Part shown: positions 1 to 64,000 of the stretch, in pieces
Numbering within the stretch: position 1 is the stretch's first letter
How the letters are laid out: every line of letters begins with the position of its first letter
Origin: Oscillatoriales cyanobacterium M59_W2019_021
GTDB taxonomy: Bacteria > Cyanobacteriota > Cyanobacteriia > Cyanobacteriales > Geitlerinemataceae
Direction: 5' to 3'
Assembly (NCBI GenBank): GCA_015295945.1
Contig: DVED01000207.1
Span: forward strand, 1-64,000
DNA: 64,000 bases
Position numbers and translations under genes: made by a program
Notes under the pieces: model-generated
What the model saw: the letters and a program-made list of their open reading frames with translations, nothing else
Told to the model about the DNA's origin: nothing
Database searches by the model: none

Positions 1-22
1 CTCCCCCACTCCCCTTTCTCTC

Positions 23-1618
23 GTGGATTCATCTGCTGATTCTACTGCTGAAAAGTTTCGACAGCTACAGGCACAATTGCGCGATCGCTGGCAAAGTATC
101 GATCGATTCGATCGCAGCGATTGTGATATTCTCGTCCTTCCGTCTCTGACGTTAGACCAACGGGAAATGCAAAAAGTGGAGGGCGCGCACCACTACGAAG
201 AACGGTTGCTGTTTTCCCTGATTCGCTTGTGGAACCCGCAAACTCGGCTGATTTACGTCACGTCGCAACCCCTGCCGTCGATCGTGGTGGAATATTATTT
301 GCAAGCCCTGCCCGGAATGCCATTTTCCCACGCCCGCGATCGCTTGCTGTTGTTTTCGACCTACGATTCTTCTGCCAAGCCACTCACCCAAAAACTGTTA
401 GAACGTCCTCGGTTGCTAACGCGAATTCGCCAAGCCTTTCGCCCGGAAAAATCCTACATGGTGTGCTTCAATGCCACGGCTTTAGAACGAGATTTATCGG
501 TAGCGTTGGGAATTCCATTGCTGGCATCCGATCCGGATTTATTGTATTGGGGGACGAAAAGCGGCAGCCGCCAAATTTTTGCCGAAGCGAAAATTCCCTA
601 TCCCGACGGTAGCGAGTTGGCGAATACAGCGGAGGATTTGGCGGAAGCAGCAGCACAGTTATGGGAACGCCAACCGCAATTACAGCGAATGGTGGTGAAA
701 CTCAACGAAGGGTTTTCGGGGGAAGGCAACGCAATTTTAGACTTGCAATCGCTGCGAGATATACCGACAAATCAACGGGTGAAAGTCATTCGCGACAGCT
801 TTCCCAATTTGCGATTTCAAGCCGAGGGGGAATGCTGGGAAAATTATGCCAGTCGCCTGCCGGAATTGGGGGCAATTGTCGAAGCGTTTGTGGAAGGAGA
901 GATTAAACGATCACCCAGCGTTCAGTGTCGAATTACCCCCGTTGGCGATGTCGAAATTCTATCGACTCACGACCAAATTTTAGGCGGTCCTGACGGTCAA
1001 GTTTATCTCGGTTGCCGCTTTCCCGCCGATGAAGCCTATCGATTGCAACTGCAAGAAATGGGAAGGCTCGTGGGGGAAAATTTGGCGAAAAAGGGGGCTT
1101 TGGAACGGTTCGGCGTCGATTTTATGGCAGTGCATCGCCAGGGAGATGAGTGGGATTTGCAGGCGATCGAAATTAACCTGCGAAAAGGAGGAACTACTCA
1201 CCCGTTTATGACGATGAAACTGCTGACGAACGGTCGTTACGATCGATCGACGGGTTTGTTCTACAGCCAGCAGCAAAGACCCAAATATTATATCGCTTCG
1301 GATAATTTACAAAAAGCAGCGTATCGGGGACTTTTACCGCAAGATTTAGTGGATATTATCGCCTACCATCGCTTGCATTTCGATAGTAGTACGGAGACGG
1401 GAACGGTGTTTCATTTAATGGGCTGTTTGTCGGAATTTGGAAAGCTGGGGTTAACCTGCATTGGCAATTCTCTTCGGGAAGCGGAAGAAATTTACGATCG
1501 GGTGGTAGCGGTTTTGGATGCGGAAACCCATCCCGATTGTATTACCGATAACTCCCATATTTTGCCAATCAAATTATCACCCAGAAATCCAATTAATTGG
1601 GATGAAAGTACGTTTTGA
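23..1618 (+). CDS. ATP-grasp ligase, PGM1-type peptide ligase relative
   Basis: A 531-residue ATP-grasp family protein. It would activate a carboxylate with ATP and join it to an amine. The first ~200 residues (with an ILVLPSLTLDQRE segment and a HYEERLLFS segment) resemble the pre-ATP-grasp region of cyanobacterial proteins annotated as PGM1-related peptide ligases. The middle carries ATP-grasp features: VVKLNEGFSGEGNA as the glycine-rich loop, IVEAFVEGEIKRSPSVQ, and the metal-binding segment AIEINLRKGGTTHPF. The last ~110 residues resemble the PGM1 C-terminal domain. The GTG start has only pyrimidine-rich sequence upstream and lies near the window edge, so the true start is uncertain. The substrate is unknown, and no peptide precursor or biosynthetic partner is visible downstream. 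Confidence 0.75.
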   Translation: MDSSADSTAEKFRQLQAQLRDRWQSIDRFDRSDCDILVLPSLTLDQREMQKVEGAHHYEERLLFSLIRLWNPQTRLIYVTSQPLPSIVVEYYLQALPGMPFSHARDRLLLFSTYDSSAKPLTQKLLERPRLLTRIRQAFRPEKSYMVCFNATALERDLSVALGIPLLASDPDLLYWGTKSGSRQIFAEAKIPYPDGSELANTAEDLAEAAAQLWERQPQLQRMVVKLNEGFSGEGNAILDLQSLRDIPTNQRVKVIRDSFPNLRFQAEGECWENYASRLPELGAIVEAFVEGEIKRSPSVQCRITPVGDVEILSTHDQILGGPDGQVYLGCRFPADEAYRLQLQEMGRLVGENLAKKGALERFGVDFMAVHRQGDEWDLQAIEINLRKGGTTHPFMTMKLLTNGRYDRSTGLFYSQQQRPKYYIASDNLQKAAYRGLLPQDLVDIIAYHRLHFDSSTETGTVFHLMGCLSEFGKLGLTCIGNSLREAEEIYDRVVAVLDAETHPDCITDNSHILPIKLSPRNPINWDESTF

Positions 1619-1626
1619 TTGAAAGA

Positions 1627-1650
1627 AGTTCAGGAGTTCAGGAGTTCAGA
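1627..1650. repeat. Short tandem repeat, AGTTCAGG x3
   Basis: Three tandem copies of the 8-mer AGTTCAGG (the last ending in A), just after the ATP-grasp gene. Related 'caggagt' strings recur near 19620 and 52660. It belongs to the intergenic short tandem repeats of this genome. Confidence 0.7.
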
Positions 1651-1727
1651 ATATTTCTCCTGTAGGCGCAGCCAGTGCGAAGCACTTACTCCTGTATTTT
1701 TCTCGGTCAGCCTTCAGATTTCAGCCG

Positions 1728-2075
1728 TCAGCCATCGGCGGACTCATCCTCTTTTTCATCCTCAGCCGGATTTTCGTCGGCATCGCTGTTGAGGATCGCT
1801 TGCAGTTTCATGCGGGGAATGTAGGGCCAACCGCCCTCGGATTCGATATCCCGCAGGAGGGCATAAAGTGCTTGTCGGTTGTTGGGTAATGCGGGTTGAA
1901 AGTGGAGATCGCAAACCTCTCGGTGGAGAGCTTCTAAGGTTCGCAGTAATGCTAGCAGGGTTATAGGATCTCCGGGCGATCGGTTGGCGGTTTCTCGCAC
2001 GAGGGTAGAAATCGCCTCAAGTTGAATTCGGACATCTTTCTCGTTCGATGACTGTGGGGGTATACTCGAGTTCAT
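1728..2075 (-). CDS. Hypothetical acidic protein (115 aa)
   Basis: Unrecognised small soluble protein. It is predicted to be mostly helical (residues 15-75), with segments such as ISTLVRETANRSPGDPITLL and ALYALLRDIESEGGWPYIPRMKL. It ends in a strongly acidic, disordered-looking tail (residues ~95-115). It has no signal peptide, membrane segment or Cys/His cluster. The ATG start has only a weak GAG-type ribosome site. It lies between the ATP-grasp gene and the RTX gene and is transcribed against both, so it is probably monocistronic. The codon use and the sensible amphipathic helices argue for a real gene, but no function can be assigned. Confidence 0.55.
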   Translation of the reverse strand: MNSSIPPQSSNEKDVRIQLEAISTLVRETANRSPGDPITLLALLRTLEALHREVCDLHFQPALPNNRQALYALLRDIESEGGWPYIPRMKLQAILNSDADENPAEDEKEDESADG

Positions 2076-2307
2076 GTTCTTAATCTCGCTGAAATTTGCA
2101 CTTCACTAGTATGCACCGAGTCTGGGAAACGATCGAAGTGTGAGTGCATTCTGTCGATCGGTGGTCGTTCTCACCATTTTCTACCAAAATAGTGGAGGAT
2201 AGGTGCGACGACCCAAATAGAGCGGAGAGCCTGAGACCGCAAGGAGGGAACCGATCCGGCGATCGATCGTCGTCTGAGAACAGTGAGAGGAAATTAAAAT
2301 CGAGGTT

Positions 2308-4842
2308 ATGGCAGACATTACGGGAACCCCAGGCGTAGATTCGCTGTTCGGAAGTTTGAGTGCCGATGCGATCGTTGCGTTAGCCGGAGACGACGTCGCA
2401 TTTGGATCGGATGGAGAGGACATCATCTTCGGGAATTCCGGGAACGATGCCTTGGCCGGAAACCAGGGGAACGACACGATTAATAGCGGTCGGGACAACG
2501 ATGTCATCCTCGGCGGTCAAGGAGACGATCTTGGTAGCGGCGACGACGGCAGCGATTGGATTTTCGGCAATTTGGGATCGGATACCCTTTTCGGCAATCT
2601 CGGCGACGATTCCATCTTTGGCGGTCAGCAAGACGATGTGATTTTCGGCGGTCAGGGAAACGATGTCATCTCCGGGGATTTCGGGAACGATGTCATCTCC
2701 GGCGATAAGGGAACCGACAGCCTCTCCGGCGGTGCGGGACAGGATATCTTCGTCCTCACCAAAGGCGGTGGCGGGGCAACTCCTGCCGATGCCGATCTGA
2801 TTTTAGACTTTCGGGAGGGCGATCGCCTCGGTTTGGCGCCCGGTTTGAATTTAGCAGAAATTAATATTCAATTCGTTGCCACGGGGAACGGCATCGGGGA
2901 TGTCATCATCCGCGACCTCAGCGAGAATACCGGAAGTTATTTGGCGATCGTCAAAAACGTCGCCCAAACTCTGATTACTCGCGATACTTTCACTACGGAT
3001 TTGACGCCCATTGTCGATGATGGTTCCGGTGGCGGCGATGGCGGTGGCGACGGTGGTGGTGACGGCGGCAGTGGTGCGATCGATCCTACCCCACCCCTAG
3101 CACGCAGGATCGTCCTCAACATCGGCGAAGATACCCCCATCTCCACCCAATTCGATGCCAGCGATGCCAATAACGATCCGCTAACCTTCACCATTGTCAA
3201 TCCCCCCACCAATGGATCGGTGAACCTCATCGGGTTGCCCAACGGCTTCTTTTCCTACAGCCCCGGTCGCAACTTCAGCGGTTCCGACTCCTTTACCTAT
3301 CAAGCCAACGACGGCACGGCACTATCCAACGTCGCCACTGTCACCATCAACATTTTTGCGATCGAAGATGTCCCCGTAGCCGACACCAAAACCGTTGCTG
3401 TCGATACCATCAACTCATCTCCGATTACCCTCACGGGAAGCGACGGCGATGGCGATCCCCTCTCGTTTAAAGTCACGAGTTTGCCCGAAAACGGAACGCT
3501 GTTTCAAGCTACCCCAGAAATGACACGAGGTGCGGAAATTACCGCAAATACCGTCATCACAAACCCCGAAGGCATCGTCATTTTCGTTCCCGAGCCAGGA
3601 GCAACTGCACCTAGTTCTTTCAACTATGTCGCTAACGATGGCAAAGCCGAATCGGCAGAGGCAATCGTAACGTTAAATTTGGGGAATGTCGCTGCCAATA
3701 GTGCACCGGGTATCGATTTAAATGGAAATACCGTTGATGGGTTAGATTTTACAGCCCGGTTTAGAGGTCCTGAAGTGGCAATTGTCGATCCGGTCAACTT
3801 AAATGTCGGCGATGCGGACAACGATGAGATAGCATCTGCTACAGTAACAATCACTAACTTAAAAGATGGTGTCTCGGAGATTCTCGATGTCACGATCGCT
3901 CACGATATTAGTAAGAGTTACAATTCCGCAACGGGAACTTTGACTCTCAGCGGTTTTGCTACTGTCAGCGAATATGCAGAAGTCCTGCGAACGGTGACTT
4001 ATAACAACACCGCTCTCACACCTACTCCAGGTGCTCGCACTATCACCTTCACAGTCAACGACGGAAAAGAAAACAGCGTTCCTGCTGTTAGCACGGTTTA
4101 CTATCCAGACGATACGGTTAGAATTACCACTGGTACTCGCGCTACCAGTATCCCTGCTAGTGCCTTTCTGGTCAATGATGGCGGAGTCGGTCTCAGTATG
4201 ACCGGTACGAATATGCTACCGGGAGGCGTAACGGAAATAGGAGGAGTGCCAATTTCCGAGCTTAATTTCAACAATCCAGCCGATGGTAGCACTTTTACTT
4301 ACACCTTCGCAGAGAGTTCTGGAAATACGGGAACCGCAAAAGTCACTATCTTGAGAGTTGATAGGACGGGGGGGGGAGATATCATTTCTGGCGGCAGTGG
4401 CCCGGATCTGTTAAGAGGCGAGGAGGGCTTCGACACTATTACTGGCGGAGCAGGGGCTGATGTATTTATCTACGAAGATGAAGATGAAGGATCGGGTACT
4501 TTCGATGCAACTCAAGATAATCTTTTAGCGCAAATTTCAACCAACCAGTACGATATCATTCTTGACTTTGCCAAGGGAATTGACAAAATAGGAATAACTC
4601 GAGGGGTCAGAGCCGTGAATGACTTTGCCGATATTTTGCCTGTGGTGCAAACGACTTTTGCGGGAAATATTCTCACTGGATCTCAGCGAATTTTTGCTTA
4701 TGAAACTGGAGGAAGTACCTATATTGTTTACGATGAAGATGGAAACAATATCGCCGGAAATAACAGCCGCATTTTTGCGAAACTAGAGGGAGTAACCGGT
4801 TTGGGAACGCTGAGTATTAATGATTTTAGTTTCATTCCTTAA
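2308..4842 (+). CDS. RTX / cadherin-like secreted calcium-binding protein
   Basis: Large (844 aa) acidic extracellular protein of the type exported by type I secretion. Residues ~10-145 are about a dozen RTX-like nonapeptides (GNQGNDTI, GGQGNDVIS, GGAGQDIF) that bind Ca2+. A hemolysin-type cap follows to ~235. A Gly/Asp linker (~238-262, encoded at 3018-3075) leads to tandem cadherin/Ig-like modules (~265-600) with the typical SYSPGRNFSGSDSFTYQAND and NVATVTI signatures. A second RTX block (GGDIISGGSGPDLL, ITGGAGADVFIY) and a C-terminal beta-rich domain finish the protein. There is no N-terminal signal peptide, as expected for type I export. The ATG at 2308 has GAGG just upstream. A run of nine G (4368-4376) lies in frame before the second RTX block. 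The 3' end overlaps the convergent kinase gene by 11 bp. It is probably a surface or matrix adhesin; the ligand is unknown. Confidence 0.85.
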   Translation: MADITGTPGVDSLFGSLSADAIVALAGDDVAFGSDGEDIIFGNSGNDALAGNQGNDTINSGRDNDVILGGQGDDLGSGDDGSDWIFGNLGSDTLFGNLGDDSIFGGQQDDVIFGGQGNDVISGDFGNDVISGDKGTDSLSGGAGQDIFVLTKGGGGATPADADLILDFREGDRLGLAPGLNLAEINIQFVATGNGIGDVIIRDLSENTGSYLAIVKNVAQTLITRDTFTTDLTPIVDDGSGGGDGGGDGGGDGGSGAIDPTPPLARRIVLNIGEDTPISTQFDASDANNDPLTFTIVNPPTNGSVNLIGLPNGFFSYSPGRNFSGSDSFTYQANDGTALSNVATVTINIFAIEDVPVADTKTVAVDTINSSPITLTGSDGDGDPLSFKVTSLPENGTLFQATPEMTRGAEITANTVITNPEGIVIFVPEPGATAPSSFNYVANDGKAESAEAIVTLNLGNVAANSAPGIDLNGNTVDGLDFTARFRGPEVAIVDPVNLNVGDADNDEIASATVTITNLKDGVSEILDVTIAHDISKSYNSATGTLTLSGFATVSEYAEVLRTVTYNNTALTPTPGARTITFTVNDGKENSVPAVSTVYYPDDTVRITTGTRATSIPASAFLVNDGGVGLSMTGTNMLPGGVTEIGGVPISELNFNNPADGSTFTYTFAESSGNTGTAKVTILRVDRTGGGDIISGGSGPDLLRGEEGFDTITGGAGADVFIYEDEDEGSGTFDATQDNLLAQISTNQYDIILDFAKGIDKIGITRGVRAVNDFADILPVVQTTFAGNILTGSQRIFAYETGGSTYIVYDEDGNNIAGNNSRIFAKLEGVTGLGTLSINDFSFIP

Positions 4843-5842
4843 TCTCGAGGTCGAACACCATTAATGCCGCACCGTATGCGGCTTCGTGACGGGGTTCGAT
4901 CGCGTTAGCGTTGGGGAAATTTTCGGCAAAGGAGGCAAGAAAGGCTTGGCGTAAATAAGCAGATTGCCAAGCCCCACCCAAGGTAACGACTTCAAAGGGT
5001 TCTTCGGGTTGAAATAACGCTGTCGCAGCAACTTTAACGGCTAATACGAGTTCTCGGGCAGCATCGTTGAGAATTTGGCGGGCAACGGCATCTCCCTCGG
5101 CAGCCGATCGATCGACCCACTGAGATAGGGCGGCAATTTCCATCACCCCCCAACCTCGTCGATAGACCACTTCTACGAGATCTTCCGCACGATGCAGCCC
5201 TAAATGCCCCAGCAAATGCCCCGTCATACTGGTTTGGGGCGATCGCCCGTCTAAGGCTCTCATCACCACTTGCAGCCCCTGTCGGGCAATCCAATACCCG
5301 CTGCCTTCGTCGCCGAGGAGATAACCCCAACCCCCGACTCGTTTGGTTTCGCCTCGAGCGTTGCGTCCCCAGACGATCGCCCCCGTTCCGGCGATTGCCG
5401 CTATCCCTACATTCGTCCCGATTCCACCAATGAGGGCAATTTCACTGTCGGGACGCACGATCGTCCGTTGGGGTTGTAAATCCCACCGGACGGGCAATTC
5501 CGGACTGTACGCCAACCGTTCCAGCCAAACTTCGACACTTGCCAAATCTTCCGCACGACCGACGCCTGCTAGCCCCAAACCCATGCCGACGATAGTGAGC
5601 GGAGCTCCTGCCGTTGCCTGGAGAATTGCGGCTTCGATCGCCCGATATGCTGCTTCTGCACCAACGGTTTGATAATTTGCCGATCCCGCTTGTCCCCGAC
5701 CCCAAACTTTCCCGGTTTCGTCTACCAACACGCAAGTGGTTTTCGTGCCGCCGCCGTCGATGCCGAGAACGTAGGGGCGATCTCTCGGAATCGTGTCTGT
5801 AATAATTGTTGTTGGAGATCGAAGCTCTTTCAAAATACCCAA
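4832..5842 (-). CDS. BadF/BadG-type sugar kinase (N-acetylglucosamine kinase-like)
   Basis: A 336-residue ASKHA-fold ATPase of the BadF/BadG/BcrA family, most like bacterial N-acetylglucosamine kinases used in salvage of cell-wall amino sugars. Phosphate-1 loop: VLGIDGGGTKTTCVLVDE near residues 25-42. Phosphate-2 region: GTNVGIAAIAGTGAIVWG. Sugar-site and adenosine motifs: GGWGYLLGDEGSGYWI and VTLGGAWQSAYLR. The only usable 5' start for this length is TTG at 5842, and no in-frame ATG precedes the first motif, so the exact start is uncertain. The gene is divergent from the broken GST gene and overlaps the end of the RTX gene by 11 bp. Substrate specificity is inferred from family resemblance. 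Confidence 0.8.
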   Translation of the reverse strand: MGILKELRSPTTIITDTIPRDRPYVLGIDGGGTKTTCVLVDETGKVWGRGQAGSANYQTVGAEAAYRAIEAAILQATAGAPLTIVGMGLGLAGVGRAEDLASVEVWLERLAYSPELPVRWDLQPQRTIVRPDSEIALIGGIGTNVGIAAIAGTGAIVWGRNARGETKRVGGWGYLLGDEGSGYWIARQGLQVVMRALDGRSPQTSMTGHLLGHLGLHRAEDLVEVVYRRGWGVMEIAALSQWVDRSAAEGDAVARQILNDAARELVLAVKVAATALFQPEEPFEVVTLGGAWQSAYLRQAFLASFAENFPNANAIEPRHEAAYGAALMVFDLEIKE

Positions 5843-5935
5843 AATCTCATCAACGTTGTTTATAGCATTTATTGGACGATCGACATTCGATCGAACTAGA
5901 AGGTAAAATCAGAACGAGAATATCGGGGAGACATT

Positions 5936-6891
5936 ATGGCTTTGGGACAGTGAGTCGAAGGAAAATGGACGAGCGATCGCCATCAATCGGACGAAGGCGG
6001 TCGGTTTGTGCGTCCTTCGACCACCTTTCGCAATACCGTCACCGCTGACGGCAGCAGCGGCTATCCGGTAGCATCCGATCGCTATCACCTCTACGTCAGC
6101 CTTGCCTGTCCCTGGGCGCATCGCACGATAATTACGCGCAAATTGAAAGGTCTAGAAGGGGCGATCGGATTGTCGGTTGTCGATCCCTACATGGGCGAAG
6201 ATGGCTGGTTTTTCTCCGACGCTCCCTGCTGCATTCCCGATTCGATCTTCGGGGCAAAATACCTCTGGGAAATTTACGTCAAAGCCGAACCCAATTATAC
6301 CGGAAGAGTGACCGTTCCCGTCTTGTGGGACAAAAAAACGAGACGATCGTTAATAACGAATCTCGAGAAATTATGCGGATGTTCGATCTCGAATTTAACG
6401 CGATCGCCCAAAATAAAACGAGCTTTTGTCCGCCCGAATTACAGGAAGAGATCGATCGGACGATCGATGCCATTTACCAACCCATTAACAACGGTGTCTA
6501 TCGCGCCGGATTTGCCACCACTCAATCGGCATACGAAGAAGGATTAAATGACTTATTTCAGGCATTAGATCGATGGGATAGCCACTTAAGCCAGCAGCGC
6601 TATCTCTGCGGCAGTCAACTCACCGAAGCCGATATTTGTTTGTTCACCACGCTGATTCGATTCGATGCCGTTTACTACGGTCACTTTAAATGCAATCTCC
6701 GCCACATTTGGGACTATCCCAACTTAGGCAACTATCTCAAAGATGTGTATCAATATCCTGGGATTTCAGACACCTGTAACTTCGACCATATCAAGAAACA
6801 TTATTACAAAAGTCACAACAAGATTAATCCTACAGGTATCGTTCCCCAAGGTCCGATTCTCGACCTCGATTCCGGGCATAATCGCCAGTAA
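5936..6891 (+). pseudogene. Glutathione S-transferase (glutathionyl-hydroquinone reductase type), disrupted
   Basis: Remnant of an Omega/Xi-type glutathione transferase (ECM4/YqjG family), which reduces glutathionyl-hydroquinones. The ATG at 5936 opens MALGQ, followed immediately by TGA (5951-5953). Translation then continues in the same frame as VEGKWTSDR, exactly as a family member would. The catalytic segment LACPWAHRTI is intact. At a run of seven A (6332-6338) the frame changes: upstream reads ...VPVLWDKK and the homologous continuation NETIVNNESREIMRM is in the +1-shifted frame, so one A appears to be missing. The C-terminal helical domain then runs undisturbed to the TAA at 6889-6891. 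Two independent lesions make a pseudogene likely. A homopolymer sequencing error could explain the frameshift but not the stop. Confidence 0.8.
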
Positions 6892-6915
6892 AACTTTGGA
6901 TCGATCTCTACTAAC

Positions 6916-9519
6916 TTAAGCAACAATCAAGCGACTAGCCTCATCCGCATCGACGGGTTTAGAGAACAGATACCCTTGAGCAAATTCGCAGCCCAGACTG
7001 CGAAGCATCTTTTTTTGGATAGGAGTTTCTACCCCTTCCGCAACGACGTTCATGCCTAAATTATGGGCTAACGTCACGATCGTCTGTAAAATTTCCGATT
7101 TATCTCGAAACGATTTAATCGGACTGACAAACGATCGATCGATTTTCAAAGTATCTAGAGGAAAGCGGTGTAAATAACTCAAGGAAGAATACCCCGTCCC
7201 GAAATCGTCCATACACAATTGAATTTGTCGTTCTTTCAGTTGTAATAACATCTGGGTTGCCGAATCCGCATTATCCATAATCGCGCTTTCCGTGACTTCC
7301 AGTTTCAGGTTGCCGCCGCGAACCCCTGTTTCTTCAAGAATGCGATCGATTTGGGAAATCAAATTCGTTTGAGAAAATTGCCGACCGGAAATATTGACCG
7401 ATATCTTGAGCGGAATTCGAGGTTGTTTTTGCGCCTCCCAAATGTGGAGTTGACGACACGCTTGAAACAGTACCCATTCTCCTAACGAGACGATTAAACC
7501 CGTTTCTTCGGCAATGGGAATAAACTGACCGGGAGCAATCGATCCCAATTGCGGATGATGCCAGCGAAGCAGCGCCTCGAACCCCACGATTCGAGCAGTT
7601 GCTAGGGAAACGATCGGTTGGTAAACGACTTTAAACTGAGAGTTTTCTGAGCCTCGATCGAGATCGGTAACGGCTCGCCGCAATTCGTTTTCCAGCCGCA
7701 GTTTTTCAGCAAAGCCATCGTGCATTGCCGTATCGAAAATGGCAAAACACGACTGACCTCTTAACTTAGCTCGCTCGGCAACAATATCCGCATCTCGCAG
7801 CAGTTCTTCGGCATAGTTGTATTCCGGAGAACTCAGCGCAATGCCAATCCTGACATTGGTAAAAACTTCTTGGTTGTTGATGTAAAACGGACGAGTTAAA
7901 TCCGTCGTAATCCGTTCGGCAATATCGGTGGCTTCGCTAAGTTGGTGAATTTCTTTGAGGACAATGGCAAACTCATCGCCGCCGAGACGCGCCACCAAAG
8001 CGTTCGCCGGAACGCAATTGCGCAGGCGATACGCCACTTCCACCAACAGGCGATCGCCCCATCGATGTCCCAAACTATCGTTAATGACTTTAAACCGTTC
8101 TAAATCGACGAGCAGAATGGCAAACGAGTCTTGGGGATGTTCTCGTAAGCGATCGATCGATCGTTCCAATTCTTCCATCAACAACGTACGGTTGGGCAAT
8201 CCCGTCAGAAAATCGTGGTGGACGTTATAGCTGAGTTGCTCGATCGCTCGGGTCAATTCCTGCGTGCGTTCTTCGACGCGGCGATCGATCTGCTCTTGCA
8301 GTTGCACCAACTCCACTTCCGCTTGCTGGCGGGCGATCGCCGATGCCATACTGTTAGCTAGGGCTTGCAGCGAGGAAATTTCGCCCCCAGACCACAGGCG
8401 ATCTGTGGGTGGGGTTGTCTGCCGAGATCGGGATCGGCAATCCTCGACGCTCAACCATCCCCAACAGTGACCGCGAACTTCGATGGGAATGGCTGCCACC
8501 GCATGATGCGCATCCGGAGAATTCGGGTCTGCCGCGATCTCCGCCTGAGAGATCCAGCCACTCACCGTGCTGGGGAAAGGGGGCATCGCGACGGCGGAAA
8601 ACCACGGGCACTGGGCGTCTTTCTGGGAGATCGTTCCTCGATTCGTCCATTCGTAACGCAGGCGCATCGTCCATCGATCGGCATCCGCATCCGCCAACCG
8701 CTCCCAAACCCCAACCCGATCGACATCCATGACGTTTCCTAGAATGGCAAGCGATTGCTCCAGAATGCGATCCCACTGTTGCGGCGAGGGTTGAGGCGCC
8801 AAAATTTGGGCGATGGCATCCGCGATTCTCCCGAATCGATCGCCATCGGTCGGTTGGGAATGGGAGTGCATGGGTGTTGTGACCGGAACAAGCGAGTGTG
8901 GTGAAGCGAGAGCTTGCATTAATAATCCTTGCCGTCCGTCTTCCAACTGTGCGCCGGAACACAGACAGGTGACAGCAACGCTGCGATCGGGCGTATCGAC
9001 CCGCCAAGCAGCGATCGCCTCGTCTTCAGCACCGATCCACGTCCAATCTCCCCACAAATTCAGGGCATCTAGCACTAAAAAAGCATTCCATTCCGGTAAA
9101 ATTAAACCATCTCTATTTTCTCGACAACCGAACTCGAGAGCCGAGCGATTGACCCACACAACCTGTCGGCATTCGGTATCCAATACCCATACAGGAGCGG
9201 ACTGTCCATCGAACTGGGAAGGCTCAAATTGACGCAATTGAGTGAAGGCTGAACGATTTGCAAATACCACGGCTCGACAATGTTTGGATAAGGGCTGGGA
9301 TTGATGAAGGGGATAAAAATCCCGAGTCTTAAGGTGTAAGAGCGTGAGTGGACAAGCCCGTGAGATCGCCCTTGACACGAGCAACTCGTCCGTACGATCC
9401 TGCCGATATTTATCTATGGCAGCAAGGTATCGGAGGGTCCAGTGCGATCGCCATATTTCAACGCGAACGAGACACGGGTTGACAGAAAGTGCCGTTCGGA
9501 TTTGAACTTCCTCAAGCAT
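6916..9519 (-). CDS. PAS-GAF-GGDEF-EAL c-di-GMP signalling protein
   Basis: An 867-residue cytoplasmic regulator able in principle to make and degrade cyclic di-GMP. Order: an unassigned N-terminus, a PAS-like domain (~107-170, APVWVLDTECRQVVWVN), a GAF domain (~225-400), a short coiled coil (~400-430), a diguanylate cyclase domain with intact GGDEF at 513-517, and a phosphodiesterase domain with EAL at 648-650 and DDFGTGYSSL at ~771. The position of the usual RxxD inhibitory site before GGDEF reads VPAN, so product inhibition is probably absent. No transmembrane segment is seen. No Cys in the GAF domain sits in an obvious bilin-attachment motif, so light sensing cannot be claimed. It is convergent with the GST remnant; no partner gene is adjacent. 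Confidence 0.92.
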   Translation of the reverse strand: MLEEVQIRTALSVNPCLVRVEIWRSHWTLRYLAAIDKYRQDRTDELLVSRAISRACPLTLLHLKTRDFYPLHQSQPLSKHCRAVVFANRSAFTQLRQFEPSQFDGQSAPVWVLDTECRQVVWVNRSALEFGCRENRDGLILPEWNAFLVLDALNLWGDWTWIGAEDEAIAAWRVDTPDRSVAVTCLCSGAQLEDGRQGLLMQALASPHSLVPVTTPMHSHSQPTDGDRFGRIADAIAQILAPQPSPQQWDRILEQSLAILGNVMDVDRVGVWERLADADADRWTMRLRYEWTNRGTISQKDAQCPWFSAVAMPPFPSTVSGWISQAEIAADPNSPDAHHAVAAIPIEVRGHCWGWLSVEDCRSRSRQTTPPTDRLWSGGEISSLQALANSMASAIARQQAEVELVQLQEQIDRRVEERTQELTRAIEQLSYNVHHDFLTGLPNRTLLMEELERSIDRLREHPQDSFAILLVDLERFKVINDSLGHRWGDRLLVEVAYRLRNCVPANALVARLGGDEFAIVLKEIHQLSEATDIAERITTDLTRPFYINNQEVFTNVRIGIALSSPEYNYAEELLRDADIVAERAKLRGQSCFAIFDTAMHDGFAEKLRLENELRRAVTDLDRGSENSQFKVVYQPIVSLATARIVGFEALLRWHHPQLGSIAPGQFIPIAEETGLIVSLGEWVLFQACRQLHIWEAQKQPRIPLKISVNISGRQFSQTNLISQIDRILEETGVRGGNLKLEVTESAIMDNADSATQMLLQLKERQIQLCMDDFGTGYSSLSYLHRFPLDTLKIDRSFVSPIKSFRDKSEILQTIVTLAHNLGMNVVAEGVETPIQKKMLRSLGCEFAQGYLFSKPVDADEASRLIVA

Positions 9520-9650
9520 AGTCTACGATCTTTGGAAGTGTCATCCCATTCTCTCTGGAGAGTCCTCACCACTAAACCGGATATCTTGCAGAAGGGAAGA
9601 AAGCTGGAGGAGCAGGGGGAGAAAATGTTTGCCAGCGGGAACTGGCGTGT

Positions 9651-9720
9651 CTCCCCAGCGGGAAATGCAGTCTTGGGGTCTCCCCAGCGGGAAATGCGGT
9701 CTTGGGGTCTCCCCAAGTGG
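9651..9720. repeat. 29-bp tandem repeat with GGGGAGAC core
   Basis: Two nearly identical 29-bp units (9651-9679 and 9680-9708, one mismatch) plus a partial third, preceded by a diverged half unit at about 9630-9650. Each unit junction contains CTTGGGGTCTCCCCAAG-like dyads that can form a 7-bp hairpin. The same family recurs at 13330-13390. It is non-coding; short open frames across it are artefacts of the repeat. Confidence 0.75.
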
Positions 9721-9750
9721 AGCAATTTCCCAAGACAATAACCAGCGTGC

Positions 9751-9790
9751 AAAAAAAATCAGCCTTCAAAGAACGGACTCGAAGGCTGAT
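9751..9790 (-). terminator. Rho-independent terminator of speD
   Basis: Perfect 10-bp inverted repeat ATCAGCCTTC (9758-9767) / GAAGGCTGAT (9781-9790) with a 13-nt loop. Read on the minus strand it is followed by eight T (the A run at 9751-9758). It lies 116 bp beyond the speD stop codon, in the right orientation to end that transcript. Confidence 0.8.
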
Positions 9791-9905
9791 ACATTTAAGG
9801 ATTTTAAGGATGGGTTTGGAAAGAGCGAGTGAGATTAAACTCCGAATGGGGCGTTGAGTTTAACCCTTCTAACTCTCCAATTTCCCAATTCGACGACCGA
9901 TCGGG

Positions 9906-10331
9906 CTATCGTTGCATGACGGGTTCAGCTTCGGACTGAAATGCCACCGCTTCCGGGTGAAAGCCCACATTGGCTGAGGGTGTACTGGGCTGGAATCCCC
10001 GAGGAACCTCCGTTGTCTTCACTTGCTGGGCTTGCAGCGCCTCTTTGAGAAACTTCAAGGCTTCTCGAGGGTTGCCTCGCCCGCAAAAGAAGATATCTGC
10101 CGCGAAATAACCAAATTCTGGCCAAGTGTGGATGGCGATGTGTGACTCGGCTAGGGTTGCTGTAGCGGTCACCCCATGTGGACTAAACTGATGAACACAC
10201 AAATCGATTAACGTCGCCCCACCTGCTGAAACCGCATCAATTAGCGCTTCACGGATACGCTCTGGATCGTTGAGAAGATCTTGGGGACATTGCCAAGCAT
10301 CAACAACCAGATGGGTTCCAAGTTGTTTCAT
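9906..10331 (-). CDS. speD: S-adenosylmethionine decarboxylase proenzyme
   Basis: Class 1B S-adenosylmethionine decarboxylase. It supplies decarboxylated SAM (aminopropyl donor) for spermidine synthesis. The proenzyme cleaves itself at the Ser of TLAESHIAIHTWPE, creating the pyruvoyl cofactor, and that motif is intact. GTHLVVDAW near the N-terminus and the YFAADIFFCGRGNP segment with the active-site Cys are also typical. The family core ends at about residue 120, and the last ~20 residues are a variable tail. I chose the ATG at 10331 (141 aa) because the longer frame starts at a TTG only three codons upstream. No spermidine synthase gene is adjacent. A clear terminator follows at 9751-9790. 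Confidence 0.93.
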   Translation of the reverse strand: MKQLGTHLVVDAWQCPQDLLNDPERIREALIDAVSAGGATLIDLCVHQFSPHGVTATATLAESHIAIHTWPEFGYFAADIFFCGRGNPREALKFLKEALQAQQVKTTEVPRGFQPSTPSANVGFHPEAVAFQSEAEPVMQR

Positions 10332-10743
10332 TCTTTTCAATTTACTCCGCAGTTAAACCTTTCTAATCATATCACGGTTTTCATCTGGCTTCAATCTCGA
10401 TCGCCCGGAACCGATCGACGGCTGCCTCTACTCCCCAGAAGGTTGAAAGCAGTCATCAAACGGGTTCGATTTGCAGGTTTTCGGGCGAAGACAAGTATCT
10501 GATGACAGATGCCTGCTATGCTCAACTCGAGAATCCGGTTGTTTTTTCTAGCTGGCAGTCTTGTCAAACCCCTCGATCCGTAGTGCTATAAAAGTAGTGC
10601 TATAAAAAGGTTACGAGCCAATGCCCATTCCCCGTTCTGTACAACCAACCCTCACCGAAAAATGCGCGACCCCAAACTCACGTAAAATGCGGTTTTTGTA
10701 GACCCTTTTCTCCAGAACGGAAACCGCTCTCCTTCAAATCCCT
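10332..10743. other. Intergenic region between divergent speD and the rim-like operon
   Basis: About 410 bp with no credible gene; the longest ATG frames are under 30 codons on the side facing the operon. It must hold both divergent promoters. The only distinct element is a tandem duplication at 10580-10607, listed separately. Confidence 0.6.
10580..10607 (+). promoter_or_regulatory. Tandem 14-bp duplication with two TATAAAA boxes
   Basis: GTAGTGCTATAAAA occurs twice head to tail (10580-10593 and 10594-10607). Each copy contains a -10-like TATAAA. The duplication lies about 140-165 bp before the start of the protease-rimK-hydrolase unit. It could provide two overlapping start sites or be a binding-site duplication. 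Promoter function is inferred; no good -35 element is apparent. Confidence 0.4.
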
Positions 10744-11223
10744 ATGACAGATCGACAAACGCCACTGCTCGGTTGGCGAGAGTGGGTAGCCTTGCCCGAT
10801 TTGGGCATTGCTGCTATCAAAGCTAAAATTGATACGGGCGCTCGTTCTTCGGCGCTTCATGCCTTTGCGGTTGAAACCTTTTCCCAAGGGGGCAAGGACA
10901 AAATCCGCTTCAAAGTTCATCCCCAGCAGCGCGATACGACTCAAATGACGATCGCCGAAGCTGACCTGCTTGATCGCCGCCAAGTCCGCAATTCAGGCGG
11001 TCGTGCGGAGTTGCGCTATACGATCTTGACGTCCGTCGAAATCGGGGAAATGCGCTGGTCGATCGAACTGACCTTGACCGATCGCGATGCCATGGGGTTT
11101 CGGATGCTGCTCGGTCGCCAAGCGATACGCGGTCGTTTTTGGGTCGATCCGGGTCGCTCGTTTTTACTCGGTTCCCACACCCAAACCCCACTCTTTACCG
11201 ATCGCTCAGAGTCAAAAGAATGA
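10744..11223 (+). CDS. RimK-linked retropepsin-like protease (ATP-dependent zinc protease family)
   Basis: A 159-residue protein of the PF05618 family, often annotated 'ATP-dependent zinc protease' and related to RimB. The family has a retropepsin-like fold. The hallmark [14 protein letters not shown] puts Asp30-Thr31-Gly32 in the aspartic-protease position, and [11 protein letters not shown] is the conserved C-terminal strand-helix motif. It has no signal peptide. Its stop codon overlaps the rimK start (ATGA at 11220-11223), so the two are translationally coupled. In other bacteria RimB-type proteases work with RimK in trimming or processing glutamate tails. That role is inferred here from gene order. 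Confidence 0.85.
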
Positions 11224-12125
11224 AAATTGCCATTTTATCTCGCGACGCCTCGCTGTACTCCACCAAGCGATTGAAGGAAGCTGGGGAACAGCGCGGTCAT
11301 GAAATGAAAATTATCGATCATCTGCGGTGTTACATGAATATTACCGCTCACCGACCCAGCATTATGTATCAGGGGAAACTTTTGGAAGATGTAGATGCGG
11401 TCATTCCCCGGATTGGCGCGTCGAATACGTTTTACGGAACGGCGGTGGTGCGCCAGTTTGAGATGATGGGGGTGTTTACAGCGAACGAATCCCAAGCGAT
11501 TTCTCGCTCTCGGGATAAACTCCGGTGCTTGCAGATTCTTGCCAAAGAAGGCATCGGTTTGCCCGTCACCGGTTTTGCCCATTCCACTCAAGATATTGAA
11601 GGGGTGATTAATATCGTCGGCGGTGCGCCTTTGGTGATCAAACTCTTAGAAGGAACTCAAGGAATCGGGGTGGTTTTAGCAGAAACCGATCAAGCGGCAA
11701 AATCCGTGATCGAAGCTTTTCGCGGGTTGGATGCCAATATCTTGGTTCAGGAATTTATTAAGGAAGCACAAGGGGCGGATTTGCGGTGTTTTGTCATCGA
11801 CGATAAAGTGGTGGGGTCGATGAAGCGGCAAGGCGCGCCGGGAGAATTTCGATCGAATTTGCATCGCGGGGGGAAAGCCGAAAAAATCAAATTGACCCCC
11901 GAAGAACGATCGACTGCCGTGCGTGCGGCAAAGGCGATGGGATTGAAGGTGGCGGGGGTGGATCTGCTGCGCTCCAACCACGGACCGGTGGTGATGGAAG
12001 TGAATTCTTCTCCGGGTTTGGAGGGAATCGAATCGGCAACGGGAATCGATATGGCGGGGAAAATTATCGAGTTTTTAGAGAAAAAATCTGATAAGGGAAA
12101 TTCGCGCGATCGCATTCCGTATTGA
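11220..12125 (+). CDS. rimK: RimK-type ATP-grasp ligase
   Basis: A 301-residue ATP-grasp ligase of the RimK family, which in Escherichia coli adds glutamate residues to the C-terminus of ribosomal protein S6 and can make poly-glutamate. The start is the ATG at 11220 (MKIAILSRD) that overlaps the protease stop codon; an upstream in-frame Met is inside the protease gene. Motifs: [20 protein letters not shown] (substrate loop), [19 protein letters not shown] (ATP loop), [20 protein letters not shown], and [15 protein letters not shown] (metal ligands). The full length and all ATP-grasp residues seem intact. The protein target in this organism is not known from the sequence. Confidence 0.92.
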
Positions 12126-12199
12126 TTTTGTGAGGGGTTAGCTTGATCGGAGATCGTTGTAAAATGCAATCTCATCCTTTCGAGATCGATCACGCCACT

Positions 12200-13141
12200 A
12201 TGATAAAAATTGGAGGAGTTGAAATACCCCTTGCCCAGCAACAACAACTCGAACTTCCCGTCGCGCGTTTGCCCACCCAAACCTTACTCTCCCTACCCGT
12301 AACGGTCATTAATGGCAAAGCCGAAGGTCCAATTTTGTGGTTGAGCGCGGCAATTCACGGCGACGAAATTAACGGGGTGGAAATTATCCGGCAAGTTTTG
12401 CGGCGGGTTTCGCCTGCCGAACTGACCGGAACATTAATTGCCGTACCGATCGTCAATATTTACGGCTTTATCGAACAATCTCGCTATTTGCCCGATCGTC
12501 GCGATCTCAATCGATCGTTTCCGGGTTCTCCGCGCGGTTCTCTCGCCTCTCGACTGGCTCATTTGTTTATGGAGGAAGTGGTGCGCCGATCGACCCACGG
12601 CATCGACTTGCACACCGCCACCGACGGTCGCAGCAATCTCCCGCAAATTCGGGCAAACTTGCGCGATCCCGAAACCTATCGCTGCGCGCAAGCCTTTGGT
12701 GCTCCGATTGCCATCCATTCGACGATGCGAGATGGTTCGCTGCGACAGGCGGCAACCCAGGAAGGGATTCCCATTTTGCTGTATGAGGGAGGGGAGGCGT
12801 TGCGGTTCGATCGCCTCGCGATCGAGATCGGCGTCGAAGGTATTTTGCGGGTCATGGAAAATTTGGGAATGTATCAGTTGTCCGACAATTTGCCTTTGAA
12901 AGGGTCGATCGAAATCGAATCGACTCAATGGGTGAGAGCGCCTCGGAGCGGCATTTTATTATTAGAGATCGAATTGGGTCAACGGGTTCGGAAAAAGGAA
13001 GTTTTAGGGACGATCGTCGATGCGTTTGGGAATGTGAATGCGAAAGTGTATTCCCCCTGTCACGGGATGACGATCGGTCTGACTAAAAATCCACTGGTCA
13101 ATCAAGGGAATGGGATCGTTCATTTGGCACAATTGGAATGA
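12200..13141 (+). CDS. Succinylglutamate desuccinylase / aspartoacylase family hydrolase
   Basis: Zn-dependent carboxypeptidase-like amidohydrolase of the AstE/AspA family (313 aa from the ATG at 12200). Metal and catalytic motifs are present: AAIHGDEINGVEIIR (His and Glu ligands), SRYLPDRRDLNRSFPG (substrate Arg), HGIDLHTATDG (second His) and ILLYEGGEAL (catalytic Glu). The C-terminal ~80 residues form the biotinyl-like beta domain seen in this family (IVDAFGNVNAKVYSP). A longer frame begins at 12143, but MIKIGG fits the family N-terminus and follows rimK by 74 bp. The ligase-protease-hydrolase gene set suggests addition and removal of an acylated or glutamyl modification; this is inference. 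Confidence 0.87.
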   Translation: MIKIGGVEIPLAQQQQLELPVARLPTQTLLSLPVTVINGKAEGPILWLSAAIHGDEINGVEIIRQVLRRVSPAELTGTLIAVPIVNIYGFIEQSRYLPDRRDLNRSFPGSPRGSLASRLAHLFMEEVVRRSTHGIDLHTATDGRSNLPQIRANLRDPETYRCAQAFGAPIAIHSTMRDGSLRQAATQEGIPILLYEGGEALRFDRLAIEIGVEGILRVMENLGMYQLSDNLPLKGSIEIESTQWVRAPRSGILLLEIELGQRVRKKEVLGTIVDAFGNVNAKVYSPCHGMTIGLTKNPLVNQGNGIVHLAQLE

Positions 13142-13194
13142 GTTTGAAGGCAGAGGGCAGAAGGTAATAAATCAGGGGGAGAAAAAAGTCAATG

Positions 13195-13239
13195 AAGGCA
13201 GAAGGCAGGAGGCAGAAGGCAGAAGGCAGAAGGCAGAAG
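13195..13239. repeat. GGCAGAA heptanucleotide tandem repeat
   Basis: About six head-to-tail copies of the 7-mer GGCAGAA (one copy with A-to-G), after the hydrolase gene. A second tract of the same 7-mer lies at 54668-54701. The reading frame that crosses it is low complexity and not credible as a gene. Confidence 0.8.
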
Positions 13240-13329
13240 CTTGAACTTCCACCAAAAACTTTTCCCCTTAAAAGGGGAGGCTTGTACCGGGTTGGCTTTG
13301 GTGACCCTTCGGGTTCAACAGTCGCTTAT

Positions 13330-13440
13330 GGGGGAGACACGCCATTTGCTCAACTTGGGGAGACCCCAAGACCTCAATGGCTCCCCAGTGACCAACAACA
13401 ACTAACCCCATCACAAACCCCAAACCCCAAACCCCAAACA
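13330..13440. repeat. GGGGAGAC hairpin repeat followed by CAAACCC tandem repeat
   Basis: At 13330-13390 a copy of the family seen at 9651-9720, containing CTTGGGGAGACCCCAAG, a 7-bp perfect dyad. At 13413-13440 nearly four tandem copies of CAAACCC follow. Both lie just beyond the 3' end of the ABC transporter gene. They fill the roughly 300-bp gap after 13141 together with the GGCAGAA tract. Confidence 0.7.
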
Positions 13441-13446
13441 AATAGT

Positions 13447-15264
13447 TTAAGCTAATAAATCTCCCGATTCCGAGAGGGAATGCAAGCGGCGATATAACCC
13501 TTTTTGGGCTAGAAGTTCTTCGTGATTTCCCACTTCGATAATTTTTCCAGAATCGAGAACGACAATTTGATCGGCATCGCGCACGGTGCTGAGACGGTGA
13601 GCGATAACGATCGTCGTGCGAGTCCCAAAAACCGATCGCATTGCCAGTTGGATCGATCGCTCGGATTCGTAATCTAAACTCGAGGTGGCTTCGTCGAAAA
13701 CCAAGACATCCGGATCGATAATTAACGATCGCGCAATTCCCAAACGCTGGCGCTGTCCTCCCGACAATCGCATTCCGCGCTCGCCAACAACGGTATAGTA
13801 ACCATTGGGAAAATCGGAAACAAATCGATCGACTCGGGCAATTTCGCAGGCTTTTTCTACTTGCGAAAAACTGGCGTGAGGATTGCCATAGGTAAGGTTA
13901 TCTAACAGCGTACCGTTAAAAACATCTACTTCTTGATGGACGATCGCCAAACGCTTGCGGTATTGAGTAATATCGAGGGTTGAAATATCTTCTTCATCGA
14001 TTAAAATGCGACCGGAGGTCGGCTCGAAATACCGAAATAAGAGTTTGACCAACGTGGATTTTCCCGAACCGGAGCGACCGACGATCGCGACGGTTTGATA
14101 GGGTTCTATGAGTAAATTTAGATCTCGTAAAACTGGACGATCGCCATCGTAACCGAAGCTTAAGTTTTCGAGTTGAATTTTACCCGTAAACCGATAGGAA
14201 GTTGCCTTCTGAGAAGGGACTGCCAAACTCACGGCATCGGTTCCGTCGGGTTTTTGCATGAATTGGTGAAATCGGATCATAGACGCATATCGACGAGCGA
14301 AGACTTCCGCTAAGGCGCTAATCGGTTCGAGTTCGGCATATGCCATGCTAGAAACCGTTAGTGCTGTGACAAAATATCCCAAGGAAATGCGATCGCCAAT
14401 GGTGGCTAACAAGGTTGCTACTAACACACCAAACATACTCAGTTGAATGACTGATCGCTGCCACATTTCTAAATGAATATAACTGCGATGAATCCGGTTG
14501 ATAATCACCTGATATTCTCGCTCGAGACGCTGTTGTTGGCGCTTGAGTTCGGTGGCTTCCGTTGCAAAGGCTTTGACGGTTTTGATGTTAGTGATAATTT
14601 CAGAAGTTCGACTTTCGGTATTTTCCATATACTTCTCAAGCGCTTCTTCCTTACGGATAATCGCTCGCAAGTTTTTCAGGGTAAACCCGAGAATCAGGAC
14701 AAAAGAGATGAAAAAGGCGATCGCGATGCGGGTCTCGATAATCCACAAGACGACAAAAATACCCGAAACTCGAACGAGTTTGGGAATCAGTTGTCCGGCA
14801 ATTTCGGGATACGTCCACGTATGGTTCGCCAGTCCCCTCGCCACTCGTCCGGCAATGCGTCCGGGGTTGTTTTCTTCATAAAAGGCTAAGGGTAAATTGA
14901 GGATTTTGGAAATCACTTCTCCGGAGCGATCGCGTCGCGCTGCCATAGCGATAACCCAGTGAAACCAGTTGGCAAACCAAGGCTGTGCGGGCGCTCGAAC
15001 GACCGTTACCAAGAAAATCAAGCCGAGTAATATGCCCAAATTTAAGGTAGAATTATGGGGCAAACTTATAAAGTTGGCAAGATTACCTCCCAAAATTTGC
15101 AAAGGTTTGTCGATGGGGCGATCGGAGAGAACGTTGAGAATTTGTCCGATGGCGTAAGGAACTACTAAATCGAGCAGTTCAAATACGCTAGATGCGGTAA
15201 TACTAAAGATCGCAACTCGCCAATAGTTGCGAAAGTACCTGAGAATATCTCGAATGGAAGACAT
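13447..15264 (-). CDS. ABC exporter, fused permease and ATPase
   Basis: A 605-residue half-transporter of the ABC type IV exporter class, likely a homodimer moving a hydrophobic or peptide substrate across the cytoplasmic membrane. The N-terminal ~330 residues form the six-helix permease (hydrophobic spans near 20-45, 75-95, 160-200 and 275-300). The ATPase domain has Walker A VGRSGSGKST (~395), signature LSGGQRQRLGIAR (~500), Walker B VLVFDEATSSLD (~520) and the switch IVIAHRLSTV. I chose the ATG at 15264 (MSSIRDILRYF). The extension to 15300 runs into repeat-like sequence. No dedicated substrate gene is adjacent, so the cargo is unknown. Confidence 0.88.
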   Translation of the reverse strand: MSSIRDILRYFRNYWRVAIFSITASSVFELLDLVVPYAIGQILNVLSDRPIDKPLQILGGNLANFISLPHNSTLNLGILLGLIFLVTVVRAPAQPWFANWFHWVIAMAARRDRSGEVISKILNLPLAFYEENNPGRIAGRVARGLANHTWTYPEIAGQLIPKLVRVSGIFVVLWIIETRIAIAFFISFVLILGFTLKNLRAIIRKEEALEKYMENTESRTSEIITNIKTVKAFATEATELKRQQQRLEREYQVIINRIHRSYIHLEMWQRSVIQLSMFGVLVATLLATIGDRISLGYFVTALTVSSMAYAELEPISALAEVFARRYASMIRFHQFMQKPDGTDAVSLAVPSQKATSYRFTGKIQLENLSFGYDGDRPVLRDLNLLIEPYQTVAIVGRSGSGKSTLVKLLFRYFEPTSGRILIDEEDISTLDITQYRKRLAIVHQEVDVFNGTLLDNLTYGNPHASFSQVEKACEIARVDRFVSDFPNGYYTVVGERGMRLSGGQRQRLGIARSLIIDPDVLVFDEATSSLDYESERSIQLAMRSVFGTRTTIVIAHRLSTVRDADQIVVLDSGKIIEVGNHEELLAQKGLYRRLHSLSESGDLLA

Positions 15265-15544
15265 TACATTCTCGGGCAAACTGCACCGCAGTTTGCCCAC
15301 CTCGGTAGATGACTTTGTAGTATAAAATTATAGCATGCTACAAAATCGAATTGCCAACGGGCGATCGTATTGAGGAGAAGCTCGATCGCGACACCATAGC
15401 ATTTCTCATTGGGATGCGGTACGTTTGGGAGGCGGGTTTGGATAACGGTTTGACGACAAGTTAACTTCAAGTTCGTTCGGATAAACTCGCACCTACTGGA
15501 TCTGTCCCTGACTCACCTGAAATACCCACAACCGTTCCCCATCC

Positions 15545-16792
15545 ATGACTGCTGAAATTATCTGCGTCGGCACCGAACTCCTCCTCGGAGATATCCTCAA
15601 CGACAACGCCCGATATCTCGCCCGAGAACTAGCTGCCTTGGGCATTCCCCACTACTATCAAACCGTTGTCGGAGACAATAGAGATCGGCTCAAGCACGTT
15701 CTCGACATTGCCACCAGGCGATCGCAACTACTGATTTTCACAGGCGGATTGGGACCGACACCAGACGACTTAACCACGGAAACCCTAGCAGACTTCTTCG
15801 GCGTTCCCCTCATCGAACGTCCGGAAATCCTAGCCGATATCGCCGAAAAATTCGCCCGTCGGGGGCGGCAAATGTCCCCCAGCAATCGCAAACAAGCTCT
15901 GTTGCCCCAAGGCGCGGAAATCTTAACCAATCCCATCGGCAGCGCCCCCGGCATCATCTGGCAACCGCGCCCGTCGCTGACCCTTCTCACGTTTCCCGGC
16001 GTTCCCAGCGAGATGCACCGGATGTGGCAGGAGATCGCGATTCCCTATTTAAAAACTCAGGGATGGGGTCGAAATATTTTGGTCAGTCGGACGCTCAAAT
16101 TCTGGGGCATAGGGGAATCCGTGCTAGCCGAGAAAGCCGGTTCTCTCCTCGATTCGACCAATCCTACCGTTGCTCCCTATGCCAACCTAGGAGAGGTGAA
16201 ATTGCGGGTTTGCGCGCGGGCAGCTTCGGCGGAGGAGGCAGAAGCATTAATCGCCCCCGTCGAACAACAATTACAAGAGATGAGCGGGCATTACTGCTTC
16301 GGTCGCGATGAAGATACCCTGGCGACAGCAGTGGGTCGATTGCTGTTGGAAACTGGCGAAACGGTGGGAGTAGCAGAATCCTGTACGGGAGGAGGTTTGG
16401 GGCGGATGCTGACGGAGGTTCCCGGCAGTTCGCACTATTTTTGGGGCGGCGTCATCGCCTACGATAATCGCGTTAAGATTGGCTTGCTCGATGTCAGTCC
16501 CGAGGATTTAGAAACCCACGGTGCGGTCTCCCACGAGGTGGCTCGCCAAATGGCAGCCGGAGTTCGCCATCGGTTGGGGACGAGTTGGGGACTCAGTATT
16601 ACGGGGATTGCCGGTCCCGATGGCGGTACGGACGCCAAACCCGTGGGGTTAGTTTATATCGGTTTAGCCAGTCCCGACGGCAGCGTCACCAGTGCCGAAT
16701 ACCGATTCGGCGAAACGCGATCGCGCGATTGGATTCGCCACGTCAGCGCCTGTAGCGCCCTGGATCTGCTGCGGAATGCACTGTTGCGATAG
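15545..16792 (+). CDS. cinA: CinA family protein (ADP-ribose pyrophosphatase / NMN amidohydrolase)
   Basis: A 415-residue full-length CinA. The N-terminal molybdopterin-binding-like domain (MTAEIICVGTELLLGDILND; FTGGLGPTPDDLTTE) carries the COG1058 ADP-ribose pyrophosphatase region. The C-terminal PncC domain (~255-415) has the NMN deamidase signature VGVAESCTGGGLGRMLTEVP and SITGIAGPDGGT. The family recycles NMN from NAD metabolism and DNA ligase reactions. It is a single gene, with the ATG at 15545 in a pyrimidine-rich context. The ~280 bp before it contain a short AT-rich stretch and no other gene. Confidence 0.93.
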   Translation: MTAEIICVGTELLLGDILNDNARYLARELAALGIPHYYQTVVGDNRDRLKHVLDIATRRSQLLIFTGGLGPTPDDLTTETLADFFGVPLIERPEILADIAEKFARRGRQMSPSNRKQALLPQGAEILTNPIGSAPGIIWQPRPSLTLLTFPGVPSEMHRMWQEIAIPYLKTQGWGRNILVSRTLKFWGIGESVLAEKAGSLLDSTNPTVAPYANLGEVKLRVCARAASAEEAEALIAPVEQQLQEMSGHYCFGRDEDTLATAVGRLLLETGETVGVAESCTGGGLGRMLTEVPGSSHYFWGGVIAYDNRVKIGLLDVSPEDLETHGAVSHEVARQMAAGVRHRLGTSWGLSITGIAGPDGGTDAKPVGLVYIGLASPDGSVTSAEYRFGETRSRDWIRHVSACSALDLLRNALLR

Positions 16793-16805
16793 TTATGTGG
16801 GGTTG

Positions 16806-16910
16806 GTCATTCGTCATTCGTCATTGGGAGAGTTGCTAGTGGCTAGTTGCCAAGAACTAAATATCTGACAACTGTCTTCTTCCCCTGCTCCCCCTGCTCC
16901 CCCTGCTCCC
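16806..16910. repeat. Two intergenic tandem repeats (TCATTCG and CCCCTGCTC)
   Basis: GTCATTCGTCATTCGTCATT at 16806-16825 is a 7-mer repeat. Three copies of the 9-mer CCCCTGCTC follow at 16882-16910. Both are in the ~320-bp gap after cinA. Strings related to the second recur near 52545 and 60060. Confidence 0.75.
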
Positions 16911-16989
16911 CTCTCGAACCTTTAGCGAGATTCTAAAGAAAAAATAAAGGCGATCTACAAATTATACGGGGATCAGTTGACATTTGGGT

Positions 16990-17017
16990 TTGACTATTTG
17001 AAATTATTCGTTATGAT
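16990..17017 (+). promoter_or_regulatory. Sigma70-type promoter for the 44-aa ORF and aroQ
   Basis: TTGACT (16990-16995), a 16-bp spacer and TATGAT (17012-17017). The predicted start site is near 17024. The resulting ~90-nt leader holds an 8-bp inverted repeat CTGCGATC/GATCGCAG (17040-17057) with a 2-nt gap, and an AAGGAG ribosome site at 17099-17104 in front of the small ORF. Confidence 0.6.
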
Positions 17018-17115
17018 TAATACATATCGCTAGGATCTGCTGCGATCTCGATCGCAGGTTATCCGGACTACGGATCGAGAGCAGCAAAGATTGCACGCAA
17101 GGAGCTATCCGATCG

Positions 17116-17250
17116 ATGGACTATATTGATACGATTTTAGAGAAAATGAAAGAATGGGCGCGTCGGCTTCTGGAAGCCTTGTTGGGTCCTGAAGGTCAGC
17201 CCGAACCCGAACCGATTCCCATCCCAGTTCACGATCGCCGGAGTCGCTAA
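17116..17250 (+). CDS. Small conserved-looking protein (44 aa)
   Basis: A 44-codon ORF with a strong ribosome site (AAGGAG, 12 nt before the ATG) and its own promoter. The N-terminal half, MDYIDTILEKMKEWARRLLE, is a clear amphipathic helix. The second half is an extended Pro/Glu stretch (GQPEPEPIPIPVHD) ending in RRSR. No Cys and no membrane segment. I have an impression that similar short proteins occur in other cyanobacteria but cannot prove it here. It ends 21 nt before aroQ in the same frame, so the two are probably co-transcribed and may be translationally coupled. Function unknown. Confidence 0.7.
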   Translation: MDYIDTILEKMKEWARRLLEALLGPEGQPEPEPIPIPVHDRRSR

Positions 17251-17271
17251 TTCTCTTAGATTTCATTCATC

Positions 17272-17751
17272 TTGCCAGCGACCTTGGAATCCAACCATCG
17301 GCTCAGTATTTTAGTCATTCACGGACCGAACCTCAACCTGCTCGGTCAGCGCGAACCTGGAATCTATGGTTCCGTAACCCTATCAGATATTAACGAATCG
17401 CTTAAAAGCGAAGCTAAATCCCTCGGGGTGAAGATTACAACCATGCAATCCAACCACGAGGGAGATTTAGTCAACGCGATTCAGTCGGCGCTGGGAAGTT
17501 GTGACGGATTGTTGATCAATGCCGGAGCCTATACCCATACCAGCGTTGCCATTCGCGATGCGATTTCTGCCGTCAACTTGCCGACGGTAGAAGTGCATTT
17601 GAGCAATATTTACCGCCGCGAATCGTTCCGCCATCACTCCTACATTGCCCCTGTGGCGATCGGGCAGATTAGCGGATTTGGCGATCGCAGTTACATATTG
17701 GGATTGCACGCATTGACTCACTATATCAAGCAAATGGAAAAATCGGGGTGA
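17272..17751 (+). CDS. aroQ: 3-dehydroquinate dehydratase, type II
   Basis: Type II dehydroquinase, the third step of the shikimate pathway; a dodecameric cytosolic enzyme. Motifs: [21 protein letters not shown] (catalytic Tyr), [51 protein letters not shown] (catalytic His and Arg). It is about 150 residues, as usual. There is no ATG between the upstream TAA (17248-17250) and the first motif. The likely starts are TTG at 17272 or TTG at 17284, with no convincing ribosome site, which fits coupling to the preceding 44-aa ORF. Confidence 0.93.
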
Positions 17752-17822
17752 TAATGGGTTTTAATGCTGCCACTTTTTAAAGTGTCACATTTTCTACCGT
17801 CACGGGATTGCGACAGTTGCCC

Positions 17823-18716
17823 ATGCCCTATTCTCTATTGAGCCGATTCCAGGGGTCTTTATGCAGCGCGGCTTTAGTCCGGTGCGCTTTCGATCATTGG
17901 CAGTCGCTGAAGTCCGAACCCACGAGTGGGTCACGTTTAGATGGGATCGATCCGGACTGCGATTTCGATCAAACTTTATCGGACACCGTTCTGGCGACCC
18001 TCATCCAACACGGTCAACCGGGAATCCATCTGGAGATCGATCGGCAGCCAGCGCTTCGAGAAAGTGAGGTAGACTGTTGGACAGCCTTTGTTGCCATCGC
18101 CTTATTTTTCCACGAAGACAATGCCAGACGGCGGCAAGGCATCGAAAAACTCGGGAAGACGATCTCGCTGTCTCCCGCTTCGATCGACGCTGCGGATGCA
18201 GTAGGATATGCCATCGCCTGCATTCTCCACGACGATCTCGATCCATCAGCACTGATTCCCCAAACGATCGCCTATTTGACTGAGATCGAGGCAGATGCTA
18301 CAGTTCGACAACAACTTGCCACCGGACAAACTCTCCTCGATCGCGGTGCGAGTTTAGAAGAAACGCGGACGGTCTTCGCTCGACAGAAAGCGACCCTCGA
18401 TCCAAGTTTAACAGGTGTGGGACAAGCGATCGCGCTGGCTTTCTACTGTTTTCTCAGCACGCCGGAAGATTGGCGGTTATCGGTCGGGCGATCGTTGCAA
18501 CTGTCAGAGCGCTCTCCACTCGCTCCTTTCGTTGCGGGGACTCTTTCCGGTGCGTACAATACCCTCAGCGGTATCCCTGGCGAATGGCGCATGGCTGAAA
18601 TCAACTCGCTTCGGCAAGCTGCCAGTCGCCTCTATGCCGCTTGGGCGGGCGTGTGCCATCCCCACGAGATTGCCTCAGAATGGGGGTTGCCTGCCGTTGC
18701 CACACCGAGACGTTAA
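17823..18716 (+). CDS. Degenerate ADP-ribosylglycohydrolase-like protein
   Basis: A 297-residue all-helical protein (start chosen at MPYSLLSRF; a longer frame begins at 17808). The opening RFQGSLCSAALV and the C-terminal FVAGTLSGAYNTLSGIPGEWR match the DraG/ADP-ribosylglycohydrolase fold, whose C-terminal motif normally reads G-x-x-x-G-A-x-x-G-x-x-x-I-P. The N-terminal metal-binding G-D-A-x-G and D-D-T motifs of active enzymes are absent, and the typical C-terminal D-x-D-T metal site is not seen. The protein is therefore probably a non-catalytic family member. Neighbours (aroQ, DUF3318) give no hint of role. Confidence 0.6.
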   Translation: MPYSLLSRFQGSLCSAALVRCAFDHWQSLKSEPTSGSRLDGIDPDCDFDQTLSDTVLATLIQHGQPGIHLEIDRQPALRESEVDCWTAFVAIALFFHEDNARRRQGIEKLGKTISLSPASIDAADAVGYAIACILHDDLDPSALIPQTIAYLTEIEADATVRQQLATGQTLLDRGASLEETRTVFARQKATLDPSLTGVGQAIALAFYCFLSTPEDWRLSVGRSLQLSERSPLAPFVAGTLSGAYNTLSGIPGEWRMAEINSLRQAASRLYAAWAGVCHPHEIASEWGLPAVATPRR

Positions 18717-18940
18717 ACTGAATAGCGGGCTGGAACGTTTAGCGCAATATTGACAATCTCCAGGGTTCGATCCCGATAACTTGTCGGAACCTTGGCATTG
18801 GGAATTGCGGCGTTGGCGTAGGGATCGGTTTTCCGGATTGCCGTCCTGGCGTCCGATACCCGCTAAAATTTAAGACAGACGTTGCCAAGCTACGATTTGG
18901 AGTAGGGCTAATCGTTATCAATATTGTCCGGGGCTAGACT

Positions 18941-19609
18941 ATGACATCCTACGCAACCTCCACTGCAAAATCCGAAATGAACGAACTGCGGCGTCTGCGA
19001 GGCTTATTGCCGCCGGAGTTACAAAGCTGGGTCACGGTTGAGAAGACGACGGATATCGATCCACCACTGATCCGCTGCGAGGAACTGAGTAAAGACGAGG
19101 TGGAAATCGCGATCGACTTAGTGAAGTGGGATCGCCTCGCTCTCGACCAGCGCAACTTGCTCTTCTGGCACGAAGTCGCCCGCATTCAACAAGATACCAT
19201 CCCCAAAGAGGGCTGGGAAATGGCGGCACTGGCGATCGGCTTAGGCGGTGCGGTGGGCGAACTGTGGGTGCAAGATGGGGTGCTGTTGTTGTTGGCACTG
19301 GCACTGTGCGGGGTATCCGGGTATCGGCTGTATCAGAAAAATAATAACGGTCGCAACTTGCAAGAGGCGATCGAAGCGGACGAAAAGGCGATCGCCCTGG
19401 CAACCCGTTTCGGTTATACTTTGCCCAATGCTTATAAAAGTTTGGGCAGTGCCTTGAAAACCCTGATCGAACAAACCCCCAAAAAACGCCTGCGCAAAAA
19501 ATACGAAACGCGCCTGGATGCGTTGCGTCGCAGTGCTGCCAAAGCGAAAGCGAAAGCCAAATCCCCAATGGGACAGCCAATGGAGAATCCTTCAGAACAG
19601 TTGTACTAA
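18941..19609 (+). CDS. DUF3318 membrane protein
   Basis: A 222-residue cyanobacterial DUF3318 protein. The soluble N-terminal part (NELRRLRGLLPPELQSWVTV; DQRNLLFWHEVARIQQD) precedes two adjacent hydrophobic spans (about 88-105 and 108-126). A basic, Lys/Ala-rich C-terminal tail (KKRLRKKYETRLDALRRSAA) follows, probably a cytoplasmic coiled helix. The HEVARIQ segment resembles a zinc-site H-E-x-x-R but lacks the second His, so protease activity is not claimed. Single gene, ATG start. No function is known to me. Confidence 0.75.
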   Translation: MTSYATSTAKSEMNELRRLRGLLPPELQSWVTVEKTTDIDPPLIRCEELSKDEVEIAIDLVKWDRLALDQRNLLFWHEVARIQQDTIPKEGWEMAALAIGLGGAVGELWVQDGVLLLLALALCGVSGYRLYQKNNNGRNLQEAIEADEKAIALATRFGYTLPNAYKSLGSALKTLIEQTPKKRLRKKYETRLDALRRSAAKAKAKAKSPMGQPMENPSEQLY

Positions 19610-19722
19610 CGCAGAATTCAGGAGTCAGAATCGCTCTCAATAGATATCTCCGGGAAAGAGGAAATGGGAGCAATAATTGAGAATTTCGGCATGAAAATTG
19701 ATTTTATTTTTCATTTCCGGAA

Positions 19723-20901
19723 ATGTCTAATGACTATCCATCTCAGGGTTCTCGAATGCTAACAACGACGATCGATCCGATTCTCGATCGCGCCTTAGCG
19801 GGTGCGGATTTGTCTCCTGCCGAGGCGATCGATCTGCTGCAAACTACCGATCCAGGGGCGATCGCGGCGATTCGAGATACCGCTGATCGCCTGCGCCAAC
19901 AGCAATCGGGAGAAACCGTTACCTACGTCATCAACCGCAATATCAACTTTACCAACATCTGCGAACAACACTGTAGTTTCTGTGCGTTTCGTCGGGATGA
20001 AGGGGAAGAGGGCGCGTTTTGGTACGATGGCGGGGCGATTTTGGAGAAGGCGGTAGATGCGGTACGACGGGGGGCAACGGAAATTTGCATGCAGGGGGGA
20101 CTGAACCCGAAGGCGAAGGCAAACGGGTTGTCATTGTCGTACTACGTGCAAGTGGTGCGGACGATTAAAGATGAATTTCCCCACCTGCACCTCCACGCTT
20201 TCTCCCCCCAGGAAGTGCAGTTTATCGCCCGAGAAGACGGTCTCAGCTACGAAGCTGTAATTGCATCGCTGCAAGAAGCGGGGGTGGGATCGATGCCGGG
20301 AACGGCGGCGGAAGTCCTCGACGATCGCGTGCGGCGCGTCATTTGCCCGGAAAAGACCGATACGGCAACTTGGCTGGAAATTGTCGAAACTGCCCACCGT
20401 CTGGGAATGCCCACCACCAGCACGATGCTATGCGGTCATATCGAGACGATCGCCCAACAGGTGGAGCATTTGGCAAAATTGCGATCGCTCCAGCAACGGG
20501 CGATCAATCGCAATTACCCCGTCCGCATCACCGAGTTTATTTTACTCCCCTTCGTCGGACAAGAAGCACCCGCCCCCCTACGCCGCCGCGTAGGACGCGA
20601 TCAGCCCGTCCTCGCCGATACGCTGTTACTCACCGCCGTGTCGCGAATTTTCCTGGGAAATTGGATTGCCAACCACCAACCCAGTTGGGTGAAATTGGGG
20701 TTGGAGGGGGCAACAGAAGCATTGAAATGGGGCTGTAACGATATCGGCGGCACATTGATGGAAGAACACATTACCACCATGGCAGGGGCAACCGGGGGAA
20801 CCTGCATGGAGCCGGAAACGTTGGCAGCGGCGATTCGATCGATCGATCGAATTCCGCAGCAACGGGATACTTTGTATCGAGTCCATTCATCACATCAATA
20901 A
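19723..20901 (+). CDS. cofH: FO synthase subunit 2 (radical SAM, CofH)
   Basis: Radical SAM enzyme joining 5-amino-6-ribitylamino-uracil with a tyrosine-derived fragment on the way to the deazaflavin FO. FO is the F420 chromophore core and in cyanobacteria serves as antenna of DNA photolyase. The CxxxCxxC cluster motif is CEQHCSFC (residues 80-87), preceded by NRNINFTNI. Further family motifs: [20 protein letters not shown] and [10 protein letters not shown]. An alternative ATG at 19756 (MLTTTIDP) would shorten it by 11 residues. The partner gene cofG is not in the window, and pcyA lies convergent 48 bp away. Confidence 0.92.
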
Positions 20902-20949
20902 CGATCGTCAACTCAAACTTTAATCTCTCAAAATCCTTCTGCCTTAACT

Positions 20950-21723
20950 CTAAGCCTCGGGAAGGTCGAATAACACCGTCGTCATGTAACGTTGCGCCCA
21001 CTCTGGACCAAAGGCTTTTTCCAAAACGCGGCGGGTTTTATCGTTTTGTTGTTGTTTGGTGCAGTAATCATGCTGACCCGCAAAAATCTGGGGTTGTCGG
21101 TCTGCCGTGGCAGGGGGAGTGGCGATCGCCTGCTGGCAGTGAATTTCTAAAAATTGCTTGACCCGCCCTAAAAATCGCTCTTCTTCGGCTCGATCGCTGG
21201 GTCGAACGAACAAACAAAACTCGGAAAAAATATCCCCCCATTCCGGCAACTCTCGCGGGTGGGCGAAATGGGCTTCCGGTAAATTGCCCAACGCTTGACG
21301 ATATTCGGGAGATAAGGTGCGATACTCTCTTTGGGAGTCGCTGACGCGAACGTCCGCCACTGGAGACAAATCGACGATCGCCGCACTGATTTGCCCGCGT
21401 CCGACCACCACATCCGTCCCGAACATCGGCAAGGGATAGTTCGATCGCGGAAACATCACGCAGTGCAAAATATCTAACGAATTGCCCACCCGAGCCAGTT
21501 CTAGGTGCATTTTCCGAAACTGCGGCGTTTGGTAGCAGCGATTTTCGATGGTCAGTTTCTCGCCTTCCAACCGCCCTTCAACGTACCCCAAATCCTCCGG
21601 CAAGTGATAAGGAGTCAAATCCAGATATTCCTGCCAAACGGCTTCGATACAGTCTGCCAACTGGCAGATCAGGGGGTGCTGTTGCTGTCGGATAGAAGGG
21701 GTGGATGTAGAAACGTCGAGCAT
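20950..21723 (-). CDS. pcyA: Phycocyanobilin:ferredoxin oxidoreductase
   Basis: Ferredoxin-dependent bilin reductase that converts biliverdin IXalpha to phycocyanobilin, the chromophore of phycocyanin, allophycocyanin and cyanobacterial phytochromes. The length of 257 aa from the ATG at 21723 ([10 protein letters not shown]) matches the family. Catalytic residues are visible: the His of [11 protein letters not shown] and the Asp of [10 protein letters not shown]. The [20 protein letters not shown] and [14 protein letters not shown] segments close the ferredoxin-facing C-terminus. A longer frame reaches 21768 but adds no family sequence. It is monocistronic and convergent with cofH. Confidence 0.95.
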
Positions 21724-21860
21724 AAGCGAAAACTGCGAACTCGCCTTGATCGGTGAAGTCTCGATCAAATGAATATCTCCGATCTTAACCTGTAACGGGG
21801 ACGCGGCTGCGCTTGAAGGGGGCGCAAGTTTGGCCGATCGACCGTTTGCCGGAAGTCGAG

Positions 21861-25268
<3,408 letters not shown>

Positions 25269-25334
25269 GAAATCAACCTTCCCAGAGTGTCTTGCTTGAA
25301 GGAAGGGGCTAAAAACCGCACCCTCGACCGCCAC

Positions 25335-25566
25335 AACCCTAATTTACGTAGATCTATCTACCCTTGATAACTACTATTGTGGAGTCTCAGCATGGCGATC
25401 GTCGAGTTGTTAGGGTAATCTTCAGCTTGCCTTTACCGATTTTGCCCCTTCGAGGCTCAACCGCAGGAAATTGAGAAAAATGCAATATTTGATGCAATCT
25501 GCCTGAAGGATTAGAGTACAATAGGTGCTTAGTGTAAATAAGCAGAAATTCCTAATAAACTTTTAT
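25335..25566. promoter_or_regulatory. Intergenic region with -10-like box upstream of the 74-aa gene
   Basis: About 230 bp between the divergent kinase and the 74-aa gene, with no gene. TACAAT at 25517-25522 lies about 45 bp before the ATG at 25567 and could be its -10 box, but no -35 at standard spacing is evident. Confidence 0.35.
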
Positions 25567-25791
25567 ATGCCTACTCGTTCATCTACCCTCATTCGTTCTC
25601 AAAGTGTTGCCGGTCAAGCGGGCGCTGACTTGATCGCTCGGGACTCGAAATTGGTGGAAGCGGCAAAATCTCTTTATCCTGCCGATCGCTTGGTGAAATT
25701 TCTGCATTTACACGCAGAAGTGGATACCCTGTTGCTGGAGTTGAGAACCCTCAAACAGCAACGCCCCGTTCCCAGCCCGGTTGAAGACTAA
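25567..25791 (+). CDS. Conserved-looking small protein (74 aa)
   Basis: Unrecognised 74-residue soluble protein. A disordered start (MPTRSSTLIRSQSVAGQ) is followed by two likely helices, DLIARDSKLVEAAKSLYPAD and KFLHLHAEVDTLLLELRTLK, and a short Pro-rich tail. The frame also opens at 25525, but that region is upstream leader. It has its own -10-like box and a clear terminator just after the stop, so it is a complete single-gene transcription unit. That, with normal codon use, supports it being real. No function can be assigned. Confidence 0.65.
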   Translation: MPTRSSTLIRSQSVAGQAGADLIARDSKLVEAAKSLYPADRLVKFLHLHAEVDTLLLELRTLKQQRPVPSPVED

Positions 25792-25814
25792 AACCTTCTG
25801 TTGGTTATGATTAC

Positions 25815-25848
25815 AACCCCCGAGCGTCAAGATTGGGGGTTTTGTTTT
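25815..25848 (+). terminator. Rho-independent terminator
   Basis: AACCCCC (25815-25821) pairs with GGGGGTT (25835-25841) over a 13-nt loop and is followed by a T-rich run (TTGTTTT). It ends the 74-aa gene transcript. A 9-bp tandem repeat (CGGGGAGCC-like, ~25859-25892) follows immediately. Confidence 0.75.
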
Positions 25849-25937
25849 GGAGGCAGCCCGGGGAGCCGGGGGAGCCCGGGGAGCCGGGGAAGCAGGGGGT
25901 GAGGGAAAGAAAGCAGCTAGCGGCTAGCAATTACCAA

Positions 25938-25960
25938 TCCCAAACCCCAAACCCCAAACT
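25938..25960. repeat. CAAACCC tandem repeat at the end of raf1
   Basis: Three tandem copies of the 7-mer (CCCAAAC register) abutting the raf1 stop codon. The same 7-mer family is at 13413-13440, 32517-32536, 39802-39818 and 50795-50821. Confidence 0.75.
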
Positions 25961-27047
25961 ACTCGTCAATCAGCCACAGTTCGCGATTGGCGTTTTCGTC
26001 GAAGACTTTTTTCGGCGGCAAAATCAGGATCGCCTGACCGAGAAGGGGAATTTCCGGGTCTTCGTCGAACCACTGAATATCTAACTGTCCCGATCGCTCG
26101 ACTAAAAAGTAACTGTTGGGGTTCCATTGCCTCACTTGCCGATCGATCGCCACGACCACGGGTTCCGATTTGGCTAAGCTCGACTCGGGCAAGCGTTCGG
26201 CAACGGTGACAATTGCTACCAAATCTTGCGCTTTCACCACCACCGACCAACCGGGAATGGCAACGAACGATCCGCTGCCAGATACTTGGACGACGCGGAA
26301 GGGATCGCGAGCGTCCACAGGAGGAACCGCCTCTAAATCCGCCCGCGTCAGGGGCAGCGAACCCACCACCGGGACGATGCGGGGTAATTCTTCGTCCCCT
26401 TCCAGGCGATAAATCGGCAACAGGGGGGCTTTGCGGGTGGGAACGACGGTAAAATCGCTCAACAGCGTTTCGATTTGAGATCGGGCGCTGGGGGAATGGG
26501 CGAATTTCAACCCGAGGGCGATGGCGCGAGAGCGTTCTTGCAAGTCCTTTTTTTCTCGCGCCAGTTTCCAATATTGATAGGCGACGGCATCGCCGGGATG
26601 GTCGGTAAATTCCTCGGGCTTGCGGACTAAACGGTAAAAGGCTTGCAGGGCTTTGGCGACGGCGTGGGCTTCATCCACATCGAGCTTTTTCTCCATCGCC
26701 AACTGGGCAGCGGGCAAGCGGCGATCTTGGCTGAGAACCCGCAACTCGTACAAAATATCGCTTTTGGGACCGGCAAAATACGATTTTACCGCCTCCGAAG
26801 CTCCGGATTTCTCCAAACTTTCGTAAACTTGAGCGGCGACGATCGTTAAATTTTGCTGTATCGGTTCGATGCCCGTTTCCTCGAAAATGGTTTGCGCCCC
26901 GTAACCGGATTTTTGCAATTGCTGACACGCTCGTCCCCAATCGATCCAGTTCCCTTCTTTGCGGCGCAGCAATTGCAACAACTCGAGGGCGACTTCTGGA
27001 GAGAGTTTGGGATTGGCGTTGGGCAAATTATCGGGCGGTGGGGTCAC
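25959..27047 (-). CDS. raf1: RuBisCO accumulation factor 1
   Basis: Dedicated RuBisCO assembly chaperone (362 aa). It binds RbcL dimers and promotes formation of the L8 core before the small subunit is added. The alpha domain (~15-200) has ELLQLLRRKEGNWIDWGRAC and SYFAGPKSDILYELRVLSQ. A flexible linker leads to the beta/dimerisation domain (~215-362) with APLLPIYRLEGDEELPRIVP and PGWSVVVKAQDLVAIV. The start is GTG at 27047 with no strong ribosome site. It is divergently transcribed from ccmO with 313 bp between the starts, placing RuBisCO assembly beside carboxysome-shell production. Confidence 0.95.
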   Translation of the reverse strand: MTPPPDNLPNANPKLSPEVALELLQLLRRKEGNWIDWGRACQQLQKSGYGAQTIFEETGIEPIQQNLTIVAAQVYESLEKSGASEAVKSYFAGPKSDILYELRVLSQDRRLPAAQLAMEKKLDVDEAHAVAKALQAFYRLVRKPEEFTDHPGDAVAYQYWKLAREKKDLQERSRAIALGLKFAHSPSARSQIETLLSDFTVVPTRKAPLLPIYRLEGDEELPRIVPVVGSLPLTRADLEAVPPVDARDPFRVVQVSGSGSFVAIPGWSVVVKAQDLVAIVTVAERLPESSLAKSEPVVVAIDRQVRQWNPNSYFLVERSGQLDIQWFDEDPEIPLLGQAILILPPKKVFDENANRELWLIDE

Positions 27048-27343
27048 GATCGCATTCGGGGTGAGGATCGATTCTCAGTATAGAATAAGGGCGTCGGGAT
27101 TCGACGATCGACTTTCACTTTTCAGTGCCATTTGGATTGAGACGCGGTACAGTGAAAAGGGCAATCGTCGCCCCATCATTTTCGGGGGTTGACCTCAACG
27201 CGAGCGATCGACTCTCCCCCAGTTTTCCCCGATCGTCGGCTCTCCTCCCCATGGGTCGGACGGCGGCGATCGCGTCCCCGGAGCGATCGGATTGGCACTC
27301 GCTCTCCGGCGTTCCGAGATGCTACGTTCGGCTGCAAAAAAAG

Positions 27344-27349
27344 TTATAA
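27344..27349 (+). promoter_or_regulatory. TATAAT box 11 nt before the ccmO start
   Basis: A perfect TATAAT. A start site at the usual distance would fall at about 27356-27357, leaving only a few nucleotides before the ATG at 27361. Either the mRNA is nearly leaderless or translation starts at the next ATG (27376). No good -35 is seen 17 bp upstream. Confidence 0.5.
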
Positions 27350-27360
27350 TTGAGAGCATC

Positions 27361-28182
27361 ATGACCGATCGCCAAATGAACCTTTCTACCACCCGCAGGC
27401 AACCCAACCGATCGCGGCAAAATCTTCGAGAAAGTGCCTTGGGTTTGGTGTCTACCCAAAGTTTTCCCGCTCTGGTGGGAACCGCCGATATGATGCTCAA
27501 ATCGGCAGAAGTGACTCTCGTGGGCTACGAAAAAATCGGGAGCGGTCACTGTACGGCGATCGTGCGCGGTCAAATAGCTAACGTCCGCCTCGCCGTGGAA
27601 GAAGGGGCGAAAACCGCCGAGCAGTTCGGTCAATTGATTTCCAAACTCGTCATTCCCCGACCGATGCCCAATTTGGAAGTGGTGTTTCCTATCGGCAGCC
27701 GCTTAGCAGAATTGGCATACGAACAGCGCGGTTATTCCCGCCTGAGCAATCGGGCGATCGGTTTGGTGGAAACGCGGGGATTCCCGGCAATGGTGGGTGC
27801 TGCCGACGCCATGCTCAAATCCGCCGACGTGCAGCTTGCTGCCTACGAAACCATTGGCGGCGGTTTGTGTACGGCAATTATTCGCGGTACTATTGCTAAC
27901 GTTGCCGTTGCCGTGGAAGCGGGGATGTACGAAGCCGAACGCATCGGCGAACTGAACGCCGTGATGGTGATTCCCCGTCTGTTAGAAGATTTGGAACAGA
28001 CGCTGCCGGTGGCGAGTTACTGGCTCGATCGACCCGAACCCCTTCCGGTTCTCGTCCCCACCACAGCCAAAGAAAAGCAAGCGCAACCGATCGCCCTTCC
28101 GGAATTGGAAAAAGTGCCGATTTCTATCGAGGTGGAAGAGTCGTCCCCAGCTCAACTGCCCGCCGAAGATCTAGACGGTTAA
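27361..28182 (+). CDS. ccmO: Carboxysome shell protein CcmO (tandem BMC domains)
   Basis: Shell protein of beta-carboxysomes with two fused bacterial microcompartment domains. After a basic, disordered N-terminus (~1-25), BMC 1 (~26-107) starts SALGLVSTQSFPALVGTADM and BMC 2 (~128-213) starts AIGLVETRGFPAMVGAADAM. Both contain the pore-side I-x-x-G-x-x-T-A-I-V/I-R-G motif (KIGSGHCTAIVRG, TIGGGLCTAIIRG). A Pro-rich acidic tail (~225-273) follows. Such tandem proteins assemble as pseudohexamers in the shell and help recruit it to the CcmM-RuBisCO core. The rest of the ccm cluster is not in the window. Confidence 0.94.
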   Translation: MTDRQMNLSTTRRQPNRSRQNLRESALGLVSTQSFPALVGTADMMLKSAEVTLVGYEKIGSGHCTAIVRGQIANVRLAVEEGAKTAEQFGQLISKLVIPRPMPNLEVVFPIGSRLAELAYEQRGYSRLSNRAIGLVETRGFPAMVGAADAMLKSADVQLAAYETIGGGLCTAIIRGTIANVAVAVEAGMYEAERIGELNAVMVIPRLLEDLEQTLPVASYWLDRPEPLPVLVPTTAKEKQAQPIALPELEKVPISIEVEESSPAQLPAEDLDG

Positions 28183-28205
28183 CCTGGGTATTCCCATTCG
28201 ACATC

Positions 28206-28865
28206 CTAATTGTCATCTTTTGAGGAAGATTTTCCGGATGTCGGTGCGTACCCAATTTGGCGGTAAATCAGTTCCAGTTCGTTCCCCACGGTGAAGAAAT
28301 AGTCGGTTTGTTGGGTTTGTAACGACACGAAAATGCGGTAGAAAATTAACGCCATAATTGCCACAATCATTCCGGCGGCAGTGGTGAGTAGAGCTTCGCC
28401 AATCCCGGCGGCGGCTTTCCCGGTATCGGTTCCAGCCACATTGCCGATATCCAAACTGTCAAAGGTGGCAATTAGCCCCGTTACCGTCCCCAACAATCCC
28501 AACAACGGGGACAGAGCCACTACGGTCTCGAAGAATTGATTTCCGCGCCGCATTTGGATAAACTCGCGATCGGCGGCGGCTTCCATTGCCAAGTGAAAGG
28601 TTTCCGGGTCGGGTTCCTGCAATTCCAAGGGTGCCAGCAAAAATCGACCGATGGGGAGCGATCGCGCTTGACGGGCGAATTCCTCGGCTTTGTGCCAGTC
28701 TACCCGTGCGGCTGCCAACACTTGCCGGACGATGAAATCCTCTTGCCGCAACAGTTTCAGCCAGAACCACGCCCGATCGAACCCGTAACTCAGCGTCATC
28801 ACCGACAGCGCTAGCAGGGGCCACATCACCGGTCCGCCGCGCAGAAATAATTCGTAAACTCTCAT
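28206..28865 (-). CDS. MotA/TolQ/ExbB proton-channel family protein
   Basis: A 219-residue inner-membrane protein. Three hydrophobic spans (~15-32, ~120-145, ~165-190) flank a cytoplasmic loop. The family core is FFETVVALSPLLGLLGTVTG and GIGEALLTTAAGMIVAIMALIFY, which contributes to the proton path in ExbB/TolQ. I chose the ATG at 28865 (MRVYELFLRGGPVMWPL); a longer frame to 28907 has a non-family leader. No ExbD/TolR partner or TonB gene is adjacent, so the energised system it serves cannot be named. It is probably a separate unit from the MscS gene 208 bp away on the same strand. Confidence 0.87.
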   Translation of the reverse strand: MRVYELFLRGGPVMWPLLALSVMTLSYGFDRAWFWLKLLRQEDFIVRQVLAAARVDWHKAEEFARQARSLPIGRFLLAPLELQEPDPETFHLAMEAAADREFIQMRRGNQFFETVVALSPLLGLLGTVTGLIATFDSLDIGNVAGTDTGKAAAGIGEALLTTAAGMIVAIMALIFYRIFVSLQTQQTDYFFTVGNELELIYRQIGYAPTSGKSSSKDDN

Positions 28866-29072
28866 AGGTTGAAGAAGGAAGAAAGCAGAGGGGGGGGGAG
28901 CAAACAATTTTCTCGATGGACATTGTAAGATCCTGCATCAACTTGTAGGATAGCCCGTTACAAATTATTCGTGTCAACTTATAACTTTCAGACCAAAAAG
29001 CGATCGCGCGTTCGATCTTGGGGGCGATTTAGGGATAGCGGTTGTGCGAGGTTTCCCCCTCCTGGCGAATCG

Positions 29073-30701
29073 CTAACTCTTCCCCATTTGTTGCAATAAT
29101 TTTAAAATCATTTGCTCGAGTTTCGGGGAGATTTCCAGGGGCAGAGTCCCCGTGCGAACGTTGAGATCGCGTTGGGGAAACGGAATTTCCACGTTCGATT
29201 TCCGAAAAGCCTCTTCGATCGCAAAATATAAATCGCTCCTGACAATATACTGCCGGCTGGGGTCGCTACACCAGACCCACAACTCAAAATCGAGGGAACT
29301 GTCCCCAAAACCGGAGAAGGTGACGCGGGGTGGGGGAACTTTTAACACGTCGCTATGTTCGAGAGCGGCATCGAGCAAGATAGACTTGACCGCCTGAATA
29401 TCCGAACCGTACGCGACGCCGACGGGAATCCGCAGGCGAGAAACGGGGTTATCGTGACTCCAGTTAATCACCTCTGACTCCAAAAAGCGGGAATTGGGAA
29501 CGATAATCGAGATTTGATCCAAGGTACGGATCACCGTACTGCGACTGCCAATGCGCTCCACCGTACCCACATAGTCCCCCACTTCCACAAAATCGCCCAC
29601 TTGAATCGGACGCTCGAACATTAAGACAATGCCGCTACCGAGATTTTTGGCAATATCTTGAAAGCCAAACCCAATGCCGACACCGAGAGCGCTGGCGAGG
29701 ATCGTCAGAGAACTGAGATCGAGTCCCCACACTTGCAAGACCACCACCGTTCCGATCGAGATCGCGGTATATTTAACGATCGCCGTCACCACTTCGCGCG
29801 TGTTGCGATTGAGTCCGGTCATCGGTAGGATGCGCGATCGCAATTGATTGGCTAAACTGTTCGCAAAGACTACCAATCCCACCAAGAAGGCGACGAGAAT
29901 GAGTAAATTCGTAATCGAGTATGATCGATTTCCCGCCGTAAACAGCGGAGCTGTTAGGCTTTTGAACAGTATTTCGAGAAATTGGTAGCTCCACTGCCGA
30001 GTCCACGGAAACAAATTGGTGATGTATAGTGCTGTGGCAACGAAAGCAAGTCCGCGAGCGCCAGCCAAGGTGAGATGCCAGATTTTGCTTAGGTGGGGCG
30101 AATTCCCGTCGCTGGAACTCAGCGGAAAACTACGCCGCCACCACCATCCCAGTCCCCAAGACAGCGCCAGGACGCCTACCACTGCCAAAATCGCCTTAAT
30201 CAGGGTTTCGCGCAGAAATTGACCGCTTCGTTCCTGGTGCGCCCGTTCTAGGGCTTTCTTGATAGTTTTTGCCCACAGAGATGCCTGTTTTTTCGGGGAG
30301 TATCCTTCCGCTAGCGCATCTTGTTCGGTGACGGTGAGCAAGTAGCGATCGTTAATCAGAATCGTGGGTAGGTCGTTGCGCTCTTCGATGCGAACGTCCA
30401 CCGCTCCTGGATCTTCGGCAAATCGCACCAGTTCGGACTCGATCCAATCCGCTCGTTCTTCGGCGGGAAATTGCTCGGAGTCGCTGACGGCAAACAGGCG
30501 TTCTCCGTCGAGGATGATGGGTTCTTTGGGGGTTTGGGGGGAATTAACTTGAGCGCTGGCAGGACACAGTAGCACCCCTAAGAGTAGGATAAGGGCAATT
30601 GCGATCGCGCTCCGCCAACGAGGGCGAGTTGAGTGCCGACGATGGGTGACAAGGCGAGAAGATGCACTCAAGAGATGTCGGGGGCGATCTGATTTTCCCA
30701 T
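29073..30701 (-). CDS. Mechanosensitive ion channel, MscS family
   Basis: A 542-residue MscS-type channel. An N-terminal signal-like helix (IAIALILLLGVLLCPASAQV) is followed by a ~150-residue periplasmic domain. About four membrane spans follow, then the pore helix and beta domain: LTILASALGVGIGFGFQDIA, NLGSGIVLMFERPIQVGDFV, and the family motif VGTVERIGSRSTVIRTLD. These channels release osmolytes during hypo-osmotic shock; the long N-terminal extension suggests a modulated subtype. It starts 23 bp after the pheA stop codon, so the two are probably co-transcribed. Confidence 0.92.
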   Translation of the reverse strand: MGKSDRPRHLLSASSRLVTHRRHSTRPRWRSAIAIALILLLGVLLCPASAQVNSPQTPKEPIILDGERLFAVSDSEQFPAEERADWIESELVRFAEDPGAVDVRIEERNDLPTILINDRYLLTVTEQDALAEGYSPKKQASLWAKTIKKALERAHQERSGQFLRETLIKAILAVVGVLALSWGLGWWWRRSFPLSSSDGNSPHLSKIWHLTLAGARGLAFVATALYITNLFPWTRQWSYQFLEILFKSLTAPLFTAGNRSYSITNLLILVAFLVGLVVFANSLANQLRSRILPMTGLNRNTREVVTAIVKYTAISIGTVVVLQVWGLDLSSLTILASALGVGIGFGFQDIAKNLGSGIVLMFERPIQVGDFVEVGDYVGTVERIGSRSTVIRTLDQISIIVPNSRFLESEVINWSHDNPVSRLRIPVGVAYGSDIQAVKSILLDAALEHSDVLKVPPPRVTFSGFGDSSLDFELWVWCSDPSRQYIVRSDLYFAIEEAFRKSNVEIPFPQRDLNVRTGTLPLEISPKLEQMILKLLQQMGKS

Positions 30702-30724
30702 TGTTGCCGGATAGGACTCGACTA

Positions 30725-31642
30725 TTAGCTTATCATTGGGATTTGTGGCGTGATCGATTCGCCATTATTCCCCACCCATAAAATCGGGTACTCGCCGAAA
30801 ATTTTTAAGACTTCGGTATGGGTTTTTAACTCCTCCAATGCCGCTTCCCAGTTCGATTGATCGCCGCCTGCCTCGAAATCGATGAAAAAGAGATATTCTC
30901 CTAGTAAGCGTTTGGTGGGTCGAGATTCGATGCGACTTAAGTTAATTCCCCGTCTGGCTAAGACTTGCAGGGGATCGACTAGCGCTCCCGGTGCGTTTTG
31001 CGGCAAACTGAAGGCGAGGGAGACGTAGCGTTCGCCTTCAGCCGCCTCGCACTCTAAATCTAAAGCTTGGGAACTCATCACCCAAAATCGGGTGCAATTT
31101 TCCGGGCGATCGTTGATGGGATGGGCTAGGATGGGTAAATCGTAGAGGTGAGCCGCCCGAACGGAGGCGATCGCCGCGCTGGTGGGTTCGTCGTCCAAGT
31201 GTTGTAGGGCTTCGGTGGTGGAGTTGGTGGCGATGAGGGTGGCGTCGGGCAGATTGGCTTCCAGCCACATCTGACATTGCGATAAGGCTTGCGCGTGGGA
31301 ATAGACGGTTTTCAGGACGGTTGGCGACTGGCTGCGAGACATCAAGGCATGGGCGATGGGTAAGACCATTGCTTGTTGGATTTTCAAGCCGTCCAGTTGC
31401 CACAGGGTATCCAGAGAGATGGGAACGCTGCCGCCGATGGAATTTTCGATCGGGATGACGGCGAGGTCGCAGTTGCCCTCGGCAAGGGCTTTAAGCGTGC
31501 GTTCGATACTGGAGTGAGGCTGTAACTGACAGGATTTGCCCGTATTTTGGGTCAACCACTCCCCGTAGGCTAAGGCGGCTGCTTCGGTATAGGTCCCTGC
31601 CGGTCCTAAGTGGGCGAGAGTTGCGATCGATTTCTTTAGCAT
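30725..31642 (-). CDS. pheA: Prephenate dehydratase
   Basis: Monofunctional prephenate dehydratase (305 aa) converting prephenate to phenylpyruvate in phenylalanine synthesis. The N-terminal PDT domain has AHLGPAGTYTEAAA, CDLAVIPIENSIGGSVP and ATNSTTEALQHL, plus ENCTRFWVM containing the Thr-Arg-Phe catalytic motif. The C-terminal ACT domain has PGALVDPLQVLARRGINLSR and ESRPTKRLLGEYLFFIDFE, the phenylalanine-binding ESRP motif used for feedback inhibition. ATG start. The mscS-like gene follows after 23 bp on the same strand. Confidence 0.95.
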   Translation of the reverse strand: MLKKSIATLAHLGPAGTYTEAAALAYGEWLTQNTGKSCQLQPHSSIERTLKALAEGNCDLAVIPIENSIGGSVPISLDTLWQLDGLKIQQAMVLPIAHALMSRSQSPTVLKTVYSHAQALSQCQMWLEANLPDATLIATNSTTEALQHLDDEPTSAAIASVRAAHLYDLPILAHPINDRPENCTRFWVMSSQALDLECEAAEGERYVSLAFSLPQNAPGALVDPLQVLARRGINLSRIESRPTKRLLGEYLFFIDFEAGGDQSNWEAALEELKTHTEVLKIFGEYPILWVGNNGESITPQIPMIS

Positions 31643-31842
31643 TCTTTACAGTTTTGGCGATCTTTCTTCAAAGACTGTTGTACTATAGACGAAATTGTCA
31701 GAAAGTTTTGAAACTCAGCCATCATCGGCTTTTAGCTTTGGGGAAGTTCGGCTTTTCTCCTTGGGTTCCTTGCACTTCTTTGTAAAGAATCATAAAATTT
31801 GTTTGACAAGATTAGAAATTTATTGACATTAATCGTTGTCTC

Positions 31843-32439
31843 ATGTATGCACGCTTTGTCGCTTCTCTCCCGGCTGAAATTCCGGTTCCGGAGCAGCCCG
31901 TTCCCATCCAACACTACCTGCGCCAACCCCAGCGCTTAGTCAACGCCCTGGTCGATCCGTCCCGTTTGGAACGGCTGGGGGAAGATCGCTTCCGCATCCA
32001 CGTCCGCCCGTTGCACTTCATGATGCTGAAGATTCAACCCAGTGTCGAACTGAAGATTTGGGCGGAACCGGATGGCATCGTTCATTTGCGATCGTCAGAT
32101 TGTCAGTTGCGGGGTTTGGAGTCGATCGAGCATCGCTTTTACCTGAAATTAGTGGGGACTTTGGTTCCGTGTGCAGAGGGGCGATCGACCAAGCTGCGAG
32201 GCAATGCTAATTTAGAAGTGAACGTGGAACTGCCCCCCGCCTTTTTACTGACGCCTCAACCCTTGTTAGAAGCGGCAGGGAATGCCTTACTCATGGGCGT
32301 CTTACGGACGATCGAAGATCGGCTGATGCGACAGTTGATCGCCGATTACCAAAAGTGGGCAAGCGATGTGACGGGAAAGACTGCTAGCGTTGGCACTCCG
32401 GGTCATCCGATGTTGCTCGAAGATAAAGGTTGTATTTAA
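31843..32439 (+). CDS. DUF1997 family protein
   Basis: A 198-residue cyanobacterial/plastid DUF1997 protein. It looks like a SRPBCC-type helix-grip protein. Characteristic segments: YLRQPQRLVNALVDPSRLER, FRIHVRPLHFMMLKIQPSVE, LELPPAFLLTP-like VELPPAFLLTPQPLLEAAGN, and LMGVLRTIEDRLMRQLIADY at the C-terminus. No signal peptide or membrane span. Two TTGACA boxes (31803-31808 and 31823-31828) precede the ATG and may belong to its promoter. No biochemical function is known to me. Confidence 0.8.
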   Translation: MYARFVASLPAEIPVPEQPVPIQHYLRQPQRLVNALVDPSRLERLGEDRFRIHVRPLHFMMLKIQPSVELKIWAEPDGIVHLRSSDCQLRGLESIEHRFYLKLVGTLVPCAEGRSTKLRGNANLEVNVELPPAFLLTPQPLLEAAGNALLMGVLRTIEDRLMRQLIADYQKWASDVTGKTASVGTPGHPMLLEDKGCI

Positions 32440-32460
32440 GGCAGAAGGGGAATGGGTAAT

Positions 32461-32536
32461 GGTGCGCTTCGTGTCTCAAAACACCCTACCAACTAGCCAC
32501 GAGCCACTAGCCAGTTCCAAACCCCAAACCCCCAAC
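32461..32536. repeat. Dispersed 3'-flank repeat plus CAAACCC tract
   Basis: The string at 32461-32491 (starting GGTGCGCTTCGT and ending ACACCCTACC) closely matches 50761-50791. In both places a CCAAACC tandem tract follows a little downstream (here 32517-32536). It is non-coding and lies after the DUF1997 gene. Confidence 0.65.
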
Positions 32537-32653
32537 TCCTAACAACGTTATTGAGAACGCTCGATATCTAACGCCTGAAATTTCCGGAATCGAGAGTTGG
32601 TCATCGGTCATCTGTCATTGTTACAACAGAAAATGACAGATAAACAGTGACTA

Positions 32654-35245
32654 ATGGCAACTCGTTCGCAGATCCCTCGGTTTCGCTCCCAACTCAGTTC
32701 GTCTTTCAAAAGACTCTGGCTTTACATGGGGTTGGGATGTATCGCCCTGTGGTTGGCGATCGCCGCCCATCCGGCAGTGGGGCAGGACTCTCCCATCGCC
32801 AGTCCGACCGATCGCGTCGAAGAAGGGCGCGTGCGGTACGAAAACGGGCAATTATCCGAGTCGGTGCGCCTGTGGGAACTGGCAGCCCAAGAGTACCAGC
32901 AAAACGGCGATCGCCTCAATTACGCCCTGATGCAAACTTATCTCTCACTGGCGTATCAAGATTTGGGGGATTGGGAAAACGCGAAGGCAGCCATCGATCG
33001 CAGTTGGGACGCCTTGGTAGGGCAAATTCAAGATCGACCCGACGTATCGGGGGTTTTTGCCCGCACCTTCAACGCTCGCGGCAACTTGGAACTGCTGACC
33101 GGACAAACGGAAGCGGCACTGGCAACGTGGAGAGAGGCGGAAGCCGCATACCGGACGGCGGGAGATGAAGCGGGGGTTTTGGGCAGCCAACTCAACCAAG
33201 CGCAAGCCTTGCAAACCCTGGGACTGCACCGGAAATCCCTGGAGTTGCTCGAATCGATCGCCCAAACCCTGGAAACTGCGCCGGATACTCTCTTAAAAGC
33301 GCAGTCGTTGCGGAGTTTGGGCGTTCTTCTCCAGATGCTGGGCGAATTCGATCGCGCTACAGACATCTTGGAACGGAGTTTGGCGATTGCCCAACAGCTT
33401 GAAGATAGCGCCAACATTCGCGCTGCCCTAGTTGCCTTGGGGAATACCGCTCGCAACCAACAGGATTTCCCCGCCGCCTTTGACTACTACCAACAAGCTA
33501 GCGAACTGCCCGCCCATCCGGTCGATCGCGTCGAACTGCAACTCAACCAACTGAGCCTCACCCTCGATCGCCGACAAGTCAACGCCGCCATCGCCTTAGT
33601 CTCCCCAATCCGCGATGGGTTAGCTCAGTTAGCGCCCAGTCGTCCTAGCATCTACGCTCGGGTGAATTTTGCCGAAAATTTGCGAAAATTGAGTCCGCTC
33701 CTGAAGGGTCGCGATCCGGTCTTGGGCGATCGAGAGATTGCTGAAATGCTGGCAGGAGCGATCGCCGACGCCCGCCAGTTGACAGATGTGCGTGCCGAAT
33801 CCTACGCGATGGGTCAATTGGCGCGGGTGTACGAAGGACAACAACGCCCCGAAGACGCCCAAACCCTCACCCAGAAAGCTTTTCTCCTGGCACAGCGAGC
33901 CAATTCTCCCGAACTCACCTATCGCTGGCAGTGGCAAATCGGGCGGCTGTGGAAAGAGGCAGGACAGCGAGATCGGGCGATCGAAGCTTACGAGGGGGCG
34001 ATCGCCATTCTGCGATCGTTAAAAGCCGAATTAAACCAGGTCAATAACGACTTCCAGCTTTCGTTTAACAATAGCGTCGAACCCATGTACCGTCAGTTCG
34101 TGGAAGTGCTGTCCCAAGCCGATGCTACCCCCGAACAGATCCAACGCGCGCGCGAAACCCTGGAAACTTTACAAGTTGCAGAATTAGATAATTTCTTCCG
34201 AGACGAAAATTTAACGGGTCGATCGACCAACATCGACGCCATCGATCCGCACGCGGCAGTCTTTTATCCCATCGTCCTCGAAGATCGCATCGAAGTGGTG
34301 CTGTCGCTTCCCGATCGTCCCACTCGTCGCTATGCCACGTTCCTACCTCAAACCGAGATCGAAGCCACCTTAGCCAACCTCTACCAATCCTTCCATTTAG
34401 CTTACTCTTCCCAAAAACGCTTGGCACTGTCCCAAACCGTTTACGACTGGTTGATTCGACCGGCAGAAGCAGATTTGGCAGCCGCAGATATTCAAACCCT
34501 GGTGTTCGTTCCCGACAGTTTTTTGCGCAATATTCCCCTGTCCGCACTGTACGACGGCGAGCAATATTTGGTGCAGAAGTACGCCATTGCCCTGTCTCCC
34601 AGTTTGCAATTGCTGGAACCGCGAGCGCTCGAACCGAAGAAATTGCGGGCGATGGCAGGCGGACTGACGGAAGCTCGCCAGGGGTTCGAGTCCTTACCCG
34701 CCGTTGCCGAAGAAGTGCGGCAAGTGCAAGCAGAAATGCCCGCTGAGGTTTTGCTCGATGGCGATTTTACCCGCAATACCCTGCGCGATCGCTTGAGTGC
34801 TGCCCCCTTCAATACCGTTCACCTCGCCACCCACGCTCGGTTTAGTTCCATTGCTAACGAGACGTTCTTGTTAACCTGGGACGGTCGGGTTAACGTCAAG
34901 GAATTGGGAGAGTGGTTGACCCGCCGCCAGCAGCAGAACCCCACACCGTTGGAATTACTAGTGCTGAGTGCCTGTCAAACCGCAGAAGGCGATCGAGAAG
35001 CCAGTCTCGGTTTGGCGGGCATCGCCGTGCGATCGGGCGCTCGCAGCACGCTTGCTACCCTCTGGTCGGTGCGCGATCTCTCCACCTCCGAACTGATGAG
35101 CGAATTCTACCACCAATTAAATCGCGACGACGGCATCAGTCGCGCCGAAGCCTTGCGGCAAGCTCAATTGGCACTGCTTGATCGAACTGAATACGACCAT
35201 CCTTTTTTTTGGGCACCGTTTGTTTTGGTGGGGAATTGGCTTTAG
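32654..35245 (+). CDS. Secreted TPR-CHAT protease-like protein
   Basis: An 863-residue protein with a long signal peptide (hydrophobic core LGCIALWLAIAAHPAVG, ~residues 26-43). An array of tetratricopeptide repeats (~50-460) follows, e.g. QTYLSLAYQDLGDWENAKA and LGVLLQMLGEFDRATDILER. A C-terminal CHAT (caspase HetF-associated with TPRs) domain spans ~560-863. The caspase-type dyad is intact: His727 in HLATHARF and Cys774 in VLSACQTAEG, followed by LGLAGIAVRSGARSTLATLW. CHAT domains are clan CD peptidases used in diverse signalling. Cyanobacteria have many, but the substrate here is unknown and no effector gene is adjacent. Confidence 0.9.
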   Translation: MATRSQIPRFRSQLSSSFKRLWLYMGLGCIALWLAIAAHPAVGQDSPIASPTDRVEEGRVRYENGQLSESVRLWELAAQEYQQNGDRLNYALMQTYLSLAYQDLGDWENAKAAIDRSWDALVGQIQDRPDVSGVFARTFNARGNLELLTGQTEAALATWREAEAAYRTAGDEAGVLGSQLNQAQALQTLGLHRKSLELLESIAQTLETAPDTLLKAQSLRSLGVLLQMLGEFDRATDILERSLAIAQQLEDSANIRAALVALGNTARNQQDFPAAFDYYQQASELPAHPVDRVELQLNQLSLTLDRRQVNAAIALVSPIRDGLAQLAPSRPSIYARVNFAENLRKLSPLLKGRDPVLGDREIAEMLAGAIADARQLTDVRAESYAMGQLARVYEGQQRPEDAQTLTQKAFLLAQRANSPELTYRWQWQIGRLWKEAGQRDRAIEAYEGAIAILRSLKAELNQVNNDFQLSFNNSVEPMYRQFVEVLSQADATPEQIQRARETLETLQVAELDNFFRDENLTGRSTNIDAIDPHAAVFYPIVLEDRIEVVLSLPDRPTRRYATFLPQTEIEATLANLYQSFHLAYSSQKRLALSQTVYDWLIRPAEADLAAADIQTLVFVPDSFLRNIPLSALYDGEQYLVQKYAIALSPSLQLLEPRALEPKKLRAMAGGLTEARQGFESLPAVAEEVRQVQAEMPAEVLLDGDFTRNTLRDRLSAAPFNTVHLATHARFSSIANETFLLTWDGRVNVKELGEWLTRRQQQNPTPLELLVLSACQTAEGDREASLGLAGIAVRSGARSTLATLWSVRDLSTSELMSEFYHQLNRDDGISRAEALRQAQLALLDRTEYDHPFFWAPFVLVGNWL

Positions 35246-35259
35246 TCATTTATCGAAAA

Positions 35260-36180
35260 TCATGACAGGTTGCTTCTAGTTTGAAGTTCGATCGGTGGGG
35301 GAGACATAACGCGCATCGGTTCTTCCGTTCGGGGATGGCGGAACGATAAAGTGTAAGCGTGAAGATGATAGCCGCAATCGCCGGGAACGGGGAGGGAATC
35401 GCCATCGCCGGGAAGTTTGGGAATGCCGCCGATTTCGTAAAGTGGGTCGCCGACGAGTGGAAATCCGGCGGCGGCGAGATGGATGCGGATTTGGTGGGGT
35501 CGTCCGGTGAGGATGGTGACTTCAACCAACATGGAATTGCCTCGGCGTTGGAGAACTCGACAGTCGCTGCGAGAAAATCGTCCGTTGGGAGTTGCACCGT
35601 AGATATATCCGATAACCGGATGGGGAATTTTGCCGATCGCCCGATCGACGGTAAACTCATCTTTATCCGAAACTCCACTGGCTAATGCACGATAGACTTT
35701 ACCGATTTGCCGATCGAACATTTGTTGGGTTAAGTGAGTTTTAGCTAAGGGCGATCGGGCTAACAAGACCAATCCCGAGGTTCCCCGTCCCAAGCGGTGA
35801 ATGGGAACGGGAGTATCCTGGGGATAGTGGCGTTTGAGTTGGTGAAGCAAAGTATGTTCGAGATAGCCACCCCCCGGCAGGACGGGAAGTCCCGAAGGTT
35901 TTTCTACCACTAATAAATCGCTATCCTCGTACAGTACCTCGAAGTCCAGCGGTGCTTCCGGTTCGACCCAGGGCGATCGATGGTAGGTTAATTCTTGTCC
36001 TTTTTTCAGTCGTGCCTCGGGATGGGTGGGAATGCCATCGAGTAAAATTTGTCCGGCAACAATGCGATCGCGCCATTGGGTTTCGCTGGAATGGAGGTAT
36101 CGTTGGGTATAGTAATCCAGCACTGTTAAACCGACATCAGCGCGATCGATCTTTTCTCGATAAGTCCAACCTGAGTTCAA
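35260..36180 (-). CDS. RluA-like pseudouridine synthase family protein lacking catalytic Asp
   Basis: A 306-residue protein with an S4-like N-terminus and an RluA-type pseudouridine synthase domain (LLVVEKPSGLPVLPGGGYLE; GKVYRALASG; TGRPHQIRIHLAAAGFPLVGDP). In active RluA-family enzymes the catalytic loop reads H-R-L-D-x-x-T-S/T-G. Here it is HRLGRGTSG, with Gly131 in place of the essential Asp. The rest of the fold appears intact, so this is either an RNA-binding pseudoenzyme or a subgroup with altered chemistry. It begins with TTG at 36180, preceded by AGGA at a suitable distance. The second family member at 53727-54683 has the normal Asp. Confidence 0.8.
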   Translation of the reverse strand: MNSGWTYREKIDRADVGLTVLDYYTQRYLHSSETQWRDRIVAGQILLDGIPTHPEARLKKGQELTYHRSPWVEPEAPLDFEVLYEDSDLLVVEKPSGLPVLPGGGYLEHTLLHQLKRHYPQDTPVPIHRLGRGTSGLVLLARSPLAKTHLTQQMFDRQIGKVYRALASGVSDKDEFTVDRAIGKIPHPVIGYIYGATPNGRFSRSDCRVLQRRGNSMLVEVTILTGRPHQIRIHLAAAGFPLVGDPLYEIGGIPKLPGDGDSLPVPGDCGYHLHAYTLSFRHPRTEEPMRVMSPPPIELQTRSNLS

Positions 36181-36228
36181 GGATTTAGTTCCTGGGGTGA
36201 TCGGGATTGGTCAGCGGTTCTGAAATCA

Positions 36229-36714
36229 CTATTCCAAACGAATGTTGGAAATTCCCTTCGATAAATTTCCTGGAATCTCTTCTAACTTATTTAAAGTTTT
36301 AATGTCGTTTTCAGCTTCTTTAATTAATTTTTGAAACTCTTCAATATCTTCTGAAGACAGGGAGTGACCTTCGGAGGCTGCGTAATAAAAATATTGCAAT
36401 TGGTTGAGAAGATTGTTGACCGTGTGATTGACGTTATACATGGTCGATCGAAAAACTAAAATCTGCTTTTTTTGCACGGACAGTTGGTGTCTCGAGATAA
36501 AATAATCGGTCAGAATTCCCGGAATTAAAATAACAAGGACTAGAAAAGCTTCGTCTAATTCCCAGTCTTCGTAACGCTCGAACAAATCGTGCAGAGACTC
36601 AAAGTAGTCGAAATCTAACAGATGAGTTAGAGACTTCAGCACTATTCCCACAACGAGGGCGATCGCCGTAAACTGAAATCGTTTAAAGTGGAATCGGTTG
36701 GGCGATCGTCTCAT
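36229..36714 (-). CDS. Membrane protein with DHp-like coiled-coil tail (161 aa)
   Basis: Unrecognised 161-residue protein. A basic N-terminus, then a membrane span (FTAIALVVGIVLKSLTHLL, ~15-33), an acidic loop, a second span (AFLVLVILIPGILTDYFI, ~56-73), then a cytoplasmic helical tail. The tail's STMYNVNHTVNNLLNQLQ segment resembles the dimerisation/phosphotransfer helix of some sensor kinases (H in a V-N/Q-H-x-V-N-N context), but no ATPase domain follows here or next door. A second helix, EDIEEFQKLIKEAENDIKTL, completes a two-helix hairpin. ATG start. It may be a membrane-anchored partner or inhibitor of a kinase; that is inference. Confidence 0.6.
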   Translation of the reverse strand: MRRSPNRFHFKRFQFTAIALVVGIVLKSLTHLLDFDYFESLHDLFERYEDWELDEAFLVLVILIPGILTDYFISRHQLSVQKKQILVFRSTMYNVNHTVNNLLNQLQYFYYAASEGHSLSSEDIEEFQKLIKEAENDIKTLNKLEEIPGNLSKGISNIRLE

Positions 36715-37119
36715 GACTCAAACTGCGTAGATATACTTAGCACTGTTAACAGTCAGCGTTTAGCAAGTCGCGAATGGGAATGAATCTTTCTCTCCGATCG
36801 ATCGTCGGGGCTTTAAAAGTTCGATATTTGGGTGGATCATAACCTCAACGCCCAGTTTCTAGACGTCGCATCGATTGGGTGGTGCGGCTCGGTCTGACTT
36901 GGTAATATGTGTTTAGTCGTTTGCCCCAAGAATCCCAGGTCTGTGCAGTTCGCTCCGTTTGGCGTTTCCGGCTCGCGGAAACCGGATAGAAGTCCCGAAC
37001 GGCGAGGACAGTTGCGATTCCATTGTAATCGACAACTTAAGTCAATTGTTTGAGATTGCGGTTTTCGATCGATTTTACCATCGAAATTTACAGGACAATT
37101 TGTCACGAAAGTGGTGGAG
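36715..37119. other. ~400-bp intergenic region, possible structured RNA
   Basis: No convincing gene; a minus-strand frame at 36837-37106 has unprotein-like composition. At 36968-37010 GTTTCCG-GCTCG-CGGAAAC can form a 7-bp hairpin next to other G+C-rich sequence. No T run follows, and I do not recognise a known RNA family. Confidence 0.3.
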
Positions 37120-38490
37120 TTAGCGATCGCGCTGTTGGCGGAGGCGTTGGAGTTGGATGGTAAAATAGGCTTCTCGATCGCCCAATTGCTGCGCGATCGC
37201 TAAAGCATTTTCGTAAGCTTGCACAGCTTGAGAATAGGCTCCCGTAGTTTGATAAATTTTACCGATGCGATCGTAAGTCATCATCACACCGTAGCGATCA
37301 CGAGCGATTTGATGCACGTCTAATTGCGTATTGTAAACTTCTAAAGCATCGTTAAGGCGATCGCGAGATTCGTAGAGTTCGCCTAATGCGGAAAGTGCAT
37401 TGCTCGATCGATAAAACTGTTGGATCGACCAAGCAAAAACATAAGTTTCCCGATAGGTTTGTTCGGCGAGGCGATCGTTCTGCTCTGCCAGTGCCACAGA
37501 AGAAGCGGCGGCTTCCGGTTGCTCTTCGTCTTGCTGTTTTTGAGCGAGAACTCGATACAGGGAACCGAGATTGGCATAGTCGGCAGCTAAAGCTAAGCGC
37601 AAATCCACCAATTGCAATTGCGTCGCCGGAAGTGGCTCTTGGCGTTCGGTGAGTTGCCACAAACGCTGGCGAACTTGGGTCGAGCGCTCCACCAATTGAA
37701 TTTTATCGGCGAGGGAAATTTGCAGTTGCCGAATTTGGTCGTAAACGTAGGCGAGTTGTTCTAAATACTGGGTTTCCGCTACCGCATCTTTTCGCCGTTT
37801 CGCCAACTCTAAAAGCTGTTCGTAAGCTGCTGCCGCCGCCGGATAATTTAAAGCATTGATACCCATCTCACCCATTTCGATCAGAACGGCTTCCTCTTGG
37901 GTGCGATCCTTCTGGAAGCGAGCTTCCTCTAAAACCCGCGCGTAAATCGTCAAGGCGCGTTCCGGAATGCCAACGCTATTGTAAGCCCGTCCCAATGCTA
38001 ATAAGAGCGGTAAATCCACCGCTTCCGGTGCTTCTCCATCCTCCGGCGGCGGGAAGTTCTCCGCTTCAATTTCCCGCAATCGCCCCGTAATAATCTGCAC
38101 CTGAACGAAGTTACTATCGTCCCACGCCGTTTGTCCCACTCGTCCCAACGCTTCCACTTCTGCCAAGGGACCCAAGTACCGCCGCAAGCGCAATTCCCGG
38201 TTCCACAACTCGTAAGCAACAATGACATTTCCCGCATTAAATTCTCGAGTGGCTTCGGCATCGAGGGCATCGAGAGCAGTCGCTAGCGTGGCTTTTTCCG
38301 CCGGAGTGAGGGGTTTTTTAGGGTCGGGAACCAGGGGGTCGGGTTCGTCGATTTCCAGAGGGTTCGGCGGAAACGCATCTTCTTCGTCGTCATTTTTGGC
38401 GAAAATCGCAGCGGGAACTTCCCCCGAAGCAGCCAAGACGGCAGGACTCAGAGTCAGAAAAACGAGCAGAAACGGCAGGAAGGTTTTCAT
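37120..38490 (-). CDS. Secreted TPR repeat protein
   Basis: A 456-residue protein with a signal peptide (MKTFLPFLLVFLTLSPAVLA) followed by an acidic Pro-rich spacer (~30-60, EIDEPDPLVPDPKKP). An array of tetratricopeptide repeats fills ~75-450, including ALGRAYNSVGIPERALTIYA and YDRIGKIYQTTGAYSQAVQA. I chose the ATG at 38490 because the signal peptide begins exactly there; a longer frame reaches 38559 but overlaps the divergent gene's start region. No catalytic domain is attached. It is probably a periplasmic scaffold. It is divergent from the phytase-like lipoprotein gene with 58 bp between starts, so they share a promoter region. Confidence 0.8.
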   Translation of the reverse strand: MKTFLPFLLVFLTLSPAVLAASGEVPAAIFAKNDDEEDAFPPNPLEIDEPDPLVPDPKKPLTPAEKATLATALDALDAEATREFNAGNVIVAYELWNRELRLRRYLGPLAEVEALGRVGQTAWDDSNFVQVQIITGRLREIEAENFPPPEDGEAPEAVDLPLLLALGRAYNSVGIPERALTIYARVLEEARFQKDRTQEEAVLIEMGEMGINALNYPAAAAAYEQLLELAKRRKDAVAETQYLEQLAYVYDQIRQLQISLADKIQLVERSTQVRQRLWQLTERQEPLPATQLQLVDLRLALAADYANLGSLYRVLAQKQQDEEQPEAAASSVALAEQNDRLAEQTYRETYVFAWSIQQFYRSSNALSALGELYESRDRLNDALEVYNTQLDVHQIARDRYGVMMTYDRIGKIYQTTGAYSQAVQAYENALAIAQQLGDREAYFTIQLQRLRQQRDR

Positions 38491-38548
38491 CGGCTGGTAC
38501 AGTGAGTAAGGAGAAATTCGGAAATCGTTGATTTCAGTATCGAGTAAA

Positions 38549-39745
38549 ATGTTTCGCAACCGCTTTGGTATCTGTCGCAGGTGGCTGTGGGCGCTGGTTT
38601 GTGCTAGCGCGATCGCCCTTTCCGCTTGTAGCTTGCCCCAAGTCCAAGCCGAAGATCGGGTCTTTTTGGATCTGTCCTTGGAATTTCTCGATGCCTATAC
38701 CCTCGACCAGCAGGTATTCGAGGATACCCCCATCGGCGGGTTGTCGGGATTGACGTACGATCGGCAGCGTGATCGATTTTACGCCATTTCCGACGATCGC
38801 TCGAAACTTGCCCCCGCCCGATTCTACACGCTCAACGTTAAGCTGAACCGGCAAAACGGCAATAGCATTGATTCCATTGAGGTCGAAGGCGTCACCTTCC
38901 TCAAAAATGACGACGGTCAAACCTACAAGCAAGGTCATATCGATCCCGAAGACATCGCATTGTCGCCCAACCAAACTGTCTTCGTCGTCAGCGAAGGTAA
39001 CCCGAAGTATCAAGAGGATGGGATCGATCCCTTTGTCCGAGAATACGACCTGGCAACCGGAGAGTCGATCCAACCCTTTCCCCTTCCGCCTTACTACATT
39101 CCCGACGCACCCGAAGCCGAGCAAACCCTAGGGGTGCAAACCAACTTGGGATTTGAAGCCCTGACGCTGAATAACGGCGGCAGTATCCCCAATGGCGAAC
39201 CGTTTCGGGTGTTTGTTGCTACCGAGTCGGCATTGGTGCAAGATGCAGGCATATTCCCCCCTCCGGATGAAAATACCCCACCAGAAGGGGAAATCACGCG
39301 ACTGCTGCACTACCTCGTTACCGACAATCGCCCCTCACTCCTCGCCGAACACCTCTACCGCTTGGATGTTGCCCCGTTGATGACGCCGAGTAATGGCTTG
39401 ACGGATCTCGTCTCGATCGATCCGGGGGGGCATTTTCTCAGTTTAGAACGAACTTACGGTTTGGGCGGCTTCGGCGCGAAGATTTTCCAGCTGGCTTTCG
39501 GCGATGCCACGGATATTTCCGGTCGCGAAACCCTCCAAGGCAATATCTCCAACGTCATTCCGATTCGCAAGCGGTTGATGCTAGATTTAAAAGATCTCGA
39601 TATCCCATTAGATAATTTTGAAGGAATGACTTTGGGTCCGCTGCTTGCAGACGGTTCTCAAAGTTTACTGCTCGTCAGCGACGATAATTTTCAAGAAGAA
39701 CAAACCACCCAATTTTTACTATTTCGGATTTTTGTTAATGGTTAG
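38549..39745 (+). CDS. Esterase-like activity of phytase family lipoprotein
   Basis: A 398-residue exported protein. The signal sequence ends in a lipobox (ALVCASAIALSACSLPQ, Cys ~27), so it is likely a lipoprotein. The mature part is a beta-propeller-like 'phytase-like' domain: TPIGGLSGLTYDRQRDRFYA, AISDDRS, HIDPEDIALSPNQTVFVVSE, LGFEALTLN, FLSLERTYGLGGFGAKIFQL and DNFEGMTLGP. Family members hydrolyse phosphoesters or simply bind ligands; the activity here is unproven. The start is the ATG at 38549 (MFRNRF), giving a proper n-region. It shares a short divergent promoter region with the TPR gene. Confidence 0.82.
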   Translation: MFRNRFGICRRWLWALVCASAIALSACSLPQVQAEDRVFLDLSLEFLDAYTLDQQVFEDTPIGGLSGLTYDRQRDRFYAISDDRSKLAPARFYTLNVKLNRQNGNSIDSIEVEGVTFLKNDDGQTYKQGHIDPEDIALSPNQTVFVVSEGNPKYQEDGIDPFVREYDLATGESIQPFPLPPYYIPDAPEAEQTLGVQTNLGFEALTLNNGGSIPNGEPFRVFVATESALVQDAGIFPPPDENTPPEGEITRLLHYLVTDNRPSLLAEHLYRLDVAPLMTPSNGLTDLVSIDPGGHFLSLERTYGLGGFGAKIFQLAFGDATDISGRETLQGNISNVIPIRKRLMLDLKDLDIPLDNFEGMTLGPLLADGSQSLLLVSDDNFQEEQTTQFLLFRIFVNG

Positions 39746-39801
39746 TTGTTAGTTGTTTTTTTAGCAATGATCCATAACGAATAACCAATGACTAACGATC
39801 A

Positions 39802-39818
39802 CCCCCAAACCCCAAAAC
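39802..39818. repeat. CAAACCC-type repeat before cpcT
   Basis: About 2.4 copies of the CCCCAAA 7-mer ending 1 bp before the cpcT ATG. It replaces any Shine-Dalgarno sequence for that gene, which therefore has no visible ribosome site. Confidence 0.6.
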
Positions 39819-39819
39819 T

Positions 39820-40410
39820 ATGACCCATTCAACTGATATTGTGACGATGGCTCGCTGGATGGCGGCGGATTTTAGCAACCAGCAACAAGCTTTTGAAAAT
39901 CCCCCGATGTTTGCCCACATTCGGGTCTGTATGCGCCCTTTACCGTTCGATTTACTATCGGGAATTAGCGTATATTTGGAGCAAGCTTACGATTATGCGA
40001 TTAACCAACCCTATCGGACGCGAGTTTTGAAATTTGTCACTGAGGGCGATCGCATCGTAGTCGAAAATTACGCGATCGCCAATAAAGAAGAACTGTACGG
40101 CGCATCTCGCGATCTCAAACGGTTAGAAACACTCACCGCCGATCGTTTGGAATTTCTCCCCTGTTGTAATTTTTTCGTCGAGTGGACGGGCAACAGTTTC
40201 AAAGCGACGATCGAACCGGGCAAAAAGTGTATGGTAGAACGCAACGGCAGACCCACCTATCTCGATAGTACCTTTGAAGTCAGCGAATCGGGTTTGAGAA
40301 GTCTCGATCGCGGTTACGATCCCGAAACCGACGAACACGTTTGGGGGGCGATCGCCGGACCGTTTGAATTTGTCCGCTGGGCGAATTTTGCTGATGAAGT
40401 ATCGTATTAG
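39820..40410 (+). CDS. cpcT: CpcT-type phycobiliprotein chromophore lyase
   Basis: A 196-residue T-type bilin lyase that attaches phycocyanobilin to Cys-153-type sites on phycocyanin/phycoerythrocyanin beta subunits. Family segments: MARWMAADFSNQQQAFENPP, FAHIRVCMRPLP, ISVYLEQAYDYAINQPYRTR, and LPCCNFFVEWTGNSFKATIE with EPGKKCMVERNG, then DERGYDPETDEHVWG-like LDRGYDPETDEHVWGAIAGP. The paralogue CpeT looks similar; I prefer CpcT because nothing else in the window indicates phycoerythrin. It is not clustered with cpcBA here, but pcyA and cpcG in the window serve the same antenna. Confidence 0.88.
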   Translation: MTHSTDIVTMARWMAADFSNQQQAFENPPMFAHIRVCMRPLPFDLLSGISVYLEQAYDYAINQPYRTRVLKFVTEGDRIVVENYAIANKEELYGASRDLKRLETLTADRLEFLPCCNFFVEWTGNSFKATIEPGKKCMVERNGRPTYLDSTFEVSESGLRSLDRGYDPETDEHVWGAIAGPFEFVRWANFADEVSY

Positions 40411-40430
40411 TTATTGGTTATTGGTTATTC
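40411..40430. repeat. TTATTGG tandem repeat
   Basis: Nearly three copies of TTATTGG directly after the cpcT stop codon, in the 69-bp gap before ureB. Another of the intergenic heptanucleotide families. Confidence 0.7.
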
Positions 40431-40479
40431 GTTTTAGCTAGTAGATTGAAACCCATTACCGATTCCCCATTCCCTTAAA

Positions 40480-40785
40480 ATGATTCCTGGTGAAATTTTT
40501 CCGGCTGACGGGACGATCGAACTCAATGCCGATCGTCCGACTTTACGATTGATGGTAGCCAATACGGGCGATCGACCCATTCAAATAGGTTCCCATTTCC
40601 ATTTTTACGAAACCAACGAAAGTCTGATGTTCGATCGCGAAGCCACGAAAGGAATGCGGCTGGATATCCCCGCCGGAACTGCCGTTCGCTTTGAACCGGG
40701 TGACGAGCGAGAAGTGACCCTTGTGCCATTTGTCGGCAGTCGCCAAGTCTACGGATTCAATGGCAAAGTGAACGGATCGCTGTAA
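40480..40785 (+). CDS. ureB: Urease subunit beta
   Basis: A 101-residue urease beta subunit, a structural part of the (alpha-beta-gamma)3 nickel enzyme that splits urea to ammonia and CO2. All family landmarks are present: [59 protein letters not shown] and FNGKVNGSL. The ATG is preceded by repeat-like sequence with a weak ribosome site. It stands alone: ureA, ureC and the accessory genes are not adjacent. This fits the scattered urease genes known in several cyanobacteria. Confidence 0.95.
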
Positions 40786-40990
40786 GGTCATCGGTCATTG
40801 GCAAACATCTTCTCCGGTTTCCCCACTTTTCCCACGCTTTTTGCCTTTTGTAACTGTTCTGGGAAAGAAAATCCCTGGGAGTGTCGATCGCGATTGGCAC
40901 TTCCAGGGATTTGAATGTGGGTAAGTTTAGATTCGTAGCATTTGGGGAGCTAAGGAACTCGCCAAAAACGCGCCGAATGTCGATCGCGAT

Positions 40991-41374
40991 TTACTTAACA
41001 GAGACCTTCGCGCCAGCTTCTTCAAGCTGCTTCTTAGCATCTTCAGCCGCTTCTTTCGCAACGGCTTCTTTGATGGCTTTGGGAGCGCTTTCCACCATTT
41101 CTTTGGCTTCTTTGAGACCCAATCCCGTCAAAGTGCGGACGACTTTGAGAACGGCAATCTTCTTGTCGGCGGGAACTTCTTCGAGAACCACGTCGAATTC
41201 GGTCTTCTCTTCTTCAGGTTCGGCGGCGGCGGCTCCCGGCATGGCTGCCATCATCATGGGCGCAGCAGCAGCGGCAGTCACATCGAAGGTTTCTTCGATG
41301 CCTTTTTTCAGTTCGACCAATTCTAGGGCGGTCAAACCTTTCATTTTTTCGATAATTTCAGATACGGCAGACAT
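40991..41374 (-). CDS. rplL: 50S ribosomal protein L7/L12
   Basis: A 127-residue stalk protein recruiting translation factors to the ribosome. The N-terminal dimerisation domain ([20 protein letters not shown]) is joined by an Ala-rich hinge ([20 protein letters not shown]) to the C-terminal factor-binding domain ([40 protein letters not shown]). Last gene of the minus-strand ribosomal cluster, 75 bp after rplJ. Confidence 0.97.
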
Positions 41375-41449
41375 TGAATTTTCTCCTTACAATCGTGATT
41401 ATGGGCTCGAAATCGAGCGATCGGGTTTGGCGTCGCGAAGACTCCAAAA

Positions 41450-41977
41450 CTAAGCCGCCTCTTTATCGGCAACGGCAGCAACGGCACGGGCGACTCCCGA
41501 AGGAATCTCGTTAACCGCCACGGCAACGTTGGCGATAATGCTGCTGACGGAACCGGCAATCTGGGCGATGAGCTGCTCTTTAGACGGCAGGTCGGCAATG
41601 ACTTTGATGTCGGCATCGCCGAGCAGTTTGCCTTCCATGACGCCGCCCAGAATTTCGCTTTTCTTGCTGGCTTTCTGGAACTCTTGGAATGCTTTAACCG
41701 CTCCCCCCACGTCTTCCTTCACCATGATGAAGGCGGTGGAGTCTTTCAATAAAGGCGATAAGGCGCTCCAATTGTCGTCGCCTTCGATCGCCTTGCCCAT
41801 GAACGTGTTTTTGGTCACTTTGCAAACCGCGCCTTTGTCGCGCAATTTGCGGCGCAAGTTCGTCATCTCTGCCACGGTCAAACCGCGATAGTTAATGACC
41901 AGCGCCATCGAAGACTCGCTCAACGTACTTTTGAGATCGGCAACGATCTCTTTTTTGTTTTCTAGCGTTCTACCCAT
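41450..41977 (-). CDS. rplJ: 50S ribosomal protein L10
   Basis: A 175-residue L10, the stalk base that binds 23S rRNA and carries L7/L12 dimers. MGRTLENKKEIVADLKSTLS, ALVINYRGLTVAEMTNLRRK and VCKVTKNTFMGKAIEG are typical. A Shine-Dalgarno GGAGG lies 7-11 nt upstream of the ATG. The preceding ~240 bp contain an L10 leader-like element with an attenuator, giving rplJ-rplL control separate from rplK-rplA. Confidence 0.97.
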   Translation of the reverse strand: MGRTLENKKEIVADLKSTLSESSMALVINYRGLTVAEMTNLRRKLRDKGAVCKVTKNTFMGKAIEGDDNWSALSPLLKDSTAFIMVKEDVGGAVKAFQEFQKASKKSEILGGVMEGKLLGDADIKVIADLPSKEQLIAQIAGSVSSIIANVAVAVNEIPSGVARAVAAVADKEAA

Positions 41978-41989
41978 TGGTTTTCACCT

Positions 41990-42228
41990 CCGAAAAGCTA
42001 TTCGCGATTCGCAATAGCATTCTGTCTCCCCCCCACTCCCAAGATCCCATCGGATCTGGCGTTGCCTCCCCCCACCTCCCTCACAAAAAAACCCCGGTTC
42101 GACGACCGAGGTTGTGACAGCTTCCCCTATCCGCAGGGCGGAATGTTTGGGAAAGGACTGCATCCACCTCGGCAGGAAATTAAGCGTTTTGCCATAGGGC
42201 AAGTTGCACCTGCTGTCCTCGGTTGGTT
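41990..42228 (-). promoter_or_regulatory. Ribosomal protein L10 leader (autoregulatory mRNA element)
   Basis: On the minus strand, the segment running from 42228 down carries ACCGAGGACAGCAGGTGC, then about 30 nt later CTTAATTTCCTGCCGAGGT (42168-42186). The paired GCAGG/CCTGC and purine-rich internal loop are as in known L10 leader RNAs, where L10(L12)4 binds to repress rplJL. A terminator-like hairpin follows at 42084-42115 in the same transcript. The assignment rests on motif recall and should be tested with the Rfam L10_leader model. Confidence 0.65.
42084..42115 (-). terminator. Attenuator / terminator in the L10 leader
   Basis: On the minus strand AACCTCGGT-CGTCGA-ACCGGGGTT (42090-42113) forms a 9-bp stem with one non-Watson-Crick pair and is followed by seven T. 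It lies between the L10-binding region and the rplJ start, where it would attenuate rplJL transcription. Confidence 0.75.
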
Positions 42229-42324
42229 ATGAGCGAATCGCGATCGGCGATTCGCTATTTATATGGGAATTTTCGTGCGTTTTCTCTCCCATCGAACGAA
42301 ATTGACGGCTACCCGACGATCGGT

Positions 42325-43041
42325 TTAAGCGGCGTCAGCCACCTTCATATCGCGCAAGGCAGAGATATCCACTTCGATGGACGGTCCCATCGAAGAACAG
42401 ACAAAAATACTGCGCCAGTAACGACCTTTCGCCCCGGACGGACGGTTACGATCGATGCACTCTTGCAGGGCTTTGAGGTTGGCCAGTAAATCTTCGACCG
42501 GAAAGCTGGCTTTCCCGAACATCACGTGGACGATCCCCGTGCGATCGGCGCGAAATTCCAGTTTACCCGCTTTGAATTCGCCGATCGCCTGTTCGAGATC
42601 GTAAGTGACCGTACCGCCTTTGGGCGAGGGCATCAACCCTTTAGGACCGAGCATCCGACCCAGTTTCGCCACCTGCGGCATCATATCCGGCGTGGCGATC
42701 AGCAGGTCGAAATCCAACCGACCTTTCTGAATTTCGTCGATCAATTCTTCAGAACCGACCACTTCCGCTCCGGCGCTACTGGCTTCGGAAACTTTTTCCC
42801 CGCGAGCGATAACCGCAACTCGCACGGTTTGACCGGTGCCTTTGGGTAGGGCAACGGTGGTTCGCAATTGTTGGTCGGTGTACTTGGGATCGATCCCCAA
42901 GCGGATGTGGGCTTCAGCGGCTTCAGGAAACTTCGCCGTTGCCGTTTCTTTGAGTAGCGCTAAGGCTTCTTGAGGGTCGTAAGGGCGATCTTCAACTTTT
43001 TTCTGGAGTTCTTGAAGTCGCCGCGAAATTTTCTTGGGCAT
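42325..43041 (-). CDS. rplA: 50S ribosomal protein L1
   Basis: A 238-residue L1, part of the mobile L1 stalk at the ribosomal exit site and a known autoregulator of the rplKA transcript. [60 protein letters not shown] and [20 protein letters not shown] are the family signatures. The last residues carry a cyanobacterial C-terminal extension. It lies 111 bp after rplK. Confidence 0.97.
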
Positions 43042-43152
43042 TCTTTCTCTCTGGGGTCGCTAGCGAAGTTTTAACCTCTCCCCCATTCATGAATTTTCGT
43101 GACAATTTTAGTTCGGGTTGGCGATCTCGGGGGATCTCGCCCTCTTCAATCA

Positions 43153-43578
43153 TTAGTCGGAAACTTTGACACCCATATTCCGGGCAGTTCCTTCGACGAT
43201 CCGCATCGCCGCCTCCACGTCGTTCGCGTTGAGGTCGGGCAATTTGGTCTGGGCGATTTCTCGCAATTGCGCCCGCGTAATCTTACCCACGATTTTTTTG
43301 TTGGGTTCCCCGGATCCTTTGTCGATGCCAGCCGCTTTTTGGATCAAAACAGAGGCAGGCGGGGTTTTGAGGACGAAGGTAAAGCTTCGATCTTCGTAGA
43401 CCGAAATCTCTACAGGTACGATCGTTCCAGCTTGATCGGCAGTTCTGGCGTTATATTCTTTGCAGAACATCATGATGTTTACGCCGTGTTGACCGAGCGC
43501 CGGACCGATGGGAGGAGCGGGGTTGGCTTTTCCTGCCGGAATAGCCAACTTAATCAGCGCAACGACTTTCTTTGCCAT
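43153..43578 (-). CDS. rplK: 50S ribosomal protein L11
   Basis: A 141-residue L11 binding the GTPase-associated region of 23S r[43 protein letters not shown] and [15 protein letters not shown]-like [20 protein letters not shown] are diagnostic. It follows nusG by only 8 bp, so both belong to one operon. Confidence 0.97.
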
Positions 43579-43586
43579 TTATCCCA

Positions 43587-44201
43587 TTAACTTTGTTTTT
43601 CTACTTGATTGAATTCCAGTTCCACTGGCGTATCGCGTCCGAAAATCGACAGCAGAGCCTTCAGTTTACTGCGTTCGGGACTGACTTCGATCACTTCGCC
43701 CTCAAAGTCCTTGAACGGACCTGAGAGAACGAGGATCTTGTCGCCGGCTGCCATGTCGATTTTGACAATGGGTTCCTGTTCGCTGGCTTGCTTGAAGATG
43801 CGCTCGACTTCCGGCGGACTGAGTGGCATGGGTCGGACGTGACCGCGTCCCCGTCCGTAGCGACGCTTTTGCTCTGCCCCGACAAAGTTAATCACATTGG
43901 GGGTGTTTTTGACAACCTGCCAAACTTCGTCATCCATGATCATTTGGATCAGGACGTAGCCGGGGAAGACTTTTTCTTCGGAGTGCTGGCGGCTGCCATC
44001 CTTGCGGATTTTCACCATCGGGGTTTGGGGGATTTCGATTTGGAAAATGCGATCGGCAACGTCGAGCGTGTGTTTGCGCTGTTCCAAATTGGCTTTCACC
44101 CGTTTTTCACACCCCGAGGCAACCTGCACGGCATACCACCGACCTTCAGTCGGCGTCGAAGGCGTTTCTTCTGCGTCTCCTAGTTCGTCTAAATAAGCCA
44201 T
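43587..44201 (-). CDS. nusG: Transcription termination/antitermination protein NusG
   Basis: A 204-residue NusG that binds RNA polymerase and couples it to Rho or the ribosome. The NGN domain opens GRWYAVQVASGCEKRVKANL and contains FPGYVLIQMIMDDEVWQVVK. The C-terminal KOW domain is DKILVLSGPFKDFEGEVIEV. I chose the ATG at 44201 (MAYLDELGDAEETP); an in-frame TTG-type extension to 44234 overlaps the end of secE. It is placed between secE and rplK as in most bacteria. Confidence 0.97.
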   Translation of the reverse strand: MAYLDELGDAEETPSTPTEGRWYAVQVASGCEKRVKANLEQRKHTLDVADRIFQIEIPQTPMVKIRKDGSRQHSEEKVFPGYVLIQMIMDDEVWQVVKNTPNVINFVGAEQKRRYGRGRGHVRPMPLSPPEVERIFKQASEQEPIVKIDMAAGDKILVLSGPFKDFEGEVIEVSPERSKLKALLSIFGRDTPVELEFNQVEKQS

Positions 44202-44226
44202 TGGGAGCGATTGATTTCGACGACAG

Positions 44227-44451
44227 TTACCCAAAAATTTGGGTGGATGCCCAATTAAAGAGCTTATCGATGATGTAGATCGTAAATGCTAAGAAGCTGA
44301 CCATTAACAGCACGGCAGCCGACTCGCTAATGACTTGCTGCCGAGAGGGCCAGACGACTTTTGCGAGTTCTTCTTTGGTTCCTTGAAAGAACTGTTGGAT
44401 GCCGAAACCACTCTTGGAGTCTTGGAGTTCGGCTTCGTTTTTCTTTGCCAC
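44227..44451 (-). CDS. secE: Preprotein translocase subunit SecE
   Basis: A 74-residue SecE, the small essential subunit of the SecYEG channel. The conserved amphipathic segment FFQGTKEELAKVVWPSRQQV precedes the single membrane span (SAAVLLMVSFLAFTIYIIDK). The best start is GTG at 44451 (then AKKNEAEL), with AGAGG upstream; the frame is open to 44478 from an ATG lacking a better site. It lies directly downstream of tRNA-Trp and 25 bp before nusG. Confidence 0.95.
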   Translation of the reverse strand: MAKKNEAELQDSKSGFGIQQFFQGTKEELAKVVWPSRQQVISESAAVLLMVSFLAFTIYIIDKLFNWASTQIFG

Positions 44452-44656
44452 GACGATCGACCTCTTTGGGATAGGCAATCGCGATTGCTTGCGTTTCTCG
44501 AGTTCGGGGCTATTTTCCGTGCGAACCTACTCGGTTCGTCGGGCAGAACCTTTGAACTCGAGCGTACCTTAACAGAAAATAGCACCCGAAAGCTCGTATC
44601 TGTTTGGGCGATCGGACTGCTTTCGGGTTTATTGAGCTTTGCTTGCAGAGGTTCAG

Positions 44657-44729
44657 CGCGCCCTGGAGGACTCGAACCCCCGACATCAGGTTTTGGAGAC
44701 CTGCGTTCTACCAACTGAACTAAGAGCGC
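44657..44729 (-). tRNA. trnW: tRNA-Trp (anticodon CCA)
   Basis: A 73-nt cloverleaf on the minus strand. The acceptor stem GCGCTCT pairs with AGGGCGC (one G-T pair), with discriminator G. The D arm contains AGTTCAGTTGGTAGA. The anticodon loop is CTCCAAA with anticodon CCA. The T arm contains GGTTCGAGTCC. CCA is not encoded. Its position between rplS and secE is the common bacterial arrangement. Confidence 0.97.
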
Positions 44730-44815
44730 ACAGAGCGAGCCTGCGTCAGCGTCGAACCTCTTGGTATGAGTTTACCATACTGTGGAGTGCATCGGCGCGA
44801 TAATTTTGATCGACT

Positions 44816-45178
44816 TTAGAGGGGGCGATCAAAACGCTGTTTGAGACGGGTGGCTTTGCCGACGCGATCTCGCAGGTAGTACAGTTTGGCGCGGCGAGCT
44901 TTTCCGCGTCTGATCGCTTGAATGTAAGCCAGACGGGGAGAATGCACTAAGAAAACCCGTTCGACGCCGACGCCTTGAAAAATGCGCCGGACGGTGATGG
45001 TTTCGCCGATACCACCGTTCCGCATGGCAATTACCGTGCCTTCATACGGCTGAATCCGTTCTTTACCGCCTTCTTGGATAATCACGCCGACTTTCACGGT
45101 GTCGCCGACGTAAATTTTGGGGATGTCGGATTTCAAATATTCCGCTTCGATCGAGCGGATGATAGCTTGAGCGTTCAT
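44816..45178 (-). CDS. rplS: 50S ribosomal protein L19
   Basis: A 120-residue L19 at the 30S-50S interface. [60 protein letters not shown] and the [20 protein letters not shown] tail are the family pattern. I chose the ATG at 45178; ten further in-frame codons to 45208 are not conserved-looking. First gene of the minus-strand cluster. The ~360 bp between it and the divergent cupin gene hold the promoters and no other gene. Confidence 0.96.
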
Positions 45179-45542
45179 GTGGGGTTCCCAATCACTTGCA
45201 GCCCCCAATGATAGATCGAAAGGGGTTCTGGCGTCTACGGGTCGCGGGAAATTGATCGGGAATCGGAGCGATCGGTCGTGTTAATTTTTTATGATGAATT
45301 GGCGGGAAAGTTTGAGCTTCTATTAAGCGCTTTTAAAGAAAAGCCTGAGAAGATTCGCTGAAGTTAAAGACTTGGTGTAGACCGATCGATTTTCCGGATT
45401 TTTAGACCACAATGGGGGATGTGCGGAAACATCGCGCTTGCCAGTCGTGGAAAATCGTTGTCCGACGATCGATCCCCCAGCCGACTTGCCCGACGCCATC
45501 GCCGCACGACCGAGAAAGTCAACTTGCCTAAGGACAAACGTT

Positions 45543-45953
45543 ATGGGTCAAGCTCACGAAGTTTCACCAACGCCGATCGCTTCTGCCGCTTCTTTCCACC
45601 ATGGAGTTGCTGCCACCGAACTCCGTCCGTGGGGGTCGTTTACCATTCTTGAAGAAGGACCCCGATACAAAATCAAGCGGATTGAAGTCAAACCGGGACA
45701 CCGTCTCAGCTTGCAAATGCACCACCACCGCAGCGAGCATTGGATCGTGGTTTCCGGGACGGCAAAGGTCGTCTGCGGCGAGAAAGAGCAAATGGTCTAC
45801 AGCAATCAATCCACCTACGTTCCTCAAGGAACGGCACATCGACTGGAAAATCCCGGCGTTATTCCCTTAGTACTGATCGAAGTCCAAAATGGAGAGTATT
45901 TGGGCGAAGATGATATCGTCCGCTACCAAGACGATTACGCTCGCCACGAGTAA
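45543..45953 (+). CDS. Mannose-6-phosphate isomerase type II-like cupin
   Basis: A 136-residue single-domain cupin, matching the C-terminal isomerase domain of bifunctional mannose-1-phosphate guanylyltransferase/isomerases. Metal motif 1: GHRLSLQMHHHRSEHWIVVSG (two His of the HHHRSEHW cluster and a Glu). Motif 2: TYVPQGTAHRLENPGVIPL. ELRPWGSFTILEEG is the typical entry strand. It probably interconverts fructose-6-phosphate and mannose-6-phosphate for GDP-mannose and exopolysaccharide supply. The start ATG at 45543 has AAGGA 9-13 nt upstream; the longer frame to 45438 is leader. Confidence 0.87.
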   Translation: MGQAHEVSPTPIASAASFHHGVAATELRPWGSFTILEEGPRYKIKRIEVKPGHRLSLQMHHHRSEHWIVVSGTAKVVCGEKEQMVYSNQSTYVPQGTAHRLENPGVIPLVLIEVQNGEYLGEDDIVRYQDDYARHE

Positions 45954-45982
45954 GCGTCCTGAAAACTTGGTATGGAGTTCGG

Positions 45983-46010
45983 AAGGAGGGTTCGACGGAA
46001 TCCTCCTTTG
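45983..46010 (+). terminator. Probable terminator after the cupin gene
   Basis: AAGGAGG (45983-45989) pairs with CCTCCTT (46002-46008) over a 12-nt loop. The following tract is only moderately T-rich, so it is weak as a Rho-independent terminator. Confidence 0.45.
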
Positions 46011-46129
46011 CTGTTGTCTGGCAGAAAATTCAGACGTTAATCGCCGTCAGCATTCAGCTCAAACTCGGCTCCTCTCCTTGGGGTGACCCGCCGTACCTTG
46101 TCAAGTCTGAATTCCAACGAGATCGATGG

Positions 46130-47098
46130 CTACGGTATCGGCAGTGCCTTCGTATCGCCGTGTTCGACGACGAACACATTGGCATAAAGGTTAGCGATAA
46201 TTTGTTTGCCTTGTTGGGTCAGGGATAGATACTGTAAGGCATCTTTGATACAGGGGTAGAGATCGCTCCAGTAGGCTTTAGAATAGCTTTGGCGCAAATC
46301 TCCCGCGTGGCGATAGCCCAAGCGTTGATGATGCCCGGTTTCTTTGAGTTCGTAGTACAGAGCACCCATTTTTTTGAGGTAGCGAGGATCGCTGAGTTGA
46401 CCGATGATATCCGCCGCTCTGACGAGTCCCGGCAAACCGAGGGTGTCTTCGTATCCCGGACGGTGGGAACTCGGAGCGCGAGTGTATTCGATATTTTGGG
46501 CGATGATTTCGGCGCAAATGAGCTTGTGACCGCTGAAACGCTCGTCTACGAAGAGTTTGCTGCGATCGACGTGATAGGGTTCGAGACTGGCATCGGTGGC
46601 ACCCGGGGGTAGGGAAATCAGATCGCCTTTGCCAGAATCGAAGAGATTGGCTTCTATGCGATCTTGCCGACAGACCCCTTTGATGTAGCCGATATCGTTA
46701 CAAGCCAGGGAAATGATAAATTGCAGCCAATCTTCGCAAGAAACCCCACCTTCGCGAATGTGCTTGCCGCGAATGATTTCTTGACCGACCAGCGTCACCA
46801 GAATGGTATTTTCGACGTTGTGATACAGGGCGTCGCTGTTGGAAATATTTTCCAGTGCCATACCGCCCGCCCAGGCAATGATGTCGGCATAATCCGGTTT
46901 GTAGCCTCCATAGGTGCGGTGGTAGCCTTCCCGCAATTTTTCCACAAAATGCTGAATCAAAATTTCAGTGACATTAAACATACCCAGTCGATCGTGTTGG
47001 ATAAGGGATGCCCAGTTGTGGAAAGTTGGCAGAACCGACGATGAAGACAGAATTCTCTGGAGGGCGCGACCCACGGCAAGCGATCGCTCCCGATGCAA
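46130..47098 (-). CDS. HD/PDEase-like phosphohydrolase family protein
   Basis: A 322-residue protein of a cyanobacterial HD-domain family resembling cyclic nucleotide phosphodiesterases. NSDALYHNVENTILVTLVGQ (~88-106) corresponds to the first metal-His motif, and ISLACNDIGYIKGVCRQD (~129-146) to the H-D motif. In this protein the H-D pair reads N134-D135 and a second position in the first motif is Asn97, so two expected metal ligands appear replaced. The start for this length is TTG at 47098; the first ATG is at 46981 (MFNVTEILIQHF), but the HNWASLIQHDRLG segment before it looks conserved. Substrate unknown. Confidence 0.7.
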   Translation of the reverse strand: MHRERSLAVGRALQRILSSSSVLPTFHNWASLIQHDRLGMFNVTEILIQHFVEKLREGYHRTYGGYKPDYADIIAWAGGMALENISNSDALYHNVENTILVTLVGQEIIRGKHIREGGVSCEDWLQFIISLACNDIGYIKGVCRQDRIEANLFDSGKGDLISLPPGATDASLEPYHVDRSKLFVDERFSGHKLICAEIIAQNIEYTRAPSSHRPGYEDTLGLPGLVRAADIIGQLSDPRYLKKMGALYYELKETGHHQRLGYRHAGDLRQSYSKAYWSDLYPCIKDALQYLSLTQQGKQIIANLYANVFVVEHGDTKALPIP

Positions 47099-47226
47099 CC
47101 CACACCCATTATGACTGGCACGAGTAGGACTGGCAATATGTTTGGGGAACGGGGAATAGAGAATGAAGAATTGGGTCGCAAGAGACTGTACGATGATTTG
47201 CTAGATTTCGAGGTTTCCCATCTCCC

Positions 47227-48810
47227 ATGGCATTGACCCGTCGCAGTTTTCATCGAACCGTCCTGCAATTCGCCCTGGGTGCGATCGTTCCACCTCTAGC
47301 CCTCAAAAAATTGCGACCGCACCCCTCGCAAATTCTCGATATGATTTCGGTTACCGACCGCGTAACGGCAAATCTCCAGACGATTCAAGATCGGTTGACG
47401 CCCGAAACCGAACTGCTCTTACCGACGTATCTCGGCAACGCCCGCCGTCGGTTTTACGGTCGCGGCATTCCGCAAAAATTAGACCTCATCCGTCAATTTC
47501 CTTTGGGGAGCGGGTCAACTTATCTAGGGGGGAGATCGACGGTGTGGACGGGGGCGGGATGGACGGGACAGCCAACGCTCGCTAGGGATCGGGGGAGATT
47601 GTATTTAACGATCGGATCGTTTGATCGCCAATTAAAAAAAATCGATCTGGAAACGCAAGAAGTCGTTTGGAAGTATCAGTTTGACGATATTATCAAAGGT
47701 ACGGCAACCCTCTATATCAATCCCAATGCTGAGGAAGAAAATCGCGTTGTCATTTTACAGGGAAGTCGGTTGAGTTACTTGCCGAAATCGACGAAAGTGG
47801 CTTCGAGTTTTCGGGCAATTTCTTATCGAACGGGTCAAGAGTTGTGGCGTTTGGGTTTTAAGCGAACGCCGAGTTACAGCCGAGATAACGATAGCAGTCC
47901 GCTGGATTTAGGCAAGGGATTGTTATTTAATGCGGGAGAAAATAGCGTGGGATATTTTCTCAATGGCTCGAGAACAGACGCGATGGGTCAACCGGAAGTT
48001 CTGGCAGAATTGGATTTGTATCAAGCGATCGACGCTCAGAAATATGGCGGAAATTTGGTGACGGAATCTTCTCCGTCGCGATTGGACGATCGCATTTTTA
48101 TTGCCGGAGGTGGGGGTCGGGTTTGGGGGATCGATATCGCCACTCGACAGGTTGTTTGGCGGTTTCTAGCGGGAGGCGATCTCGATGGATCGATCGCCGT
48201 TTCTGACGATAAAAAACTCTTTTGTTCGTTAGAGCGCGAACGAGTTCCCGGTCAAGGGGGCGTGTTTAAACTCGATCCGAATAAGCCGGAAACGGAAGCG
48301 GTAGACTGGTTTTTCCCGACTTTAAATCGTAACTTTAGTACCTGGCAAGGGGGGGTCATCGGTTCGGTGGCGCTCAATGACGAGTATCGATCGTCCGAGA
48401 TTCCAGCTTTATTTGCTACCAATGCGATCGACGGTAATTTATATATCGGCAGCCAACATCAAATTACCGGACAACAAGTGAAAGATCCGTTTTTACAAAG
48501 AACGTACGATACGCCGTTAATCGTCGTCAAACAGCCGATCGGTGCTTCTATTTCCACGCCAATTTTTACCGAGGGAAATCGCATGGTGGCAGCGGGATAT
48601 AACGGCGTCTATCTTTTTCAACTGTATTTCGATCCCGTTCCTGCTAATACTCCGAATGCCGTTGCTAACGATCAAGGAGAATTTTATCGCGTGACGATCG
48701 AGCAAATTTCCCATTTTAAACCGGGAATTTCCTTTGAATCTACTCCCATTGTTTGGGATGGATTAGTGACAATTTGCGCTCGCGATGGGTGGATGTATAC
48801 GTTAGGTTAA
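47227..48810 (+). CDS. PQQ-like beta-propeller protein with Tat-type leader
   Basis: A 527-residue exported protein. The N-terminus MALTRRSFHRTVLQFALGAI has a twin-arginine followed by a hydrophobic stretch, suggesting Tat export. The mature part has repeated PQQ-type propeller blades: KIDLETQEVVWKYQFDDIIK, YRTGQELWRLGF, VWGIDIATRQVVWRFLAGGD and TNAIDGNLYIGSQHQITG. No dehydrogenase catalytic residues are recognised, so enzymatic activity is not inferred. It is divergent from the HD-like gene (128 bp between starts). Confidence 0.78.
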   Translation: MALTRRSFHRTVLQFALGAIVPPLALKKLRPHPSQILDMISVTDRVTANLQTIQDRLTPETELLLPTYLGNARRRFYGRGIPQKLDLIRQFPLGSGSTYLGGRSTVWTGAGWTGQPTLARDRGRLYLTIGSFDRQLKKIDLETQEVVWKYQFDDIIKGTATLYINPNAEEENRVVILQGSRLSYLPKSTKVASSFRAISYRTGQELWRLGFKRTPSYSRDNDSSPLDLGKGLLFNAGENSVGYFLNGSRTDAMGQPEVLAELDLYQAIDAQKYGGNLVTESSPSRLDDRIFIAGGGGRVWGIDIATRQVVWRFLAGGDLDGSIAVSDDKKLFCSLERERVPGQGGVFKLDPNKPETEAVDWFFPTLNRNFSTWQGGVIGSVALNDEYRSSEIPALFATNAIDGNLYIGSQHQITGQQVKDPFLQRTYDTPLIVVKQPIGASISTPIFTEGNRMVAAGYNGVYLFQLYFDPVPANTPNAVANDQGEFYRVTIEQISHFKPGISFESTPIVWDGLVTICARDGWMYTLG

Positions 48811-48861
48811 CTCTAAATTTTAAATTCTATCCAAATATTACCCAACAATCAAAAATTGCTA

Positions 48862-48867
48862 TATAAT
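48862..48867 (+). promoter_or_regulatory. -10 box of proS
   Basis: A perfect TATAAT 28 bp before the proS ATG, with AGAGGAAA as ribosome site at 48880-48887. No clear -35 at 16-18 bp spacing. Confidence 0.5.
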
Positions 48868-48894
48868 ACTGTCGTTTATAGAGGAAATCGATCG

Positions 48895-50700
48895 ATGCGA
48901 CTATCCCAAATGCTCTTCGTGACGCTGCGAGAAGATCCGGCAGAGGCGGAGATTCCCAGTCACAAACTGTTGTTGCGTGCCGGGTATATCCGCCGCATCG
49001 GCAGTGGCGTGTATGCCTATCTGCCGTTGATGTGGCGGGTGTTGCAGAAAGTTTCGCAAATCGTGCGGGAGGAAATGAACGCGACGGGAGCGCAGGAGTG
49101 TTTGCTGCCGCAGTTGCAACCTGCGGATTTGTGGCGGGAGTCGGGTCGTTGGGATACGTATACTAAGGCAGAAGGGATTATGTTTTCCCTGATCGATCGT
49201 CAAAATCGAGAATTGGGACTCGGACCGACCCACGAAGAAATTATTACGACGATCGCCCGAGAAACGATTCGTTCCTATCGCCAACTCCCTCTACATTTAT
49301 ACCAAATTCAAAGCAAGTTTCGCGATGAAATTCGACCGAGATTTGGGTTGATGCGCGGACGAGAATTTATTATGAAAGATGGTTATTCTTTCCATACTTC
49401 GGAAGAAAGTTTGAAGGAAACCTACGCGGATATGGATCGGGCGTATCGCAATATGTTGCGGCGCTGCGGGCTGAAATTTCAAGCGGTGGAGGCGGATTCT
49501 GGGGCGATCGGCGGTTCGGGATCTCAGGAGTTTATGGTGCTTGCCGATGCCGGAGAAGATGAGGTTTTGTACACCGAAGATGGTGCGTATGCGGCGAATG
49601 TGGAAAAGGCTGTTTCCCTCCCCGTCGATGCCGAGGTTTCACCGTTTTCCAGTTACGAAAAACGGGAAACGCCAGGGACAGATACGATCGCCTCATTATG
49701 CGAGTTTTTGAAGTGTTCGCCAACGCAGGTGGTGAAAAATGTCCTGTATCAAGCAGTCTTCGATAGCGGGAAAACAGTTCTGGTTTTAGTTAGCATTCGC
49801 GGAGACCAAGATGTTAACGAGGTCAAGTTACAAAACGAACTGACGAAATTTGCCGATCGCTATGGGGCAAAAACCATTTTAACCCTCACCGTTCCCGACG
49901 AAGAGGCGCAGAAAAAATGGGCGGCAAAATCGCTGCCGTTGGGGTACATTGCGCCGGATTTGGCGGATGATTTCATTCAAAATAAAAAAGATGTTGCCCC
50001 GAAATTTTTACGGTTTGTCGATCGCACGGCAGTGGAGTTACAAAACTTCGTAACTGGGGCGAACGAAGCGGGATATCACGTTGTCGGTGCGAACTGGGGA
50101 AGCGAGTTCAAATTACCGGAAACCGTCGCCGATCTGCGTAAGGCAATGGCAGGCGATCGATCGATTCGCGATCCGAATCAAACCTTACAAACGGCGCGAG
50201 GAATTGAAGTCGGTCATATTTTCCAATTGGGAACGAAATATTCTGCGGCGTTGGGTGCAACGTATACCAACGAACAGGGGGAAGAAAAGCCGTTAATTAT
50301 GGGATGCTACGGTGTAGGCGTGTCCCGACTGGCGCAAGCGGCGGTGGAGCAATCCTACGATAAGGATGGGATTATTTGGCCGGTGGCGATCGCTCCTTAT
50401 CATGCTATTGTGATTATTCCCAATCTCAACGATACGGCACAAGTTTCCGCTGCCGAACAACTGTATTCGGAGTTAAATACGGCGGGGGTTGAAACTTTAT
50501 TGGACGATCGCGACGAACGCGCCGGAGTTAAATTTAAAGATGCCGATTTAATCGGCATTCCCTATCGCATTGTCACTGGAAAATCACTCAAAGATGGGAA
50601 AGTGGAACTGGTAGAACGATCGACCCAACAACGGCAAGATGTGGCGATCGAAACGGTTGTTTCTCTGCTGAAAGAGAAAATCGCCGCCGGATTATCCTAA
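48895..50700 (+). CDS. proS: Prolyl-tRNA synthetase
   Basis: A 601-residue class II prolyl-tRNA synthetase of the bacterial type. Motif 1: [20 protein letters not shown]. Motif 2: [20 protein letters not shown]. Motif 3: [17 protein letters not shown]. An INS/YbaK-type editing domain is inserted (~240-385; [20 protein letters not shown]). The anticodon-binding domain ends the protein ([40 protein letters not shown]). I chose the ATG at 48895 because of its ribosome site and the conserved [13 protein letters not shown] start. Confidence 0.97.
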
Positions 50701-50760
50701 AAGTCCGAATGGGAATGGGGAGAGCCGGGAAAAAAGGGAAGAGAAACAACTAACCATCAT

Positions 50761-50821
50761 GGTGCGTTTCGTCCCTCAACACACCCTACCTACTCACAAA
50801 CCCCAAACCCCAAACCCCAAA
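50761..50821. repeat. Dispersed 3'-flank repeat plus CAAACCC tract
   Basis: The string at 50761-50791 (starting GGTGCGTTTCGT) is nearly the same as 32461-32491. Nearly four copies of CAAACCC follow at 50795-50821. It is in the 227-bp gap after proS. Confidence 0.7.
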
Positions 50822-50927
50822 CTTCTTGACGTGTCGATCCCCGATCTTGGTAGCATCAAGTATGTAGACGCAACACGCCGCCCGATCGTCTGCGAGCGAG
50901 TCCGGCGTAGCTTGGGGAACGGAAAGT

Positions 50928-52517
50928 ATGGATCTCGAATGTCTGCCCTACGGTGCGGGTCACGAAGATGAGGGGATCTGTGTGTGGTTGCGGATGGGAC
51001 CTCACCGCATTTTGCTCGACTGCGGTCTGAGGGATATTTCGGTATTGTTGGGGGAACAGTCGCGGTTGCGGGTTGCGGATTTGGTGTTGTGCAGCAATGC
51101 CAACGCCGACAGAGCGAGGGGATTGCTGTACTTACATCGCGCCGCCCCCAGCTTACCTATTTTTGCCAGCGAAGTGACCGCGCAGTTGTTACCGCTCAAT
51201 TGGCTTGACGAAACTGAAGTTCCTGCATTTTGCCAGGGATTGCCGTGGCGATCGCCCGTCGAGTTACAGGAAGATTTGTGGGTGGAATTGTTCCCCGCCG
51301 GACATTTGCCGGGGGGATCGCTGTTGCGGCTGACCTACTCGGGAGGCGATTATCCTTGTACAGTGGTGTATACTGGCGATTTCTTGCTGTCCAATTCGCG
51401 CCTGGTAGATGGCTTGCCCCTTGAAGAGTTGCGCGCGTTAGCTCCCGATGTTCTCATCGTCGAAGGCAGTTACGGAACCGCTCGCTATCCCCGGCGGCGT
51501 ACCCAAGAAAACCAGCTTGCCGAACGCATCGAACGATCGATCGCCACCCGCGAATCGGTGTTACTTCCCGTCTCTCCCCTGGGACTGGCACAAGAACTGC
51601 TGATGCTGCTGCGTTCCCACCACCACTTTACCGGACGCGACCTGGATATTTGGGTAGACGATACCATTGCCGCTGGATGCGATGCCTATTTGCAACTGTT
51701 GCCGCACTTTCTCACCGCCGTCCAAAATTTCGCCCGCCACCAACCCCTGTTTTGGGACGATCGCATTCGTCCCCGGATGCGGCGGTTAACCCCCGAAGCG
51801 AGATCGTCTTTGGGCAAAACTCCGGCGATCGTTTTGATTTCTGCCGAATCCGAGGTTTCCCCCTATTGCCAGAGAGGGTCTTGGATGATTTTATTGCAAC
51901 AGCAACCGGGTTATCCTTCTGCAGAAGACAACTTAGAGGTCGCCAGTTCTGCCTCCATCAAAATCGAAACCTATTTACTTAGCGAACACTGCGATGTTGC
52001 CGGAACCACCCAACTGATCCACAACTTGCGCCCCCAACACGTGGCGATCGTTCGCGGTTCCCCGGCGTACCTTGCCGACCTCTCCAACCTGGAAGAGTTG
52101 CGAAACCGCTATCAGTTGCACTGTCCGGCAAGTGGTACGTTAGTCGAACTGCCGCTGCGCGAAAAATTCGTCCCGTCGGAACTAACCGAAACCCAATATG
52201 AGGGGGAAATCTCCGAACACGAATGGGGCGTTGCTGCCATCCTACCCGCCGCCATTGCTGCCGATGCGCGATGGCAGCAGTTTGCCGATACCGGAGTGAT
52301 CGAAACGCGCTGGCAAGGAGACGAGTTGGTGTTGCGGGGAATTTCCCAGCGAGAATTGTTGGAGAGAGGGCGCGATCGTCCGATTCCGGCAGAGGCTCCG
52401 TTTTGCGCCAACTGCACCCACTACCGCGCCGGACAATGCTGGAATCAAGCCTCGCCGCTATGGGGCTTCAAAGTCGCACCTGATGGCAGTTGTCCTGTTT
52501 TTGAGGGGAGGGATTAG
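50928..52517 (+). CDS. Beta-CASP-like metallo-beta-lactamase fold protein, metal site degenerate
   Basis: A 529-residue protein with the order of motifs found in beta-CASP nucleases: ILLDCGLRD, motif 2 region DLVLCSNANADRARGLL, motif 3 LFPAGHLPGGSLLRL (His126), motif 4 VVYTGDFLLS (Asp151), then a beta-CASP-like insert starting IVEGSYGTARYPRR. Active enzymes have H-x-H-x-D-H in motif 2. Here it is N57-A-N59-A-D61-R62, so all three histidines are lost and only Asp remains. The C-terminus has a four-Cys cluster (FCANCTHYRAGQCWNQ plus GSCPVFEG) that could bind zinc. It probably binds RNA or protein without hydrolysis. Confidence 0.75.
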   Translation: MDLECLPYGAGHEDEGICVWLRMGPHRILLDCGLRDISVLLGEQSRLRVADLVLCSNANADRARGLLYLHRAAPSLPIFASEVTAQLLPLNWLDETEVPAFCQGLPWRSPVELQEDLWVELFPAGHLPGGSLLRLTYSGGDYPCTVVYTGDFLLSNSRLVDGLPLEELRALAPDVLIVEGSYGTARYPRRRTQENQLAERIERSIATRESVLLPVSPLGLAQELLMLLRSHHHFTGRDLDIWVDDTIAAGCDAYLQLLPHFLTAVQNFARHQPLFWDDRIRPRMRRLTPEARSSLGKTPAIVLISAESEVSPYCQRGSWMILLQQQPGYPSAEDNLEVASSASIKIETYLLSEHCDVAGTTQLIHNLRPQHVAIVRGSPAYLADLSNLEELRNRYQLHCPASGTLVELPLREKFVPSELTETQYEGEISEHEWGVAAILPAAIAADARWQQFADTGVIETRWQGDELVLRGISQRELLERGRDRPIPAEAPFCANCTHYRAGQCWNQASPLWGFKVAPDGSCPVFEGRD

Positions 52518-52565
52518 GGGTTTGGGGTTTGTTATTGGTCACTGTTGTCTTCCCCTGCTCCCGAT

Positions 52566-52610
52566 TCTGTAGGCGCAGCCGAAAACCGGGCGAATGCCAT
52601 TCGCCCCTAC
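52566..52610. repeat. Palindromic intergenic repeat
   Basis: GGGCGAATG-C-CATTCGCCC (52588-52606) is a perfect 9-bp dyad, preceded by TGTAGGCGCAGCC. That preceding string also occurs at about 1662. It belongs to a dispersed palindromic repeat type common in cyanobacterial intergenic DNA. Confidence 0.65.
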
Positions 52611-52658
52611 CCAAATTTGTCCTAACTGCCTTGGCAATGGCTATACTCCTGATTCTGA

Positions 52659-52687
52659 ACTCCTGCAACTCCTGCAACTCCTGAACT
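52659..52687. repeat. AACTCCTGC tandem repeat
   Basis: Three copies of the 9-mer (last one diverged) in the ~290-bp gap before cpcG. The remaining gap is A+T-rich leader of cpcG. Confidence 0.7.
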
Positions 52688-52810
52688 TCTTTTTATAAAA
52701 AAATATTACAGATTGTGACTTTTACTCAGAAACGTGAGATTTGTATTAAAGCAAGCCCCTAAAATCCAAAACTCAATAACTAAACGTTAGAATCTTACGG
52801 AGACGTTAAC

Positions 52811-53572
52811 GTGGCAATACCTTTACTAGACTATAAGCCCTCGGCGCCCAATACGCGGGTGGCTGGATACGAGGTTCCCGGCGACGAGCAACCCAAAATT
52901 TACAATACGGAAAATTTGCCCTCCGGCACGGGCATGGACGAGGTGATCTGGGCGGCTTATCGCCAGATTTTCAGCGAACACCAAATCCTGAAGAGCAATC
53001 GCCAAGTGGCATTGGAATCGCAACTGCGCGACGGTCGGATCACCGTTCGCGAGTTTATTCGCGGGTTGGTGCTGTCGGACTCGTTCCGCCGCCGCAATTT
53101 CGATACCAATAATAATTATCGGTTTGCGGAAATGTGCGTGCAGCGCGTCTTAGGTCGCGATGTCTACAGCGAACGGGAAAAGATTGCTTGGTCGATCGTC
53201 ATTGTGAATGAAGGCATTCGCGGTTTCATCGATGCGTTGCTGTCTAGCGACGAATATCTGGAAAACTTCGGCGATACGATCGTGCCTTACCAACGCCGTC
53301 GGATTTTGCCTCAACGAGCTCAGGGAGAGACCCCGTTCAACCTGAAAACACCCCGTTATGGCGAATACCACCGCTCGATTCTGGGCTTCCCCCAAACGGT
53401 TTGGCAAAACCAAGTTCGTCGCTTCGTTCCCCAAGAACAGAAAGCCCAGGCAGGCAGTCCCGCATTGTTCCTCAATATGGCTCGTTCGGTCAACTTGCCG
53501 TCCAATCCGGGCGGACGGGTTGCGACTCAAACCATCAACTACATGGCATCGGTGCCCCGTCGCGATCGCTAA
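52811..53572 (+). CDS. cpcG: Phycobilisome rod-core linker polypeptide
   Basis: A 253-residue linker that attaches phycocyanin rods to the allophycocyanin core. The N-terminal PBS linker domain (~20-170) contains VIWAAYRQIFSEHQILKSNR, LRDGRITVREFIRGLVLSDS, and the NNNYRFAEMCVQRVLGRDVY segment. A C-terminal core-binding part follows (VNLPSNPGGRVATQTINYMA). GTG start with ACGGAGA upstream. It is a lone copy here, without cpcBACD, so it may be one of several cpcG paralogues. The absence of a C-terminal hydrophobic helix argues against the CpcL (photosystem I) subtype. Confidence 0.95.
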   Translation: MAIPLLDYKPSAPNTRVAGYEVPGDEQPKIYNTENLPSGTGMDEVIWAAYRQIFSEHQILKSNRQVALESQLRDGRITVREFIRGLVLSDSFRRRNFDTNNNYRFAEMCVQRVLGRDVYSEREKIAWSIVIVNEGIRGFIDALLSSDEYLENFGDTIVPYQRRRILPQRAQGETPFNLKTPRYGEYHRSILGFPQTVWQNQVRRFVPQEQKAQAGSPALFLNMARSVNLPSNPGGRVATQTINYMASVPRRDR

Positions 53573-53620
53573 GACGGTGAGGGTCGAGCATGCTGTTTGA
53601 GCCTGCTCTTCAATCCATCG

Positions 53621-53684
53621 GAGCGGGTTTAGCAAATGGGGGATCGATTGCCGATGTCTTGTTTGAGAAGCCCGCTCTTGTTTT
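53621..53684 (+). terminator. Probable terminator of cpcG
   Basis: GAGCGGG (53621-53627) pairs with CCCGCTC (53671-53677), extendable through a CAAA/TTTG pairing, over a large loop. It is followed by TTGTTTT. The loop is long, so confidence is moderate. Confidence 0.5.
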
Positions 53685-53726
53685 AGGGGTTAGAGGTTAG
53701 GGGTTTGAAGAACCTACAACCCGCAA

Positions 53727-54683
53727 CTACTTTCGGCGTCGCAGTACGTCGAGAAGCTTGACGAAGGTTTCAGGCAGGGGGGCGGTTGCCACGATCTCCT
53801 CTCCAGAGGTGGGGTGTTGCAAGGTAAGTTTCCAAGCGTGGAGGGCTTGTCCGGGTAGGTTGACGCCGATGCGGCGACCGGAACCGTAAACCGGATCTCC
53901 GACGATCGGCAGTCCCATGTCGGCAGTGTGAACGCGAATTTGGTGGGTGCGCCCGGTTTCGAGCTGGAATTGCAGAAGCGTGTAGTTGCCGAGGCGTTCT
54001 CGGATGTGCCAGTGGGTGACGGCAGCCCGTCCGCCCCGTTCTTCGAGGACGATCGCCATTTTCTGCCGATTGATGGGATGTCGTCCGATGGGTTTGTCAA
54101 TGCTGCCGGATTCGGCAGCAGGTGCGCCGCAGACGATGCCGAGGTATTCCCGACGGGCAGTTTTGGCTTTGAGTTGGGCTTGCAGGTGTTGCAGGGCGGC
54201 ATCGGTTTTCGCAACGACGATCGCCCCAGTGGTATCTTTGTCGAGGCGGTGGACGATGCCGGGACGCTGGACGCCGCCAATCCCGGCTAAGGTGTCGCAG
54301 TGAGCAAGGAGAGCATTGACGAGGGTGTCGTCGGCGTGTCCGGGAGCCGGGTGGACGACGAGTCCGGCTGGTTTGTTAATAATAACAATTGCGTCGTCTT
54401 CATAGAGGATATCGAGGGGAATCGGGTTTGCTTTGATTTCTAACGGGGTGGGATCGGGGATAGACACTTGCAAGCGATCGCCTGTTTGGATAGCAATTTT
54501 TTTGGAGGTACACACCCGATCGTTGAGGGTGACGTGACCGGATTCGATCAAGCTTTGAATGCGGGAACGGGAGAGTTCGGGAATGCGATCGGCAAGGAAG
54601 CGATCGAGGCGATCGGCGCGGGTTTCGGCTTGCAGGCAAATGGGGGAATCGGTCAACAGAAGACAGAGGGCAGAAGGCTCCAA
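53727..54683 (-). CDS. RluA/RluD family 23S rRNA pseudouridine synthase
   Basis: A 318-residue pseudouridine synthase with an N-terminal S4 RNA-binding domain (RLDRFLADRIPELSRSRIQS; SGHVTLNDRVCTSKKIAIQ). The catalytic domain has an intact catalytic Asp (PGIVHRLDKDTTGAIVVAKT). RREYLGIVCG and ETGRTHQIRVHTADMGLPIV are the other family motifs. It is closest in layout to RluD, which modifies helix 69 of 23S rRNA. The longest frame starts with TTG at 54683 inside a GGCAGAA repeat; TTG at 54656 is an alternative, and no ATG precedes the S4 domain. The true start is uncertain. Confidence 0.88.
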   Translation of the reverse strand: MEPSALCLLLTDSPICLQAETRADRLDRFLADRIPELSRSRIQSLIESGHVTLNDRVCTSKKIAIQTGDRLQVSIPDPTPLEIKANPIPLDILYEDDAIVIINKPAGLVVHPAPGHADDTLVNALLAHCDTLAGIGGVQRPGIVHRLDKDTTGAIVVAKTDAALQHLQAQLKAKTARREYLGIVCGAPAAESGSIDKPIGRHPINRQKMAIVLEERGGRAAVTHWHIRERLGNYTLLQFQLETGRTHQIRVHTADMGLPIVGDPVYGSGRRIGVNLPGQALHAWKLTLQHPTSGEEIVATAPLPETFVKLLDVLRRRK

Positions 54684-54701
54684 GGCAGAAGGCAGAAGGA
54701 C
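54668..54701. repeat. GGCAGAA heptanucleotide repeat
   Basis: Imperfect tandem copies of GGCAGAA overlapping the 5' end of the pseudouridine synthase frame. Same family as 13195-13239. Confidence 0.65.
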
Positions 54702-55174
54702 TAGACTTTTACCTTTGTTTTGTGGTCATTCTTAAATTGTATCGCTGTTGGTACGACGATCTACGATTATCAGAGATCGATCTTCGTGTCGCGAAGTCGA
54801 GTTTTGGTTCTAATTTGGCGAAAATCGGTAGCTTTTATTGAGAATGGAGTCATTTAAGGAACGAGTTTACAAGGGTTTGGGGATATGGTATTCTAAACGA
54901 ATGGCGTTAGCTTAGTTACTTATCGTACGAAAAACAATTTACCAGCGTCTTTCTCCAACGATTTTGAACTGAAGAATCAAAAACTTGGAGAACATCCGAT
55001 GCAAGATTTTTGAACAATTTGATATGCAAATATATTCAAAAATATTCTTTTGCGGTTAGAGTAGGGATAAAATTAATTTGATCGATAAAGTCGAGGTAAG
55101 TTTAGCTACAATCGACTCAACCTATCTGAAATTTACGATCGCCACCCGCCCCAAAAAACCAAACCTCAAAACCC
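54702..55174. other. ~470-bp A+T-rich intergenic region
   Basis: No gene seen; a plus-strand frame at 55078-55428 overlaps the antiporter out of frame and is not credible. Near 55055-55073 TTGCGG and TAAAAT lie at about promoter spacing and could drive the antiporter gene. No ribosome site precedes its ATG. Confidence 0.4.
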
Positions 55175-57403
55175 ATGGCAGCCGACTCAAAGTTTATCCT
55201 CGATTTGACAACAGTTCTCGGAACTTCAGCCGTGGGAGGATATCTTGCCAACCGACTGCGACAGCCCGTTTTATTAGGCTATCTTGCCAGCGGTTTGATC
55301 GTCGGTCCTTACGGCTTGAAATGGTTGAGCGATGTCGAAACGGTGAATGCCCTCGCGGCGATTGGAGTGGCTTTTCTTTTATTTGCTTTAGGGGTCGAGT
55401 TTTCCATTGCCGAACTCAAGCGCGTTAAAGATATCGCCCTCAAAGGAAGCTTGCTACAAATTGGCGGAACCATCGGTTTGGTTGCTCTTTGTTCGAGCAT
55501 TCTCGGTTGGGTAGAAAGTATTCCCCAAGCGATCTTTCTCGGGGCAATTCTATCGCTTTCTTCCACGGCAGTCGTCCTCAAAACTTTAACCGAACGAGGG
55601 GAAACCAATACCCTACACGGTCAAGTGATGCTGGCGATTCTCATCGTTCAAGATTTGGCGTTGGGTTTGATGCTGGCGATCCTTCCGGCGTTGAGCGAAC
55701 CGGAAAACTTATTATTCAGTTTGTTCGCTGCAATTTTAAAGGCGACCGTCTTTTTTAGCTTTGCATTTGCTTTGGGGAAATGGGTGATTCCCGGTTTAAT
55801 TCGTAATATTGCCCAAACCGAAAGCGGGGAACTCTTCTTGCTTTCTACGATCGCCTTATGTTTGGGCGTGGCTTTAATCACGGCGAAGTTGGGGCTGTCG
55901 ATCGAAATGGGAGCGTTTGTGGCGGGGTTGATGATTTCCGAAATCGATTATGCCGATCAAGCGCTGTCGAAAATTCTGCCCTTGCGCGATACCTTTGCCA
56001 GTGTTTTCTTTGCTTCCATCGGCATGTTGATCGATCCCCAAGCCTTGCTCGAGAATTTCGGCACGATTCTCGGATTGGTGGTTATGGTCATGCTGGGGAA
56101 AGCCATCGTGATTTTACCGATCGTTCTCAAATTCGGCTACTCGTTCAAAACCGCCGTTATTGCCAGTTTGGGACTCAATCAAATCGGAGAATTTTCCTTT
56201 GTTTTAGCTTTAGTAGCTCAAAAAGCCGGATTCTTAACCCAAGAAAAATATCTCCTACTTTTAGGGACGACGGCAATTACCCTCGTTTTAACGCCCATCG
56301 GGTTAAAGTGGTCGCCGAAAATTGCCGATTGGCTCGGTCAACAGCCGTTACTTTCAGGTTATCTCAATCGGTTTCGATCGGTGCAAGAAATCTCCGTTCC
56401 CGAGACCCTTCGCGATCGGGTGGTGGTTGCCGGATACGGTCGAGTGGGGCAAGTTGTCGTCAATATTTTGCGCGATCGCGGCTATCCCGTCTTGGTTATC
56501 GAAAATAGCGAAGCTGCCATTAAAAAACTGCGACAGGAAGGCATTCCCTATATTTTCGGCGATGGGGATTCCGAACTCGTCCTCGAAAAAGCCCACTTAG
56601 AACTGGCTAAAGCCCTGGCGATCGCCCTCCCAGACCCCGCCAGCACCCGCCTTCTCCTCAAACGTGCCTTGGAATTCGCCCCGCAATTGGATGTGGTTGC
56701 CCGTTCCCACGAAAATAGCGAAATCGACCTGCTGACGCAATTGGGAGCCTGGGAGGTGGTACAGCCGGAGTTTGAAGCCGCTTTAGAAATGGGGGCGCAT
56801 ATGCTGGCAACTTTGGGGGAAAATCCCGACGCTATTGGGGAAATGGTGCAAACCTTGCGCAAAAATCGCTATTCTCGCGTGCGATCGGATGCAATTGTCG
56901 AAGTTCGACCCAAAGATTTAACCGAAATTACCCAAGAACTGAACAACGAATGGATTGCCATCAAATCGACTTCGCCACTAATAGATAAAACCCTAGCCGA
57001 AGCCGATATCCGCAATTTAACCGGGGTTACGGTGATGGCAATTCGACGCGGAGATAGCGTTCGATATTACCCCAGTGCTACGACCCAATTACAAGCGGAC
57101 GATACCGTTCTTGTTGTGGGCGAACCCGAAGAAATCGCAGCATTCCACGATTTAACGAGCGGTCGTTGCGTCATCGGTGAAGGATACAATCGCTGGATGA
57201 CGCTGACGGAAGAATCGCCATTGGTAGGACTGCAACGCGGCGATTTAGAATCGGAATATGATGTGATCTTGCAAGCCCTTCGCCGACAGGGAAAGTTATA
57301 TCGCCAAGTTGAGGAATCGGTGAAGTTTTTGGCAGAAGATTGTTTGTTACTAAGTGGAATTCGCGATCGCGTGGAAGGGGTGGAAAAACTCGCACAACAC
57401 TAG
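55175..57403 (+). CDS. CPA2-family cation:proton antiporter with RCK domains
   Basis: A 742-residue Kef/NapA-type antiporter for K+ or Na+. The first ~390 residues hold about 12 membrane spans (GVAFLLFALGVEFSIAELKR, SSTAVVLKTLTERG, GLSIEMGAFVAGLMISEIDY with the conserved acidic position). An RCK/TrkA-N domain follows (~400-530; DRVVVAGYGRVGQVVVNILR with the NAD-binding GxGxxG). Then come a TrkA-C domain (~575-655) and a further ~85-residue C-terminal region. The RCK part suggests gating by nucleotide. It is followed after 29 bp by the Uma2 gene. Confidence 0.92.
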   Translation: MAADSKFILDLTTVLGTSAVGGYLANRLRQPVLLGYLASGLIVGPYGLKWLSDVETVNALAAIGVAFLLFALGVEFSIAELKRVKDIALKGSLLQIGGTIGLVALCSSILGWVESIPQAIFLGAILSLSSTAVVLKTLTERGETNTLHGQVMLAILIVQDLALGLMLAILPALSEPENLLFSLFAAILKATVFFSFAFALGKWVIPGLIRNIAQTESGELFLLSTIALCLGVALITAKLGLSIEMGAFVAGLMISEIDYADQALSKILPLRDTFASVFFASIGMLIDPQALLENFGTILGLVVMVMLGKAIVILPIVLKFGYSFKTAVIASLGLNQIGEFSFVLALVAQKAGFLTQEKYLLLLGTTAITLVLTPIGLKWSPKIADWLGQQPLLSGYLNRFRSVQEISVPETLRDRVVVAGYGRVGQVVVNILRDRGYPVLVIENSEAAIKKLRQEGIPYIFGDGDSELVLEKAHLELAKALAIALPDPASTRLLLKRALEFAPQLDVVARSHENSEIDLLTQLGAWEVVQPEFEAALEMGAHMLATLGENPDAIGEMVQTLRKNRYSRVRSDAIVEVRPKDLTEITQELNNEWIAIKSTSPLIDKTLAEADIRNLTGVTVMAIRRGDSVRYYPSATTQLQADDTVLVVGEPEEIAAFHDLTSGRCVIGEGYNRWMTLTEESPLVGLQRGDLESEYDVILQALRRQGKLYRQVEESVKFLAEDCLLLSGIRDRVEGVEKLAQH

Positions 57404-57432
57404 GGTGTCCGTTAGTTCTGTGGAGAATGTGA

Positions 57433-58158
57433 ATGATGCTATCAACACTGCCTCGTGCCGATCGGGTTGTCTTACACGATATCAGTTGGCAACAGTTTGA
57501 AAACTTACTGGCAAATCTGGGGGAAAGTCGGTCTGCCAGAATTGCTTACGATCGGGGAACGTTGGAAATTATGACGTTTTTACCAGAACACGAATACTAC
57601 AAAGAAACCATTGGCGATGCGGTGAAAGATATTGCCGAAGTGTTGGAAGAAGACTATGAAAGCTTAAGATCGACCACTTGGAAGCGAAAACTCGAGAAAG
57701 CGGGGGTCGAACCAGACAATTGTTTTTACTTTCAAAACGAAGCCAAAATTCGCGGCAAACTTCAGTTCGATCTCGATCGAGATCCGCCCCCCGATTTAGT
57801 GTTGGAAATCGATCTGACCAGTAAGTCCCTCGATCGGTTTCCCATTTATGCGCGGTTGGGCGTTCCCGAAATTTGGTGTTACGATTCCGGCGAACTGAAA
57901 ATTTACCAACTGGCGGGAGAGGCTTATGTGGAAGTCGAAATGAGCTCGATTTTCCCCCAGCTTCCGGTGCGAGAACTGCCGGGACTCATCGATCGGTATC
58001 GGTCGGCAGGACGGCGATCGTTGCGGCAAGCCGTCCGAGAATGGGCGAGATCGAAATCTGGCAAGTCGTTCGGGAAAACAAACCATCTCCCCAAACCGGA
58101 CGATCGAAGTTTGCATCCTCTGGCAAAACAGCGAGGGAGAATACAAACTTCGGGCTAA
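57433..58158 (+). CDS. Uma2 family (DUF820) endonuclease-like protein
   Basis: A 241-residue PD-(D/E)XK-fold Uma2 protein, a family greatly expanded in cyanobacteria. The nuclease core is PPPDLVLEIDLTSKSLDRFP (Asp, Glu and Lys positions), preceded by IAYDRGTLEIMTFLPEHEYY and followed by YARLGVPEIWCYDSGELKIY. The last ~40 residues are basic and low complexity and may be a divergent extension. Two adjacent ATG codons (57433, 57436) can start it. It follows the antiporter by 29 bp and may be co-transcribed. Its cellular role is not established. Confidence 0.88.
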   Translation: MMLSTLPRADRVVLHDISWQQFENLLANLGESRSARIAYDRGTLEIMTFLPEHEYYKETIGDAVKDIAEVLEEDYESLRSTTWKRKLEKAGVEPDNCFYFQNEAKIRGKLQFDLDRDPPPDLVLEIDLTSKSLDRFPIYARLGVPEIWCYDSGELKIYQLAGEAYVEVEMSSIFPQLPVRELPGLIDRYRSAGRRSLRQAVREWARSKSGKSFGKTNHLPKPDDRSLHPLAKQRGRIQTSG

Positions 58159-58172
58159 CTCGTCTGGCAAGT

Positions 58173-58292
58173 TTATGTCCGGCGAACTTTATCCTTCTGG
58201 CTGATGAACACCAAACCGACGACCACCGGAACCACAACGATGACAAACCCGGCAAGCAGGCTGTAGAAAAAGTTCGCTAAAGAGGGAGTCAT
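58173..58292 (-). CDS. psbX: Photosystem II reaction centre protein PsbX
   Basis: A 39-residue single-span thylakoid protein. It begins MTPSLANFFYSLLAGF, continues through a very hydrophobic stretch and ends GLVFISQKDKVRRT, which is the PsbX pattern (start MTPSL, ISQKD after the helix). PsbX lies at the periphery of photosystem II near cytochrome b559 and affects quinone exchange at the QB site. The ATG at 58292 is preceded by AGAGAAAG. It is on the same strand as dnaN and starts 136 bp after the dnaN stop codon. It is convergent with the Uma2 gene, whose stop is 14 bp away. Confidence 0.93.
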   Translation of the reverse strand: MTPSLANFFYSLLAGFVIVVVPVVVGLVFISQKDKVRRT

Positions 58293-58428
58293 ATTGTCTT
58301 TCTCTTGATTTCAAAATTATTCTTCACTAATTTTAACGATGACTGTCCCTCTTGGCTAGTTGCGAGTTGCGAGTCGCTTTTCTGACGTCGAGTCATCATC
58401 TTCATCTCCCTGCTCCCCTTGCCGTCTT

Positions 58429-59583
58429 CTAACTCCGAATCTGAACGGGCATGATCAAATGCGTCATTTTCGTACCGCTCAACGGCGTGAGTACCACCGG
58501 AGAGGTGGGGGTATTCAATTGGATTTGCACTTCGGAGGCGAGCAAATTTTTCAGCGATTCTGTGATGTATTTGACATTAAACGCCACTTCCAGGCTTTGT
58601 CCGGAAACTTGGGCGTTCATCGACTCTTTCCCGCTGCCGATATCGGCGGCTTCGGCGGAGAGGGAAAGCTGTTGATTTTCGCTGTCGATACTAAATTTAA
58701 CCACGTTATTTTTGCGATCGGCAAGAATGGCGATGCGTTCCAACGCTGAAATCAGTTCGCGGCGATCGACGTTGAGTTGATTCTCGAACTGTTGGGGGAT
58801 AAGCTGTCGGTAAGCTGGGTACGACCCTTCCAACGTGCGACTGGTGAGTCGCTGTCCGCCGCCGAGGTCGAAAGCAACCTGCCCTTCCTCGAATTGCAAC
58901 GAAATGAAATCGCCCTCAGCCCGCTTGCCAAACATCCGTTCCAACTCCCGCAAGGCATTCGCCGGAATCGTCACCGCGAACCCTTCGATGTCGCTGGGCG
59001 TCTCCTCTTCCCCCTCGGGAGCATTCGTCGCTTCCACCACGGCTAATCGGTGTCCGTCGGTTGCCGCAAACTCCAACCCATCCCCGGAAACTCGCAGGTG
59101 AACTCCCGTCAAAACTTGTTTGGTTTCGTCGCCACTGGTGGCAAATAGCGTTCCCCGCAATCCTTCTTCCAGGGAAGTCACGCTTAACCGGATGGCTTTG
59201 CCGCTTTCGATTTCCGGCAGTTCGGGAAACTCGGCGGCGTTCATCCCCCGAATTTGGTAAAACTGCCCGGTGGTTGCCGTCAGCGTCGTTAGGGATTCGT
59301 CGCCTTCGCTGTTGAGGGTAATGTCGCCGTTGGGAAGTTTGGCAACGATGTCGTTCAGTAATTTCGCGGGAAGGGCAATTTCTCCCCCGCCGTCAATTTG
59401 GGCGGGAAAACTGGTACGGATGCCCAAACTCAAATCGAAGGCGGTAATTTGAACGCTGCCCGTTTCGGCATCTGCCCGTAGGAGAACGTTTGCCAAAACC
59501 GGATGGGTGGGGCGAGAGGGAACGGCGTGGTGAGCCAGGGTGAGGTTGGCGTTCAGGTCGCTTTGGGTGCAAACGAGCTTCAT
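58429..59583 (-). CDS. dnaN: DNA polymerase III sliding clamp, beta subunit
   Basis: A 384-residue beta clamp that tethers the replicative polymerase. It has three similar domains: MKLVCTQSDLNANLTLAHHA opens domain 1, GTLFATSGDETKQVLTGVHL and FAATDGHRLAVVEA lie in domain 2, and the C-terminus FNVKYITESLKNLL ... VLTPLSGTKMTHLIMPVQIRS is domain 3 with the client-binding pocket. ATG start at 59583. The gene reads away from a cluster of DnaA boxes starting 170 bp upstream, as in cyanobacteria where oriC lies next to dnaN rather than dnaA. Confidence 0.97.
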   Translation of the reverse strand: MKLVCTQSDLNANLTLAHHAVPSRPTHPVLANVLLRADAETGSVQITAFDLSLGIRTSFPAQIDGGGEIALPAKLLNDIVAKLPNGDITLNSEGDESLTTLTATTGQFYQIRGMNAAEFPELPEIESGKAIRLSVTSLEEGLRGTLFATSGDETKQVLTGVHLRVSGDGLEFAATDGHRLAVVEATNAPEGEEETPSDIEGFAVTIPANALRELERMFGKRAEGDFISLQFEEGQVAFDLGGGQRLTSRTLEGSYPAYRQLIPQQFENQLNVDRRELISALERIAILADRKNNVVKFSIDSENQQLSLSAEAADIGSGKESMNAQVSGQSLEVAFNVKYITESLKNLLASEVQIQLNTPTSPVVLTPLSGTKMTHLIMPVQIRS

Positions 59584-59709
59584 AGGGCAAGGGCAAAGGA
59601 GAACGAAGCTTTACGAGGATAAAGCGATCGAGCCAGTTTCGTCAACTGCGAGTTTGACCGTCTGGCTGGGGAGTTATTCTCGCCTGCAAGCGCGATCGGC
59701 ACAAACTAC

Positions 59710-59925
59710 TATTCTATATATATTTTTATAAATAGTAGTAGTAGGGGCTGTGAAAACTGTGGAAAAAACTCGGTAAGTCTGTCTCTGGCTCAGCTTTAGC
59801 CTTCGTCAGGTTGTGGAAAACCTGTGGAAAATTAAGGCGACTTTTCCACAGAGTATTTATACTTATCGAAGATTTCCACGAGTTTGTGGGGGTTTTCCAC
59901 AACTATTCCCCAAGGTTTTCCACAG
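59710..59925. other. Probable chromosomal replication origin (oriC)
   Basis: Six exact DnaA boxes TTTTCCACA: minus-strand copies at 59758-59766, 59812-59820 and 59823-59831, plus-strand copies at 59842-59850, 59893-59901 and 59916-59924. Near-matches lie at 59749-59757 (TGTGAAAAC) and 59872-59880. To the left are an A+T-rich stretch (59711-59732), four TAG triplets (59733-59744) and GGGC (59745-59748). These correspond to a duplex-unwinding element, DnaA-trio and GC spacer. The location upstream of dnaN supports oriC. dnaA itself is not in the window. Confidence 0.85.
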
Positions 59926-60172
59926 TGTTTTGGGCGATCGAATTCATCAACTCGCGAATGGTTAATAAAATTTAACAATAAGGTGGGTTATGGGTCATTC
60001 GTGATGTGGGGTTGGGTGTTGGTTATTTGGGGATTTGCTAGTTGCTAGTTCGCTTTTTTCCCCTGCTCCCCCTGCCTTCAAGATCGGTGTTACCTTGAAA
60101 AGGATGAGTGGGTAGGGAGTACCACCGGAAGGAAACGCACTACTCATGACCGATTACCGATTACCCATTACT

Positions 60173-62503
60173 ATGTCTCGTGCCGGGAATTCGATCGATC
60201 GTCCGATCTCGTTGTGGAATCGACTGCAACAGCGCCTTCAATCCGTACCGCCCCCCGTTCCTGAAGAATCGATCTCCTTGCGGATTCTCGTCCAAGCTCT
60301 CGTCTTAGTAGGGATTGCGGCAACAGATGTGGCAGCAGAAACCCAGTTGAGTTTGTGGGCGATTCCATTAAGTATTATCGGGGCAACGTGGAGTTGGTAT
60401 CGCCGTCACGATCGCAATATTTGGGTTAAATTCATACTAGCGATCGCCATGTTGTTGGCGTTGGGAAATTTCCTCGGGGAATTGCTGGGATCGCTCAACG
60501 ATACCCGACTGGTTCTCGCCAAATTGCTGATTCAAATTCAGGTTCTGCATACCTTCGATTTGCCCCGCCGCAAAGATTTGGGCTACTCGATGGTTATCGG
60601 GCTGATTTTGCTGGGGGTGGCGGGAACGGTCAGCCAAACGCTGGTTTTCGGCGCGTTTCTGCTGTTGTTTCTGGCGTTGGCGTTGCCCGTTTTGGTGTTA
60701 GACTATCGATCGCGTTTGGGCATCGTTGCCGATCAAACCCCCAGAAAGTCGCAACCCACGGCGTTACTGCCCTGGAAATCCATCGCGATTTTATTACCGA
60801 TCGTTCTTACCTTGGGGCTGATTTTATTCGCCGTCATGCCCCGCGTTCCCGGCTATCAATTGCGATCGCTCCCGGTCAGCGCTACCATTAATTTTCAAGG
60901 CTCCTTTGACGGTCGCAATATCGTCAGTCCTTTAGGCAGCGAAGGGGAAGAAGAAGGGGACGGCACCGGACTCGGGGGAACGGGAACCGGACCGGGAGAA
61001 CTCGACGACGAGTTTTACTACGGATTCGGGAACGAGATTAACCAAAATCTGCGCGGTGAGATGAAACCCAAATTGGTGATGCGAGTGCGATCGCAAGCGA
61101 AGGGGTTTTGGCGGGTCATTGCCTTCGATCGTTACACCGGACAGGGTTGGAAAATTTCTCGCCTGGAAAATCCCAACAAATTCTACCGATCGACCTGGAC
61201 GTATCGCTTCCTCCTGCCCCCTTTTTGGAGTCAAGGCGGCACGAAAGAAGTGATTCAGACCTATGCCATCGTTTCCGACCTGCCCAGCCTGATTCCCGCC
61301 CTCGATCGCCCGCAAGAGTTATACTTTCCCACGAAGGAAGTGGCGATCGATCCCGAAGGTACATTGCGATCGCCCGTCAAACTGGCAGACGGACTCACTT
61401 ACAGCGTCATCTCGCGGGTTCCCCTGCGCAATCGTACCGCCTTAGAAAGCGCCCTCACGACCTATCCCGAACCCATTCGCCAATCCTACCTGCAAGTTCC
61501 CCCGACGATCCAAAATAAAGTCCGCCAGCGAACGTTAGAAATCCTCGATTCCTCGAAAAATCCCCTCACCAATCCCTACGCCAAAGCCCTCTACCTAGCA
61601 CAGTACCTCAAACAAAACTATCAAATTCCCAGCAATCCCTTGGATTTGCCTTTTTTGCGGGAAGGCGAAGATCTCGTCGAGAATTTCCTGTTTGGTTGCC
61701 CCCCAACCGATCGACTGAAAACCTGCACGCCAGGTGGCTATGCCGACCATTTTTCCACGGTCTTAACCATCATGTTGCGATCGATCGGCATTCCCGCACG
61801 ATTGGTGGCGGGATACGCACCGGGAGAATTCAACCCCTTCACCGGATTCTACGAAGTTAAAAATACCGATGCTTACGCCATGACGGAGGTCTACTTTCCC
61901 CAGTACGGCTGGTTTGCCTTCGATCCCATTCCCGGACACGAAATCGTTCCCCCGTCGGTGGAAGACTACGAACGCTTCAGCGTGTTGCGGCAATTTTGGA
62001 AGTGGGTTGCCGGATGGATTCCCGCCCGCGTGACGGCATGGTTTGAAGGAGTTTTCGGCTGGATTTTCCGAGCGATCGGTTCTCTGTTCCAATTCTTTCT
62101 GCAAGGCTGGGGCGGCATTTTCGCCAGGGCGATCGCTTTGGTGGGTTTTGGCTTTGCCGGATGGTTGAGTTGGCAAGCTTGGCGAGAGTGGCGGCGGCGT
62201 CGCTGGTTGGGAACTTTACATCCCATGGAACGTCTTTACCAACAATTAATAAACTGGTCGGCTCGATGCGGATTGGACAAACACCCGGCTCAAACGCCAT
62301 TGGAATATGCCAAAGCGGCTCGAGATCGCTATCCACAAAAGATAGCGGACATCATCGAGGCGATCGTCAGCTCGTATGCGAATTGGCGTTATGGGGGGAT
62401 TGCTCCCGATCTAAAATCTCTCCATCCGCAATTCCGGGAATTGCAGCAGCAGTTTGCAAGGAAACGAGGCAAAGAACGACACAGACGCAAAAAATACTCA
62501 TAA
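60173..62503 (+). CDS. Transglutaminase-like membrane protein (DUF3488/TgpA-type), active site altered
   Basis: A 776-residue membrane protein. An N-terminal block has about six membrane helices (~40-235; IWVKFILAIAMLLALGNFL, VIGLILLGVAGTVSQTLVF). An extracytoplasmic transglutaminase-like core spans ~440-600, then one more membrane helix (~650-675) and a cytoplasmic DUF4129-like tail. In the core, the usual G-Y-C-x-H-F cysteine position is GGYADHFSTVL (Ala524), the usual D-A-H-A histidine position is NTDAYAMTEVYF (Tyr568), and the Asp remains in FAFDPIPGHE. Catalysis by the normal triad is therefore unlikely. I chose the ATG at 60173 because 60146-60172 is repeat-like sequence. Confidence 0.83.
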   Translation: MSRAGNSIDRPISLWNRLQQRLQSVPPPVPEESISLRILVQALVLVGIAATDVAAETQLSLWAIPLSIIGATWSWYRRHDRNIWVKFILAIAMLLALGNFLGELLGSLNDTRLVLAKLLIQIQVLHTFDLPRRKDLGYSMVIGLILLGVAGTVSQTLVFGAFLLLFLALALPVLVLDYRSRLGIVADQTPRKSQPTALLPWKSIAILLPIVLTLGLILFAVMPRVPGYQLRSLPVSATINFQGSFDGRNIVSPLGSEGEEEGDGTGLGGTGTGPGELDDEFYYGFGNEINQNLRGEMKPKLVMRVRSQAKGFWRVIAFDRYTGQGWKISRLENPNKFYRSTWTYRFLLPPFWSQGGTKEVIQTYAIVSDLPSLIPALDRPQELYFPTKEVAIDPEGTLRSPVKLADGLTYSVISRVPLRNRTALESALTTYPEPIRQSYLQVPPTIQNKVRQRTLEILDSSKNPLTNPYAKALYLAQYLKQNYQIPSNPLDLPFLREGEDLVENFLFGCPPTDRLKTCTPGGYADHFSTVLTIMLRSIGIPARLVAGYAPGEFNPFTGFYEVKNTDAYAMTEVYFPQYGWFAFDPIPGHEIVPPSVEDYERFSVLRQFWKWVAGWIPARVTAWFEGVFGWIFRAIGSLFQFFLQGWGGIFARAIALVGFGFAGWLSWQAWREWRRRRWLGTLHPMERLYQQLINWSARCGLDKHPAQTPLEYAKAARDRYPQKIADIIEAIVSSYANWRYGGIAPDLKSLHPQFRELQQQFARKRGKERHRRKKYS

Positions 62504-62600
62504 CAGTCACCGAAAAGTAGAGGGATAAACTTTGAAAAGACCAGTTGCTCGAAAGATGCGTTACCCGATAAGTGGCGGAAGTCCAATGACTTCAGGGGAG

Positions 62601-62639
62601 AAAAAATTAGGTCTATCTATAGATATGAAATAGACCTAA
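62601..62639 (-). terminator. Rho-independent terminator (minus strand)
   Basis: Perfect 10-bp inverted repeat TTAGGTCTAT (62607-62616) / ATAGACCTAA (62630-62639), followed on the minus strand by six T (A run at 62601-62606). No minus-strand protein gene lies upstream, so it probably ends the candidate small RNA. Confidence 0.75.
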
Positions 62640-62724
62640 CATCGTTTGGGGATGAGCAAATGTTTCTGGCTTGGTTGCTGTTGATCTGGCATTTGAAAAA
62701 TCAGCAACACTTGTTTTCTTGGGT
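62601..62724 (-). ncRNA. Candidate small RNA (~120 nt)
   Basis: On the minus strand, TATACT (62730-62735) with TTGCCA about 15 bp further upstream forms a plausible promoter, giving a start near 62724. The transcript would contain a hairpin closed by GTTGCTG (62702-62708 on the plus strand reads CAGCAAC) and CAGCAAC (62674-62680), then the terminator hairpin with a U run. No ORF of note is present. The element sits in the ~530-bp gap between the transglutaminase-like and pentapeptide genes; the rest of that gap shows nothing recognisable apart from a 7-bp GACTTTA/TAAAGTC dyad near 62780-62810. Confidence 0.5.
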
Positions 62725-63035
62725 TATGGAGTATAGAATCGCACACCATTTGGCAAATGCCTAGGGTATCAGGGCAGACTTTACCGGATCTTTAAGGATA
62801 AAGTCGGCGATCGTCCGGCAGGTCAGTGGGTCAAATGCCCGCAGGTCGATACTTGCCGTTAGAGACCCCAAAAACTCGATTCGTAAAAAATCTGCAAAGA
62901 GTGCGAGGAAAAGGCGATCGAGCGGTTACAGACGGACAGGCGGATGGAGGGGTCAAGGGGTACAATCGACGTAACTCCGGTTGACTTCAACCAGAACACT
63001 AGGATAATTAGATTGTTTCCTTTGTGTAAATCCCC

Positions 63036-64000
63036 ATGGATGCCGACGAACTGCTCGCACGATATGCTGACGAACTTTTAGCTCGATATGCAGCCGACGA
63101 ACTCCTCGGGCAGTATGCCGCCGGCGAACGCGATTTTTATGCCGTCGATCTCAGCGACGCCCACCTCAGTAACGCCGATCTCAGCGATATCGACCTGAGC
63201 GGTTCCAATCTCAGCCACATTCAACTGTATGGGGTGAAACTCGATCGCGCGAACTTAGGAAACGCCAATTTACGCAACGCGAATTTATATGGCGTTCAGT
63301 TCGATAGCGCCAATTTGAACAATGCCGATTTGCGGGAAGTCGAACTGCGGGATGTCAATTTCACCTACGCCAATCTCAGCGAAGCCGATTTCAGCTATGC
63401 CCGTTTAGTCAATACGGATTTTGAAGGGGCGGATCTCTCCTGCGCGGATTTCCACCACGCTAACTTGAATGGCGCCAACCTCAGCGAAGTGGATCTCTCC
63501 TGCGCGAACTTCAGTTTTGCCAACCTCAAAGGCGCGAACCTCACCAACGCCATCCAAGGTTTTAACGAAACCACTCTCAGTAGCGATCGCACCCGCATCG
63601 ATTTGCGAAATGCCGACCTCAGCTATGCCGACTTGAGTAATGCCGACCTCAGCTATGCCGATTTGAGTAATGCCAACCTGCGCGACGCCATTTTAGTGGG
63701 AACTAACCTCAGCAATGCCCTGCTCGATGGGGCAGCCGTAGAAGGCACGATTTTGGCATACCTGCAACAAAGCTCGGATGCGGTCAATCCTTTGGAGATT
63801 TGGGGGAAGTCTCGATCGGCCAATCAGGATTTGGTGAAACAAATCGCCACCTTCAAAGCGGGATACCAATGGCAAGAATCCGAAGACCGTCCCCACAAAC
63901 GCCATGTCCAGCGTCGCCTCCCCCGTCGCTCCTCACCCAAAGCTCCCACCGCCACCGCCTCCCCCCCACCAGAACCCGATTCCGTGTTGGCAGATTTTGT
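63036..64000 (+). CDS. Pentapeptide-repeat protein (3' end beyond the window)
   Basis: An open frame from the ATG at 63036 to the window edge (321 codons, no stop). Most of it (~45-240) is pentapeptide repeats of the A(D/N)Lxx type (LSNADLSDIDLSGSNLSHIQ, LGNANLRNANLYGVQFDSAN), folding as a right-handed quadrilateral beta helix. The N-terminal DELLARYA motif is present three times in succession before AAGERDFYAVDLS. After residue ~250 a non-repeat segment (NPLEIWGKSRSANQDLVKQI) is followed by a basic Pro/Ser-rich region. Cytoplasmic; role unknown. A 30-bp exact-type DNA tandem is at 63609-63668. Confidence 0.88.
   Translation, partial: MDADELLARYADELLARYAADELLGQYAAGERDFYAVDLSDAHLSNADLSDIDLSGSNLSHIQLYGVKLDRANLGNANLRNANLYGVQFDSANLNNADLREVELRDVNFTYANLSEADFSYARLVNTDFEGADLSCADFHHANLNGANLSEVDLSCANFSFANLKGANLTNAIQGFNETTLSSDRTRIDLRNADLSYADLSNADLSYADLSNANLRDAILVGTNLSNALLDGAAVEGTILAYLQQSSDAVNPLEIWGKSRSANQDLVKQIATFKAGYQWQESEDRPHKRHVQRRLPRRSSPKAPTATASPPPEPDSVLADF

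Follow-up and report, generated by a model that had tools for sequence, protein, structure and literature searches.

Positions 59706–59924 of the window, the whole 64,000-nucleotide stretch analysed here from the genome of a filamentous Oscillatoriales cyanobacterium, very probably form the chromosomal replication origin (oriC) and carry a canonical basal unwinding system (BUS). This assignment is read from sequence and comparison, and from it we infer DnaA binding, melting, helicase loading and use of the origin in the living cell. Six exact copies of the DnaA box TTTTCCACA lie within 167 bp (59758–59924) adjoining dnaN, three on the minus strand followed by three on the plus strand, as the initial annotation had described. 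The minus-strand boxes occupy 59758–59766 (the main BUS box, which starts 22 bp before the first DnaA-trio), 59812–59820 (offset −76 from that trio) and 59823–59831 (offset −87, 11 bp from the box at 59812), and the plus-strand boxes occupy 59842–59850 (inverted, offset −106), 59893–59901 (offset −157) and 59916–59924 (offset −180). Exact copies of TTTTCCACA number eight in the whole 64-kb window, these six included, whereas dinucleotide shuffles of the window average 0.8 and never exceed 3. The adjoining gene (58429–59583, minus strand), which reads away from the box array, encodes the 384-aa DNA polymerase III beta clamp (TIGR00663, E 6e-103; three DNA_pol3_beta Pfam domains), confirming the earlier placement of the array next to dnaN; a box cluster beside dnaN is also what the cyanobacterial rule for oriC calls for.

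Between the main box and dnaN, the remaining elements of the unwinding system follow one another closely. A trio-proximal variant box, GTTTTCACA (59749–59757, minus strand, two mismatches, offset −13), abuts the exact box and is followed by a G+C-rich spacer, GGGC (59745–59748), by (TAG)x4 (59733–59744), which from its sequence and class-wide conservation we read as four DnaA-trios, 3′-GAT-5′, on the plus strand, and by A+T-rich DNA (59711–59732), all at the positions given in the initial annotation. The A+T-rich DNA falls inside a predicted DNA unwinding element at 59707–59736; no other 30-bp stretch of the window is as unstable by nearest-neighbour energy (rank 1 of 63,970). Apart from this TAG run, nowhere in the window do TAG, CTA, GAT or ATC triplets form a run of three or more. 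The far end of the unwinding element carries CTACTA on the plus strand (59706–59711; minus strand 5′-TAGTAG-3′), two opposing triplets that are a possible second trio set. Read along the minus strand, the order is TTTTCCACA-GTTTTCACA-GCCC-CTACTACTACTA-TTTATAAAAATATATATA and then dnaN, the CTACTACTACTA block being four CTA triplets next to A+T-rich DNA on the dnaN side. The whole module had no second match in the window even when three mismatches were allowed, the window's genome has a single copy of the exact 11-bp box pair, and an Rfam search of the origin region returned no match.

Other features surround the array. Beside the inverted box and reading towards dnaN, AAGTATAAATACT (59852–59866, minus strand) resembles a TATAAA-type promoter element; a promoter scan made no call for this element, and we treat it as a lead only. 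Nostocaceae dnaN upstream regions show a similar TATAAT abutting an inverted DnaA box and reading towards dnaN. On the side away from dnaN the array is flanked by a gene for a TgpA-like transglutaminase. Two dispersed repeats (59981–60079 and 60104–60140) lie to the right of the origin and have dozens of copies across the genome; because the second stops just before the called start codon at 60146, the transglutaminase start may instead be at ~60173. A gene for an Uma2-family putative endonuclease (57433–58158; PF05685) adjoins dnaN.

Whether the box orientation matches that of Bacillus had been left open by the initial annotation. In B. subtilis the trios read 3′-GAT-5′ on the strand opposite the box motif. 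The same arrangement is found here: the exact box at 59758–59766 and the variant at 59749–59757, both on the minus strand, face the trios, and the opposite strand carries four perfect 3′-GAT-5′ trios where the BUS criteria ask for at least three with a central A. A 13-bp spacer separates the better box from the first trio, and published box-to-trio spacers peak at 10–13 bp (PMC8287927, also the source of the BUS consensus and criteria). Because incC in Bacillus loses its activity when the boxes are turned round (PMC6669920), orientation is a meaningful test; here orientation, 13-bp spacing and strand are all those of the Bacillus BUS, which settles the doubt. The further proposal that this origin follows the same unwinding logic, with opening directed towards dnaN, appears well founded given the arrangement, the 13-bp spacer and the class-wide recurrence described below.

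Comparison with characterized systems shows both likenesses and differences. Like the B. subtilis oriC BUS (boxes #6/#7 and DnaA-trios), the locus combines two adjacent boxes of the same orientation, a short G+C spacer, 3′-GAT-5′ trios opposite the box-motif strand and then A+T-rich DNA, beside dnaN. It differs in having four perfect GAT trios where those of Bacillus are degenerate, in its box consensus (TTTTCCACA here, TTATCCACA there), in the location of dnaA on another contig and in the opposing CTACTA at the far end. Genome G030, which we take to be Synechococcus elongatus PCC 6301, has the same box pair, GCCC spacer, CTACTACTACT run and 13-bp spacing, but its fourth triplet is CTG and its A+T-rich sequence is different. 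In vitro, the BUS of S. elongatus is unwound by that organism's DnaA, and unwinding requires both boxes and trios (PMC8287927), so the BUS mechanism is already known in cyanobacteria. S. elongatus cannot do without dnaA, and its GC skew is regular (PMC7198777). The oriC of Cyanothece ATCC 51142 likewise has dnaN-adjacent TTTTCCACA boxes, bound in vitro by DnaA domain IV, but only three boxes are described for it, and trios are not mentioned (PMC4674748).

The DnaA gene of the window's genome lies on contig G000:C197 (TIGR00362, E 2e-162), and its product has Walker A/B, the FTNDLISAIR single-strand-binding motif and the GGKDHTTVMYSC box-binding signature; as the BUS criteria require, a DnaA with the single-strand-binding motif is encoded in the same genome. 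DnaA would bind the conserved box array, and the abutting boxes at 59749–59766, by the trios, would dock a growing DnaA oligomer. ATP-DnaA would then extend onto the plus strand along the four 3′-GAT-5′ trios and stretch that strand, so that the unstable A+T-rich DNA at 59707–59736 would melt towards dnaN and helicase would be loaded there.

The arrangement recurs across the class. Our sample of dnaN-upstream regions comprised ~200 genomes and 80 named contigs, partly overlapping, and a BUS was called where a box was followed, after a spacer, by three near-perfect trios. A looser definition of trios (any three NAN) was dropped, since weak thresholds are often passed by boxes whose flanks have been shuffled; CTA runs that were perfect or nearly so served instead. 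BUS were found in 99/277 regions, all pointing at dnaN, as against 1/277 after shuffling, and the spacer is 13 bp in 80/99 BUS loci. Among 96 non-redundant origins, boxes recur at −200, −178, −156, −105 (inverted), −87, −76, −22 and −13 from the first trio, a map that all seven of the window's boxes fit, including the main box at −22 and the variant at −13. The −22 box is found in 84/96 BUS origins, and 76/96 other BUS origins have a box with at most one mismatch at −13. Over the 96 origins there are 72 counts of a box at −76 or −75, 59 at −87 or −86 and 59 of an inverted box at −104 to −106, with further recurrent offsets at −155 to −157 and −177 to −180. The dnaN-upstream regions of different cyanobacterial families, including that of S. 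elongatus (G030), share the box spacings of 19/11/54/9 bp together with trios, and relatives commonly have a G+C-rich spacer of ~4 bp between box and trios. The fixed box map (19/11/54/9/13 bp) is usable for annotating cyanobacterial origins, including those that have moved from dnaN.

Trios are scarce within the window's own order. They are present at dnaN in 3/54 dnaA-bearing genomes of the order versus 88/133 in the rest of the class (P = 3e-15, Fisher's exact test, kinship ignored). The three are the window's genome, Gloeocapsopsis (G036) and Kastovskya (G163); trios are present, too, in two of the named-contig set, Trichocoleus FACHB-40 and one Chroococcidiopsidaceae genome. Conservation of the TAG triplets in relatives, which the initial annotation had proposed as a check, gives a mixed outcome: it holds class-wide and fails in the nearest relatives, where the boxes stay. 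A genome-wide pattern search agrees with this scarcity, the residual matches in the order being chance matches, nearly all in coding sequence; because the window's proximal box is a variant, the pattern misses the window itself, and some false negatives are to be expected. Trio-like matches in six genomes (G304, G355, G351, G231, G363 and G135) were rejected because they fall within long reading frames and have no boxes around them, and one in G214 because it is isolated, with a single box. Order genomes that have at least three boxes and fail the trio test show no clear trio enrichment over shuffles; these are mostly Nostocaceae and members of family f6, and several Nostocaceae carry the scaffold just downstream of dnaA, not at dnaN.

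Within the window's family, nine relatives (G021, G176, G353, G386, G390, G391 and G395–G397) keep the box scaffold away from dnaN, with spacings of 11, 54 and 9 bp to within about one base (loci L347, L349 and L351–L357) and with the CTA triplets gone. At the three loci inspected (L347, L349 and L355, from G021, G390 and G391), the scaffold lies near a gene presumed from its sequence to encode a GNAT-type acetyltransferase. Since the scaffold is found elsewhere in the family and by dnaA in Nostocaceae, its absence at dnaN does not equal absence of an origin. In a DnaN tree, which serves as a rough guide only, the window is sister to all other sampled family members (family clade support 100/99); relocation and trio loss would therefore, most simply, have come after the window's lineage branched off.

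GC skew, suggested by the initial annotation as a further check, did not give the anticipated result. There is no minimum at the locus, and the local skew passes from plus to minus, opposite to the expected sign. No V-shape is seen in the window's own contig (89.8 kb, in an assembly of 212 contigs) or in the closest closed relative, which was sampled in 20 stretches of 20 kb and has irregular skew. Most cyanobacteria are irregular in GC skew (PMC7198777), so the missing minimum weighs little; skew being neutral in cyanobacteria, it also gives the origin no independent confirmation.

One alternative, which we consider unlikely, is that the array is a relic or a transcriptional array at which DnaA binds and controls dnaN expression, while replication starts elsewhere or independently of DnaA. 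Nostoc PCC 7120 and Synechocystis PCC 6803 are members of the window's order. DnaA is dispensable in both (PMC7198777), so an origin may look sound and still not be the one in use; such independence in this part of the cyanobacteria, the boxes without trios in many members of the order, the irregular skew of the closest closed genome and the TATAAA-like element beside a box would all accord with a relic. DnaA control of a dnaN promoter, if true, would account for boxes outliving trios. However, the window retains its trios, spacer and unstable stretch whole and in exact position, and because relaxed relatives have lost exactly these elements, their retention suggests selection for opening.

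It is also conceivable, and in our judgment very unlikely, that the locus is an oriC whose A+T-rich stretch alone serves for opening, in the manner of any unwinding element, with no role for the triplets. Family relatives do keep the scaffold and A+T-rich DNA, and Nostocaceae keep box pairs, in both cases without CTA triplets, yet unwinding by S. elongatus DnaA depends on trios (PMC8287927). Furthermore, deeply separated families agree in the type, number and strand of the triplets and in the 13-bp spacing. Slippage produces short triplet runs, but a small TAG microsatellite arisen by chance beside DnaA boxes is extremely improbable, as no other such run occurs in the 64 kb and the conservation of the 13-bp spacer, set against the shuffled control, already contradicts chance.

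Taking the locus as an oriC with a BUS, we also considered the triplets on its far side. TAGTAG occurs at the far end of the unwinding element in 7/96 BUS origins (1.8 expected), including those of the window, Gloeocapsopsis and Kastovskya, and a run of three [AT]AG triplets occurs there in 8/93 (0.4 expected); the next 42 bp beyond the far end hold no such run of three. Other purine-rich triplets are also somewhat enriched at the far end, so composition may play some part. It seems to us rather improbable that some origins, the window's included, have their unwinding element flanked by trios on both strands; if true, each strand would offer DnaA a landing site. Near-mirror BUS, with a back-facing box and with opposing triplets beyond the unwinding element, were observed at L293 (G070), L302 (G013), L301 (G078), L307 (G106) and L274 (G031). 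A strict genome-wide mirror-BUS pattern was found in 0/390 genomes, a weak negative because the pattern demands a TTTCCACA proximal box, absent in most mirror cases. The idea of opposing triplets or a mirror-image BUS is a lead.

Ohbayashi et al. reported that DnaA dependence has been lost repeatedly in this group, in which GC skew is irregular (PMC7198777). We find 17 order genomes without a DnaA gene, and the 11-bp box pair is present in 49/62 order genomes with dnaA versus 3/17 without (P = 6e-6, Fisher's exact test, kinship ignored). The grades seen among genomes are the full module, 54/9-spaced boxes without trios, the distal pair only, and nothing. The idea that DnaA loses its single-strand-binding motif where trios are lost was rejected, as the motif is conserved; with the motif intact in trio-less genomes, DnaA may still open DNA via degenerate or different elements. 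Two odd genomes, G135 and G363 (3.8–4.1 Mb, 1–2 contigs, 99% complete), belong to genus g11 of family f5, probably Nostocaceae. Searches with the DnaN protein, TIGR00663, PF02767 and TIGR00362 detected neither dnaA nor dnaN in them. The lack of a sliding clamp would be odd at such completeness, and stretches withheld from the searched sequence or a divergent clamp may account for it.

These grades tentatively suggest decay in a fixed order, in which DnaA-trios would be lost before the trio-proximal box pair, that pair before the distal boxes, and dnaA itself last; this order seems to follow from the grades among genomes, not from a dated tree. In the literature we found no paper tying loss of DnaA dependence to trio decay, although Pelliciari et al. 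(2021) remarked that trios would not be expected to survive where DnaA is unused (PMC8287927), and what appears to be new is the comparison showing graded loss of trios, boxes and dnaA across cyanobacteria. The finding bears on why many cyanobacteria live without DnaA and on how the switch arose. If the decay reading is true, the window's species, with its intact DnaA, would be a holdout in an order where the system has mostly been given up. Perfect trios in the sequence would then be enough to tell which species still require DnaA: trio-bearing members of the order, such as the window's species, Gloeocapsopsis and Kastovskya, would need it, and their trio-less sister genera would not.
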